A DNA stretch of 43,313 nucleotides, taken from positions 242 through 43,554 of the forward strand of contig JABDGA010000009.1 in assembly GCA_013286285.1 (NCBI GenBank). Reading direction: 5' to 3'. Made by a program: the position numbers and the translations under genes. The notes under the pieces were generated by a model. The model was not told the origin of the DNA. It was given only the letters and a program-made list of their open reading frames with translations, and did no database searches. Shown one piece after another: positions 1 to 43,313 of the stretch. How positions within the stretch are numbered: position 1 is the first letter of the stretch; each line of letters opens with the position of its first letter. The stretch is from Alphaproteobacteria bacterium (lineage in GTDB: Bacteria > Pseudomonadota > Alphaproteobacteria > Rickettsiales > JABCZZ01).

Positions 1-85
1 TTGGAATTTAGGCAAGTGAGTATATACAACAACGTCCCCTTGAGGGGGAGGATTAAGATGGGAGTTAAAAAACGCTTTAGACTAT

Positions 86-559
86 TTAGCAATTCCCGCC
101 TGAAGTGGGAGTCGGCCTGCAGACCGTTTTCCATTTTTCATAGGGGAAATAGGTAATTGGTTCCAGAGGATCTTTGGGTGTAGCTTCGACAAACACCTCC
201 CCGCCTGCTTTCATGACGCAGAAACGCGCCAGTATTTTTGTATAATCGGCGACGGTTATGCCCACTGCCACATCCCAGCATTCTCCACCCTCTATCGTCT
301 TCAGTGCTTCTCCCCAGACTCCCAATACGCTGCCATCTTGCCTGGCTTCCACCTGGCTTTCCCATTTCTGCACTTCCGGTAAGTGTAACACCACGCTGAC
401 GGCGGAATCCGGGCTAGGCTTTGCCTCCGGCTTCGGCTTCTTTTCATGCCCTTCATGTCCTGCCTCTTCTTCAGCAGCCATGACAGGACACGCGAGTAAC
501 GCGAATACGACCAACACGATACCGGACTGCCTGACCAGACGAGAACAGCGTATATGCAT
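86..559 (-). CDS. Small secreted protein of unknown function
   Basis: A 157-residue protein with an N-terminal signal peptide: a basic start (HIRCSRLVRQ), a hydrophobic core (GIVLVVFALLACPV) and a likely cleavage after AMA. The mature N-terminus is acidic and His-rich (EEEAGHEGHEKK), followed by a Lys/Pro linker and a compact domain with four Cys residues near the C-terminal half (GGECWD, ARFCVM, KTVCRP, GGNC), which could form disulfides in the periplasm. I do not recognise the family. GAGG-type Shine-Dalgarno sequence is only about 22 bases upstream, so the start is not strongly supported, but no better in-frame start exists upstream. It stands alone between the window edge and the OmpA-like gene; function unknown. 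Confidence 0.7.
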   Translation of the reverse strand: MHIRCSRLVRQSGIVLVVFALLACPVMAAEEEAGHEGHEKKPKPEAKPSPDSAVSVVLHLPEVQKWESQVEARQDGSVLGVWGEALKTIEGGECWDVAVGITVADYTKILARFCVMKAGGEVFVEATPKDPLEPITYFPYEKWKTVCRPTPTSGGNC

Positions 560-623
560 AACACTACCTAACCAATAGACTTCCTCCGAAACTCACTGCA
601 GCGATTTTCAGAGGAACTCTAAT

Positions 624-649
624 AAAAAAGGGGACTTTCGCCCCCCTTT
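624..649 (-). terminator. Rho-independent terminator of the OmpA-like gene
   Basis: Read on the minus strand, AAAGGGG and CCCCTTT form a 7-bp stem around a 9-base loop, followed by a run of six T. It lies 25 bases past the stop of the OmpA-like gene, so it probably ends that transcript. Confidence 0.75.
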
Positions 650-673
650 CTCACGTTCGTATTAGATCGCCAT

Positions 674-1249
674 TTATTTGGTGGTGATGCTGAGCTCGAT
701 ATCCACACGGCGGTCTTCCTGCATGCAGGCATGAAGCTTGCCATCTTTGAGGCCTTTACATGCCGCAACTGCATCGCTCTTGCCGAGGGCGCGCATTTCC
801 GTGTCGGTATGCTTGAAGCCATGCGAGTTCAGGTATTTCTTCACTGTCTCCGCGCGCTTCTTGGAAAGCTGCATATTATAGGAATCAGAGCCAATAGCAT
901 CCGCATAACCGGCAATCGTTACCGCAGCGATATGCTTGTGGTGCAGGGTTGCAAGCAATTTATCCAGCGACGCCTTGCCCTTTTTATTAAGCTCAGATTT
1001 GTTAAAGTCGAAATAAACTGAAGCAAGACGGGTATGGGTCTTCTTCTCCTGAACGACCGCCGCCACCTCACCACAGGCTTCGTCCTTTACGCCGTACATC
1101 GTGCGGACGCAGTTGCCGCGCTCGTCTTTTACCTGGTTATTGCGCGCATCATGCACAATAGCATTCGGAGTCTCGGCGATCGCGAATGCCGGAAACGCAA
1201 CTGCCGCCATCAACGCTGCCGCAGAGATCATCGAAAGTGATTTGGTCAT
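674..1249 (-). CDS. OmpA-family outer membrane/peptidoglycan-binding protein
   Basis: A 191-residue exported protein. It has a signal peptide (MTKSLSMISAAALMAAVAFPAFA) and a short N-terminal section with a Cys pair (ERGNC...DEACG) that resembles the N-terminal segment of many alphaproteobacterial OmpA-like proteins. From about residue 75 there is an OmpA C-terminal domain: YFDFNKSEL, then IAGYADAIGSDSYNMQLSKKRAETVKKYL, and a final Arg-containing helix (EDRRVDIEL). Such domains bind diaminopimelate in peptidoglycan and tether the outer membrane to the wall. There is no beta-barrel, so this is a periplasmic linker rather than a porin. The start is supported by AGGAG a few bases upstream. A terminator follows the gene, so it is monocistronic. 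Confidence 0.88.
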   Translation of the reverse strand: MTKSLSMISAAALMAAVAFPAFAIAETPNAIVHDARNNQVKDERGNCVRTMYGVKDEACGEVAAVVQEKKTHTRLASVYFDFNKSELNKKGKASLDKLLATLHHKHIAAVTIAGYADAIGSDSYNMQLSKKRAETVKKYLNSHGFKHTDTEMRALGKSDAVAACKGLKDGKLHACMQEDRRVDIELSITTK

Positions 1250-1453
1250 AGGGGTGCTCCTGTTAAAATCCCGTAATTTTATGATTTGCTTAATATTTCA
1301 TGGTTTGGTTAAGGCGGTTGAAATGAACTAATATTTTGCTTAACATTGGAAATGTTGCACTATAAAAACAGATATGAGGGAGTTCATGCAATCGCTATTT
1401 CATCGTAGCGAGTAATATCACAACAGATGTGACAATTTTGCAGCAGCCGCGCA

Positions 1454-1530
1454 GAGTGAGTAGCAGGCTATGAGTAACGGGTAGCGTGATACCAAAATTC
1501 ACGTTACTCATTACTTGTACTACCCATTAC
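1454..1530. repeat. Heptamer-periodic palindromic repeat upstream of a membrane protein gene
   Basis: The stretch is built from degenerate 7-base units such as GAGTAAC and GGGTAGC on one side (1472-1485) and GTTACTC, ATTACTT, GTACTAC, CCATTAC on the other (1503-1530). TGAGTAACG (1471-1479) and CGTTACTCA (1502-1510) are perfect 9-bp inverted arms. It ends 14 bases before the ATG at 1545. Similar period-7 repeats occur inside mnmE and upstream of ychF. Confidence 0.6.
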
Positions 1531-1544
1531 CTGAACTTGCCTTT

Positions 1545-3008
1545 ATGCCCTCTGCCTATACCAGCTTCGTACTTTTCTTTCTTCTCCTTGTGTTTGGCCT
1601 GGCCAATGCGCCAGTATTCTATGATCCGGATACCGCGTGGCACCTGGCAAGCGGCGATGCCATTCGCCTGAGCCACGCCGTTCCCCGCCACGATAGCTGG
1701 AGCTTCACGGCAGGGACGGATAACTGGTACAATCTGTCATGGTTGTTTGATCTGGGGCTGGCGCAACTTTTTCATTATGGCAGTTTTTCAGCAGTGTATG
1801 CAATTACGATCCTTATCTTCGCCCTCAGCCTCACCCTGATGGCAAGACACGCCGTCAGGCGCGGTGCAAGTCCTATAATCGTATTGCTATTATTACTGCC
1901 GATCGCGCCGAATATCTATACCAGCATTCTTGCCCGTCCGAACCTATGCTCCATCCTGCTTACCGTCATATTTTACCTTATCCTGCACGATTATAGCCGG
2001 AATGGCAGGTTCTGCCGCCTGCTCCTGCTTCCGGGGCTGATGGCCTTTTGGGTCAACCTGCATGGCGGTTTCCTGCTTGCTTTTCCGCTTATCGGATGTT
2101 TTCTGGCAGGGGCAGTTCTGGAGCGCAACCGCACACATAGCACGGCGTATACCGCCATCCTTGCCTTATGCCTGCTCGCAACGCTTATCAATCCTTACGG
2201 TTTTGCTGTTTATTACGGCGCTTACCGCACCGTCGCCGCTGCGTTCAGCCATGTCCTCATGGAATGGAAACCAGTGGAAATCGGCCATAACCTGCCCATG
2301 ACGCTTGTGCTGCTGCTGATGCTGTGCATCGGGGATTTTTCCGACAGGAAGATTCCATTCGCCGATCGCGCCCTTGCCGTCTTCATCCTTCTGCTGGCGC
2401 TCAGCAGCCTGCGCCACTGTGCGGTAGCGGCCTTACTGCTGATGCCCTATCTTGCCTTGCGCGCCACTTCTCTCGCCTATGGCAGCCGCATCGGCAAACG
2501 TATCCGAAACATAGATACCGCTATCATGGCGGACATGGGCAAAACCGATATACGGATGTTGGCGCTGGCAATGGTGCTGGCGGCAGGTGCGCTCATCGCT
2601 CTGCCCTGGCCGCGCGATGCCATACTCGCAGAACCTGCCGGTTTCAGGAAAGCACATTTCCCCGTAAAGGAAGCCGCCTTTATCGCGGATTACTATCCGG
2701 GATTACGTTTTCTCAACTCCTATAATATAGGCGGTTATCTCGATTATATATGGCAGGGAAAGGTAAAAGTCTTCGTGGATGGGCGTGCCAATAGCCTGTA
2801 TAGCGATGATGTGCTCAATGATTATAAAGCGTTCACAGAAAACCATGGCTTCGGCGGACGCGCAGAAATGATTGCCGCCCAGTACCGGCTGGACGGCCTG
2901 ATCATCGCCAATGACGATGAGGATGCAGGTTTATGGCGATGGAACCCCGACTGGAAAGTGGTGTACAGCGGCGATGCCGCAACAGTATATTTACATAAAT
3001 CCTATTAG
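1545..3008 (+). CDS. Polytopic membrane protein, GT-C glycosyltransferase-like
   Basis: A 487-residue protein with about ten hydrophobic segments spread over residues 5-380 and a hydrophilic C-terminal domain of about 110 residues. The first loop holds FYDPDTAWHLASGDAI followed by AVPRHDSWSFTAG, an acidic/aromatic loop reminiscent of the first periplasmic loop of GT-C (ArnT/PMT-like) glycosyltransferases. The end contains VDGRANSLYSDDVLNDYKAF and a final GDAATVYLHK, as in a widespread but uncharacterised family of bacterial membrane proteins. I chose the ATG at 1545; the frame is open from a TTG at 1515, but that lies in a repeat element. No good ribosome site is visible for either start. The substrate is unknown, and a lipid-linked sugar transferase role is inference. 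Confidence 0.72.
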   Translation: MPSAYTSFVLFFLLLVFGLANAPVFYDPDTAWHLASGDAIRLSHAVPRHDSWSFTAGTDNWYNLSWLFDLGLAQLFHYGSFSAVYAITILIFALSLTLMARHAVRRGASPIIVLLLLLPIAPNIYTSILARPNLCSILLTVIFYLILHDYSRNGRFCRLLLLPGLMAFWVNLHGGFLLAFPLIGCFLAGAVLERNRTHSTAYTAILALCLLATLINPYGFAVYYGAYRTVAAAFSHVLMEWKPVEIGHNLPMTLVLLLMLCIGDFSDRKIPFADRALAVFILLLALSSLRHCAVAALLLMPYLALRATSLAYGSRIGKRIRNIDTAIMADMGKTDIRMLALAMVLAAGALIALPWPRDAILAEPAGFRKAHFPVKEAAFIADYYPGLRFLNSYNIGGYLDYIWQGKVKVFVDGRANSLYSDDVLNDYKAFTENHGFGGRAEMIAAQYRLDGLIIANDDEDAGLWRWNPDWKVVYSGDAATVYLHKSY

Positions 3009-3048
3009 AGATTATGATGCATCTAACCATTAATTACTAGTACAGCCG

Positions 3049-5079
3049 ATGGAATATAAGCCGTTTAACTACCGATGGCGTTCTGGTTTTACACTGCTTG
3101 AGCTATCGGTGGTGCTAGCTATTATCGGCGTTATCCTATATGGCAGCATGACCATATTGGTGGTAGGCGTCCAAAGCTCTCAGGTAAATTCAACCATAGC
3201 TACTATGGACGCGATAGAAAACGCGCTGCTTAACTTCCGCGTGGCATTTGGGCGGCTTCCTTGTCCTTCTGATCTTACAGCAACCGCCTCCAGTGCCAGC
3301 TATGGAATAGAGGCAGCCAATACCGGAAGCTGTACTAGTGGCTCACCAGCAGCAAATTTTATCGCAACCTCAGGTATTGCAGAAGGCGGCGTGCCCACCC
3401 GTGCGTTGCGCCTGCCCGACAGTTATATGTATGACGGCTGGGGGCATAAGTTACGCTATGCAGTGAATCCGAATGATACCCTTATCACGAGTGCGGCCTG
3501 CACTTTAAGTGGAACCCCCTCAATTACCATAAACGACGCATCCGGGGCGGCACGCAGCACGAATGCGGTTTATGCCATTATCAGCCATGGCGCCAACGGG
3601 CATGGCGGCTATACCTCTAACGGCATCGTGGTCAATACGGGAAGTACCAATGCGGATGAGCAAACGAATTGTCACTGCGGCAATACCGGTGCGCATACGG
3701 GGGGCGCGGGAGTACTATCTCCGACCACTTATGTTCAAAAAGCGCCAACAATAGCTACCGCTGGCAGTTTGCTTACTGCTTTTGATGATATCGTTACCTA
3801 TAAGGAAGTCTGGCAGTTGATGACTTCAAGCCTATCGACAAACTCCCTAGGATGCATCGCCGGTCCTTATTACCGTACCATCACTATAGATCATACGAAA
3901 GTGGGGACGGTAAATAATACCGACCAGACGAATTTCCCTTTCCTTTTCGCAGGCACTTATTCTTACCTTGCCACTAGCGCGCATGGCGGTAACGCAAAAA
4001 ATGCAAATGGCTATGATATCACTTTCACTTCAGACGCCGCAGGTGCTCATTTGTTGAACTTTGAACAAGAAAGCTATAACTCTACCACAGGAGCAGTGAA
4101 TTATTGGGTTCAGATACCCACCGTTTCCCATACCACGGATACCGTAATCTATCTGCAATATGGCAATTCTTCCACCACGACTAACCAGGCCAATGTAACC
4201 GGCGTATGGGGGAGCTCTTATAACTCAGGTCTTGGTTATTACACTGGCAGTACCTATCAGGGCGTATGGCACTTTGGCAGTGGAATAAATAATGCGGGTC
4301 CCAATCTTGCCAATGGAGCCGCTCCAACGGATTCCACTCAGATATATCAGAACAATGCAAGTTATTGGTACCAATATGTTTCTGCAAGTTCTGCTCCCAT
4401 TTTGAGTACAGGAACATCTCCTTGGGGTAGTGGCTCTGCTATCTACTTCAATAATCCCAGCTATAATGCTAACGTAATGGATATAGGGCAGCAGAATCAA
4501 AATGATATGTATGAAAATCTTACTACTTTTACGGTGGAAACATGGGTTAACAAGACTGCAGCATCGGTCTCAGATTATAATGACTGGGCGGTCGCTGCTT
4601 GCGCAGCGAAAACAAGCGGTTCTGGTAATGCCTCTGTAAATACAAACGAATGCACATGGGGGCTTGCAACGACTAGTTCCTTATACACTAGCCCCGATAA
4701 TTGTCCGACATTGTTTGTGAACTCAACCTCCAAAGTGGTTTCATCCGTTGTAAGCTCAACCTGCCCTGCACTGAATACGTGGTATCATGTGGCGGCTACC
4801 CGAAATGGCACGACATGCACCATTTATGTCAATGGAACGCAGACAGGGCAAAATACAAGTTGCCCAAGTACACTAAAAAATAATGGCAATGGAGTAGTGG
4901 CAGGAGATGGGCCGGATGGAGTCGAATCCGAGATTTACATGGATGAACTGCGCTTCTCTAGCACAGCTTATTCTGCTGATTGGATTAAAACCGAGTACAA
5001 TAATCAAAGCGCCCCTGATAAAGCCATATCCGGTTCAGGCGGCTTTTATACCGTGGGAGCGCAACAAATAAGCCGTTAG
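3049..5079 (+). CDS. Giant prepilin-like protein with DUF2341-like and LamG-like domains
   Basis: A 676-residue protein with a class III signal: RSG|FTLLELS at residues 11-20, with cleavage expected after Gly13 and the usual Glu at +5, then a hydrophobic helix to about residue 42. Residues 45-260 look like a pseudopilin-type body (GRLPCPSD, YDGWGHKLRYAVN, AVYAIISHGANGHGG). Residues 275-380 resemble DUF2341 (TNFPFLF, GYDITFTSDAAG, VIYLQYGN). Residues 455-645 resemble a LamG/concanavalin-like lectin domain (TTFTVETWVNK, TWYHVAATRNG, TIYVNGTQTG, IYMDELRFSS). The plain reading is a pilin subunit displaying a carbohydrate- or adhesin-type head. No assembly genes lie nearby. The size is far above a normal pilin (about 150-200 residues). 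Start is the first ATG in frame after the preceding gene. Confidence 0.85.
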   Translation: MEYKPFNYRWRSGFTLLELSVVLAIIGVILYGSMTILVVGVQSSQVNSTIATMDAIENALLNFRVAFGRLPCPSDLTATASSASYGIEAANTGSCTSGSPAANFIATSGIAEGGVPTRALRLPDSYMYDGWGHKLRYAVNPNDTLITSAACTLSGTPSITINDASGAARSTNAVYAIISHGANGHGGYTSNGIVVNTGSTNADEQTNCHCGNTGAHTGGAGVLSPTTYVQKAPTIATAGSLLTAFDDIVTYKEVWQLMTSSLSTNSLGCIAGPYYRTITIDHTKVGTVNNTDQTNFPFLFAGTYSYLATSAHGGNAKNANGYDITFTSDAAGAHLLNFEQESYNSTTGAVNYWVQIPTVSHTTDTVIYLQYGNSSTTTNQANVTGVWGSSYNSGLGYYTGSTYQGVWHFGSGINNAGPNLANGAAPTDSTQIYQNNASYWYQYVSASSAPILSTGTSPWGSGSAIYFNNPSYNANVMDIGQQNQNDMYENLTTFTVETWVNKTAASVSDYNDWAVAACAAKTSGSGNASVNTNECTWGLATTSSLYTSPDNCPTLFVNSTSKVVSSVVSSTCPALNTWYHVAATRNGTTCTIYVNGTQTGQNTSCPSTLKNNGNGVVAGDGPDGVESEIYMDELRFSSTAYSADWIKTEYNNQSAPDKAISGSGGFYTVGAQQISR

Positions 5080-5121
5080 AAAATTATATAGCTATAGCAT
5101 GCCGAAGCGTATGAGAATGCG

Positions 5122-5862
5122 TTAATCCGGCGTATCGGCCTGCCTTTCACCCATCGGGATCTCTTCAAGCGCATAGCCTGCGGAACGTACCGTGCGCACC
5201 AGTTCCGGCAAACTTTCGCCAAGATCCAGGCCTTTACGCAGGCGGCGTATATGGACGTCTACTGTACGCAGTTCTACATAAATATCATGCCCCCATACCG
5301 CATCCAGCAACTGCTCGCGTGTGAACACACGGCCCGGATGTTCCATCAGATAACGCAGCAGGCTGAACTCGGTAGGGCTTAAATGCACCGGCTTGCCGTC
5401 ACGGGTGATATGGTGGCTGACCATATCCATCTTGAGTCCTGCGAATGTCAGCACTTTCTCCGACAAAGCCGGACGCAGGCGGCGTAGCACCGCACGGATA
5501 CGCGCAATCAACTCGCTCGGGGAAAAAGGTTTTACCATGTAATCGTCCGCTCCGGCATCCAGTCCCCGGATGCGATCGCTTTCCTCGCCGCGCGCGGACA
5601 GCATGATGATGGGTGCGGCTTTGGTTTCTTCCTGACGGCGCAGCTCTGCGCAGATGTCGATTCCCGACATGCCCGGCAGCATCCAGTCCAGTACAATGAC
5701 ATCCGGCTTATGCGCCTTGACCAGACTCACCGCCTCGTCGCCGTCGCCGGTGTAATATACCTTGAAACCTTCTTTTTCGAGGTTATAACGAAGCATGGTG
5801 ACGATCGCCGTCTCATCCTCGACAATCAACACTTTCGTTTCTATGCCCTGTAATCCGCTCAT
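5122..5862 (-). CDS. phoB: PhoB/OmpR-family response regulator
   Basis: A 246-residue two-domain regulator. The receiver domain (residues 9-125) has the acidic pocket VEDE (15-16), the phospho-acceptor Asp59 in VLDWMLPGMSG, the Ser/Thr switch position in MLSARGE and Lys in VKPFSP. The winged-helix DNA-binding domain (about 140-235) has LSPTEFSLLRYLMEHPGRVFTREQLLDAVWG and VDVHIRRLRKGL. Sequence is closest to PhoB, the phosphate-starvation regulator, but no phoR, pst or phoU gene is present in the window, so the symbol is probable rather than certain. It is divergent from yciB, sharing a 111-bp AT-rich intergenic region. Confidence 0.85.
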   Translation of the reverse strand: MSGLQGIETKVLIVEDETAIVTMLRYNLEKEGFKVYYTGDGDEAVSLVKAHKPDVIVLDWMLPGMSGIDICAELRRQEETKAAPIIMLSARGEESDRIRGLDAGADDYMVKPFSPSELIARIRAVLRRLRPALSEKVLTFAGLKMDMVSHHITRDGKPVHLSPTEFSLLRYLMEHPGRVFTREQLLDAVWGHDIYVELRTVDVHIRRLRKGLDLGESLPELVRTVRSAGYALEEIPMGERQADTPD

Positions 5863-5916
5863 AACTCATTCAATCCCAGTTAATGCATTAATTCTATCTA
5901 GCTTACAGCTTACTTT

Positions 5917-5936
5917 GTAATATATTAAAATATTAC
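5917..5936. promoter_or_regulatory. AT-rich palindrome between phoB-like gene and yciB
   Basis: GTAATAT and ATATTAC form perfect 7-bp arms around a 6-base centre in the divergent intergenic region. It could be an operator or just part of an AT-rich promoter; it does not match the direct-repeat PhoB box. Confidence 0.3.
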
Positions 5937-5973
5937 TTAATACTCAAAAAATAAAGCAAAGAAAATTCAACCT

Positions 5974-6522
5974 GTGACATTAAACCCACACATCAAGCTC
6001 TTCCTCGATATCATCCCGATCGGAGTTTTTTTCATCGGATATAAATTCTTCGGCATTTTCACTGCCACGGCTGCTATGTTAGCACTCACTTTGCTGACTT
6101 TGTCAATTATATATGTATACGAACGGAAAATCGCCATCGGCCCGCTTATCACTGCCGCGCTGGTTACGGTTTTCGGTGGCCTTACGTTATGGCTGCATGA
6201 CGAAACCTTCATTAAGATTAAGGTAACGCTGGTGAACTTGCTTTTTGCCGCCGTTCTCCTGGGCGGCTGCCTGAAAAAGAAAGGGCTGCTTCAGCATATA
6301 TTAGGTCCGGCGTTCCGCCTGACTCCTCATGGATGGTATCTGCTTTCGCTGCGTTGGGGATGTTTTTTCCTGTGCATGGCCGTCCTCAATGAATTCGTCT
6401 GGCGCAATTTCCCGACCGATATATGGGTCAATTTCAAGGTATTCGGCCTATTCGGCACGACTATCCTGTTTGCCTTATTGCAGACCCGGTTGATACAAAA
6501 ACATACGCAAACAGGTGAATAA
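5974..6522 (+). CDS. yciB: Septation-associated inner membrane protein YciB/IspZ
   Basis: A 182-residue, five- to six-helix inner membrane protein. Family signatures include the N-terminal LFLDIIPIGVFFIGYKFFGI segment, YVYERKIAIGPLI, GGLTLWLHDETFIKIKVT, and the C-terminal LSLRWGCFFLCMAVLNEFVWRNF with DIWVNFKVFG. YciB (once called intracellular septation protein A) interacts with division and elongation proteins and affects envelope integrity in enterobacteria. Start is GTG at 5974 immediately before ACATTAAAC; an ATG inside would lose the conserved first helix. It is a single gene, read divergently from the phoB-like regulator. Confidence 0.92.
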   Translation: MTLNPHIKLFLDIIPIGVFFIGYKFFGIFTATAAMLALTLLTLSIIYVYERKIAIGPLITAALVTVFGGLTLWLHDETFIKIKVTLVNLLFAAVLLGGCLKKKGLLQHILGPAFRLTPHGWYLLSLRWGCFFLCMAVLNEFVWRNFPTDIWVNFKVFGLFGTTILFALLQTRLIQKHTQTGE

Positions 6523-6547
6523 CGCCCCACCCTGGTCATAATTACAC

Positions 6548-6576
6548 TTTACCTGACTATATAGTTGGTCTATAAT
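6548..6576 (+). promoter_or_regulatory. Sigma70-type promoter with internal palindrome for the toxin-antitoxin pair
   Basis: TTTACC (6548-6553), a 17-base spacer and TATAAT (6571-6576). The spacer holds the palindrome ACTATATAGT (6556-6565), a natural place for an autoregulating antitoxin to bind. Transcription would begin near 6583, i.e. at or next to the ATG at 6584. Confidence 0.7.
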
Positions 6577-6583
6577 GGCGACT

Positions 6584-6829
6584 ATGATAAGCGTAAATAT
6601 TCATGAAGCAAAAGCACGACTCTCCGAGCTCATCAGGCAGGTTGAAAAGGGTGAAATCGTACAGATATGCCGCCGTAATGAGGCAATAGCCGAGATTCGG
6701 GTCACAGCGAAAAAGTCCAAAAAAGAACGCCCTATTGGGCTTCATAAAGGGTTGTTCAAAGTTTCCAGCAGCTTTTTTGATCCCCTGCCGGAGGATCTGC
6801 TCAAGCTCTATAACGGTGAAGATAATTAA
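6584..6829 (+). CDS. Antitoxin of the Phd/YefM family
   Basis: An 81-residue protein starting MISVNIHEAKARLSELIRQVEKGE, the classic Phd/YefM fold (short strand, then helix with A-K-x-x-L-S-E-L), followed by the strand IVQICRRNEAIAEI. The basic C-terminal part (KKSKKERPIGLHKG) and the tail would wrap and neutralise the partner nuclease. The frame also has an ATG at 6575, but that codon overlaps the -10 box TATAAT, so the ATG at 6584 is the likely start. The stop codon overlaps the start of the PIN-domain gene, the standard arrangement for a translationally coupled type II toxin-antitoxin module. The N-terminus would bind DNA and repress its own promoter. Confidence 0.88.
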   Translation: MISVNIHEAKARLSELIRQVEKGEIVQICRRNEAIAEIRVTAKKSKKERPIGLHKGLFKVSSSFFDPLPEDLLKLYNGEDN

Positions 6830-7215
6830 TGCGGATATTGCTGGACACACATACTTTCCTCTGGTTTGCCGTTCAGCCGGATCTGCTTTCTAAGACCGCG
6901 AGGACCATCCTGAAAGATTCAGAAAACGATTTTTTTCTCAGTAGCATTTCGGCATGGGAAATAGAGCAGAAATGTCAGATTGGCAAACTGCCGCTACCGC
7001 AAGCCCCTGCCGCTATCATTGAAGAATTTCGTAATATATACGATTTTTTGCCCTTGGCATTCGATGAAACAGCGGCATTCCAACTTCACAAACTTCCCAA
7101 TATTCATAACGATCCTTTCGACCGGATGTTGATTTGCCAGGCGATCCAGCATAGTTTGGGCATATTAACCAATGATCGCTTCATCACTCAATACCCGGTC
7201 AAAACACTCTGGTAA
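6829..7215 (+). CDS. PIN-domain toxin (VapC-like ribonuclease)
   Basis: A 128-residue PIN protein. Conserved acidic residues are visible: Asp6 in LLDTHTFLW, Glu in ISAWEIEQK, and Asp in NDPFDRMLICQA, with a further Asp in LTNDRFI. These coordinate Mg2+ in this RNase family. The HTFLWF and NDPFDRMLI motifs place it in the subgroup of PIN toxins often paired with Phd-type antitoxins rather than the tRNA-fMet-cutting enterobacterial VapC. It overlaps the antitoxin stop codon (taATG) and is therefore co-translated with it. The target RNA is unknown. Confidence 0.88.
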   Translation: MRILLDTHTFLWFAVQPDLLSKTARTILKDSENDFFLSSISAWEIEQKCQIGKLPLPQAPAAIIEEFRNIYDFLPLAFDETAAFQLHKLPNIHNDPFDRMLICQAIQHSLGILTNDRFITQYPVKTLW

Positions 7216-7218
7216 TAT

Positions 7219-8493
7219 ATGACGACCTCACCCAAACTCCAGCCGGTGCGCGGCACGCATGATCTGTTGAGCGAGGAATGCCGCAAATTCCGGTTTATCA
7301 TCGAGCAGGCATTTACTGTGGCAAAACGCTACGGCTACGGCGAAATCGCCACGCCGGTATTTGAATTCAGCGACGTATTCCACCGCACGCTCGGCGACAC
7401 GTCCGATGTCGTCACCAAGGAAACCTACAGCTTCACCGATCGCGGCGGCGAGCAACTGACGCTACGGCCAGAATTTACCGCTAGCGTAGCGCGTGCGTTT
7501 ATCTCCAACGCCCTGCAGGATCAACTACCGCTCAAATTCTTCTGCGCCGGCCCCGCTTTCCGCTATGAACGCCCGCAAAAAGGCCGCCAGCGCCAATTTC
7601 ACCAAATCGACGTGGAATTGCTGGGGGTTGCAGAGCCGCTCGGCGATATTGAAATCATAGCGCTTGCCTGGCGGATACTAGGAGCGTTGGGTTTAAGTGA
7701 CAAGGTAAAGCTGGAGCTTAATACCTTGGGAGACAGAGAAAGCCGTGCAAATTACCGTTCAAGCCTGATAACATTTCTTCGCAATCACGCGGCGGGGCTT
7801 TCCGAAGACAGCAGAGCCCGCCTGGAGCGCAATCCGCTCCGGATACTGGACTCAAAGGATGAAGGGGATCGCAGCATCATTGCCGGTGCGCCGCGCATGG
7901 CCGATCATATGACGCAAGCCGCGCAGGATTACTTCATGGCCGTCACCGATGGGCTTTCGGCACTGGATATCCAATTCACTCTGAATGAACGGCTGGTGCG
8001 CGGCCTCGATTATTACAACCATACGGTATTTGAGTTCACCACCGATATGCTGGGCGCGCAAGGCACTGTGCTGGGTGGCGGGCGATATGACGGGCTTATC
8101 GAACTCATGGGCGGCCCCCCTACTCCCGGTATAGGCTTCGCCGCAGGTATGGAGCGGCTGGCCGCGCTCGTGGACTTTGCATTCCACCCGGAATTTACGC
8201 CTTTGCCGCGTCCCATCGCCATTATACCGCTGGGGACGGAGGCGGAGAAAGCAGCACTGGTATTAGCGGAAACCTTGCGTGCACAAGGGTTTTACATCGA
8301 CCTAGGCTATAAGGGCAACCTGAAGAACCGGATGAAGAAAGCCGATAAGGCCCATGCCATGCTTGCATTAATTCTCGGTGAAACAGAGCTTGTAAAAGGC
8401 GTAGTAGTAGTAAAGAATCTAGACACAGGGACGCAGGAAGAAATAAGCCATGCTGCGCTGGCGGATAAATTGCGTAGTAACGTGTCGGCGTGA
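7219..8493 (+). CDS. hisS: Histidyl-tRNA synthetase
   Basis: A 424-residue class II synthetase that charges tRNA-His. Motif 1 region PVRGTHDLLSEE, motif 2 FRYERPQKGRQRQFHQ, the histidine-binding loop LVRGLDYYNHTVFEF, and motif 3 region GGGRYDGL...GIGFAAGMERL are all intact, and an anticodon-binding domain occupies the last 95 residues (IAIIPLGTEAEKAALVLAETLR). It begins three bases after the PIN toxin stop, so it may receive readthrough from the toxin-antitoxin promoter. The 168-bp double-hairpin repeat lies 35 bases beyond its stop and may act as its transcript end. Confidence 0.97.
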   Translation: MTTSPKLQPVRGTHDLLSEECRKFRFIIEQAFTVAKRYGYGEIATPVFEFSDVFHRTLGDTSDVVTKETYSFTDRGGEQLTLRPEFTASVARAFISNALQDQLPLKFFCAGPAFRYERPQKGRQRQFHQIDVELLGVAEPLGDIEIIALAWRILGALGLSDKVKLELNTLGDRESRANYRSSLITFLRNHAAGLSEDSRARLERNPLRILDSKDEGDRSIIAGAPRMADHMTQAAQDYFMAVTDGLSALDIQFTLNERLVRGLDYYNHTVFEFTTDMLGAQGTVLGGGRYDGLIELMGGPPTPGIGFAAGMERLAALVDFAFHPEFTPLPRPIAIIPLGTEAEKAALVLAETLRAQGFYIDLGYKGNLKNRMKKADKAHAMLALILGETELVKGVVVVKNLDTGTQEEISHAALADKLRSNVSA

Positions 8494-8528
8494 TGCGCCA
8501 TTGTGCTTACACTGCTGTTAAGTGGCAA

Positions 8529-8696
8529 GCTAGTGTACCGTCCCATGCAGTGTTTTACCTAATGGCTTATGCCATAGTCTGTAGGCAGCATGGGACGAAA
8601 AGTACACTAGCCATTATAATGAGTGTAGTGTTTACCCGCGCAGGCAACGGACTTTCAATCTTGTGGGGTAAAGTGCTGTGCGGGACACTACACTAT
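8529..8696 (+). repeat. 168-bp double-hairpin repeat, copy 1
   Basis: Nearly identical (about 5 mismatches in 168) to the reverse complement of 36682-36849. Hairpin one: CTAGTGTAC (8530-8538) pairs with GTACACTAG (8602-8610), TCCCATGC (8541-8548) with GCATGGGA (8588-8595), and ATGGC with GCCAT at the tip. Hairpin two: TGTAGTGT (8624-8631) pairs with ACACTACA (8685-8692), and CCCGCGCAG (8635-8643) with CTGTGCGGG (8676-8684). No transposase. The element looks like a MITE or a large REP-type unit. It lies after hisS in the same orientation. Confidence 0.88.
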
Positions 8697-10234
8697 CTAT
8701 ACAAATTTTTTGCCTTGGCGATTTGTTCCGGGGACATAGCATGGGCGATCTTATCACGCTCTGTGATCACTTCCTTATTACCGCTATCCATTGCTTTGCT
8801 GAACCAATAGTAAGCGCTGATATAATCTTTTTTTCTTCCCATAAGTTCATAGGCATACATATATCCCAGACTGGCTTGCGCCGATACGTTACCTTTTTGG
8901 GCAGCATCGAAATACCATTCTAACGCCCTTAAATCATTCCGTGGTATCTCGGCTATCCCGCTATAGGCTGCAGCGGCGTTCTTAACATTTGGAAATGGAT
9001 TGCCGGCAAAGAATATTATCCCTCTAACATCATATTGACGGACATCGGGGGTCAATCGTAAACCGGTAGTATATTCCGCTAGCTCTCCTCCATTCTTGGC
9101 AGCCAGGCTATACCACTTTCTTGCTTCATCATTATTTTGCTGGACACCGCTTCCCAAGCAATACATCATTCCAAGATTGGTCAGTGCAGGTACGTTCCCT
9201 TGCGCCGCCGCTGTGCGATACCATTTAACAGATTCCGCATCATTCCTCGGAACCCCATCACCTTTATGATATAAATAACCCAGATTATATTGTGCAAACG
9301 CATGGCCTTGCATTGCCGCCTTCAGATACCATTTTACTGCCTCTGCGTGATCTTTATCCACTGCATCGCCGTCATAATAAAGTGTGGCGATATTATATTG
9401 TGCGTTAGCGTCTTCCTTCTCCGCCGCCTTGCGCCACCATTTTAGCGCTTCTTCCACACTCTTCGTATATCCGCCAAAGCCAAAGTAATATACCCTCCCC
9501 AGATTGACCTGAGCAATAGTAACGGCTTCCGCCGCCGCCTTTTTATACCATTCTATTTTTTGCCGTTCTATCGTTGCCGGATCGTTTCTCTCACCCATCC
9601 TATATGATTTGGGCGAAATAGTCTGTACAGGAGCTAATTCCAGACCTAAAAGGCGCAAATTTACTACCATAAATACAGCTATTACAATCGTGAGAGCGGC
9701 GGCAATGATATAAGTGAATAACGTTTTCCATCCAGAGAATCCTTGAACCTGCTGGATGGCCATAATCTCAACTACGAGATACCATATTCCTATTATTACC
9801 AGATACCCCCCCAAGAAGAGGCGGGGATACGCAGGCATCACTTCCAGATTGGTTCCATGAATGAAAGAAATGCAAAATATGGGCACAATCCATAAGACCG
9901 CCAGCATACTCACCCATGCTCTTGCTATGATCAGACGCTCTACGGTTGCCTTTCCTCCTACCCACGCCCCGCTCATGCGTAATAACAGTATATTTATGAA
10001 GAAGAATACTATACCGAACGCCATTCCCCTCATAAGATAAGCAAGGTTAATCGGCATCGAATGTGCAATGGTAAAAACTAACAACGTTGAAATGTTGGAG
10101 GTTAAGAGAATCAGCAACGGCACATAGCTTGGATAGCCATACTCGATAATATATTGCACCGTCGTTTTTGGTTTTATCCAGAGAGAAAAAAACGGTCTCA
10201 GCGCCTTGGATAAGGATTTTCTTGATTCCTGCAT
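8693..10234 (-). CDS. Membrane protein with Yip1-like domain and Sel1 repeats
   Basis: A protein of about 513 residues. The first 200 residues hold five membrane segments in a Yip1-like arrangement (WIKPKTTVQYII, then hydrophobic stretches such as VPLLILLTSNISTLLVF and GIVFFFINILLLR). After it come about six Sel1-type repeats of roughly 36 residues, e.g. AQYNIATLYYDGDAV..AEAVKWYLKAAMQGHAFAQ. Sel1 repeats are protein-interaction solenoids, so the protein probably scaffolds partners at the inner membrane, with the repeats on one face. I prefer the ATG at 10234; a GTG at 10246 is also in frame. It starts 16-28 bases after the upstream TonB-dependent receptor and is probably in its operon. Its stop codon (8693-8695) lies within the last bases of the 168-bp repeat, so the C-terminus may have been trimmed by that element. 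Confidence 0.82.
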   Translation of the reverse strand: MQESRKSLSKALRPFFSLWIKPKTTVQYIIEYGYPSYVPLLILLTSNISTLLVFTIAHSMPINLAYLMRGMAFGIVFFFINILLLRMSGAWVGGKATVERLIIARAWVSMLAVLWIVPIFCISFIHGTNLEVMPAYPRLFLGGYLVIIGIWYLVVEIMAIQQVQGFSGWKTLFTYIIAAALTIVIAVFMVVNLRLLGLELAPVQTISPKSYRMGERNDPATIERQKIEWYKKAAAEAVTIAQVNLGRVYYFGFGGYTKSVEEALKWWRKAAEKEDANAQYNIATLYYDGDAVDKDHAEAVKWYLKAAMQGHAFAQYNLGYLYHKGDGVPRNDAESVKWYRTAAAQGNVPALTNLGMMYCLGSGVQQNNDEARKWYSLAAKNGGELAEYTTGLRLTPDVRQYDVRGIIFFAGNPFPNVKNAAAAYSGIAEIPRNDLRALEWYFDAAQKGNVSAQASLGYMYAYELMGRKKDYISAYYWFSKAMDSGNKEVITERDKIAHAMSPEQIAKAKNLYR

Positions 10235-10262
10235 ATCAATGCCCACTTAAGATAGATAAGCT

Positions 10263-12290
10263 CTAGAATTTTCCTGCCAGACTCACAAATACCTGCCGTT
10301 CGACCGCCTGGTAGGGGTTTTCCTGGGTATCGGCGCGGGTAAGGTTCGTGCCGGTCAGGGCCAAAGTGAATTCCTGGTTGATGCTATACCCTATGCGCCC
10401 GCCGATGCTGGCATAGCCGGGAGTATACTTGGCAAAGCTGTCAAACGCGTCGAATGATCGCAACATGCCGCTTGCCGTCACATACTGGCCGTTCACATCC
10501 ATCTCCCACGGCCCGGTCGTATAGCCGAACAGGGCGCGCCAGTGGCTTTCGGGGGTGGATTTGTTAAAGTCAGTCAACAAGGCCACAGTGGAAGAATCGG
10601 CGACAGTGGAATAGCTGTAGCTGCCGTCCCAACGGAATCCGCCTGGGCTTTTGCCAGAAAGTTCGACTTCACCACCTACGCCATGACTGCTGCCGATATT
10701 CTGGAACTGCTCAAGAATATAAGTATTGCCGTTAATAAAAGCCACCTGATTGCCGGGCACCAGCTCGGACATGATGTCCTTATTGGTCACATAATAGGCG
10801 GCGAATTTCGCCGTGGATAAGATACTGGGGAGGCCACGTTCGTAGTCCAGCTCGTAGTTCTCGACCACCGTCGGCTTCATTGTGGGCGTGCCCTGGGTGA
10901 CAATGAATGTGTTCGGCCCGGCGGCAACGGCTCCGTCAATGCCTTCCTGCAGCATGTTGGGGAGCTGGATGCCCCGGCCATATGTGGCGCGCACTGTATC
11001 TACATCGGTGGCATGATACACTAGGCCGGAATTGGCGCTGTAGGCGTTCAGGCTATGGCTGTAATCGGTGGTGAAGGAATTAGGATCCAGAGGTGAGGTT
11101 GCATAGCCGATGGAATGATCCACACGCGCTGAATTCGTCCAGGAGAGCTTATCGGTAATCTGCCAAATCCAGGTCCCGCCGGCGGTGAATATATTATTGG
11201 CATATCCATGGCTTCCCTCACTTAAAGCATCGGAAGACGAACGCTCGGAAAGCTCTTTACGGCGGAACTCCGCCAGTAACCGGAAGCTGTTGCTGGATCC
11301 GATGCGGAACTCGTCCGTCAGCGTATTGACCAGGAGATCCGTGGTGTCGGATTGCGTATGGATAACCGGGTTGTCTACAATCCCCTTCAGATGGTTCAGG
11401 TACATATTATCGGTAATTTTTCCCCACAGGCCGTCCCAGGAGAGACTACCGCCGAACGAATATTGCGTCCAAACCGGATTTTCGAGAAAGAAATTAAAGC
11501 TGGCATCTACCCATTTCGCATTGGTATAACTGGCATCCAGGGTTACCTGTACGTTCTGTGAAAGATTGAACACGGAATAGCTTCTCGCATATTGGTGCTG
11601 GGGGTTGTTATTGACCGTGGACTCAGGCCCTGGGCCTTTGGGGGTGATGAACTCGTCGCCCGCCATTCCACCGGCACTGATTTTGGTGCCACCCCAGTCG
11701 CCAAAATGCTCTGTAAACGTGGCATCCAGATTAGTGGTGCGTTGCGTGCCAAAGGAAGCATAAGCGGAGCGCTCCTTGTCATAAAGTGGGCTATAGGTGA
11801 TGATATTGATGGAACCGGAAACGGCGTTGGAGCCGAACATGGCGGACGCTGCACCCTTCACCACTTCTATCTGACGGATATCGTCCAGATCGATCGGCAG
11901 ATCGTTATAATTGATGCGTGACAGATCGTCGAAGAATACCTGACGGCCATCGAGCAGCACCTGGAACCTCGGGTTGAAAGGCTGCTGGTATCCGCGCGCC
12001 CCCACGGACATATCCGCAGTCGTCGCCTGTAATACATCCATACCCGGCACATAAATACCGATAATCTGGGCGATATTGCGGGTGCCCGACTGGCGGATCT
12101 GATCCTGGGTAATAATGGTCATGTTGGCGGCGACGTCACTTGCACGCTGCGGAATACCGGTAACACTCGTGGTAATAGGCTCGCCAAACATCATCTCCAG
12201 CACACCGTAATTCATATCCGCATGCGCCGCTTCGGACACTGCCAAACCAGCCACTATCGCAGTGGTGATATATAAAGGAATGCGCTTCAT
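10263..12290 (-). CDS. TonB-dependent outer membrane receptor, copy 1
   Basis: A 675-residue outer membrane receptor with a signal peptide (MKRIPLYITTAIVAGLAVSEAAHA). The plug domain (about 35-160) includes TSVTGIPQRASDVAANMTII, RNIAQIIGIYVPGMDVL, VLLDGRQVFFDDL and IEVVKGAASAMFGSNAVSG, the canonical plug motifs. The rest is a 22-strand barrel ending in aromatic Phe (SLAGKF), as for BamA-dependent insertion. No clear TonB box is seen near residue 25-40, though GVLEMMFGEP sits where one would be. The start overlaps the preceding YfiR-like gene by four bases (ATGA), so the two are translationally coupled. It is a paralogue of the receptor at 13006-15036. Ligand unknown; vitamin B12/siderophore-type annotation would be speculative. 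Confidence 0.93.
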   Translation of the reverse strand: MKRIPLYITTAIVAGLAVSEAAHADMNYGVLEMMFGEPITTSVTGIPQRASDVAANMTIITQDQIRQSGTRNIAQIIGIYVPGMDVLQATTADMSVGARGYQQPFNPRFQVLLDGRQVFFDDLSRINYNDLPIDLDDIRQIEVVKGAASAMFGSNAVSGSINIITYSPLYDKERSAYASFGTQRTTNLDATFTEHFGDWGGTKISAGGMAGDEFITPKGPGPESTVNNNPQHQYARSYSVFNLSQNVQVTLDASYTNAKWVDASFNFFLENPVWTQYSFGGSLSWDGLWGKITDNMYLNHLKGIVDNPVIHTQSDTTDLLVNTLTDEFRIGSSNSFRLLAEFRRKELSERSSSDALSEGSHGYANNIFTAGGTWIWQITDKLSWTNSARVDHSIGYATSPLDPNSFTTDYSHSLNAYSANSGLVYHATDVDTVRATYGRGIQLPNMLQEGIDGAVAAGPNTFIVTQGTPTMKPTVVENYELDYERGLPSILSTAKFAAYYVTNKDIMSELVPGNQVAFINGNTYILEQFQNIGSSHGVGGEVELSGKSPGGFRWDGSYSYSTVADSSTVALLTDFNKSTPESHWRALFGYTTGPWEMDVNGQYVTASGMLRSFDAFDSFAKYTPGYASIGGRIGYSINQEFTLALTGTNLTRADTQENPYQAVERQVFVSLAGKF

Positions 12291-12868
12291 ATCGGTTTCA
12301 CCAGCATGATAAAGGCAGAGCTGAAGGTTAAGTGCGATGCTTCCGCTGCCACAGGGCTGTAATAGATTTCAATGCGTGGCTTGGAGATGATGCCGACGAC
12401 GCATTTATTCGCCCGCACGCAGCTGATATTGCTGGAGATGGTTAATATGCCTTCCCGGCCTGCCGTGTCGCAGACCGAACTGACGCCGTCGACAGTCAGG
12501 TTATCTGCCAGGAACGCCACCTTGGCGCCCGACAGTTTGTCCGCATGATCGAGACTGACGAGGTAGGGACTGAACTTCAATTCTTCAGGAACGCCTTTTC
12601 CCTGTTCGATACTTTTCTTTATATTTTCCGCGTCAGCAATAGAAGAAGGCACTGCCGAATTATATACCACCGCCACCGGAACCGGGCCGCCGGTATATTT
12701 TTCCTTCATGAGGAGCAGGATCCGAAGACCGATGGAAATATCCAGAGAGTCGGTCGCGCAGGCAACCGAAGGGATAAGGAACAACGCCGCACAACCGGCG
12801 ATGGCAGCTTGTCTTAAATGCGTTCTGAAATGGGCAACGATAGGTGGCACGCGGCTTCTCCAATCCAT
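12287..12868 (-). CDS. YfiR-like (DUF4154-type) periplasmic protein, copy 1
   Basis: A 193-residue exported protein. A signal peptide (AAIAGCAALFLIPSVACA) precedes a mature domain with DISIGLRILLLMKEKYTGGPVPVAVVYN, and ends EGILTISSNISCVRANKCVVGI...IEIYYSPVAAEASHLTFSSAFIMLVKPI. The order 'ILTIS - gly/Cys-rich - I-strand - Ala-x-x-x-Leu-x-SS' matches YfiR/DUF4154 proteins, which in Pseudomonas inhibit a diguanylate cyclase and are often paired with TonB receptors. That assignment is by pattern only. The start is uncertain: a GTG seven codons in has GGAG spaced well ahead of it. Overlaps the receptor start by four bases. Confidence 0.72.
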   Translation of the reverse strand: MDWRSRVPPIVAHFRTHLRQAAIAGCAALFLIPSVACATDSLDISIGLRILLLMKEKYTGGPVPVAVVYNSAVPSSIADAENIKKSIEQGKGVPEELKFSPYLVSLDHADKLSGAKVAFLADNLTVDGVSSVCDTAGREGILTISSNISCVRANKCVVGIISKPRIEIYYSPVAAEASHLTFSSAFIMLVKPI

Positions 12869-12894
12869 GAAGAGGAGGGTGAATCAATACACAT

Positions 12895-12930
12895 GACCTT
12901 ATCCGCAAAAGATTAATTCCACGTTAAAAC
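12895..12930 (-). promoter_or_regulatory. Conserved 36-bp upstream box, copy 1
   Basis: This stretch differs at only 3 of 36 positions from 15637-15672, which sits at the same place ahead of the paralogous operon. Its core ATTAATTCCACGTTAAAAC (19 bases on the plus strand) is identical. It begins 27 bases upstream of the annotated start. A -35-like TTAACG and a poor -10-like GATAAG can be picked, so it may be a promoter, a regulator site, or both. A further shared TAACACAACA occurs at 12967-12976. Confidence 0.6.
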
Positions 12931-13005
12931 CTCGTTGCATAAAAGACACATCACTGTGCCAATAAGTAACACAACAATTGTTTTGGGAGAGAATAAAACA
13001 GGCTA

Positions 13006-15036
13006 TTAAAACTTACCCGTCAGCCCCAGGAATACCTGGCGCTGCACCGCAGGATACGGGTTTTCCAAGGTATCCGCACGTGTCAGGTTAGTGCCGGACA
13101 GGGCAAGGGTATAGTGATCGTTAATAGTATAACCTATACGGGCACCAATGCTGGCATATCCTGCAACGGGAACGTTTGTGAAAGCAGCATTGTCAATCAG
13201 GCGCAGCATATCGGTCGACGTCACATACTGGCCGTTCGTATCCAGCTCCCAGGAACCCGAGCTATACCCTAACAGCAGGCGAAAATGGCTTTCCGGCGCG
13301 GACGCATTATAGCCAATGGTCGTCGCCACTGTTTCCGCATCTGCCACTGTCGAAAGGCTGTAACTGGCATCCCAGCGGAATCCGTTCAGGCTTTTCCCCT
13401 TTAACTCCACTTCCCCGCCTGCGCCGTGGCTGCTTCCTACATTTACAGACTCTAGGGTAAGCCAAGGCGTAAAGTTGATAAAACGGGTTGAAACGATTTG
13501 GGAGGGCGGAGATATCAGGTCTTTATTCGTCTGGTAATACACAGAAAATTTGGCCGTTGAATCAATGGCAGGCAATGCGCGATCATAGCCCAGTTCATAG
13601 TTCTCAACGATGGTGGGTTTCAGGTTCGGATTACCTATCGCACTATATATAATTCCTCCCTGTATGGGAGCGGCATCCGTGCCATTTTGAAGCATGCTGG
13701 GCAATTGCACTCCCCGACCGTACGTGGCGCGCACCGTGTCGGCATCGGTCGCATGATATACCAGGCCGGAATTGGCGCTGAACGCATTCAGGCTGTGATT
13801 ATAATCCTGCACGAGGTAATTGGGATCCAATGTTCCGCCTTCATAAATGGCCGAGTGATCCACACGCGCTGAATTCGTCCACGAGAGTTTATCGGTAATC
13901 TGCCAGAGCCATGTGCCGTTCACCGTATAGACGTTATCATATAGCTTGTTCTCATTATCTATGGCGCCATCCACATTGTTATCGGCTAATTGCTGGATGG
14001 ACTTGCGGCGATATTCCAAGCCTAAGCGAAAAATATTAGCGGAACCGACCCGGAACTGATCTTCCAGATTGCTAACCAAAAGCTCTGTTACCGTGTGTTC
14101 ATTCGGTGTAAGGAAATAGGTGGACAATTCCGAATTATGGTTAAAATAATTATTATTGGTGAGCAGCCCGTAAGGTGTCTGCCATGAAATGCCGCCACGC
14201 AGCGAATAATTCGTATCAACATTATTTCCGATGTTAAATCCCCGCTCAGCGCCATTATCCTTCCCGTTGGAATAGGTAATTTCCATATTCGCCAGCAGAT
14301 CGGGGGTAACTTTGAACAGAGAGCTTCCTGTCACATACTGATGCTGCGGATTCGCTGTGAATCCCGTTTCCGTGGCGGGCCTCAGCGTGCCGAAATCCTC
14401 TCCGCCCATTCCGCCCGCGCTGATTTTTATGCCGCCCCAATCGCTCAAATGCTGGGTATAGGTGGCATCGCCCGTTACCATATTCTGCGTTCCGTAGGAA
14501 AGGCTGGCAACCCTGCTCTGATCATAGAGCAGGTTATAGGTGATGATATTCACCACGCCACCGGCCGCGTTAGACCCGAACAATGCGGACGCCGCCCCTT
14601 TTACCACCTCGATCTGGCGTATGTCATCGATATTGACCGGAAGATTACTCCACTGTGTATGCGAGTAATCGTCGTTAAACACCTGCCGTCCGTCAATCAA
14701 TACCTGAAGCCGGGGCTGGTAAGGCTGCTGATAGCCACGCACACCGACATCAAATGCGGTAATGCTGCTTTGCAAAACATCCATCCCCGGGACATAGATG
14801 CCGATTATCTGGGGAATGCTGCGGCTGCCCGCCTGGCGGATCTGATCGGCGGTGATGATGGTGATGTTGGCAGCAACATCGCTCGCGCGCTGCGGCGTGC
14901 CGGTGACGTTAGTGGTGATGGGCTCGCCGAACATTTCTTCCAGCACACCGTAATTGATGCTTTGGTCTGCATGCGCAGCCGTCGCAGCCGCAAGGACGGC
15001 AACCGAAGCAGTGATATATAAAGGAATGCGCTTCAT
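13006..15036 (-). CDS. TonB-dependent outer membrane receptor, copy 2
   Basis: A 676-residue receptor. Start is MKRIPLYITASVAVLAAATAAHA at 15036, which overlaps the upstream YfiR-like gene by ATGA exactly as in copy 1; the frame runs further upstream but the extra 44 residues are inside that other gene. Plug motifs: TNVTGTPQRASDVAANITII, RSIPQIIGIYVPGMDVL, VLIDGRQVFNDDY, IEVVKGAASALFGSNAAGG. The barrel ends GLTGKF. It is clearly homologous to copy 1 across its length, with the most divergence in the predicted extracellular loops, which suggests the two copies bind different ligands. Confidence 0.93.
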   Translation of the reverse strand: MKRIPLYITASVAVLAAATAAHADQSINYGVLEEMFGEPITTNVTGTPQRASDVAANITIITADQIRQAGSRSIPQIIGIYVPGMDVLQSSITAFDVGVRGYQQPYQPRLQVLIDGRQVFNDDYSHTQWSNLPVNIDDIRQIEVVKGAASALFGSNAAGGVVNIITYNLLYDQSRVASLSYGTQNMVTGDATYTQHLSDWGGIKISAGGMGGEDFGTLRPATETGFTANPQHQYVTGSSLFKVTPDLLANMEITYSNGKDNGAERGFNIGNNVDTNYSLRGGISWQTPYGLLTNNNYFNHNSELSTYFLTPNEHTVTELLVSNLEDQFRVGSANIFRLGLEYRRKSIQQLADNNVDGAIDNENKLYDNVYTVNGTWLWQITDKLSWTNSARVDHSAIYEGGTLDPNYLVQDYNHSLNAFSANSGLVYHATDADTVRATYGRGVQLPSMLQNGTDAAPIQGGIIYSAIGNPNLKPTIVENYELGYDRALPAIDSTAKFSVYYQTNKDLISPPSQIVSTRFINFTPWLTLESVNVGSSHGAGGEVELKGKSLNGFRWDASYSLSTVADAETVATTIGYNASAPESHFRLLLGYSSGSWELDTNGQYVTSTDMLRLIDNAAFTNVPVAGYASIGARIGYTINDHYTLALSGTNLTRADTLENPYPAVQRQVFLGLTGKF

Positions 15037-15614
15037 ATCGGTTTCACCAGCATGATAAAGGCAGAGCTGAAGGTTAAGTGTGACGCTTCTGCGGCCAAGG
15101 GGCTGTAATAGATTTCTATGCGTGGCTTGGAGATGATGCCAACGACGCATTGATTCGCACGGACGCAATTGATGTTGCTGGATATGGTAAGGATGCCTTG
15201 TTTACCCGCAGCATCGCAAACCGAACTGATACCGTCCGAAGAAAGATTATCGGCCATGAACGCCACTTTTGCGCCTGCGAGCTTCTCGGCATGATTGAGG
15301 CTCACAAGGTAGGCGCTGAACTTCAATTCCTCAGGTATACCCGTGCCTTGATCAATATTTTTTTTGATGCTCTCTGCATCGGAGACGGAAGAAGGCACCG
15401 CCGGATTATATATGACGGCCACCGGAATCGGCCCGGAATATCTTTCCTTCATAAGCAGAAGAATCTTAAGCCCGATGGAAATATCAAGTGCATCCGTCGC
15501 AAATGAAACTGAGGGAGCAAACAGCAAAGCTGCGCAGCATGCCAGGGTTGCCTTTCTCAGATATGCCTTGAAATGCGTGGTCATGAATGACAATCCAGTT
15601 CTCCCATAATGCAC
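15033..15614 (-). CDS. YfiR-like (DUF4154-type) periplasmic protein, copy 2
   Basis: A 193-residue paralogue of the protein at 12287-12868. Shared features: TD(A/S)LDISIG(L)KILLLMKE(R)YSG, P(V)PVAVIYNPAVPSSVSDAE, EELKFSAYLVSLNHAEKL, a Cys-containing GKQGILTISSNINCVRANQCVVGIISKPRIEIYYSPLAAEASHL and the C-terminal FIMLVKPI. Signal peptide: LACCAALLFAPSVSFA. Start is uncertain: an internal ATG (MTTHFKAYLRK) at residue 11 is also possible. It opens the cluster and is followed by receptor copy 2 with a 4-base overlap. The pair of pairs shows a tandem segmental duplication. Confidence 0.72.
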   Translation of the reverse strand: MHYGRTGLSFMTTHFKAYLRKATLACCAALLFAPSVSFATDALDISIGLKILLLMKERYSGPIPVAVIYNPAVPSSVSDAESIKKNIDQGTGIPEELKFSAYLVSLNHAEKLAGAKVAFMADNLSSDGISSVCDAAGKQGILTISSNINCVRANQCVVGIISKPRIEIYYSPLAAEASHLTFSSAFIMLVKPI

Positions 15615-15636
15615 ATGGGGGTTAACTCATATCCAC

Positions 15637-15672
15637 GACCCTATCCTCAAAACATTAATTCCACGTTAAAAC
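15637..15672 (-). promoter_or_regulatory. Conserved 36-bp upstream box, copy 2
   Basis: Counterpart of 12895-12930, 33 of 36 positions the same, starting 23 bases before the upstream-most start codon of YfiR-like copy 2. The motif TAACACAACA reappears at 15686-15695, though closer to the box than in copy 1. Confidence 0.6.
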
Positions 15673-15721
15673 TCTGTGTCCGAAATAACACAACAGAATA
15701 TATTATCAGGAAGGACAATCA

Positions 15722-17395
15722 TCAAATTTGTTTTGCCTTCTCTTCCTCTATCAATATCTTCTTGAGAATTTTCCCGATGGCGGACTTGGGCAGGGAATCA
15801 CGGAACTCCACCAGATGTGGCATCGCATAAGCAGCGATTTTATCACGCAGATGATTTTTTACATCCGCCTCTGCCATACCTGCCCCTTTCCTGCGCACGA
15901 TAAATGCCTTCACCTCCTGGCCGCGCTGCGGGTGATAGACGCCGATGACTGCAGCTTCCAGCACATCCGGATGCTGGTACAATATTTCCTCCAGGTTGCG
16001 CGGGTAGATTTTATAGCCGCCGGAAATAATCATTTCCTTGAGCCGATCCACAACGAAGAAGTAGCCGTCTTCGTCCATATATCCTAGATCGCCGGTATGC
16101 AGGAGCCTGTCTTTTAATACTTTGACGTTCTCCTCGACCTGGTTGAGGTAGCCCCGCATCACCTGCGGTCCACGAATGCAGATTTCCCCAACTTCTTTAA
16201 TGCCCATGACCTTATCCGGATTCTCGGCATTCCGAATCTGCATGAGGGTGGCAGGAAGCGGCACCCCGATCGAACCGGCCTTATTGACACCAAAAAGCGG
16301 ATTCCCGGCGGTAACCGGGGAGGTTTCGCTCAATCCATATCCTTCCACCAGCGTGCAGCCGGTCCGCTTCTCAAACACTTCTTTCACTTCCTGCGGCAGC
16401 GGCCCGCCGCCGGAGAAACACATTTTCAGCGAGGTAAGATCGTATTTGCCAATGTCCTTATAGTTATTGAGTGCCGCGAACATCGTCGGCACCCCCGGCA
16501 TCAGCGTCGGGCGCTTGAACTGGATGTCGTACAGCACGGATTTGATGTCGAAGCGGGGATGCAGCAGCATCGCAGAGCCGGTATGGATGGCCAGGTTCAT
16601 GACGATCGTCATGGAGAACACATGGAACAGCGGCAGCGCCCCGACGATGATCTCCTCGCCAAACTTAAGGCCGGCAAACCACATGCCGCACTGCAGCGTA
16701 TTGGCATAGAGATTCCCATGGGTCAGCACGGCGGCCTTGGGAACACCGGTCGTCCCCCCGGTATATTGCAGCACTGCCACATGGCTGTCAGGATGGATAG
16801 CCACCGGACGTAATGGACTTTTTGTCTCCAGTAGCGCCTTGAAAAAAACGTGATGCCCGTCATCCGGCGCATGTATAATCTCTTTTTTCCGCGTGAGCTG
16901 GAAGGCCAGGCGCTTGGGCAGTGGCAGCGCCTCATAAAAATCGCTGACGATGATTTTCTTGAGTTTTGTTCCCCCCAGGCATTCCGCTACTTTCGGGTAG
17001 AGGGCGGCAAGTGCAAGCGTAACCATAATTTCGGTGGAGGAATCCTCAATCTGATGGCGGAGATCCTGCAGTGAATAAAGCGGGTTATAATTCACTACCG
17101 TCCCTCCCGCCTTGAGGATCGCATAATAGCTCATCACGAATTGCGGACAGTTGGGCATGAACAATCCCACATTAACGCCAGTGGTCACTCCCATCTCCTG
17201 CAGGCCCGCCGCCAGCCTTTCGACGTTATCTGCAAGCTCCGCATAACTTATCGCCCGCCCCATGAAATCAATGGCGGTTCTCGCCCCGTATTTTTTCTTT
17301 GCATTATCCAGCAGATCGGGCAGCGGACGTTCCTCTATAGCGACATCCCAGCGTAGGTTGGAAGGATAGGATTTAAGCCAAGGATAGGAGTGCAT
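15722..17395 (-). CDS. fadD: Long-chain acyl-CoA synthetase
   Basis: A 557-residue ANL-superfamily enzyme that activates fatty acids with ATP and CoA. Motifs in order: AMP-binding P-loop YTGGTTGVPKAAVLTH, aromatic substrate site GGGPLPQEV, GYGLSETSPVT, the hinge/A8 region LLHTGDLGYMDEDGYFFVVDRLKEMI, ISGGYKIYPRNLEE and the catalytic lysine in LPKSAIGKILKKIL. The frame extends to a TTG at 17431, but the ATG at 17395 (MHSYPWLKSYP) begins the usual FadD N-terminus and is a better start. No clear ribosome site is visible. It is followed by the receptor cluster on the same strand but separated by about 107 bases from YfiR-like copy 2. Confidence 0.92.
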   Translation of the reverse strand: MHSYPWLKSYPSNLRWDVAIEERPLPDLLDNAKKKYGARTAIDFMGRAISYAELADNVERLAAGLQEMGVTTGVNVGLFMPNCPQFVMSYYAILKAGGTVVNYNPLYSLQDLRHQIEDSSTEIMVTLALAALYPKVAECLGGTKLKKIIVSDFYEALPLPKRLAFQLTRKKEIIHAPDDGHHVFFKALLETKSPLRPVAIHPDSHVAVLQYTGGTTGVPKAAVLTHGNLYANTLQCGMWFAGLKFGEEIIVGALPLFHVFSMTIVMNLAIHTGSAMLLHPRFDIKSVLYDIQFKRPTLMPGVPTMFAALNNYKDIGKYDLTSLKMCFSGGGPLPQEVKEVFEKRTGCTLVEGYGLSETSPVTAGNPLFGVNKAGSIGVPLPATLMQIRNAENPDKVMGIKEVGEICIRGPQVMRGYLNQVEENVKVLKDRLLHTGDLGYMDEDGYFFVVDRLKEMIISGGYKIYPRNLEEILYQHPDVLEAAVIGVYHPQRGQEVKAFIVRRKGAGMAEADVKNHLRDKIAAYAMPHLVEFRDSLPKSAIGKILKKILIEEEKAKQI

Positions 17396-17470
17396 TAGTA
17401 ATACCGTTGTAGCAGGCTTTTTATAACCCAAACTATAAATTTAACTCATGGATAAACATAATTATCATGC

Positions 17471-17504
17471 CCGATCTGGATTCCTGCTTTCGTAGGAATG
17501 ACAA
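17471..17504. repeat. Dispersed palindromic element, type A (half-site)
   Basis: ATTCCT (17480-17485) and AGGAAT (17494-17499) form a stem with a CGAAAG-type loop. On the minus strand it reads TGTCATTCCTACGAAAGCAGG followed by AATCCAGATCGG, matching the left part of the element at 30382-30449. Confidence 0.65.
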
Positions 17505-17584
17505 TTTGGATATTTCATATACATAGACTCATAGCTGGGGTTTATATATTCACTTGAACGATTTTCAATATACTGTAAAGAGGT

Positions 17585-18946
17585 CTATTTTATAGGCACT
17601 GAGCTAAAGCCTGCACCGCTCTCATAGATAAAAATCTCTGCCCCGCAGAATGCCTGTCCCGCTTCCTGCAGCCACCCGCCGGAGTTATATAATTTTACCG
17701 TTACCGGTTTCGTGTCTATCATAAAACTGCGGTACGGCGGACTGGGATCTTTCAGCCCTATCGGCTGGTGAGTATGTCCGAAAATAACGCTGGACGGCAC
17801 TGGCAACTGACAGTGTAAAAATTCGCTGCTGGTATTGATATTGCCTATTTCCACGCAACTGCTCTTGAAAAAGCGGTCAAAACGCGCACGCACTGCCGGA
17901 TCCGTCAGGAAATCCGTGCGGTAACGCGTGTCCTGGCTTTCCTTGACTTTCTCAAGCAACGCCTTTTTAAAGAATATTTTCTTGATGACACTGCCCGCCA
18001 TCCTTACGCACGACGATTTTCCTGCCGTCACATCATCAATCAGGATATTCTTTAAACGCTCGACGTAATTGCTGAATCGTTCGTATTGCCCACTCCCTAT
18101 CTCGCGCCTGAGCGGTCGGATTAACCGGTTAGTCAGTATTCCCGCCTGCCCGATTCCCGTACAGGCCAACTGGTTAAGCGGGTAATTCATGGCGACTAAA
18201 TCCTCCATGCATACCGCAATCTCCTCGCTGCCCAAATCCATATCCACACCGGCAATATTTTTAACCAGTTCCCCCAGCAGGGACCAGTATCCCTCAAAAT
18301 ACTGGCCATGCGTCACCAGTACGCATTCCTTATCCGTCACAATATATAGGTTGGGAAAGGCGAAATTGAAATGATAGCGGTATTCCGCCGGATTATATTT
18401 ATCGATTTGTCCGGCAATGCCGTTCAGCAGGCCATCCAGGAACATGCCTCCGTACTTATAACCATCACCGCCATAAGGGGACACTCCGGAGAGGGTCAGG
18501 CCCTGATTGGGGGACTGCTTGCGATCATCAATAATCGCAGGCACGGCATGATCATAGGGCCAAGGCAGATCGCCGGTGGCCACCGGATTGATGACGCTAC
18601 GTTCATGCTGCATGATATGCCAGATATCCGCATCGTGATTCCCAGCCAGATAGATAAAGCCGCCGCCTCGGTCATCGCCTTTCGCAGATGGGCGCACCAG
18701 ATCATCTTCTATGACAAACCGGAAAAACGCCTGTGCGCAGGCATATGCATCGCGGTATTCCGCTACCGACAGGTCGAATATGTCGCCGTTCAGCACTAGG
18801 TAATCCAGCGGCGCGCGGGACTTAAGCGCATCATGAAACGCCTGGTATTTTGGCCCTCTGCTGAAACTATTCAGCGCATCGTCCCGCGTGACAAGCTGGC
18901 CATCCGGATCCCCGAAATGCGTATCGGAAATTATCGCCAATTTCAT
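17585..18946 (-). CDS. Calcineurin-like metallophosphoesterase
   Basis: A 453-residue protein with all dimetal phosphoesterase motifs: DTHFGD (residues 8-13), NGDIFD, GNHDAD, a THG (VTHGQYFEGYW) and a terminal GHTHQ (VIFGHTHQPIGL). Length and the long insert of about 200 residues between GNHD and the last motif are larger than UDP-diacylglucosamine hydrolase (LpxH, about 240 residues), so the substrate is not evident; a lipid or cyclic-nucleotide substrate is possible. Start is supported by AGGAG 6 bases upstream. Monocistronic. Confidence 0.85.
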   Translation of the reverse strand: MKLAIISDTHFGDPDGQLVTRDDALNSFSRGPKYQAFHDALKSRAPLDYLVLNGDIFDLSVAEYRDAYACAQAFFRFVIEDDLVRPSAKGDDRGGGFIYLAGNHDADIWHIMQHERSVINPVATGDLPWPYDHAVPAIIDDRKQSPNQGLTLSGVSPYGGDGYKYGGMFLDGLLNGIAGQIDKYNPAEYRYHFNFAFPNLYIVTDKECVLVTHGQYFEGYWSLLGELVKNIAGVDMDLGSEEIAVCMEDLVAMNYPLNQLACTGIGQAGILTNRLIRPLRREIGSGQYERFSNYVERLKNILIDDVTAGKSSCVRMAGSVIKKIFFKKALLEKVKESQDTRYRTDFLTDPAVRARFDRFFKSSCVEIGNINTSSEFLHCQLPVPSSVIFGHTHQPIGLKDPSPPYRSFMIDTKPVTVKLYNSGGWLQEAGQAFCGAEIFIYESGAGFSSVPIK

Positions 18947-19274
18947 ATATTCTCCTAAGACTTGTTAACCAGGAACTTTTAACAACACGCTTACATAGCA
19001 TCAGGAATCAGCAGCTCAAAACAGATTAGCATCTTAAAAAGTCCCTGCGCGTCTTGCAACCTTACGTTTCAGAAAAATATATCCGTCGCCTATCCAGAAT
19101 TGGAAACCATTTTCTGCAAAGCAAAAACAATAAAAATGCTGCACAACATATACCGTAATGGCTATGCCACATGACCGGGTTATTCTGCGTCTTGAGGGTT
19201 TGACAGGCCTGTTGCAATGAGATATGAATAACCCATAAAGATTCCCCATACAGCGCTAGTAAAGTTTAAAGAGC
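18947..19274. other. Intergenic region without a supported gene
   Basis: 328 bases between the metallophosphoesterase (read away on the minus strand) and mipZ. It is AT-rich, contains the mipZ promoter (19200-19228) and no recognisable RNA or protein gene. A 71-codon minus-strand frame (19034-19249) has no domain and is probably chance. Confidence 0.6.
19200..19228 (+). promoter_or_regulatory. Sigma70-type promoter of mipZ
   Basis: Perfect TTGACA (19200-19205), a 17-base spacer and TATGAA (19223-19228). Transcription from about 19235 would give a 40-base leader before the ATG at 19275. Confidence 0.65.
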
Positions 19275-20255
19275 ATGACCGGTCCATTCTTTAGTGAAAC
19301 AGAAGCAAAACCGCAGGCACCGGCCCGCAAGCCGGGCTATGTCATTGTCATCGGCAATGAAAAAGGCGGCTCCGGCAAAACGACGACGACTATGCATCTG
19401 ATTGTTGCATTGCTGCGTTTGGGATTCACGGTCGGCAGCATGGATATTGATGCTCGCCAGCGCAGCCTGTCGCGTTATATTGAGAACCGCCGCCAGACCA
19501 TCGCCAAGGAAAACCACCCCCTGCCCTTGCCGCACCACATCATTATTCAGAAAAGCCCTTTTACCCAGCAGCAGGAAGCGCAGGCCGACGAACGCGAGCG
19601 TTTCCTCAAAGCCCTGGCAAGGGTCTATTATACGAATGATTTCATCGTCATCGACACACCCGGCAGCGACACCTATCTTTCACGCCTTGCCCATGCCTTT
19701 GCCGACACGGTGATCACGCCGATCAATGACAGCTTCGTAGATTTGGATGTGCTTGCGAATATAGACGGGCAGACGATGAAAGTGGTGCGCCCCAGTATCT
19801 ATAGTGAGATGATGTGGGAACAGAAGCTGGAACGCGCCAAGCGTGATGGCGGCTCGATTGAATGGATCGTCATGCGCAACCGCCTGAGCAATATTGACGC
19901 GCGCAACAAGCGCCACATGACCGGCGTGCTTGCCGAACTTTCACGGCGCATTGGCTTCCGCGTGGCTCCCGGCTTCAGCGAACGCGTCATTTTCCGCGAA
20001 ATGTTCCTGCAGGGACTGACCGTGCTGGATATTATGGACAGCTCCGGTAACAGCAGCATTTCGCTTTCCCATGTCGCCGCCCGCCAGGAAGTGCGTGAGC
20101 TGCTCAAAACGCTGCGTATTCCCATCATTGATGAGCGCGTGTCTGAAATGCGCACTTCGTATCCGGAGAAAGAACAAGCCCCCAAGCCGGATACAGCGGA
20201 TATCCGTAATAATACCGCCACCAACGGTACACCGCTTGAAGCGGCACTCCATTAA
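19275..20255 (+). CDS. mipZ: MipZ division-site positioning ATPase
   Basis: A 326-residue ParA/MinD-superfamily ATPase. The deviant Walker A motif GNEKGGSGKTTTTMHL carries both lysines (Lys30 and Lys35); switch motifs include DIDARQRSLSRYI and VIDTPGSDTYLSRLAHAFADTVITPIND. The segment VVRPSIYSEMMWEQKLERAKRDGG and VMRNRLSNIDARNKR is specific to MipZ rather than chromosome-partition ParA. MipZ binds ParB at the poles and blocks FtsZ assembly away from mid-cell, so this gene marks an alphaproteobacterium using a MipZ system. It has its own promoter and is followed by mnmE after 6 bases. Confidence 0.93.
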   Translation: MTGPFFSETEAKPQAPARKPGYVIVIGNEKGGSGKTTTTMHLIVALLRLGFTVGSMDIDARQRSLSRYIENRRQTIAKENHPLPLPHHIIIQKSPFTQQQEAQADERERFLKALARVYYTNDFIVIDTPGSDTYLSRLAHAFADTVITPINDSFVDLDVLANIDGQTMKVVRPSIYSEMMWEQKLERAKRDGGSIEWIVMRNRLSNIDARNKRHMTGVLAELSRRIGFRVAPGFSERVIFREMFLQGLTVLDIMDSSGNSSISLSHVAARQEVRELLKTLRIPIIDERVSEMRTSYPEKEQAPKPDTADIRNNTATNGTPLEAALH

Positions 20256-20261
20256 GCACTG

Positions 20262-21611
20262 ATGTTTACCATTTTCGCGCTTGCCACGCCGCCCGGAAAA
20301 TCCGGAGTCGCCGTCATACGCATTTCCGGCACGGCGGCAAAGGAATCATTCACCACGCTGGCTGTCCCCTTGCCTGCACCGCGCAGGGCGACGCTCGCCA
20401 CGCTGAAATACAACGATGAAATCATCGAAAAGGCGCTGGTGCTGTATTTTAATGGGCCGGAAAGCTTTACCGGCGAGGATGTCGTGGAAATCCATTGCCA
20501 TGGCAGCCATGCAGTATTGCGACAATTGCTGCGTATTCTTTCTGCATTGCCGCATTACCGCATGGCGGAACCAGGAGAGTTTACCCGCCGTGCTTTCCTC
20601 AATGGCAAGATGGACCTGACCGCCGCCGAAGGGCTGGCCGATCTGATAGATGCGGATACGGAAGCACAGCGCAAGCAGGCAATGCGGCTCATGGAGGGCG
20701 AGTCGGAGAAGTTTTACGGGGCTTTACGCAAGAACATCCTGCACAGCCTTGCCTTTCTGGAAGCCTATATCGACTTTCCCGACGAGGATATCCCCGACAC
20801 CGTCCTTGCGGAAATTGACTCGGAAATACAGGACATTGTACGAACCATCCACGCGCAGTTGGCTGATAATTCCGCCAGCGAAAAAATCCGCGAAGGTATT
20901 GCGATTGCCATCCTCGGCGCGCCCAATGTGGGCAAATCCAGCCTGATGAACCTGCTGGCCAAACGCGATGTCGCTATTGTCTCCAGCATCGCCGGCACCA
21001 CGCGCGATGTGATTGAAGTCCATCTCGACATCAAAGGCTACCCGGTCATCCTTGCCGATACCGCAGGCATCCGCGAACATGCCGATAGCATCGAGCAAGA
21101 AGGCATAAGACGCAGCTTAGAACGCGCAAAAGCAGCGGATATCAAGATTGTGGTGCTGGATGTAGCGGAGGTTGCAGGTTGCAGGTTGCAGGTTGCAGGC
21201 GCTTTAGATCTACTTGCAACATGCGACATGCAACCTGCAACGACTATTATCCTGCTCAACAAATCCGACCTTCTCCCCCCTCTTCCCCTTTCTCCCATCC
21301 ACGACATTATCCCTATCCCGTTCTCCGTGAAGGAACGCTTTGGTGTTGACAGCCTGATGCAAGCCATTGAGGAGAAAATTGGCGGGACCATTCCTCCGGA
21401 ACGATCATTTATCACCCGCCAGCGTCACCGTCTGCATCTGGAGACAGCCCTGAGCCACATGCAACGCTATACGCACATGCAGAATCAGGGCATTGAACTA
21501 CGATGCGAAGAACTCCGCCTCGCAGCAACCGAAATCGGCAAAATCACCGGCAGAATCCCGGTGGATGAAGTATTAGGAGAGATTTTCAGCAATTTCTGCA
21601 TCGGGAAATAA
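20262..21611 (+). CDS. mnmE: tRNA modification GTPase MnmE
   Basis: A 449-residue GTPase that, with MnmG, makes the cmnm5 group on wobble uridine of tRNA. N-terminal formyl-THF domain (SGVAVIRISG, GEFTRRAFLNGKMDLTAAEGLADLIDA), G domain with GAPNVGKSS (219-227), IAGTTRD, DTAG (266-269) and NKSD (333-336), and the C-terminal CIGK that carries the catalytic Cys. Between DTAG and NKSD, about residues 304-327 are encoded by a palindromic repeat (21171-21241), so that loop (AGCRLQVAGALDLL...CDMQPA) is non-family sequence. The frame stays open. Start ATG lies 6 bases after the mipZ stop. Confidence 0.96.
   Translation: MFTIFALATPPGKSGVAVIRISGTAAKESFTTLAVPLPAPRRATLATLKYNDEIIEKALVLYFNGPESFTGEDVVEIHCHGSHAVLRQLLRILSALPHYRMAEPGEFTRRAFLNGKMDLTAAEGLADLIDADTEAQRKQAMRLMEGESEKFYGALRKNILHSLAFLEAYIDFPDEDIPDTVLAEIDSEIQDIVRTIHAQLADNSASEKIREGIAIAILGAPNVGKSSLMNLLAKRDVAIVSSIAGTTRDVIEVHLDIKGYPVILADTAGIREHADSIEQEGIRRSLERAKAADIKIVVLDVAEVAGCRLQVAGALDLLATCDMQPATTIILLNKSDLLPPLPLSPIHDIIPIPFSVKERFGVDSLMQAIEEKIGGTIPPERSFITRQRHRLHLETALSHMQRYTHMQNQGIELRCEELRLAATEIGKITGRIPVDEVLGEIFSNFCIGK
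21171..21241. repeat. Heptamer-array palindrome inside the mnmE reading frame
   Basis: Four perfect tandem GTTGCAG units (21171-21198), then a spacer, then TGCAACCTGCAAC (21229-21241), the perfect 13-bp reverse complement of the left arm. The 71-base element is translated as part of the variable G-domain loop of MnmE. It looks like palindromic elements known to sit inside Rickettsia genes. Confidence 0.85.
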
Positions 21612-21623
21612 TATGGTTGCAAA

Positions 21624-21700
<77 letters not shown>

Positions 21701-21762
21701 ACGGCTGTAACATATGCAGGCTTTTATAAACGCAGCCACACCATAGGGCAAGAAGCTTTAGT

Positions 21763-22281
21763 TCAAATCATCCTTTGGAGTAAGTTAACTCGTTCCTTGA
21801 GGCGATGCTTGATAACTCCAGCCACGTGTAAGCCTATCAAACCGATAAGTGCATAGGCGGCGTACCCATGAAAGTCCCTGAATATCTGTCCCATCGGCTT
21901 ATCAGCGCCAATGAGCCGGGGCAACTCAAAGCCAAAGAAACTGACTGGAAAACCAAATGCATTCGTCATGAGGATGCCGGAAAGCGGCATGGCAATCATG
22001 AACAGATAAAATAGGTAATGGCCGGAATAGGCAAGTTTCTTATCCGTTGCAGGAATCGCCTCAGGCAGGGCAGGCACACCCAGTTTCAGGCGCAGGCAGA
22101 CACGCAGCAGCCAGAGGCAAAGCACCACCACACCGAAAGATTTATGGAGGCCATAGAGCGTTTTATGTAAAGAATCACTACGCGAAATGCCCGTCATTAT
22201 CAGACCAACAGTAAGGAGAGCAATGATAAGCAACGCCATCAACCAGTGTGTGATGCGGATTGCAAGCGGGTATTTTTCCAT
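21763..22281 (-). CDS. Cytochrome b561 family protein
   Basis: A 172-residue inner membrane di-heme protein with four hydrophobic helices. Family features: PLAIRITHWLMALLIIALL with the first heme His, YGLHKSFGVVVLCLWLLRVCLRL with a second, a PLSGILMTN segment and a C-terminal HGYAAYALIGLIGLHVAGVIKHRLKE with further His ligands. Such proteins shuttle electrons from quinol. The frame extends upstream, but the ATG at 22281 has GGAGG five bases away, so this is the true start. It follows rplI by 31 bases and is likely co-transcribed with it. Confidence 0.9.
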   Translation of the reverse strand: MEKYPLAIRITHWLMALLIIALLTVGLIMTGISRSDSLHKTLYGLHKSFGVVVLCLWLLRVCLRLKLGVPALPEAIPATDKKLAYSGHYLFYLFMIAMPLSGILMTNAFGFPVSFFGFELPRLIGADKPMGQIFRDFHGYAAYALIGLIGLHVAGVIKHRLKERVNLLQRMI

Positions 22282-22312
22282 AAAAACCTCCTGCATGGCT
22301 AATGATAGTCTG

Positions 22313-22810
22313 TCAGGCGGCGGACGGCTCCTCAGCAACCAAAGGCTGCTCAACATCCGATTCATTACGCATGACATTGACCTTGAACGATATAATCACC
22401 TCCGGATGCAGCACGATTTTGGCCTCGTACGCTCCGGTATTTTTAATGGTCGCATTCAGCACTACCTGCTGGCGTACAATAGTATGGCCATCCGACTGCA
22501 GGGCTTCCACCAGATCGCGTACCGTGACGGAGCCGTAGAGCTTGCCGTCTTCGCTTGCCTGACGCACCAGCCTTATCGAAAGATCCTGAAGTTTCTTGGC
22601 TTTTTTCTCTGCCTCTGCACGGGTAGCCGCATTTGTAGCCTCGATTTCAGCGCGCCTAGCCTCAAAAATCGCCTTGCTATCCTTGGTGGCACGCATGGCT
22701 TTCTTCTGCGGCAGCAGGAAGTTACGGCCATAGCCGTCCTTTACCTTCACTACATCCCCTACGGTTCCCAGGCGCCCCACACGCTCCAGCAAAATCACTT
22801 CCATGACCAT
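22313..22810 (-). CDS. rplI: 50S ribosomal protein L9
   Basis: A 165-residue L9: MEVILLERVGRLGTVGDVVKVKDGYGRNFLLPQKKA, the L9 signature, then a charged connecting helix (AIFEARRAEIEATNAATRAEAEKKAKKL) and the C-terminal RNA-binding domain (LYGSVTVRDLVEALQSDGH). Two ATG codons (MVMEV) sit behind GGAGAAA; the first is annotated, the second gives the textbook N-terminus. In most alphaproteobacteria rplI follows rpsF and rpsR; neither is present here, and the upstream gene is a KamA-like enzyme. Confidence 0.96.
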   Translation of the reverse strand: MVMEVILLERVGRLGTVGDVVKVKDGYGRNFLLPQKKAMRATKDSKAIFEARRAEIEATNAATRAEAEKKAKKLQDLSIRLVRQASEDGKLYGSVTVRDLVEALQSDGHTIVRQQVVLNATIKNTGAYEAKIVLHPEVIISFKVNVMRNESDVEQPLVAEEPSAA

Positions 22811-22888
22811 TTTCTCCTGCTAAAATTCGATTCAGGGCACCTCTATACCCCTATTTTCGGGATATTGTCCAGAGTTTTCAGCGAAGCG

Positions 22889-24451
22889 TTACCCATTGCC
22901 GACGGCAAGCGCTGCCATCAGCGCCAGCGCACGGAAGCGTTCCTGCCCCTGCCGGCGACCATCATACACAATACGATCCTCATAACCCGATATCCATAAT
23001 GCATTCGGATTCCTGCGGGCAATGACGATATCACTCTGGGTTTCAGCAGAATAGGGCGAGCGGTGAATCTTGAAGATGACAAACCCTTCTCGGAGCGGTT
23101 TCTTCAAATTTTCCGGTAGCATGGCGGAATATTCATAGGGGATGCCATCCATCACGCTGATGATTTCCAGCTTGCCCCACTCCGAGGACATGGCAAAACG
23201 CGAGCGCGCCGTATCGGAAACACCCTTCTGCGACTCCGTGTGGATGCGCCATGCTTCCTCCACCGGCACCGCAAATGCCTTATGCCCTTCGATCTCACGG
23301 CACTGGAAAATATATTTGGGTTTGACGTTCTTGCGCCGGAGTTCCTGATGCAACAGATGCAGCGCCTGCGCATTGTCATTGACGCGGAAAATCATTGGCG
23401 TCTGGTTCTCCAGGCTGACAAAGGGCAACGAAGTCATCCGCCGCACCGCCTCCTCGACGACCTGCAGCCATTTATAGCCGTTGCTCTGGCGGATGTAACG
23501 CCCCTTTTCAGTGCGCTCGAGAAACTCATCCGGATGGCTGAAATGAGTGACGATATTGACATGCACGTTCGGATAGCTTGCATGGAACATCTGCAGGGTC
23601 GCCGCAAAAGCGTCATCGAAACGCTCCGGCCGGAACGCCATTTCCTTGGTGCCGATGCGCACTATGGACACATCCGCAGCGGCAGCAGCAGTCATGTATT
23701 CATACAATTTGTGGTTGGTAAGCACCATCGGATCGCCGCCGGAAAGCAACACTTCATTGACCGGGAAAAACACATGCTTCTGATTCTCGGCCACGTTATA
23801 TTCAAACGAAGCGCGTTGCTTGAGCAGCGGGTATTTTTCCAAATCATCCCCGTCAACCTCTGTCGGTCCGTTATACTCCTGTCCGGTGCGCAGGGATATT
23901 TCCTTGAGCGCCACATTATATGCGCTGACATAGGCGCGCAAATCCTCGGGCTTCACCAGGCTCTTACCGGTCGATCCGTTGAACAGATCCAGACGGTAGC
24001 AATAGCGGCAATGCGCGGAACAGGCGAGCGCGGAGTAAGCCAGCACGATTTCGTCGTATTTATGCAGCAGCTTTCCCTGCAGCGCCCCGGCATAGCGGTT
24101 TTGGTTGGAAGGATCGATTTCACCGGACATATCGAAGCTTTCGCCCAGACGCGGCATCACCAGCGCGAGCAGCGCGGGACTTGCGGGCATATCGGGCAAT
24201 ATTTCCCTGCCCGTCGCCTCATCCTTCAGACCTCCCCCCAGCACCAGTGCGAGATAATGCGGGTTGATGCCGAACACCATGCGCTTGTCCACACCTGCCG
24301 CCTTCATCTCCTCCACTTCGCTGGCGGAGTAGATTTTATGCAGCAGGGTTTCCACCTTTCTGGCGTCAAACCTGCCGCGGGTGATGGGAAATTGTTCCAG
24401 ATCGGTACGGGGCATTTCCTGAGTCAGTTTTTCTGCGACGGCGGTGGACAT
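22889..24451 (-). CDS. KamA-like radical SAM aminomutase, divergent
   Basis: About 520 residues. The radical SAM cluster motif is CSAHCRYCYR (Cys144, Cys148, Cys151 from the chosen start), followed by VLLSGGDPMVL and IVRIGTKEMAFRPER and VNIVTHFSHPDEF, as in lysine 2,3-aminomutase. The family's PLP-lysine motif PGGGGK is not present; FAMSSEWGKLEIISV is in the equivalent place, so the PLP Lys may be in EWGK. Start is ATG at 24451, behind AAGGGG; the frame extends to a TTG at 24478. It is 30 bases after the aminotransferase gene, likely an operon. Substrate may be lysine or another amino acid; the product could be a beta-amino acid osmolyte or an EF-P precursor, but no EF-P or PoxA gene is here. 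Confidence 0.8.
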   Translation of the reverse strand: MSTAVAEKLTQEMPRTDLEQFPITRGRFDARKVETLLHKIYSASEVEEMKAAGVDKRMVFGINPHYLALVLGGGLKDEATGREILPDMPASPALLALVMPRLGESFDMSGEIDPSNQNRYAGALQGKLLHKYDEIVLAYSALACSAHCRYCYRLDLFNGSTGKSLVKPEDLRAYVSAYNVALKEISLRTGQEYNGPTEVDGDDLEKYPLLKQRASFEYNVAENQKHVFFPVNEVLLSGGDPMVLTNHKLYEYMTAAAAADVSIVRIGTKEMAFRPERFDDAFAATLQMFHASYPNVHVNIVTHFSHPDEFLERTEKGRYIRQSNGYKWLQVVEEAVRRMTSLPFVSLENQTPMIFRVNDNAQALHLLHQELRRKNVKPKYIFQCREIEGHKAFAVPVEEAWRIHTESQKGVSDTARSRFAMSSEWGKLEIISVMDGIPYEYSAMLPENLKKPLREGFVIFKIHRSPYSAETQSDIVIARRNPNALWISGYEDRIVYDGRRQGQERFRALALMAALAVGNG

Positions 24452-24481
24452 GGCAGTACCCCTTCCTGAGTTGAACAAAAT

Positions 24482-25810
24482 TTAGCCAACGGCGGCAGCA
24501 AAATGCTCCGGACTGGGAGCCAGTGATTCCTTTCTCGCTACCCAGTCGCAAAGTGCATTTATCCCCTCCAACGGATGCGCACAGGTGCCGGATAAGAACC
24601 CGTCAGGCAATGCTTCAGCCGCTTTACTTTTATATGCGGCCTCCAATACCGCCACACCGTCAAAATCCACATAGGCCAGACGTGCTGAAAGCTGCTCCGG
24701 CTGCATGCCGAAGGCCGTGCCGGGCAGCAACGCCACACCCGTTTCCGCCAGCAGGGACTCGCAGACCGCCTGTGACGTGTTAAGGCCAAATCCTGCCAAT
24801 ACCTCCGTTACCGGGCTAAAATCCAGGAACAGGTAAAACCCGCCTTCCGGCTTGTGTACCTGTATATTGCTCTTTTGCAGGCGGGCGGCACATTCCTCTC
24901 CCAGCGCTGCCAGGACACGCCGCTGCTGCGCCACGTATTCCTGGGTTTCTTTCGTATAGCGGAACGCTTCGCACGCTGCCAGCTGCACCGGCAAGGCCGC
25001 GCAGGAATAGGTTTCCGAAGCGATACCGAGTAACGTGTCCTTGAACTCCTGCCCCAGCGCTTCCGGAATAACCGCCGTTCCCAAACGCCAGCCCCCCGCA
25101 CCGCACCATTTTGACAAACCGCTCGTAATCACCGTGCCTTCAGGGTAATATTTCGCCAGCGACACATGCTGGCCTGCATGATGGAGCTGTCCATAAATCT
25201 CATCTGAAATCACCAGCGTGCCATATTGGCGTGCAATGTCGGCCAAAGCGGCAAGTTCCTCTTCCCTATACCCAAGCCCATCGGGATTGCCCGGATAGTT
25301 GAGTATGAGCACGGACGGAATGGTTTTGTCCGCCCTGCTCTCCAGCGCCTTTGCCAGCGCCTGCGGCGTCAGACGCCAGCGCTCCTCAAATGTGGTGGGA
25401 ATAGTGATGACCCCATGCCCTAAAAGGCGCGCCTGCGGCACATATGACACCCAGGCCGGGGCACAGACCAGCAAATCAGCGTGTGTGAAAGCAGCCAGTA
25501 CCGCATAAATCAGGATTTTCGATCCGGGTGCAATCAGTATATTCTCCGCTTTTGCGTCAATTCCATCCGTTTTACGATAAAATTCCGCCACTGCCTCACG
25601 TAGTTCGAGGATTCCCTGCACCGGGGAATATTCCTTACGATGGGCGTTGGCCTTGAGCGCATCGATCACCGCCTGCGGTGGAAGAAACGGCGATTGGCCG
25701 AAACCAAACTTATAGATCTTTTTGCCGCCCTTTTCCAGCGTGCGGGACTGTTCATTGAGCAGGAGTGTCTGGGACTTTTCAACACTGCGCAAGTGTTTAG
25801 AAAATTGCAT
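24482..25810 (-). CDS. Class I/II aminotransferase
   Basis: A 442-residue fold-type I PLP enzyme. Visible elements: KFGFGQSPF, the ring-stacking region APGSKILIYA, LNYPGNPDGLG (the usual NPxxPTG asparagine), ISDEIYGQLHH with Asp203 and Tyr206, and SGLSKWCGAGGWRLG with Schiff-base Lys234 and the phosphate-binding Arg. Its N-terminal LRSVEKSQTLLLNEQSRTLEKGGKKIYKFGFGQS resembles the aspartate/aromatic branch but the substrate cannot be named. It precedes the KamA-like gene by 30 bases in an apparent two-gene operon, so it may make or consume the amino acid that the aminomutase uses. Confidence 0.88.
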   Translation of the reverse strand: MQFSKHLRSVEKSQTLLLNEQSRTLEKGGKKIYKFGFGQSPFLPPQAVIDALKANAHRKEYSPVQGILELREAVAEFYRKTDGIDAKAENILIAPGSKILIYAVLAAFTHADLLVCAPAWVSYVPQARLLGHGVITIPTTFEERWRLTPQALAKALESRADKTIPSVLILNYPGNPDGLGYREEELAALADIARQYGTLVISDEIYGQLHHAGQHVSLAKYYPEGTVITSGLSKWCGAGGWRLGTAVIPEALGQEFKDTLLGIASETYSCAALPVQLAACEAFRYTKETQEYVAQQRRVLAALGEECAARLQKSNIQVHKPEGGFYLFLDFSPVTEVLAGFGLNTSQAVCESLLAETGVALLPGTAFGMQPEQLSARLAYVDFDGVAVLEAAYKSKAAEALPDGFLSGTCAHPLEGINALCDWVARKESLAPSPEHFAAAVG

Positions 25811-25995
25811 AAATACCCCTTAAATATATTGTGATGCAACAAAAATGTTGCCCCGCAGCAAATTGATAAAGAGTTTTCTTTGTATTGACTACGTAAACAG
25901 ATGTCAATTCCAATAGCGGCAGTCCCTGCATTTATTCATAATTTCTTAATCTTTTTATATTATCATGGCGTATTATTCATAATAAGCACCATGTT

Positions 25996-26874
25996 ATGCA
26001 ACCTGCCAGACATGATACACAAGCCGGGTTCTCACTGTTACAACTGAGCATTGCGCTTGTCATTATGGGACTACTGGTAGGTGGTACCCTGACCGGAAGG
26101 GATTTAATCAATAATGCCATCATACGCTCACAAATTTCCCAGATAGAAAAATACAATACGGCAGTGGGGACTTTTCAGAATAAATACGGCGGATTACCGG
26201 GGGATTTACGGGTGGATCTCGCTATCCAATTCGGGTTTAATACCAGCGGCTCCAACGGCAGTATAGGCTGGCGTGACGGCAACGGTTTCATAGACGGCTA
26301 TTGCAATGGATGCGGCAACTGGGTGCTCCAGGCGTATGGTGAAACGGTTTTATTCTGGCAGGATTTAAGCCAGGCCAATATGATCGATGGCACTTTTCCC
26401 AACAGTGGCGCCACCAGCGGCGCTGTCACAACTGCTCCCTGGTCACTGGCCAAGGGAACGACCTATATTGGTGACTATTTCCCTACCGCCAAGATCGGGC
26501 AGGGAAATTTTATGTATGTTTACGATGGCCAGAACAATTATTATCAGATCGGCAGTACATGGTATTTACAGGGCGGAGATAACTGGTATGGCCTGTCAGC
26601 GATGACTTCCGTCCTCGGCAATGGCGGAATGACCTCAAACCCGGCGATGACCGTGCAGCAGGCATATAATATCGATAAAAAAATGGATGACGGCCTTCCC
26701 ACCACAGGCAACGTGCAAGCCCTCTACTTAAGCGGATGGGTAGCCAACTGGGCCAACTCACAAGCCACGGACAGCACTACTTCCTGCTATAATACCACGA
26801 CCAATACCTACTCTATCAGTAAAAACGGTGGAAACGGCATGAATTGTGCCTTATCCTTCCAGTTCCAACACTAA
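25996..26874 (+). CDS. Prepilin-like protein lacking the usual Glu5
   Basis: A 292-residue protein with a class III signal peptide: MQPARHDTQAG|FSLLQLSIALVIMGLLVGGTLTG. The fifth residue of the mature protein, normally Glu, is Gln here (FSLLQ). The body contains LPGDL, WRDGNGFIDG, ETVLFWQDLSQANMIDG, TYIGDYFPTAKIGQG and the tail PAMTVQQAYNIDKKMDDGLPTTGNVQA, which is shared with the next gene. Cys pairs near the middle (CNGCGNW) and end (SCYN, MNCA) may bond. It begins an apparent two-gene operon with a 4-base gap to the next gene. The E5 loss is typical of tip subunits such as GspK/PilX-type minor pseudopilins, so this may be a cap. Confidence 0.85.
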   Translation: MQPARHDTQAGFSLLQLSIALVIMGLLVGGTLTGRDLINNAIIRSQISQIEKYNTAVGTFQNKYGGLPGDLRVDLAIQFGFNTSGSNGSIGWRDGNGFIDGYCNGCGNWVLQAYGETVLFWQDLSQANMIDGTFPNSGATSGAVTTAPWSLAKGTTYIGDYFPTAKIGQGNFMYVYDGQNNYYQIGSTWYLQGGDNWYGLSAMTSVLGNGGMTSNPAMTVQQAYNIDKKMDDGLPTTGNVQALYLSGWVANWANSQATDSTTSCYNTTTNTYSISKNGGNGMNCALSFQFQH

Positions 26875-26878
26875 TCGT

Positions 26879-27871
26879 ATGCAACAGAGAAAATATATAA
26901 GACAGGGATTCACGCTTATCGAGGCGAGCATCGTCCTTGTAATCCTTGCACTGATTATCGGCAGCGTATTTCTCGGAAAAAGTCTTAAAAATTCTGCCGC
27001 CATCAATGCCCAGATTGCTCAGATACAAAAATACCAGGCGGCGGTGAATATGTTTCAGACCAAGTATAATAGTTATCTGCCAGGCGATATTCCCAGTCCT
27101 TATGCGCAGAACTTCGGATTCCAAACACGAGGACAAAAGAGAGGCGAAGGAGATGGTAACGGCCTCATAGAATCCAACTGCAGCAATTGCACCGGCTGCG
27201 CGGATCCCACGCAAGGGGGGTGTGGAGAGATGGCTGTATTCTGGCAGGATTTAAGCACCGCTGGTCTTATTGACACGAGTGTCCCTACCGGCACCAACCA
27301 GCCTAACATATCCGCCCCTATTACAGGGAATTGCTGCGCCTCAGTACCTGCCAGTCCAGGGCTGCTGACACAGTGGATCCCACAGGCCAAACTGGGAAAT
27401 AATAATTTTATATATGCCTATACAGGCGCAATAGACTATAATAGCGGCGCTTCTTTTACTTACCTTAATGCCAATTATTTCGGCCTTTCCCAGGTAAGCG
27501 TGATCGGGTGGAACTATGAATCCACGGGCAATAGCGGCAGCGGCGCCCAAACTATGACCGTCCAGCAGGCATATGCCATTGACAGCAAGATGGATGACGG
27601 GCTGCCGCAATCAGGCAACGTTATCGCCTGTTATCTGGATTATGATGCAAATAACGAGGGAGAAGTATGGGCGGCGGGTTTCAGCCAGCTAGGTGCGGGC
27701 AGCTCTGTCACAGGAGGAGGATTCGGCTGCGTTCCTACGACTTCGGCTACATCCTATGCAAGTAGTAACTGCTTTGATAATAACGGCGTCACGGGCGTAC
27801 AAACCTACTCCCTCAGTAAAAACGCTGCTACTCCAAACTGCGCCCTTTCCTTCCAGATACAAAATCAATAG
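26879..27871 (+). CDS. Prepilin-like protein, partner of the preceding gene
   Basis: A 330-residue protein with MQQRKYIRQG|FTLIEASIVLVILALIIGSVFLG, a standard class III signal with Glu5. The body resembles its neighbour: KYNSYLPGDIPSPYAQNFGFQ, GDGNGLIESNCSNCTGCADP, AVFWQDLSTAGLID, QAKLGNNNFIYAY and MTVQQAYAIDSKMDDGLPQSGNV. Cys-rich central loop (CSNCTGC). The start is ATG at 26879, 4 bases after the previous stop; the frame runs on upstream but overlaps that gene. Two similar pseudopilins in tandem, one with and one without Glu5, suggests a heteropolymer of which this is the likely major subunit. No secretin or ATPase is in the window. Confidence 0.85.
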   Translation: MQQRKYIRQGFTLIEASIVLVILALIIGSVFLGKSLKNSAAINAQIAQIQKYQAAVNMFQTKYNSYLPGDIPSPYAQNFGFQTRGQKRGEGDGNGLIESNCSNCTGCADPTQGGCGEMAVFWQDLSTAGLIDTSVPTGTNQPNISAPITGNCCASVPASPGLLTQWIPQAKLGNNNFIYAYTGAIDYNSGASFTYLNANYFGLSQVSVIGWNYESTGNSGSGAQTMTVQQAYAIDSKMDDGLPQSGNVIACYLDYDANNEGEVWAAGFSQLGAGSSVTGGGFGCVPTTSATSYASSNCFDNNGVTGVQTYSLSKNAATPNCALSFQIQNQ

Positions 27872-27896
27872 GCATACGTTTAGCCGAATAAAGCTC

Positions 27897-29309
27897 CTAC
27901 ACCATTTTTTCCGGCTTCACCCATTCGTCAAACTGCTGCGCTGTAAGCAATCCAAGCACTATTCCTGCTTCTTTGAGCGACGTCCCTTCCTTATGCGCTT
28001 TTTTGGCAATCTTGGCGGCATTGTCATAGCCGATATGCGGGTTGAGCGCGGTCACCAGCATGAGTGACTCATTCATAAGCCTTGCAATCCGATCGGTATT
28101 GGCCACGATTCCCACCACGCAGTTATCCGTGAAACTCACCGCTGCGTCGGCAAGCAGCCGGATGGATTGCAATACATTATAAATAATCATCGGCTTAAAA
28201 ACGTTCAGCTCGAAATGCCCGTTCGAGCCACCGATGCTAACCGTCACATGGTTGCCCATCACCTGCGCCGCCACCATGGTCATGGCCTCCGACTGGGTAG
28301 GGTTAACCTTGCCCGGCATGATGGAGGAGCCCGGCTCGTTTTCCGGCAGCGACAGCTCCCCAAAACCGCAGCGCGGGCCGGAGCCGAGCAGTCTTATGTC
28401 ATTTGCAATCTTCATCAGCGATACGGCAAGCGTATTGAGCGCGCCCGATACTTCCACCATCGTGTCATGCGTGGCAAGCGCCTCGAATTTATTGGGCGCG
28501 GTGACAAAGGGCAGCTTCGTAAGCTTGGCGACTTCTTCGGCGAAGCCTTCGGCGAAGCCTTTCTTCGTATTCAGGCCGGTGCCCACCGCCGTGCCACCCT
28601 GCGCCAGTTGGTAAAGATGCGGTAACGTTACCTCCACACGTTTTATGCCGTTGGCTATCTGCGTCACATAGCCGGAAAACTCCTGGCCGAGCGTGAGCGG
28701 AGTCGCGTCCTGCAAATGGGTGCGGCCGATTTTGATGATGTCCTTAAACTCCTTCTGTTTATCCGCAAGCGCCTTATGCAGGTGCTTGAGCGCAGGAATC
28801 AGATGGCCCGTAATTTCGCACACGGCGGCGATATGCATCGCCGTCGGGAAGGAATCGTTCGACGACTGCCCCATATTGACGTGATCGTTGGGATGCACCG
28901 GCCTTTTCGACCCCATTACCCCACCCGCTATTTCAATCGCACGGTTGGAAATCACTTCGTTGACGTTCATATTGGTCTGCGTGCCGGAACCGGTCTGCCA
29001 GACGACCAGCGGGAAATTCCCATCCAGCTTGCCATCCACCACTTCCCCGGCCGCCTGCACAATATGCCCTCCGATGGATTCATCCAGCGCCCCAAGCCGC
29101 ATATTGACCGATGCCGCCGCCAGTTTAAGGATCCCGAAAGCACAGATAAGCGGCTTCGGCATGGTCTCATCGCCGATTTTAAAATTCCCCAGGCTCCGCT
29201 GCGTCTGCGCCCCCCAGTATTTATCTGCGGACACGTCAATCGCGCCGAAACTGTCCGTTTCGCTGCGCACGTTATCTGCGGTTTTGTTTTTCGCTTGCAT
29301 GGAACCCAT
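27897..29309 (-). CDS. fumC: Class II fumarate hydratase
   Basis: A 470-residue tetrameric, iron-independent fumarase of the TCA cycle that converts fumarate to malate. Signature [20 protein letters not shown] is intact, as are [38 protein letters not shown], and [20 protein letters not shown], and the C-terminal subdomain ends normally. The ATG at 29309 has GGAG eight bases upstream. It converges with the prepilin genes (25-base gap) and diverges from chpT. Confidence 0.97.
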
Positions 29310-29365
29310 TTTTATACTCCATATAATTTCAAGGCTTTTAGATTTCTATCGCGATTGTTAATGAA

Positions 29366-29393
29366 TTGTAAATACCTATCCTGCTAGTATATT
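29366..29393 (+). promoter_or_regulatory. Promoter of chpT with a near-match to a CtrA site
   Basis: TTGTAA (29366-29371), 16-base spacer, TATATT (29388-29393). Overlapping the -35 is TTAA-N7-TAAA (29358-29372), one base off the CtrA consensus TTAA-N7-TTAA. The CtrA site is only suggestive. Confidence 0.45.
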
Positions 29394-29426
29394 CACCTAA
29401 AATAGAAGCAACCGAAGGAAACAGGG

Positions 29427-30068
29427 ATGATACCGCAACTTAAACTGGCTGAACTGCTCTGCACCCGCCTGTGCCATGATCTGGCCGGCCCCGTCGGCGC
29501 GATGGCCAACGGCGCCGAATTCATGCAGGAAGAAGGCGTCAAGATGCATGAGCAGGCCATGGATCTTATCAGCACCAGCGCGGCGCAAGCGATAGCACGG
29601 CTGCAGTTTTACCGCCGGGCCTATGGGCGCATCAATGAAAACGGCGAGGCCAGCATTGAAGAATTAAAGAAGGCAACCAGCGATTTTTTTGCGGGCGGTA
29701 AGGTAACGGTGGACTGGCCGGATGTCCATACCGATTCTTCCGGCGTCTCCATCAGCTATAAAATGGGCCGCCTGGTATTTAACCTTATCATCATTGCAGC
29801 AGCCACCCTGTTGCGCGGCGGCACGATCGCCGTGCGGCTTTCCGCCAACGATGCCACCAAATCCATACATATCCAAGCCGCCGGCAAGATGGTAAAGTGG
29901 GACAAGGAAATCGAGGATTCGCTTTCCGGGCTGGTCGCGCTGGAAGCGCTCACGCCGAAGCTGGCCCAGGCCTATATGAGCCGCCTGCTTGCTGAAGAGC
30001 TGAACACCAGCCTCTCCTGGCAGGTTGCGGAAGAATCCATAACGTTAGTGGCATACCGGAAACTCTGA
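29427..30068 (+). CDS. chpT: Histidine phosphotransferase ChpT
   Basis: A 213-residue protein of the ChpT family. The phosphorylated His17 sits in LCTRLCHDLAGPVGAMANGAEFM, the family hallmark; a helical dimerisation hairpin and a degenerate ATPase-like domain follow (SYKMGRLVFNLIIIAAATLLRGGTIAVRLS). ChpT passes phosphate from CckA to CtrA and CpdR, so this gene predicts a CtrA cell-cycle or motility circuit elsewhere in the genome. Its stop overlaps the start of the lipoprotein gene (TGATG). The region just upstream has a near-CtrA site, which might indicate feedback, but this is inference. Confidence 0.9.
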   Translation: MIPQLKLAELLCTRLCHDLAGPVGAMANGAEFMQEEGVKMHEQAMDLISTSAAQAIARLQFYRRAYGRINENGEASIEELKKATSDFFAGGKVTVDWPDVHTDSSGVSISYKMGRLVFNLIIIAAATLLRGGTIAVRLSANDATKSIHIQAAGKMVKWDKEIEDSLSGLVALEALTPKLAQAYMSRLLAEELNTSLSWQVAEESITLVAYRKL

Positions 30069-30283
30069 TGACGAAGCTCTCCCGCATTGTATTGGCCTTA
30101 TTGCTCGGAAGCCTGTGCGTTTCCCTCTCCGGCTGCGCCGATGACGACGATGAAGGCGGAGGCGGGGTTGGACTATGCACCTACCTCGGCGCATGCAACG
30201 ACGAGGGCGGAGGCGGGAGCGGCGATAGCAGCGATGGAGACACGAGCCATGTAGGGCATGACGGCACGGATGTCGAGCATTAA
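30068..30283 (+). CDS. Small acidic, glycine-rich lipoprotein
   Basis: A 71-residue protein with a lipoprotein signal (LALLLGSLCVSLSGC) where Cys23 in the LSGC lipobox would be lipidated. The mature part is short, with Asp runs and Gly-rich stretches (DDDDEGGGG, DEGGGGSGDSSDGD) and a His-containing tail, and two further Cys. The DD after the lipid Cys would favour inner-membrane retention under the enterobacterial +2 rule, which may not apply here. It overlaps chpT by TGATG. Such Gly/Asp lipoproteins are usually uncharacterised; a metal- or calcium-binding role is only a guess. Confidence 0.75.
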   Translation: MTKLSRIVLALLLGSLCVSLSGCADDDDEGGGGVGLCTYLGACNDEGGGGSGDSSDGDTSHVGHDGTDVEH

Positions 30284-30381
30284 GCGAAATAATCGCTTGA
30301 AAACAGGCGCTATGTATATATTGTAGCGTACTGGATTATAAACAATCCCGACTGTGAGTTTATGTATATTAAATATATGGA

Positions 30382-30449
30382 TGTCATGCCAGCGAAAGCT
30401 GGCATCCAGATCGGACAAGCAAGCTCTAAAACCGACTTCTGGCATGACA
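30382..30449. repeat. Dispersed palindromic element, type B (full)
   Basis: TGTCATGCCAG (30382-30392) is the inverted copy of CTGGCATGACA (30439-30449), and a short hairpin GCCAGCGAAAGCTGGC sits at the left end. It fills the gap before lysC. Shares the ATCCAGATCGG part with the element at 17471. Confidence 0.75.
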
Positions 30450-30502
30450 ATTTTGTTTATCAACTACTTAAACTCATAATTCGGGTTAAATAGACGTCGG
30501 GT

Positions 30503-31732
30503 ATGCCTGTCATCGTACAAAAATTTGGTGGAACATCGGTCGCGGATCTGGACCGCATTCGCAATGTCGCACGCAAGGTAAAAAGAGAAGTGGATCGGGG
30601 AAACCAAGTCGCGGTGGTGGTTTCCGCCATGTCGGGCGTCACGGATCAGCTAGTGAACATGACGCGGCAGCTTTCCGGACTTTCCACGCCCTCAGCGCTT
30701 GAAGAATATGATACGATTGTATCCTCCGGAGAACAGGTCACGGCTGGCCTGCTGGCGCTGGCGCTTAATGAAATGGGCATTCCGGCGCGTTCCTGGCTCG
30801 GCTGGCAGCTACCGCTGGTAAGTGATGCCGCGCATGGCAAAGCCCGTATCCATGATATTAAAAGCGATGCTATCATGGAATCGCTGAACGAAGGCAATGT
30901 CGCCGTAGTTGCAGGATTTCAGGGGGTGGACGAGCATGGCCGCATTTCCACGCTGGGGCGCGGCGGTTCGGACACGTCGGCGGTGGCGCTTGCCGCAGCA
31001 CTTAAGGCGCAACGCTGCGACATCTATACGGATGTGGACGGGATCTATACCTGCGATCCGCGCATCGTCACCAAGGCGCATAAGCTGCATAGGGTTGCGT
31101 ATGAGGAAATACTGGAAATGGCCTCGCAGGGGGCAAAAGTGCTACAGACGCGATCGGTGGAGATGGCAATGAACCACGGTGTCCGGGTTCAGGTATTGTC
31201 GAGCTTCAGCGACGCGGAAGGAACGTTACTTGTGGATGAGGAGGAAGTCGTGGAAAGAAAAAGAATCACAGGCATTGCCTATAGCCGCGACGAGGCGCGC
31301 ATTACGCTGACGTCCGTTGCCAACATCCCGGGAGTAAGTGCCGAGATTTTCGGGCCGCTGGCCGATGCCAATATAAACGTGGATATGATCGTGCAGAACG
31401 TCAGCGAAGGCGGCGCGGAAACCGACGTCACCTTCACCGTACCGCGTGGCGATCTCAAAAATGCCCTTGCCGTCGTCGAGAAATCCCGTGACAAAATCAA
31501 ATACAAATCCCTGAATTCAGATGATTCTGTCGCCAAGGTATCGGTCATAGGCGTAGGCATGCGCAGCCATGTCGGCATCGCGCAGGAAATGTTCAAAACG
31601 CTGGCCGATAAAGGCATCAATATCCTGGTGATTTCAACGTCGGAAATAAAGATTTCCGTATTGATTGCAGAAGAGTATACTGAGCTTGCATTGCGCGCAT
31701 TGCATACCGCCTATGGACTCGATACGGAGTAG
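30503..31732 (+). CDS. lysC: Aspartate kinase
   Basis: A 409-residue aspartokinase, first step of lysine, threonine and methionine synthesis. N-terminal kinase motifs: VQKFGGTSVADLDRIRNVA, SGEQVTAGLLALAL, GRGGSDTSAVALAAAL and DVDGIYTCDPRIV. Two ACT domains end the protein (RITLTSVANIPGVSAEIFGPLADANINVDMIVQ and VSVIGVGMRSHVGIAQEMFKTLADKGINILVIS), which give feedback inhibition by lysine and threonine. Length fits the monofunctional alphaproteobacterial form. Followed after 4 bases by the zf-CHCC gene. Confidence 0.97.
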   Translation: MPVIVQKFGGTSVADLDRIRNVARKVKREVDRGNQVAVVVSAMSGVTDQLVNMTRQLSGLSTPSALEEYDTIVSSGEQVTAGLLALALNEMGIPARSWLGWQLPLVSDAAHGKARIHDIKSDAIMESLNEGNVAVVAGFQGVDEHGRISTLGRGGSDTSAVALAAALKAQRCDIYTDVDGIYTCDPRIVTKAHKLHRVAYEEILEMASQGAKVLQTRSVEMAMNHGVRVQVLSSFSDAEGTLLVDEEEVVERKRITGIAYSRDEARITLTSVANIPGVSAEIFGPLADANINVDMIVQNVSEGGAETDVTFTVPRGDLKNALAVVEKSRDKIKYKSLNSDDSVAKVSVIGVGMRSHVGIAQEMFKTLADKGINILVISTSEIKISVLIAEEYTELALRALHTAYGLDTE

Positions 31733-31736
31733 ATCC

Positions 31737-31904
31737 ATGAATATGAAACCGTTTGAAACGATTGAAGTGGATAAGGCAGAAATCGCCTGTGATGGCGGTA
31801 AGCTCGGCCATCCCCGGGTATTTCTTCATATCGACCACACTTCCGGCACCATCCAGTGCCCCTATTGCAGCCGGTTATATGTGTTGAAGAAGGATGCTGC
31901 GTAA
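31737..31904 (+). CDS. zf-CHCC zinc-finger protein (NDUFS6-like)
   Basis: A 55-residue protein with the CHCC ligand set: IACDGGKLGHPRVFLHIDHTSGTIQCPYCSRLYVL, where Cys, His, Cys and Cys would hold one zinc. Family members relate to the mitochondrial complex I subunit NDUFS6, and free-standing copies are common in alphaproteobacteria. The start is ATG at 31737 behind GGAG with seven bases spacing; the frame runs further upstream into lysC but that is not real. It directly follows lysC. Confidence 0.92.
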   Translation: MNMKPFETIEVDKAEIACDGGKLGHPRVFLHIDHTSGTIQCPYCSRLYVLKKDAA

Positions 31905-31966
31905 CTATATTCTTTAATATTATGTTACATATCAGAATTTACCGGAATTTGGTTGGAGTTTTTAGA

Positions 31967-34126
31967 TCAAGGAAAGTCTGGAGATTTGCCGCCGCGCTCA
32001 TTTCTCTCTAAAATCTCTCTCAAATAAGGAGGACGGTAGTGGGTTTTTTCTATTTCAGAAGAATCATTGCTTGCAGTCGGGTGTCCCTTCTCTCTGGCCT
32101 CCTTAGATAATTTATATGTTCTTTCCAGAATGTTTTTATATTGAGGAAATCGTTCTGTTAGCTTAGCAAGATCAGAGTCATCAATAGTAAGCCGATCACC
32201 TGCTTCGGTATGCATGATTGTAGATTCACTAATATTCAATTCACTTGCAAAATCGGATTGAATGAGAGAAGTAGTTTCTCTTACTGCGCGTAATACCTCC
32301 CCAAATTGATTCCTTACAGGGAAAAAGGCAAGAAATTCTGAATTCTCAAGAACATTAAAAGAATTATCCGCAAGAATATTTTTTCTCACCAGAGTATGCA
32401 CCCATTGTTTTGCCTTATCGCTAGTATTTAATGTTGGTATAGCTAATAGGATAATTCTTTCAGTTACTTCGGGAAAAGGTTGGTATAAATTTACCACTGG
32501 AGCAATAAGAGAATATGGAAAATTCATATGTCCTGATTCTAAATTAGAGAGCATAATTTTCCGAAGGCCAAGTCGGCTCTCGACTTCGCTTTGAAAGAAA
32601 TCTCTACTCTCCCTAAGCATGGCCAATATATGGCCAAGAGTTTTTCTGTTAGATTGTCCAGCCGCTAGCTGTTTTTTACACCACTGTAATAATTGTTTCT
32701 TGCACCATCCTGAATCACGTATTGGATGGTTTATATATTCCCATTCCTCTCTGTGAATTTTATCCTCTAGCCAAGAGAAGTCTATTGTGTCGTCTACTAA
32801 ATGGGAAAAAGTTTTTGCTTCACCCATGGATATACCCTGCGCGTGTTCTTTTGGATGTATTAATTCTCTAAGTAAGAAACCAAGCGACGATCTTATAATG
32901 GGAATTTTTCCTAATTCCATCCGAGAAACCTGTCCTTGATCTATATTTAATGCATGTGCTATATCGATTTGGAACTTATGTACTTTTTTCCTTCCTTGCA
33001 GCAACATCTGCCCTGCCTTCAACTGTACAGTCTTCTGTATATGTTTTAGCAAGGCTACCTTGGCACCGCTTTCAGGCATGCCCATTTCAACATATTGTCG
33101 AATACCTATCAAAGAAGGCTGTCGCTCTTCGGGTAACGCTATAAGAAAGCGTATAACTTTTTCCATAAGGGGGAGAGAAATCTCTCCTTGCTCAATAGCA
33201 GAAATGTCCGACTGGTTTAGTCCTTCTATGTGAGAAGCAATTTCTCCCGGCGTTAAACTGGTATTTTGTAACAAAGCATCCAAAACATGAGACTGGCCTA
33301 TTGCGGTTCTACGCGTTCTTTTTTGCTTAGGCATAAGGTCTGTATCTATAGCTACCGCCAGACGTGCTTTATTTATCTGTTCGCTCAAATCTTCACCGAA
33401 ATATTCCTTATATAAAGGAATAATAGAAGGATTCAAATTCGCCAACGCATTTTCCGGTAAGGGCTTTCCTATATTGTTTCTTAGACAATCGATTAATTCT
33501 TGTACATTACGCTGATAAATGGTTTTTGCCGTTGTTGTCGGTATATTATTACATGCCTTAGCAACATCGGGAAAAGACATATGAAGCATAAATCGGCAAA
33601 AAATAATCGGTTGTGCATTTGATTTTAAGGTTGCAATCCATGCAATCACATAATCATTTCTTTCTTTTTGAAGTGCGGCTTCTTCAGGCGTTGGAAGTTT
33701 TTCCTGACCGAGTATAGAACCACCCTGAATGTCAAGAATATCGGCCCAGTCTTCGTCACTCTGAGGAGATGCCAATTCACTAAAAGTGCTTGTCGTTTTA
33801 ATACGTGCGCTTCTTAAATAATCAATGCTGAGATTTCGAGTAGCCCTTGCAAAGTAATTTCTCAGATCTTTTACTATACGGCTTCTTTTTGCTTCATCAA
33901 AAGGTTGTTCTATATTTTCCTGCGCCCAATCTAAATCCTTTTTTCTTGTCACAACACTTTCTATAATAACATCTCGAAAATCATCAACCAGATCGTGGGT
34001 AGCACGATTACCCAATGCGCTGTGTGCAATTTGGTCCATTAAGCGACGCATGTCACTTGAAATCATGTAAGACCAGATGAATTCCGATTCATTTTGCGGT
34101 TCTGGATTATCACCTTGACTTGGCAT
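31967..34126 (-). CDS. ECF-sigma-like protein fused to an array of XRE-type HTH domains
   Basis: A 719-residue protein I do not recognise as a named family. Residues about 26-112 resemble sigma region 2 (LRNYFARATRNLSIDYLRSAR). Residues 152-215 resemble sigma region 4 (VIAWIATLKSNAQPIIFCRFMLHMSFPDVAKAC, then TTTAKTIYQRNVQELIDCL). Then four Cro/C1-like HTH units: about 281-331 (LTPGEIASHIEGLNQSDISAIEQGEISLP), 383-425 (HKFQIDIAHALNIDQGQVSRMELGKIPII), 498-550 (FFQSEVESRLGLRKIMLSNLESGHMNFP) and 610-662 (IQSDFASELNISESTIMHTEAGDRLTI). The pattern 'Q-x-D/E-x-A-x-x-L-x-I-x-x-x-x-I-S-x-x-E-x-G' recurs in each. No transmembrane segment. The gene is richer in AT than its neighbours and has only a weak ribosome site. 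It probably regulates transcription; a defence or phage role is possible but unproven. Confidence 0.75.
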   Translation of the reverse strand: MPSQGDNPEPQNESEFIWSYMISSDMRRLMDQIAHSALGNRATHDLVDDFRDVIIESVVTRKKDLDWAQENIEQPFDEAKRSRIVKDLRNYFARATRNLSIDYLRSARIKTTSTFSELASPQSDEDWADILDIQGGSILGQEKLPTPEEAALQKERNDYVIAWIATLKSNAQPIIFCRFMLHMSFPDVAKACNNIPTTTAKTIYQRNVQELIDCLRNNIGKPLPENALANLNPSIIPLYKEYFGEDLSEQINKARLAVAIDTDLMPKQKRTRRTAIGQSHVLDALLQNTSLTPGEIASHIEGLNQSDISAIEQGEISLPLMEKVIRFLIALPEERQPSLIGIRQYVEMGMPESGAKVALLKHIQKTVQLKAGQMLLQGRKKVHKFQIDIAHALNIDQGQVSRMELGKIPIIRSSLGFLLRELIHPKEHAQGISMGEAKTFSHLVDDTIDFSWLEDKIHREEWEYINHPIRDSGWCKKQLLQWCKKQLAAGQSNRKTLGHILAMLRESRDFFQSEVESRLGLRKIMLSNLESGHMNFPYSLIAPVVNLYQPFPEVTERIILLAIPTLNTSDKAKQWVHTLVRKNILADNSFNVLENSEFLAFFPVRNQFGEVLRAVRETTSLIQSDFASELNISESTIMHTEAGDRLTIDDSDLAKLTERFPQYKNILERTYKLSKEAREKGHPTASNDSSEIEKTHYRPPYLREILERNERGGKSPDFP

Positions 34127-34210
34127 AATGCTTCAACCATTGGCTACATTAAGAGCCCAAACCTTCGAGCACCGTCTATTGTACGGCAAGAAAATTAAGA
34201 ATTGGTTACT

Positions 34211-34227
34211 TCTCACCATAGGTGAGA
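34211..34227. promoter_or_regulatory. Palindrome upstream of the sigma/HTH fusion gene
   Basis: TCTCACC and GGTGAGA form perfect 7-bp arms with a 3-base centre (ATA). It lies about 85 bases upstream of the start at 34126, a reasonable place for an operator bound by an HTH regulator. Confidence 0.5.
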
Positions 34228-34323
34228 GGGATGATTTCAGGCAGCTCAAAAATACGGGAATAACCCCATATTAGCCCCAAATACACACGCGGCGAGTATC
34301 ACATCGCTTATCAAAGCCGCATA

Positions 34324-36315
34324 CTACTCAGCCAGCCTGATATCATCGATATGAATCGTAGATAAAGTGTGGTCGGTGGCATTCTGTATCTGCATGCCTT
34401 TCACAGGCACTTCCGCCGGGTTTAGCTGCGGCACCGGAATCGACAACTGTATCCATCCTTTTTCCGGCAGCTTGGTTTTATACACGGAAGCCAGGGGCAC
34501 CTGCACAATAGCGTTTCCGTTTTTATCCGTCAGGAATACGACGAAGTCTGAAACAGGCTGGTGGGCTAAATACATATCCAATACCAGTTTCCCGTAATTT
34601 GTTGTAGACATCGTACCACTCTTTAACTGCGCATTAAAGCCGCCATAAGGTTTGAACATTATCCCATAGGAACATGGGGCAGTAACAAATAATGACGCAT
34701 CGCAAGGAGCGCTCGCCGCCATGCTGTAGCTGTAATCATACATTGCCGGCGATACAGCATTATCGTAGATAACAAACTCTCCTGTTTGTGGCGGCACCGA
34801 AACGGGTTCAGAGGAGGTAGGTTCAGGAGTCGGTTCAGGGCTGATTGTAGGGGATGCGATAGGCGTTAGCACCGGAGTATCCGTAGGCGTAGGAGTGGGG
34901 GGAATAATAGGATTATTGACAGGAGCCGATCCACTGGAAACCACGGTAAGGAATTGATTCACCGACGTGATGGAAGCCCCTAATCCGGCGCAGGGAGAAC
35001 CGGCGGTCAAGGAAAAATCAAGTATCTGCAGCACCGGCAAGGTTGGGGTGGTGCGCATGTCATTTCCTTCCTGTTCCACGAAGCCGGTGAGATCCGAAGC
35101 GAACATCGGATTGGCCGTGACGCCGCCCAGCGTCTGGCCTTGCGTATTATACTGGCAGTTATTGTTATCGGCGGTCAGGCTGCCGTTGGCGTTCATCGCA
35201 CCGCCGTAAAATATGGAATTGGTGACCGAGTTGCCGGAGCCGCTCAGTTCCAGGTTCTGATCGAGGGCAAACGAGGTGATGTGATCCATCGTCCAGCCGT
35301 TCGCCGTGGCTCCCCATATATTATTCGCCCCGGCGGCAATAAAAAGACTGTTGGTAATGGATACGTTGCTCACCGTGACCAGCCCGTTTCCTAAAATAAG
35401 GCCGTTCTCTTTACCCGGACCGATGATGTCCTGATCAAACGTGAAATTAGCGTCCGCATTTCCCGTCCATATCTGCATACCATCATCATGGTTACACTGG
35501 TTGAACGCCGTTCCCGGATAATTCGGATTATTACGGTCATCATGCAGCCAGGAAAGCTGGATAGTAATATTGCCGACATTCACCGGCTGGAAAGCATCCT
35601 CCCCGCCGTTCTTCATTTCCATGTTCTGGAATACATGGTTGGAGCCTTGCAGCATCACCAAGGCAGGCCCCTGCGGATTCCAGCCGCTGCCCGACTGCGA
35701 CGCCGTGCCGTCGTCATAGAGGTATAGATTCCGGATAGTGTCATGCTGGGCGCCGGTATCGAACGTGATGGCCGGACCGTTATATCCATAAATGCTGATG
35801 CCGTGCCAACTGCCGCCGTCTATCACCACATAGCTGTTGTTCCCAATGGCAATGCCGGTAGAGAGCACCCCCGCTGTCTGGTAGCTGTAGCTTGGCTGGC
35901 CGCAATAGGGAAGCAGCGTTCCTCGCCCGCCGAAAAAATTCACCGCCCCATTATGGCCTGCCGCCGTTGAACGTTCTATAGTAATGGGCGAGCCGGACAC
36001 ACCGCTTTTTCCAATGATAAGCGCCTTGGAATAGGCCATTCCAGCACTTCCACCATCAATCGTCACCGTATCGCCTGGTTGGATCTCAGACCAGTTTATC
36101 TGATCCAACTCATTCCATGCCGTCGCCCACGACAGCCCATCACTGTTGCTGCCATTTTTCGAAACATAGTAGGTATTGCCGGAAGCAATGGCAAAAGACG
36201 GTAAGGAACAATATGCAGCAGTGATTAATGTGATACAAAACAGAACTGGCTTATGCATGGAATCCATCGTTTTCATTACACCAATCTTTCTATAATTCAT
36301 AATCCGCTTTATCAT
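34324..36315 (-). CDS. Secreted right-handed beta-helix protein with C-terminal carbohydrate-binding-like domain
   Basis: A 663-residue exported protein. Signal peptide: KPVLFCITLITAAYCSLPSFAIA. Residues 46-450 have beta-helix features: SGNTYYVSKNGSNSDGLSWATAW (typical N-cap), then repeated ring-like turns such as GSPITIERSTA, NSYVVIDGG, NITIQLSWLHDD, VTVSNVSITNSLF. Residues 461-510 are a Pro/Thr linker (IPPTPTPTDTPV..PEPTPEP). Residues 511-663 look like a jelly-roll carbohydrate-binding module (NYGKLVLDMYLA, GWIQLSIPVPQL, IHIDDIRLAE). The likely role is binding or cleaving a polysaccharide outside the cell, though no catalytic residues are certain. Alternative ATG codons lie within the first 20 residues. 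Confidence 0.85.
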   Translation of the reverse strand: MIKRIMNYRKIGVMKTMDSMHKPVLFCITLITAAYCSLPSFAIASGNTYYVSKNGSNSDGLSWATAWNELDQINWSEIQPGDTVTIDGGSAGMAYSKALIIGKSGVSGSPITIERSTAAGHNGAVNFFGGRGTLLPYCGQPSYSYQTAGVLSTGIAIGNNSYVVIDGGSWHGISIYGYNGPAITFDTGAQHDTIRNLYLYDDGTASQSGSGWNPQGPALVMLQGSNHVFQNMEMKNGGEDAFQPVNVGNITIQLSWLHDDRNNPNYPGTAFNQCNHDDGMQIWTGNADANFTFDQDIIGPGKENGLILGNGLVTVSNVSITNSLFIAAGANNIWGATANGWTMDHITSFALDQNLELSGSGNSVTNSIFYGGAMNANGSLTADNNNCQYNTQGQTLGGVTANPMFASDLTGFVEQEGNDMRTTPTLPVLQILDFSLTAGSPCAGLGASITSVNQFLTVVSSGSAPVNNPIIPPTPTPTDTPVLTPIASPTISPEPTPEPTSSEPVSVPPQTGEFVIYDNAVSPAMYDYSYSMAASAPCDASLFVTAPCSYGIMFKPYGGFNAQLKSGTMSTTNYGKLVLDMYLAHQPVSDFVVFLTDKNGNAIVQVPLASVYKTKLPEKGWIQLSIPVPQLNPAEVPVKGMQIQNATDHTLSTIHIDDIRLAE

Positions 36316-36437
36316 GAGCGAAACATAGAATTATATTAACATAAATTAATTAAAAAATGTTTAATTTATTTTCTTATAACCGCTCAAATAGATAAAGAAT
36401 GCGGAGCAATTTTGATTATGCCATTACCTCCCTCCTC

Positions 36438-36627
36438 GTCATCCCGGTGAGGCGGTCAGCAGACCGCCGGTCAACCGGGACCATGGTGCAACCACGGAAT
36501 AAGTCAGCAGGCTTGCGTGTGCTTCTGCCTCGCGCATGGCGGGCCTACCTGCCCGCCTACCTTCCGTTCCAGCTTGTGAAAGTGGATCCCGGATAAGCTC
36601 GCTTCTTGGCTCGCTTTCCGGGATGAC
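36438..36627. repeat. Dispersed palindromic element, type C
   Basis: Bounded by GTCATCCCGG (36438-36447) and CCGGGATGAC (36618-36627), with an inner hairpin GGCGGTC/GACCGCC. It is more GC-rich than its surroundings. The outer arms match the GTCAT...ATGAC pattern of the elements at 17471 and 30382. No gene is within it. Confidence 0.75.
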
Positions 36628-36681
36628 AATGGTGGATATTTTTATGTCAAATGACTATAAAGTGATAATGAAACACTGCCA

Positions 36682-36849
36682 ATAGTGTAGTGTCCCGCGC
36701 AACACTTTACCCCACAAGATTGAAAGTCCGTTGCCTGCGCGGGTAAACACTACACTCATTATAATGGCTAGTGTACTTTTCGTCCCATGCTGCCCACAGA
36801 CTATGGCATAAGCCATTAGGTAAAGCACTGCATCGGACGGTACACTAGC
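36682..36849 (-). repeat. 168-bp double-hairpin repeat, copy 2
   Basis: Reverse complement of copy 1 (8529-8696) with about 5 mismatches, including compensating CCCGCGCAG/CTGTGCGGG versus a perfect GC pairing variant here. It lies 18 bases past the aspartate aminotransferase stop, in the same orientation as that gene. A frame of about 55 codons stays open across both copies but has no domain. Confidence 0.88.
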
Positions 36850-36867
36850 GACGAATTTTATCAATTC

Positions 36868-38085
36868 CTAAGCTGCATTCTTCAAAGACAGCTTCCGGCA
36901 CGCATCGCCGATGCGCTCCAGGGCTTTGGCGAGGTTGGCGTCGGAGGTGGCGTACGAGATGCGGAAATGGCCTTCCAGACCGAAAGCGCTGCCCGCGACC
37001 GCTGCCACCAGCGCATCTTCCAATAAATATTCGCAGAAGGAGGTGCTGTCGGAGATAGGCCTGCCGCTTGGCGTCTTGCGGCCAAAAAGCTGAGAGCAGT
37101 TGGGAAACACATAAAATGCGCCTTTGGGAGTAGAGCAACTCATATGCTCGATGGCATTTAAGCCTGCCACTACCTTATCACAGCGTTCCCTGAACGACTT
37201 CATCCAGTCTTTCAGGAAATCTGCGGGCTGGTTCAACGCCGCCACCGCCGCTGCCTGACTTATCGAGCAGGGATTGGACGTGCTGTGTGACTGGATGTCG
37301 GTCATCGCAGCAATCAGCGATTTTTCGCCTGCCGCATAGCCGATACGCCAGCCGGTCATGGAAAAGGCCTTGGACACACCGTTTACTGTCAATATGCGTG
37401 AATATAGCTTCGGTTCTATCTGTGCGAGGGTAAAGAATTTCATGCCGTCATAGAGGATATGCTCGTAAATATCATCTGCGATCACATGCACCTGTGGGTG
37501 CGCCATCAATACATCCGCCACGGCGCGCAGCTCCTGCTCGCTATAAACCGCTCCGGTCGGGTTGGACGGCGAGTTGAGAATCAGCCATTTGGTTTTCGGT
37601 GTAATCGCTTTTTTTAGATCCGCCGGATGGAGCTTGAACCCTTGTGATTCCGGACAGGCAACCGTCACTGGCGTTCCCCCGGCAAACGCGACCATATCCG
37701 GATAGGAGACCCAGTACGGTGCAGGGATAATGACTTCATCACCCTCATTGATCGTCGCCAGCAGCGCATTGAATATCACCTGCTTGGCGCCACCGCCGAC
37801 AACGATCTGGTTGGCAGCGTATTCCAAGCCGTTTTCACGCTTGAATTTATCGCATACTGCCTTTTTGAGCGCCGGAGTGCCGCCCACAGCGGTATATTTG
37901 GTATCGCCGCGCCGGATGGCCTCCACCGCCGCCTGCTTGATATGCTCTGGCGTATCAAAATCCGGCTCGCCTGCGCCCAGGCCGATAACATCTTTTCCTG
38001 CTGCCTTAAGTTCAGCAGCTTTCACAGTCACGGCAATCGTAGGGGACGGCTTGATGCGCGCAAGGCGGGTCGTCAGAAAAGACAT
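36868..38085 (-). CDS. aspC: Aspartate/class I aminotransferase
   Basis: A 405-residue fold-type I PLP enzyme of the alphaproteobacterial AspC/AatA type that interconverts aspartate and oxaloacetate. Motifs: GAGEPDFDTPEHIKQAA, ARG-binding GGGAKQVIFNALLA, LNSPSNPTGAVYSEQEL (conserved Asn and Pro), VIADDIYEHILYDG (Asp and Tyr) and NGVSKAFSMTGWRIGYAAG (Schiff-base Lys). The ATG at 38085 has AGGAAAA seven bases upstream; the frame extends further but starts inside the upstream gene region. Follows an FKBP-like gene after 10 bases, apparently in one operon. Confidence 0.95.
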   Translation of the reverse strand: MSFLTTRLARIKPSPTIAVTVKAAELKAAGKDVIGLGAGEPDFDTPEHIKQAAVEAIRRGDTKYTAVGGTPALKKAVCDKFKRENGLEYAANQIVVGGGAKQVIFNALLATINEGDEVIIPAPYWVSYPDMVAFAGGTPVTVACPESQGFKLHPADLKKAITPKTKWLILNSPSNPTGAVYSEQELRAVADVLMAHPQVHVIADDIYEHILYDGMKFFTLAQIEPKLYSRILTVNGVSKAFSMTGWRIGYAAGEKSLIAAMTDIQSHSTSNPCSISQAAAVAALNQPADFLKDWMKSFRERCDKVVAGLNAIEHMSCSTPKGAFYVFPNCSQLFGRKTPSGRPISDSTSFCEYLLEDALVAAVAGSAFGLEGHFRISYATSDANLAKALERIGDACRKLSLKNAA

Positions 38086-38095
38086 GTCGATTTTC

Positions 38096-39058
38096 CTATT
38101 GTTTTTGCACAGGCCCTGCGGGATGCGCAGGGGGGGATACAATCGGTTTTTTAGCCGGATAATCGCCAATATGCAACAGTTCTATTTTTGCCACGATCAT
38201 TTCATTTTCCGGCAGGGATGGCAGCAACCCGGAGGCAGAAGCATCGTCATGCAGAGGCTTGTTGTACCCCGGCGGAAGGATCACCGTGCGCTCGCCTTCC
38301 TCCATCATCTGGCTCATGCCCAACTCAATGCCGTAAGGAACCTCCGATCCACCCAGGGTGAAGACCAGCGGGTGATCGCCACTGGAAAACAACTCTGTGC
38401 CGTCCACCTTCCATAGGGATATGCTGGCATAGACCTTATCACCGCAATTCACCTGCCGGCCATTGCCGAAAACCGTGTTGAGCGCACGCAGCGGAAAGGC
38501 GGACTGCGGTATCGCAGGCGAAATATCCATAAGTGATATCTTTGCAGCCGTAAGCTTATCTTTCAAGGAAAGGGATAGATCGCCCTTGGCATCGGCGACG
38601 GCCATTAACGGCGTCATAATCTTACGCTCACCGCCCGGCCTCATACCGATAAGTCCCAGCTCAATGCCACGTAATACTTTCCCGCTGCCAATCCGCGTTG
38701 TTTTATCTCCTTTTTCCAGCACATCGCCCTTCTGGTCGAGATATTCATAATGCAGCTTTGCCTCCTGTCCGCAAGTTGCGGGAATCCCCGAACCGGCTTT
38801 GAGGTCTTCCGTCTTCACTGCTAGGTTATATGCTGGAATCAACGGGATGGAAAACAGAGGAAATTTGTTTTTATTGCAATCCTTGTCTTTCAGATTTTCC
38901 GCATGTTGCTGGGATTGCGAAGTATTCGGCTTGGGCGGCGGAGGATTGACATAGCTGTGCCATAATGCATAGGCAAAAAAACCCATAATTACCCAGCGTA
39001 TTATGCCCTGCACCGTCTGCGATGAAGAATTATCGTTGAAGTTGAATAAATTGAACAT
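38096..39058 (-). CDS. Membrane-anchored protein with two FKBP-like domains
   Basis: A 320-residue protein: N-terminal membrane anchor (TVQGIIRWVIMGFFAYALWHSYV) then a Pro-rich spacer and a periplasmic part. Domain 1 (about 105-180): CGQEAKLHYEYLDQKGDVLEKGD, GSGKVLRGIELGLIGMRPGGERKIMTP. Domain 2 (about 205-290): CGDKVYASISLWKVDGTELFSSGDHPLVFTLGGSEVPYGIELGMSQMMEEGERTVILPP. Both have the FKBP pattern but the classical catalytic aromatics are not all present, so prolyl isomerase activity is uncertain; a chaperone role is possible. Start ATG at 39058 has GAGG six bases upstream; the frame extends to 39112. Upstream of aspC in the same operon. Confidence 0.85.
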   Translation of the reverse strand: MFNLFNFNDNSSSQTVQGIIRWVIMGFFAYALWHSYVNPPPPKPNTSQSQQHAENLKDKDCNKNKFPLFSIPLIPAYNLAVKTEDLKAGSGIPATCGQEAKLHYEYLDQKGDVLEKGDKTTRIGSGKVLRGIELGLIGMRPGGERKIMTPLMAVADAKGDLSLSLKDKLTAAKISLMDISPAIPQSAFPLRALNTVFGNGRQVNCGDKVYASISLWKVDGTELFSSGDHPLVFTLGGSEVPYGIELGMSQMMEEGERTVILPPGYNKPLHDDASASGLLPSLPENEMIVAKIELLHIGDYPAKKPIVSPPAHPAGPVQKQ

Positions 39059-39209
39059 GCAATGCCTCAATGCCGTTTCCCCCCATGAAAGACACACGGG
39101 CGATCTTTTCATTTATACAGCCAAATACGGAAAGCAGATAGCGGAAATTTATGAATATTTCATGGCAAAGGGATAAAGGAAAATTTTAAGTAACAGCAGC
39201 TTAAAGGCA

Positions 39210-40298
39210 TTACACGTTAAACCGAAAATGCAGCACGTCACCATCTTGTACTATATAGTCTTTTCCTTCCAGGCGGAGCTTACCCGCCTCTTTTGCTCCC
39301 TGCTCGCCCTTGCAGGCAACATAGTCGTTGTAGGCAATCGTTTCCGCACGGATAAAACCTTTCTCAAAATCGGTATGAATAACGCCTGCCGCCTGCGGCG
39401 CGGAAAATCCCCGTGAAATCGTCCAAGCCCTGGCTTCTTTAGGGCCTACGGTAAAAAAGGTAATCAAATCAAGCAGGGAGTACCCTGCGCGTATCAGCCG
39501 GGTAAGGCCTGTTTCCTGCAAGCCCAGCGCCGACAGGAATTCCTGCTTATCCGCATCGGGCAGTTGCGCCACTTCCGACTCAATCCGGGCAGAGATAATC
39601 ACGGCAGGGGCATTCACTTTTTCTATAACCTGCCGCGAATAATCATTGCCGGATGCCGCGCTTGCTTCTTCGACATTGCACACATAGAGCACAGGCTTTG
39701 CCGTCAGAAGCTGGGTATTCTTGATAATCCGGCGCTCCGCGTCATCCGCAGGCACCAGCGTCCGCGCCGGTTTTCCTTCTGAAACCACTTTCAGGAGCTT
39801 TTCCATGACTTCGGCCTGCTCTTTGGCATCCTTATCGCCCTTGGCTTTCTTCTGCAGTGCAGGAAGACGCTTTTCCAGGCTTTCCATATCGGCAAGTACC
39901 AGCTCAGTCTCAATAATCTCCGCATCGTCCAGCGGTGCTATGCGCCCTTCCACATGGGTAATGTCGCCATCCTCAAAGCAGCGTAGCATATAAATGATGG
40001 CATCCACTTCACGGATATGGGCAAGGAACTGGTTGCCAAGCCCTTCCCCTTTGCTGGCGCCGCGCACAATCCCGGCAATATCCACGAATTCCAGCTGCGT
40101 CGGGATGATTTGCGCCGAGTTGGCGATACCTGCCAAGGTGGTAATACGTTCATCCGGCACTGCCACCCGCCCGATATTAGGCTCAATCGTGCAGAACGGA
40201 TAATTCGCCGCCTCCGCCGCCTGCGTGGAGAGCAATGCGTTAAAAAGCGTGGATTTCCCTACATTGGGAAGGCCGACGATACCGCAGTTGAAGCCCAT
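39210..40298 (-). CDS. ychF: Redox-regulated ATPase YchF (Obg-like)
   Basis: A 362-residue member of the YchF/OLA1 family, a universally conserved P-loop ATPase that associates with ribosomes. G1 GIVGLPNVGKSTLFNAL, switch region NYPFCTIEPN, G3 DIAGIVRGASKGEGLGNQFL, the atypical G4 site NVEE (which switches specificity towards ATP), a coiled-coil segment (LEKRLPALQKKAKGDKDAKEQ) and the C-terminal TGS domain (DLITFFTVGPKEARAWTISRG..APQAAGVIHTDFEKGF). Intact and of usual length. A period-7 repeat lies just upstream. Confidence 0.97.
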   Translation of the reverse strand: MGFNCGIVGLPNVGKSTLFNALLSTQAAEAANYPFCTIEPNIGRVAVPDERITTLAGIANSAQIIPTQLEFVDIAGIVRGASKGEGLGNQFLAHIREVDAIIYMLRCFEDGDITHVEGRIAPLDDAEIIETELVLADMESLEKRLPALQKKAKGDKDAKEQAEVMEKLLKVVSEGKPARTLVPADDAERRIIKNTQLLTAKPVLYVCNVEEASAASGNDYSRQVIEKVNAPAVIISARIESEVAQLPDADKQEFLSALGLQETGLTRLIRAGYSLLDLITFFTVGPKEARAWTISRGFSAPQAAGVIHTDFEKGFIRAETIAYNDYVACKGEQGAKEAGKLRLEGKDYIVQDGDVLHFRFNV

Positions 40299-40305
40299 AA
40301 GGAAT

Positions 40306-40326
40306 AGTTGTCAGTTGTTAGTTGCC
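40306..40326. repeat. Heptamer tandem repeat upstream of ychF
   Basis: AGTTGTC, AGTTGTT and AGTTGCC follow without gaps, 8 bases from the ychF start on the minus strand. Unit length and composition resemble the arrays at 1454 and in mnmE. Confidence 0.55.
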
Positions 40327-40395
40327 GGTTTTTTAGTGGCAGGAACGGCAAAAAGCAATGATTTAAGCAAATAGTGGACTAATTTTATAGGGATA

Positions 40396-41991
40396 TTAGC
40401 CCCCACGTATTTGATTCACTCCTAAGACTTTAGATGCCTCTTCAACATAGCTGGCTATACGTTCTGCTCCCACAGCTTTCATCTCTTCACCGAAATGCTG
40501 AAGTAAAAGGGCCTGCATAATTTCTTCCGAAGAACGTTCCAGAGTCTTTTTTTCTACCCAACCCTGCCCTCCGTCAGCTTCTTTTCCGGTAATTTGCTTT
40601 TTATCAACTGTATTACGCGTTCCATTTAAGCCTAAGACTTTGCGTGACTCTTCAATATAATCGACAATATGCCTTAACATCACAGTATTCATCTCTTCGC
40701 CGAAATGCTTAAATAAAAGAGCCGTCATAATGTGTTCTGGAGAACGCTCCGAAGCCGTTTGTTCTGCCCAACTGCGTTGTTCGCCAGTGCTGCCCCCAGC
40801 ACGCCCCTCTACCACCGCCTGTTGAACTGCAGCAATGCGCTCTATCTCTTCCTGCATCCGACGGCAAGTGCCCAGCTCCACCTGCATCGCCCCTTCCAGC
40901 TCTCCTATCTCTACTCCCATTGTTTCAGCCATTTTTTCAAAATTCAGCGGCACATTCTTGCCTGCCTGATATGCTCCTAGCTGTACTTTCTTTGCAAGCT
41001 CTACCAGAGATTCCGCATCATGCTTGAGCACTTCCGCCGCAACCGTCCATACCGTCATATATTCATGCAGATAATGATAGTCGAATGTAGGATTTCCGTT
41101 AGGGTATCCCTGTAGGGCCTCAAGTAAAGATTTTCTTTCTAACGCTGCGATTTCCCCTACATGCCCTTCCTGTTGCGACTGGCTGTTAATGCGGAAGGCT
41201 TCTGCCTCAGACAGTAAATATGTATGACAGTACGGGTTTACAGCATATACGTTTTTGGCTTTATCTATATCTCCCTTCTTCCACGTATTTAGAATGTATT
41301 TATCATCCTTGATAGGCCCCATACCAACCAGATGCAACCGATCAGGATCCACTTCAAACTTCAGATGAATTTCTCCCAACTCTTCCGCTAATTCGCGCCG
41401 TACGGTATTGTGTGCAATGGTATCGATGTCATGTGTCAGGCCAATCGTTTGCCCACCGAATACGATATCATCTTTACCCCCCACCAATAATTCCTGCACC
41501 CTATGAGCCTTAAGATTTTTCACGTTTCCATAAATTCCACTTTTGAGAATATGGGAAATGACGGCATTTAAGTGAGGAAAATCTGGATCCTCTGTAACCT
41601 GCATGGTGTTTAGGTCAATACCCCGAATAGCGTTCACAATACCCTGGTCTTTTGAATCATCGGCAAAGGCCTGTAAAACCTGAAGAGTTAACCGCCGATC
41701 AGGACTGGAAGCAAGAAACGTTTCAAAATCCTTCTCTGCCATTTTTGTTATCTCGGAGAGCCCGCCAAGCGCACTAATACCATCAGGATTTTCGTTCTTC
41801 AGACGCTGGACGGCATAAACCGCAGTGCCCTCAATGGAATCACCATTTTTTTCCACCAATGTTACGGTAGCGCCGCTGTTGAGCGCCAAAGCCCGATTTG
41901 CCGGTATTTTAAGTATTTCAGCCCTTTCATCAGGTTCAAGAGGGCAAAGCGCCTCCATTAGTTCATCTTTACTGCTGTAAATACTTGCCAT
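40396..41991 (-). CDS. Nudix-like protein with a duplicated C-terminal module
   Basis: A 531-residue protein of no known family. Residues 178-208 (VFGGQTIGLTHDIDTIAHNTVRRELAEELGEI) follow the Nudix pattern GG...(E/D)...REL.EE.G, with REL..EE intact but the first Glu replaced; then LHLVGMGPIKDDKYI continues the fold. So it may hydrolyse a nucleoside-diphosphate derivative, but this is tentative. Residues 415-457 (ERSPEHIMTALLFKHFGEEM..IVDYIEESRKVLGLN) and 485-527 (ERSSEEIMQALLLQHFGEEM..IASYVEEASKVLGVN) are an internal duplication. No signal peptide or membrane segment. It reads away from the small Cys-rich gene, with a shared 308-base intergenic region. Confidence 0.75.
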   Translation of the reverse strand: MASIYSSKDELMEALCPLEPDERAEILKIPANRALALNSGATVTLVEKNGDSIEGTAVYAVQRLKNENPDGISALGGLSEITKMAEKDFETFLASSPDRRLTLQVLQAFADDSKDQGIVNAIRGIDLNTMQVTEDPDFPHLNAVISHILKSGIYGNVKNLKAHRVQELLVGGKDDIVFGGQTIGLTHDIDTIAHNTVRRELAEELGEIHLKFEVDPDRLHLVGMGPIKDDKYILNTWKKGDIDKAKNVYAVNPYCHTYLLSEAEAFRINSQSQQEGHVGEIAALERKSLLEALQGYPNGNPTFDYHYLHEYMTVWTVAAEVLKHDAESLVELAKKVQLGAYQAGKNVPLNFEKMAETMGVEIGELEGAMQVELGTCRRMQEEIERIAAVQQAVVEGRAGGSTGEQRSWAEQTASERSPEHIMTALLFKHFGEEMNTVMLRHIVDYIEESRKVLGLNGTRNTVDKKQITGKEADGGQGWVEKKTLERSSEEIMQALLLQHFGEEMKAVGAERIASYVEEASKVLGVNQIRGG

Positions 41992-42121
41992 ACAATTTCC
42001 GGATAATTTGCAATAAGTCGCCTGCCCAATTTAACAGCTCAACCGTTAAGAAACCACGCAGGAAATGTTAAGTTTTTGTTACAGCACCTGTCATAAAAAC
42101 TTCATAAATCTCTGCTGTAAT

Positions 42122-42299
42122 TATATAGAATAAATAGTTAATATGCAGCGGTCACAGTGTCTCCGGGAAGTCAGTCTCTTTTTAAGAGAATTAGATTTCC
42201 AAATCGGGGACATAGGACATTTATAAGTCCTGTATACGTATGCTCTTGGTTTACCCCCAAACCAGTGGAGCGTTTCATCTCTGAAAGGAGGTGAGAGAG
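42122..42299 (+). promoter_or_regulatory. Structured 5' leader of the Cys-rich microprotein gene
   Basis: A weak promoter can be drawn (TTCATA 42101-42106, 17-base spacer, TATAGA 42124-42129). The leader then has several short hairpins: TCTCTTTTTAAGAGA, AGGAC/GTCCT around 42205-42225, and TGGTTT/AAACCA around ACCCCC. The last one, CATCTCT (42276-42282) with AGAGATG (42296-42302), includes the start codon and holds GAAAGGAGGTGAG in its loop. No known riboswitch is recognised. Confidence 0.5.
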
Positions 42300-42407
42300 A
42301 TGTGTTTAGGTTGTGAAAGCGGCTTGGACCACTGTGGGAAGTGCAGCTGCTGCCGCCCACAAAAACGCCGCCGTCTGAGCCTTCGCCGTCTCTTCCGTAA
42401 GCCGTAA
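42300..42407 (+). CDS. 35-residue cysteine-rich, Arg-rich microprotein
   Basis: Too short for routine calling. The sequence has six cysteines in the first 18 residues (Cys2, 5, 12, 15, 17, 18; pattern CxxC then CxxCxCC) followed by a basic tail (QKRRRLSLRRLFRKP). AAAGGAGGTGA is a near-perfect complement to the 16S anti-Shine-Dalgarno end, with the GGAGG core 8 bases before ATG, far stronger than at most genes here. A strong terminator follows 30 bases later, so the gene forms its own short transcription unit. The Cys array suggests a bound zinc or iron-sulfur cluster; the basic tail suggests RNA, DNA or membrane contact. I know no family. It could instead be a regulatory leader peptide or fortuitous ORF in an sRNA. 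Confidence 0.65.
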   Translation: MCLGCESGLDHCGKCSCCRPQKRRRLSLRRLFRKP

Positions 42408-42437
42408 TAACTAAATAGTAGCTAGTTTGTTGTTAGT

Positions 42438-42480
42438 GGAGAGCTATCCTTAAGGGGAAGGATAGCTCTCCTTTATTTTT
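42438..42480 (+). terminator. Strong Rho-independent terminator of the microprotein unit
   Basis: GGAGAGCTATCCTT (42438-42451) and AAGGATAGCTCTCC (42458-42471) are a perfect 14-bp stem around a 6-base loop, followed by TTTATTTTT. There is no T-run on the other strand, so it ends a plus-strand transcript. Confidence 0.92.
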
Positions 42481-42560
42481 GGGGGTATTTTAGTGTAAAA
42501 TTATCACTGTATTCTGATACAGAAAAACAAAGTTTCCTGCCAAAATCCCAGCACTCCCTC

Positions 42561-42579
42561 CCTATATATAATATATAGG
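42561..42579. other. AT palindrome between microprotein unit and hemH
   Basis: CCTATATAT and ATATATAGG are perfect 9-bp arms about one base. It lies 93 bases beyond the hemH stop. Function unknown; the rest of 42481-42671 holds no gene that I can support. Confidence 0.4.
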
Positions 42580-42671
42580 TCGCTGCGATTATACGTAACG
42601 TTCTATAAAAATTGCTAAGATATTATTTTTCTCCATATACATTGTACGCAAACAATGTAAAGAAAACAGCA

Positions 42672-43313
42672 TCATCCCACCTTCCATTCCCGGAAGCCGC
42701 ACTTGCCCAAATCCTTCGGGCACTGGCGGCCCAATGCGTTGGAGCAACTGGGATAGAGTTTCGTCGCCTCCACTAGCCAAGCAAGGGATTTGATGAACTC
42801 TGGGTGGATGCCCAGCGCTGGAACCCTCGCATAATGCGGGACACCGCTGCGTTCCGCCAGTGCCTTATATTCAATATCCAACTCCACCCGCGTTTCCGAA
42901 TGTTCCGATACAAAGGCAATCGGAACCACCACCACCGGCACCTGGTTATCTCCCGCACGCACGATTTCATCCTCTGTAGAAGGCGAGAGCCATTTAAGCC
43001 GTCCCACCTTGCTCTGGTAGCAGACGACATGATCCAGCGCCGCACCGCCCAGCTTACGCATGATGGCCTGCACCGCGCGCTCTACCTGCCACTGGTAGGG
43101 ATCGCCTTTGCGGATAAGCTTCTGCGGCAGGCCGTGCGCCGAAAACAATATCCTCGGAGTTCCATATTTCACCGCTTCTTCGAGGGCTGGCTTTATCAAT
43201 TGCACATGGGCATCGGTAAAATGCGCATCAAACGGATAACAGCATACCGGGTGATGCATAGCGCTTAGTCCCTGTTTTTTGGCCTGGGTATTCCACTCGG
43301 CAAAGGCAGAGCC
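42672..43313 (-). CDS. hemH: Ferrochelatase, C-terminal part (5' end beyond the window)
   Basis: The frame runs off the right edge of the window; the visible part begins GSAFAEWNTQAKKQGLSAMHHP, so an ATG at 43259 would be internal. Ferrochelatase inserts iron into protoporphyrin IX, the last step of heme synthesis. Family motifs: ILFSAHGLPQKLIRKGDPY (catalytic His in SAHGLP), YQSKVGRLKWLSPSTED and PIAFVSEHSETRVELDIEY (conserved Glu-His-Glu region). The C-terminal PSCSNALGRQCPKDLGKCGF carries three Cys, similar in placement to the [2Fe-2S]-ligating tail in some alphaproteobacterial ferrochelatases. Confidence 0.93.
   Translation of the reverse strand, partial: GSAFAEWNTQAKKQGLSAMHHPVCCYPFDAHFTDAHVQLIKPALEEAVKYGTPRILFSAHGLPQKLIRKGDPYQWQVERAVQAIMRKLGGAALDHVVCYQSKVGRLKWLSPSTEDEIVRAGDNQVPVVVVPIAFVSEHSETRVELDIEYKALAERSGVPHYARVPALGIHPEFIKSLAWLVEATKLYPSCSNALGRQCPKDLGKCGFREWKVG

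Follow-up and report, generated by a model that had tools for sequence, protein, structure and literature searches.

A translated heptad-repeat hairpin in mnmE is one of many dispersed heptad palindromes in a Rickettsiales genome

Analysis of a 43,313-nt stretch of alphaproteobacterial DNA of the order Rickettsiales (contig JABDGA010000009.1, positions 242 to 43,554, hereafter the window) revealed that a palindrome of tandem heptamers translated within mnmE is one copy of a dispersed and poorly described class of heptad palindromes. Earlier accounts of heptamer repeats concerned single species and treated them as curiosities of one sequence; in this genome many heptamers occur together, sharing one form and one polarity, and translated copies are found in about ten core proteins. 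In the following, G000 denotes the genome of the window, and G001 and G002 two species of the same genus, G001 being the sister species.

The hairpin in mnmE

The sequence-only reading had placed four GTTGCAG units and a perfect 13-bp inverted arm between the DTAG and NKSD motifs of MnmE, and these coordinates were reproduced (Table 1). The whole feature spans 21169-21241 and begins with a perfect period-7 array (21169-21199, 4.4 x AGGTTGC); the inverted arms (21171-21197 and 21215-21241) are 27 nt long and 89% complementary, with a perfect 13-nt pair inside them (21185-21197 and 21229-21241). The hairpin was also confirmed to be read in frame in an intact gene, since GKSS, DTAG, NKSD and the C-terminal FCIGK are all present despite the hairpin, and the protein scored 551 bits with the NCBIfam MnmE equivalog, for which the cut-off is 380. 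Matches to the 14-mer with at most 3 mismatches numbered 13, compared to 3.6 expected and a maximum of 7 in 100 shuffles; a chance repeat was ruled out by these counts together with the genome-wide excess of period 7 and of [AG]GT spacing given below.

Folding of the mnmE hairpin as RNA predicted one long hairpin for each strand, with -45 kcal/mol (z -7.4) and -38 kcal/mol. Searching it against Rfam gave no match at the gathering score, only sub-threshold miRNA-like ones, and a structured RNA or riboswitch was therefore dropped as a candidate. It was also noticed that a tRNA-Arg (CCT) gene lies directly downstream of mnmE on the minus strand (21624-21700), and that a self-complementary 12-mer, CTTCGGCGAAGC, occurs in tandem copies at 28535-28561 of the window.

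Table 1. Heptad-repeat features of the window and core genes of G000 containing translated arrays
Feature	Position in window	Strand	Remarks
mnmE	20262..21611	+	tRNA uridine-5-carboxymethylaminomethyl(34) synthesis GTPase; 449 aa, ORF intact
5' (G-rich) arm	21171..21198	+	four GTTGCAG heptads; translated VAGCRLQVAG
Hairpin spacer	21199..21214	+	16 bases; encodes ALDLL, aligned with native helix of relatives (SLDLI, TLELI)
3' (C-rich) arm	21215..21241	+	reverse-complement heptads TGCAACA TGCGACA TGCAACC TGCAAC; translated ATCDMQPAT
Second, shorter heptad array	40306..40324	+	AGTTGTC AGTTGTT AGTTG; 8 bp upstream of ychF-like GTPase gene 39210-40298 (-)
Class I tRNA synthetase gene			two arrays
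leuS (LeuRS)			in-gene array
AddB-like nuclease gene			four arrays
lnt (Lnt)			in-gene array
hsp70 gene (Hsp70)			in-gene array
carA (CarA)			in-gene array
kdsB (KdsB)			in-gene array
2-oxoacid dehydrogenase E2 gene			in-gene array
Pseudouridine synthase gene			in-gene array
A24 peptidase gene			in-gene array

Comparison of the MnmE loop with relatives

Among 25 measurable MnmE proteins from the order, the interval between DTAG and NKxD was 67 residues in the window protein versus 55-64 in the 23 relatives without a recognised array, and the only longer one, of 70 residues, was that of G001; in the MnmE structure 9hip it comprises about 65 residues as counted from the alignment. The loop between G3 and G4 thus varies naturally in length across MnmE. 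Relatives lacking the array encode a shorter and different loop, and the same loop encoded without the DNA repeat, which had been named beforehand as evidence against an insert, was not found in this comparison. The earlier description of the loop as foreign nevertheless holds only in part: longer and different it is, but its net gain is 10 aa, not 24 aa, over the 57-residue interval of G002, and the peptide encoded by the hairpin spacer lines up with a native helix, which indicates that the arms flank native sequence.

At the same site, mnmE of G001 carries GTGGCCA GTGGTCA GTGGTCA together with a complementary arm that has decayed, and this tract begins at the codon position of the window's hairpin and ends at nearly the same one. 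Since a different heptamer hairpin, (GTGGTCA)n, occupies the identical site in the sister species, the site would seem to be old, with units that change over time, the homology of the two copies resting on shared boundaries while the units themselves now align poorly.

A genome-wide class of heptad palindromes

The host draft genome (1.45 Mb, 53% complete) was scanned for arrays over 1.32 Mb. At a score of at least 12, 29 arrays had period 7 versus 0-8 for other periods, the harmonic 14 excepted; four-unit runs of [AG]GT numbered 45 at spacing 7 versus 0-9 at spacings 4-6 and 8-16, and runs of [AG]GT..Y numbered 39 versus 0-3. The units fit the common form RGTNNYN while using many different heptamers, among which GTTGC[AC][AG], GGTNTCR and TAGGTNC were the dominant families as judged by eye, accompanied by several minor ones. 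Further copies, for which a genome search had been proposed, were found both within genes and in intergenic spacers; of the arrays examined, core genes account for about 30%. The picture of one family, as known for the Rickettsia palindromic elements (RPEs), was not borne out, because loci differ in heptamer and spacer and have no common core, spacer or peptide.

Pairing of arrays in inverted orientation was frequent: 34 of 60 arrays had, within 200 bp, a reverse-complement partner that surpassed 20 random places, compared to 6 with an extra direct copy, and an ungapped arm search identified 18 hairpins with heptad arms in G000. Arms of mixed units tend to mirror each other in order, most clearly in a perfect 25-bp pair (L178, 1975-2038), and arm identity was 0.93 in the mirror register versus 0.78 with units permuted, a comparison that is somewhat biased as the arms had been selected for complementarity. 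Polarity was strong: G outnumbered C in the 5' arm of all 18 hairpins of G000 and of 42 of 43 untied hairpins (42:1) of other heptamer families located near GTTGCAR hairpins elsewhere, whereas control hairpins were balanced (23:36 and 34:31).

Copies translated within other genes

Besides mnmE, arrays are located within genes for about ten core proteins, named from their Pfam domains (Table 1). Most of them (26-36 bp) change protein length by -4 to +5 residues relative to G001 or G002; larger gains were seen in mnmE (10 residues), for one synthetase array (8) and in hsp70 (15). In the AddB-like gene each of the four arrays replaces native sequence with a net change of 2-4 aa, and in carA the complementary arms lie about 108 bp apart around native coding sequence, in loops whose length hardly differs. 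In hsp70, the GTTGCCG array is immediately followed by a GGGGCGA-type array (L099, 9382-9430), which is translated as well. Units of the GTTGC[AC][AG] type are stop-free in all six frames; the notion that only stop-free heptamers enter genes was rejected, the difference being a trend (9/13 in-gene versus 14/31 others, Fisher p = 0.19).

Empty sites and changing units in related genomes

Comparison of orthologous spacers revealed that 1) a copy here accompanies a 107-bp spacer versus one of 4-10 bp in G002 and G001, 2) two more intergenic gains amount to 97 versus 18 bp and 236 versus 134 bp, and 3) a spacer between a stop and a start codon contains a 63-bp hairpin here and measures about 12 bp in G001. 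These orthologous empty sites show that part of the intergenic copies were gained by insertion of 60-100 bp.

These gains bear on the alternative that the palindromes arise in place without insertion, flexible loops being overwritten by quasi-palindrome template switching and 7-nt slippage. Such a process would suit the carA arms, the four replacements in the AddB-like gene, the native-like helix within the mnmE hairpin and the lack of target-site duplications reported below; clean gains against short orthologous spacers do not fit it, nor do the same heptamer families in unrelated phyla, which would not be expected from a local process acting on random sequence. We regard this alternative as doubtful.

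Heptads of different letters occupy the same site in G000 and G001 at three places, namely mnmE, carA and one spacer. In carA, five units in the same phase read AGTGGCG AGTTGCC GGTTGCC AGTAGCC AGTTGCA here and AGTGATC AGTTGTC AGTGACC AGTGAAC AGTTAGA in G001; in the spacer (82 and 75 bp), a TAGGTTC-type hairpin here corresponds to a GGTTTCG-type one in G001, their 3' arms still being alignable. Because the sister species has a different heptamer array at shared sites, copies appear to persist while their units turn over. A scan for tandem arrays found almost none in G001, where orthologous sites reveal mixed-unit hairpins; such hairpins are missed by tandem scans, and the array count for G001 is therefore a lower bound. 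In 0.8 Mb of G002 no such arrays were found. In other taxa, orthologous hairpins are kept at 77-92% flank identity, and one orthologous pair (L253/L286) differs by a 7-bp indel. It was also noticed that carA of G001 (L319, about 1590-1690) contains, at the position of the window species' second arm, a 28-residue in-frame insert (LPPSALRAASPAGS...) of an apparently different repeat type.

Many copies occupy short spacers separating codirectional genes, which, together with the retention of orthologous hairpins, the strong polarity and the stable RNA fold, would be compatible with a selected structure, such as a binding site or RNA hairpin maintained at chosen places. Against this stand host genes without common function, unit letters free to change, and a distribution in which most copies are species-specific and G002 is devoid of them in the region scanned; selection for such a structure is thus highly improbable as the explanation.

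Direct repeats of 3-10 bp flanking 145 hairpins showed no clear excess over shuffled flanks, and transposition with target-site duplication was dropped on this test. A search for Y1_Tnp in G000 (53% complete), G001 and the complete genome of G002 gave no match either; with neither target-site duplication nor Y1 transposase, no known mobilising enzyme was identified. An RPE- or MITE-like mobile palindrome, moved by some enzyme and inserted once into mnmE, would agree with the bacterial order, which is that of Rickettsia, with dispersed palindromic copies in frame in many genes and with the empty sites in relatives. The flank test, the lack of a shared core, spacer or peptide, the different units at the same site in the sister species and the absence of the RPE1 profile (see below) all argue against it, and we consider it improbable.

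Distribution beyond this genome

A scan for GTTGCAR hairpins yielded 106 stretches, and the 80 loci listed belong to 27 named genomes of unrelated phyla. Taxa among the matches listed are Bacteroidota, Anaerolineae, Firmicutes, Peribacteria and Proteobacteria, together with Desulfobacterota, Nitrospirae, Planctomycetota and Limisphaerales. Within the order of the window, three tandem GTTGCAR units were found only in this genome and in one single-hit genome, of 262. When spread by viruses was considered, one of 2.9 million viral contigs proved to carry a GTTGCAR hairpin (L295, 4828-4871). In two related Desulfotomaculum/Peptococcaceae genomes, hairpins (L248, 4723-4795; L230, 6016-6080) have outer units of the GGTGCCA family and inner AGTTGCA units. 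Their complementarity is perfect for as much as 35 bp, and the arrangement gives the impression of nesting or extension.

Proposed origin

On balance, it is probable that the dispersed heptad palindromes were inserted and then kept while their units were rewritten, the mnmE copy being ancestral. The class comprises hairpins with RGTNNYN arms, about 60-100 bp in size, along with occasional single arrays and pairs of more widely spaced arms; the G-rich arm is always 5'. New copies would arrive as insertions, mostly into short intergenic spacers and permissive protein loops, and persist thereafter, with 7-nt slippage and hairpin-templated (template-switch) copying from arm to arm presumably rewriting their units. 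The mnmE copy may predate the split of the window species and G001, its site having been occupied in their common ancestor rather than entered repeatedly, and would have become GTTGCAG here and GTGGTCA there. It would be translated because GTTGC[AC][AG] is stop-free in six frames and the G3-G4 loop tolerates changes in length; the translated loop is probably neutral and without a function for the host.

Several observations weigh against insertion followed by rewriting: the lack of target-site duplication and of a Y1 transposase, the variation of heptamers and spacers by locus, which is not expected from copies of one mobile sequence, and the frequent replacement of loops of similar length in coding arrays, which in-place rewriting fits better. 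Moreover, slippage and arm copying alone do not account for a seven-base period, for RGTNNYN as the form of the units or for the 5' position of the G-rich arm. A hypothesis cited in PMC4692102 relates heptamers to the DNA segment that the active site of the polymerase holds. We tentatively consider, as a less likely extension, that a single process, shared by unrelated phyla, generates palindromes of fixed polarity in steps of 7 nt, both inserting hairpins and converting existing sequence. If so, orthologous sites would keep the hairpin while the heptamer is replaced, and TAACTGA, GGGNATC and the STRR repeats would be single-allele cases.

The finding links tandem-repeat biology to translated palindromes, and the generating mechanism is testable by comparison of strains. 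It also shows, within Rickettsiales, a second route for palindromic DNA into proteins, different from that of RPEs.

Comparison with known systems

RPEs form families of about 150 bp with conserved sequence and peptide (PMC10969869). The parallel to RPEs drawn from the letters was upheld as to behaviour, the copies here being palindromic, dispersed and in frame within unrelated protein genes of the same bacterial order, but not as to membership: they share the heptad form only, with no common sequence or peptide, and partly overwrite their targets. The RPE1 profile (TIGR01045) reaches 48 copies per genome in one genus of the order and gave no match in G000 to G003, nor in the window's own family; membership was therefore rejected for RPE1, in agreement with the earlier remark that the sequence differs from RPEs. 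No RPE models were among the 25 NCBIfam matches of MnmE listed. The mnmE element thus resembles an RPE in behaviour but, by these tests, is not a member.

REP elements with RAYT (Y1) transposases are likewise short intergenic hairpins with polarity, but the arms here are heptad arrays, and identity with REP/RAYT was rejected on the absence of Y1_Tnp from the three genomes searched. The STRR heptanucleotide repeats of heterocystous cyanobacteria consist of 7-bp tandem units in several families, and are alike in these respects, as far as can be judged by description.

TAACTGA heptamer direct repeats occur in Beggiatoaceae, Cyanobacteria and Bacteroidetes (MacGregor 2015, PMC4679880). They share with the present class heptamer arrays, related interspersed units and a patchy spread across phyla, and by our own reading the complement AGTTATC fits RGTNNYN; they differ in being mostly single arrays before start codons, with only one inverted pair and rare related heptamers, and their copies in ORFs lie mostly in small hypothetical proteins, unlike the core genes here.

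Convergent heptamers, GGGAATC and GGGGA(C/T)T, have been described from Xanthomonas and Nostoc (Rehm et al. 2015, PMC4692102). Repeats of the GGGAATC type have units of 7 bp that vary among themselves, some positions being fixed and others free, occur singly or as convergent inverted pairs, are dispersed, and are kept between the same genes of related species with changing length; each genome has a single G-tract heptamer, for which quadruplex formation is described, and 7-11% are intragenic (PMC4692102). The present class is likewise built of tandem 7-bp units in which some positions are conserved and others free, in single arrays or in inverted pairs with the G-rich strand 5' of the spacer. 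It differs in that many heptamers coexist in one genome, with a larger share in core genes, and in that the main in-gene units, GTTGCAG and GTTGCCG, are without GGG tracts of the kind able to form quadruplexes. Among described kinds, the convergent GGGAATC repeats of Xanthomonas come closest, and by its anatomy the class found in G000 is a many-unit variant of convergent heptamer repeats.

Follow-up and report, generated by a model that had tools for sequence, protein, structure and literature searches.

Can a single polypeptide unite a sigma factor with an array of separate DNA-binding domains? This question is raised by a long gene in the window, the whole stretch of 43,313 nucleotides that was analyzed.

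31967..34126, minus strand: sigma-XRE fusion ORF of 719 aa, with ATG at 34126 and stop at 31967

The analysis confirmed the observation that one 719-aa protein is an ECF-type sigma core followed by four Cro/C1-type (XRE) helix-turn-helix (HTH) units. The best reading of this fusion protein is an ECF sigma factor variant with a C-terminal regulatory extension that would act as a DNA-binding array.

The sigma core was compared with NCBIfam and Pfam models. TIGR02937 (sigma70-ECF) matched residues 76-211 with an E-value of 1.3e-10 and 41.2 bits, 1.7 bits short of the curated cut-off of 42.9, and none of the other NCBIfam sigma models reached its own cut-off with the 719-aa protein. The SigW, SigV, SigX, and BldN models matched the isolated N-terminus with E-values of 2e-5 to 2e-3, and SigW model positions 18-180 aligned with residues 41-211. 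The Pfam Sigma70 region 2 and region 4 models gave nothing at E<=1 against the fusion protein. Therefore, the sigma core is divergent.

Conserved residues were judged against 32 further ECF sigma factors, drawn from class and phylum genomes. Two motifs were located in region 2.

33917..33931, minus strand: region 2.2-like motif DWAQE, residues 66-70, aligned with D-V-A-Q-E of the 32 ECF sigma factors
33812..33856, minus strand: regions 2.3/2.4 signature YFARATRNLSIDYLR, residues 91-105, from the TIGR02937 match and the ECF alignment

The fusion protein kept 20 of the 67 columns that are strongly conserved in the 32 ECF sigma factors. The kept residues include D25, L29, G39, A42, L46, D66, Q69, and E70, and further R94, N98, L99, D102, R105, L167, and A189; Q69 and N98 are invariant in the alignment. 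The segment KDLDWAQENI precedes N98 of region 2.4 by 33 residues (inclusive), a spacing that fits the DVAQEAF motif of region 2.2. The conserved-residue patterns of the ECF family, D.xQE in region 2.2 and RN...D..R in regions 2.3/2.4, were found as D66, Q69, and E70 and as R94, N98, D102, and R105.

Retention of about a third of the ECF-conserved columns would also suit a protein whose sigma part has lost polymerase binding and now provides two extra DNA-binding modules of a mobile-element protein, either a repressor or a DNA organizer. Such a binder would agree with the foreign composition of the gene described below and with the existence of multi-XRE proteins that have no sigma core, such as the 753-aa L200 and Desku_0047 and Desku_2016 (PMC3532121). 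However, both the 2.3/2.4 signature and the invariant-Q motif of region 2.2 are kept at canonical spacing, and a decayed sigma core is not expected to retain those motifs first. We regard this alternative as unlikely.

The predicted structure was consistent with an ECF sigma core. An AF2 model of residues 1-275 had a mean pLDDT of 71.5 and contained the following elements.

33788..34090, minus strand: sigma region 2, residues 13-113, four helices, superposed on sigma-E region 2
33473..33688, minus strand: sigma region 4, residues 147-218, pLDDT 83-96, matched to 2h27 and 5fgm
33335..33430, minus strand: two linker helices between the sigma core and the HTH array, residues 233-264, pLDDT about 50-73

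The helices were placed at residues 13-35, 40-58, 64-82, and 88-113 in region 2 and at 147-166, 171-180, 185-191, and 197-218 in region 4. The model superposed on E. coli sigma-E region 2 with the -10 strand (4lup; Z 9.3, 2.6 A over 88 residues), on sigma-E region 4 on -35 DNA (2h27; Z 9.0, 3.0 A over 71 residues), and on SigR region 4 (5fgm; 1.7 A over 65 residues). The best PDB matches of the N-terminal model in Foldseek were also sigma factors; a differing placement of the two domains kept the E-values at 2e-3 to 0.1. The model has the ECF architecture, in which region 2 and region 4 folds are joined by a short linker and region 3 is absent. The alignment behind the N-terminal AlphaFold model included ECF sequences, so the model is biased toward an ECF fold; the TIGR02937 match is independent of it. 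The first-pass annotation had placed ECF-sigma-like regions 2 and 4 at residues 26-215 and had named AlphaFold of the N-terminus as a check. Its assignment was borne out by the TIGR02937 match and by the fit to both sigma-E folds.

In its sequence, the segment of residues 274-664 contains four XRE units.

33113..33307, minus strand: XRE unit 1, residues 274-338, matched by HTH_37; 9.6 bits against 9.5 for the best shuffle; five-helix pattern with pLDDT 67-80
32852..33019, minus strand: XRE unit 2, residues 370-425, matched by phrog_6831; 15.0 bits, reached by 0 of 1000 shuffles; likeness to unit 4 with z 5.9
32471..32647, minus strand: XRE unit 3, residues 494-552, matched by HTH_19; 30.9 bits, reached by 0 of 1000 shuffles
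32135..32317, minus strand: XRE unit 4, residues 604-664, matched by HTH_31 and by PADLOC HTH_VI (E 2.7e-12); 39.3 bits

The matches covered residues 280-330 (HTH_37), 386-423 (phrog_6831), 501-540 (HTH_19), and 607-657 (HTH_31). With the whole protein, the Pfam scores of HTH_31 (47.9 bits, cut-off 27), HTH_19 (36.7), HTH_3 (33.2), and HTH_37 (31.9) were all above their cut-offs; single units scanned alone fell below the Pfam cut-offs. The bit scores of the units were obtained with a profile of eight XRE domains of other proteins. Several of these eight domains had come to notice by their weak resemblance to units 3 and 4, which makes the test slightly lenient for those two units. In units 1 to 4 alike, 0 of 1000 shuffles of the unit reached its score, with a margin of 0.1 bit over the best shuffle in unit 1, and the linkers between the units gave no score with the same profile. 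Thus, the earlier claim of four separate XRE HTH units at residues 281-662 was upheld by sequence profiles. The units also resembled one another, with z values of 8.2 for units 3 and 4, 7.4 for units 1 and 3, 5.9 for units 2 and 4, and 4.2 for units 1 and 4.

A profile of the four units retrieved DNA-binding XRE proteins from the PDB, including HipB, Stl, and PezA, with E-values down to 4e-6. One match was the sigma factor 1l0o (E 1.2e-5), which indicates that region 4 and XRE HTHs are alike in short profiles. A single-sequence model of residues 260-701 had a mean pLDDT of 50.5. It formed the five-helix pattern only in unit 1 and was mostly below 60 elsewhere, and fold searches with it returned only generic helical repeats. 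Since this model was poor and its searches were uninformative, the fourfold XRE claim rests on sequence.

Other matches were rejected. The Pfam families DIMCO_N, Fe_hyd_SSU, and Phage_TAC at the N-terminus, Stx2A at the C-terminus, and PADLOC capH/HTH_VI were put down to chance or to nothing more than the XRE domain.

The unequal strength of the four units bears on the main rival explanation, a fused brake. In this case, the XRE array would fold back on regions 2 and 4 and block core binding until a partner or ligand binds, and some of the HTHs would no longer read DNA. The XRE character of units 1 and 2 is weak, as a brake would allow, and no anti-sigma-like ORF was noticed by eye near the fusion gene. 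The SnoaL (ECF41) and TPR (ECF42) extensions are precedents, and according to the available part of the ECF review, at least 26 ECF groups have members whose extensions assume the anti-sigma role (PMC8999054). However, units 3 and 4 carry clear XRE signatures and match DNA-binding members, and the known extensions of this sort described in that part of the review are not HTH domains (PMC8999054). We regard the brake as rather improbable.

The protein had no transmembrane stretch (KD19 maximum 1.08), which rules out a membrane-bound anti-sigma fusion, and it contained 5 cysteines in all.

The gene itself was intact, with 719 uninterrupted codons. The GC content at the three codon positions was 0.50/0.37/0.30, a pattern that looks like that of a coding gene from a low-GC source. 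The ribosome site, which the first-pass annotation had called weak, was indeed a weak GAAG-like element 4 nt 5' of the ATG. An assembly or fusion accident, or a decaying gene, in one incomplete metagenome-assembled genome would agree with the single copy and with the genome completeness of 53%. However, there is one 719-codon frame, the low GC is uniform throughout with coding-like codon positions, and the gene borders fall in intergenic DNA. We consider such an artefact very improbable.

The fusion gene has a GC of 0.39 and a GC3 of 0.30, which are low along its whole length and fairly uniform, compared to a GC3 of 0.54-0.69 in the neighbors; it is AT-richer than its neighbors, as had been noted. 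The flanks are kept in the complete sister species (G002), where fumarase, ChpT-like, aspartokinase, zinc-finger, and aminotransferase genes were named from sequence reading. In that genome, the slot from the zinc-finger gene to the aminotransferase gene holds aldo/keto reductase, ArsR-type regulator, and SRPBCC-like genes, also named from sequence reading. Window positions 31906-36867 compared to L045:6819-9854 outline a variable slot from lysC/zinc-finger to aspartate aminotransferase, whose contents differ between two species of the same genus. Because the composition is AT-rich and the slot carries other genes in the sister species, the fusion gene was probably acquired, as a compositionally foreign gene in a variable slot. 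The first-pass proposal of an acquired gene is thus supported as probable.

The neighbor at window positions 34324-36315 (minus strand) encodes a secreted protein that appears by eye to have a parallel beta-helix and a C-terminal beta domain, along with a linker rich in Pro and Thr. It matched no Pfam family at E<0.1, and it was not found in six other genomes (G001-G003 and three more). Searches of the three nearest genomes detected neither the fusion gene nor the beta-helix gene. Elsewhere in the window, at 25996-27871 (plus strand), two adjacent prepilin-like ORFs of 292 and 341 aa are mutually similar and partly overlapping, and they carry an N-terminal methylation motif of the GFxLxxxSI type.

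Upstream of the fusion gene, two candidate control elements were located.

34211..34227, no strand assigned: perfect dyad TCTCACC-ATA-GGTGAGA, 84 bp 5' of the start codon; possible operator, not significant alone
34183..34207, minus strand: loose ECF-promoter-like pair AAC-N19-CGT, adjoining the dyad; not significant

Together, the dyad and the AAC-N19-CGT pair would suit self-control, but chance yields as much in 7.7% of intergenic-region shuffles for the dyad and in 17% of shuffles for the pair. The perfect 7-bp palindrome reported upstream does exist, but its significance was not sustained at that shuffle frequency. No second copy of the dyad with at most 1 mismatch was found in the genome itself, and the region upstream of the fusion gene yielded neither an operator nor an ECF promoter that was significant.

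Homologue searches, which had been proposed as a further check, yielded no relative of the fusion in the collections searched. The genomes searched, 344 from the order, 385 from the class, and 398 from the phylum, gave no homologue, and none came from phage and plasmid collections searched with tblastn or from viral contigs searched with four different peptide sets. A shallow peptide scan of 84,980 species genomes also found none; it needs exact or near-identical 8-residue stretches, so relatives below roughly 70% identity were probably missed, and the sigma alignment is too diverse for such a scan. A search of 240 genomes of the class with the ECF alignment found more than 150 ECF frames, the longest other one among the matches listed being 425 aa. 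Among the matches listed from 217 genomes of the order, no other frame had four unit-profile matches. Weak matches in the class search (L050, L051, L055, L058, L060, L063, and others) were ordinary proteins or had no recognizable match, and a candidate from the phylum search (L068) was rejected as a RodZ-like XRE protein. With no homologue found, there is no sign that selection maintains the architecture. The statement that no described family with a sigma core and an HTH array is known agreed with the limited body of literature searched, where we found no described family or paper in which an XRE array is joined to a sigma core of the ECF type.

We favor, with moderate confidence, the reading of the fusion as a soluble one-piece initiation factor in which the XRE array tethers or gates the ECF sigma core. 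The sigma core (residues 13-218) would join RNA polymerase and would read -35 and -10 elements through regions 4 and 2, respectively. The four-XRE array (residues 274-664) would bind DNA beside the promoter. It would either hold the sigma core at chosen promoters or free it only upon operator binding. By tethering or gating the sigma core, the array would replace the missing anti-sigma factor and a separate activator. The ECF signal, the kept sigma residues, the sigma-E fold match, and the four mutually similar XRE units count for the tether or gate, as do the absence of a transmembrane stretch, the absence of an anti-sigma gene noticed nearby, and the occurrence of XRE fusion arrays in the same order. 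Against it count the lack of a homologue, the low number of kept columns (20/67), the TIGR02937 score just below its cut-off, the silence of the Pfam sigma models, the poor C-terminal model, and the lack of a significant operator or ECF promoter upstream. More tentatively, sigma factor, activator, and switch might reside in one polypeptide, so that promoter choice would need a multi-part upstream operator in addition to the -35/-10 contacts. The protein may be a self-contained sigma factor equipped with either a DNA tether or a brake of its own. If the tether or gate is true, a sigma factor fused to a DNA-reading array would join polymerase recruitment and operator binding in one chain; it would be a compact natural case of a tethered initiation factor, and orthogonal gene switches could be modeled on it.

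Among known systems, extended ECF sigma factors are the first comparison. At least 26 ECF groups have members with an N- or C-terminal extension for which a regulatory role is predicted, and the extensions described in the available part of the review include SnoaL, TPR, WD40, cysteine-rich, zinc-finger, and membrane/ZAS domains (PMC8999054). According to the same part, the fused regulatory domains of known ECF sigma factors sense ligands, proteins, or membranes, and its text does not contain the terms HTH, helix-turn-helix, or DNA-binding domain (PMC8999054). ECF41-type sigma factors have fused regulatory domains and no anti-sigma gene (PMC3426412). Compared to the extended ECF sigma factors covered in that part of the review, the present protein is similar in having regions 2 and 4, no region 3, a soluble C-terminal extension, and no anti-sigma gene noticed, but it differs in an extension of about 450 residues with four XRE HTHs (PMC8999054). 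This extension matched XRE models only and is not of the SnoaL, TPR, WD40, cysteine-rich, or membrane type of ECF41, ECF42, ECF56, ECF57, ECF238, and others. Unfused ECF sigma factors from Alphaproteobacteria and their relatives (e.g., L053, L054, and L070) share the core over about residues 17-224 at 18-25% identity. However, most of them are 166-300 aa in length, and even the longest other frame among the matches listed is far shorter than 719 aa.

Desku_0047 and Desku_2016 also carry an XRE array, but they are listed with three HTH_Xre domains and no sigma part is mentioned, as compared by description alone (PMC3532121). L200 (L200:599-2857, G008:C92), from the same order, encodes one clear XRE unit (residues 351-417) and no sigma core, and adjoins a ClpA-like ORF. 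It has weak XRE-like stretches near residues 149-202, 231-285, and 677-709 and low-complexity linkers, and it may be a further large regulator with multiple XRE units in this order.

The Wmk/WO-PC2 proteins (NF047948, PMC9203015) occur in the same order and, like the fusion, combine several XRE HTHs and helical linkers within a single protein; their arrays are explained by gene fusion. In phage WO, the two-domain HTH_XRE regulators are encoded by single-domain genes in sr1WO and by fused genes in most others (PMC9203015). Wmk-type tandem XRE proteins were observed in other genomes of the order (L202:289-1458, L196, L198, and L199); L202 scored 338 bits against NF047948, with a cut-off of 300, and carries a third, partial N-terminal unit. 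This match to the Wolbachia Wmk family in a same-order genome points to Rickettsiales as the probable order of the source. NF047948 was absent among the families that matched the present protein at E<=1. The Wmk/WO-PC2 proteins differ in that they lack a sigma core and have two units, or three in L202. The fusion suggests that XRE arrays, whose build-up is known from the regulators of Wolbachia phages, have been extended further in this order.
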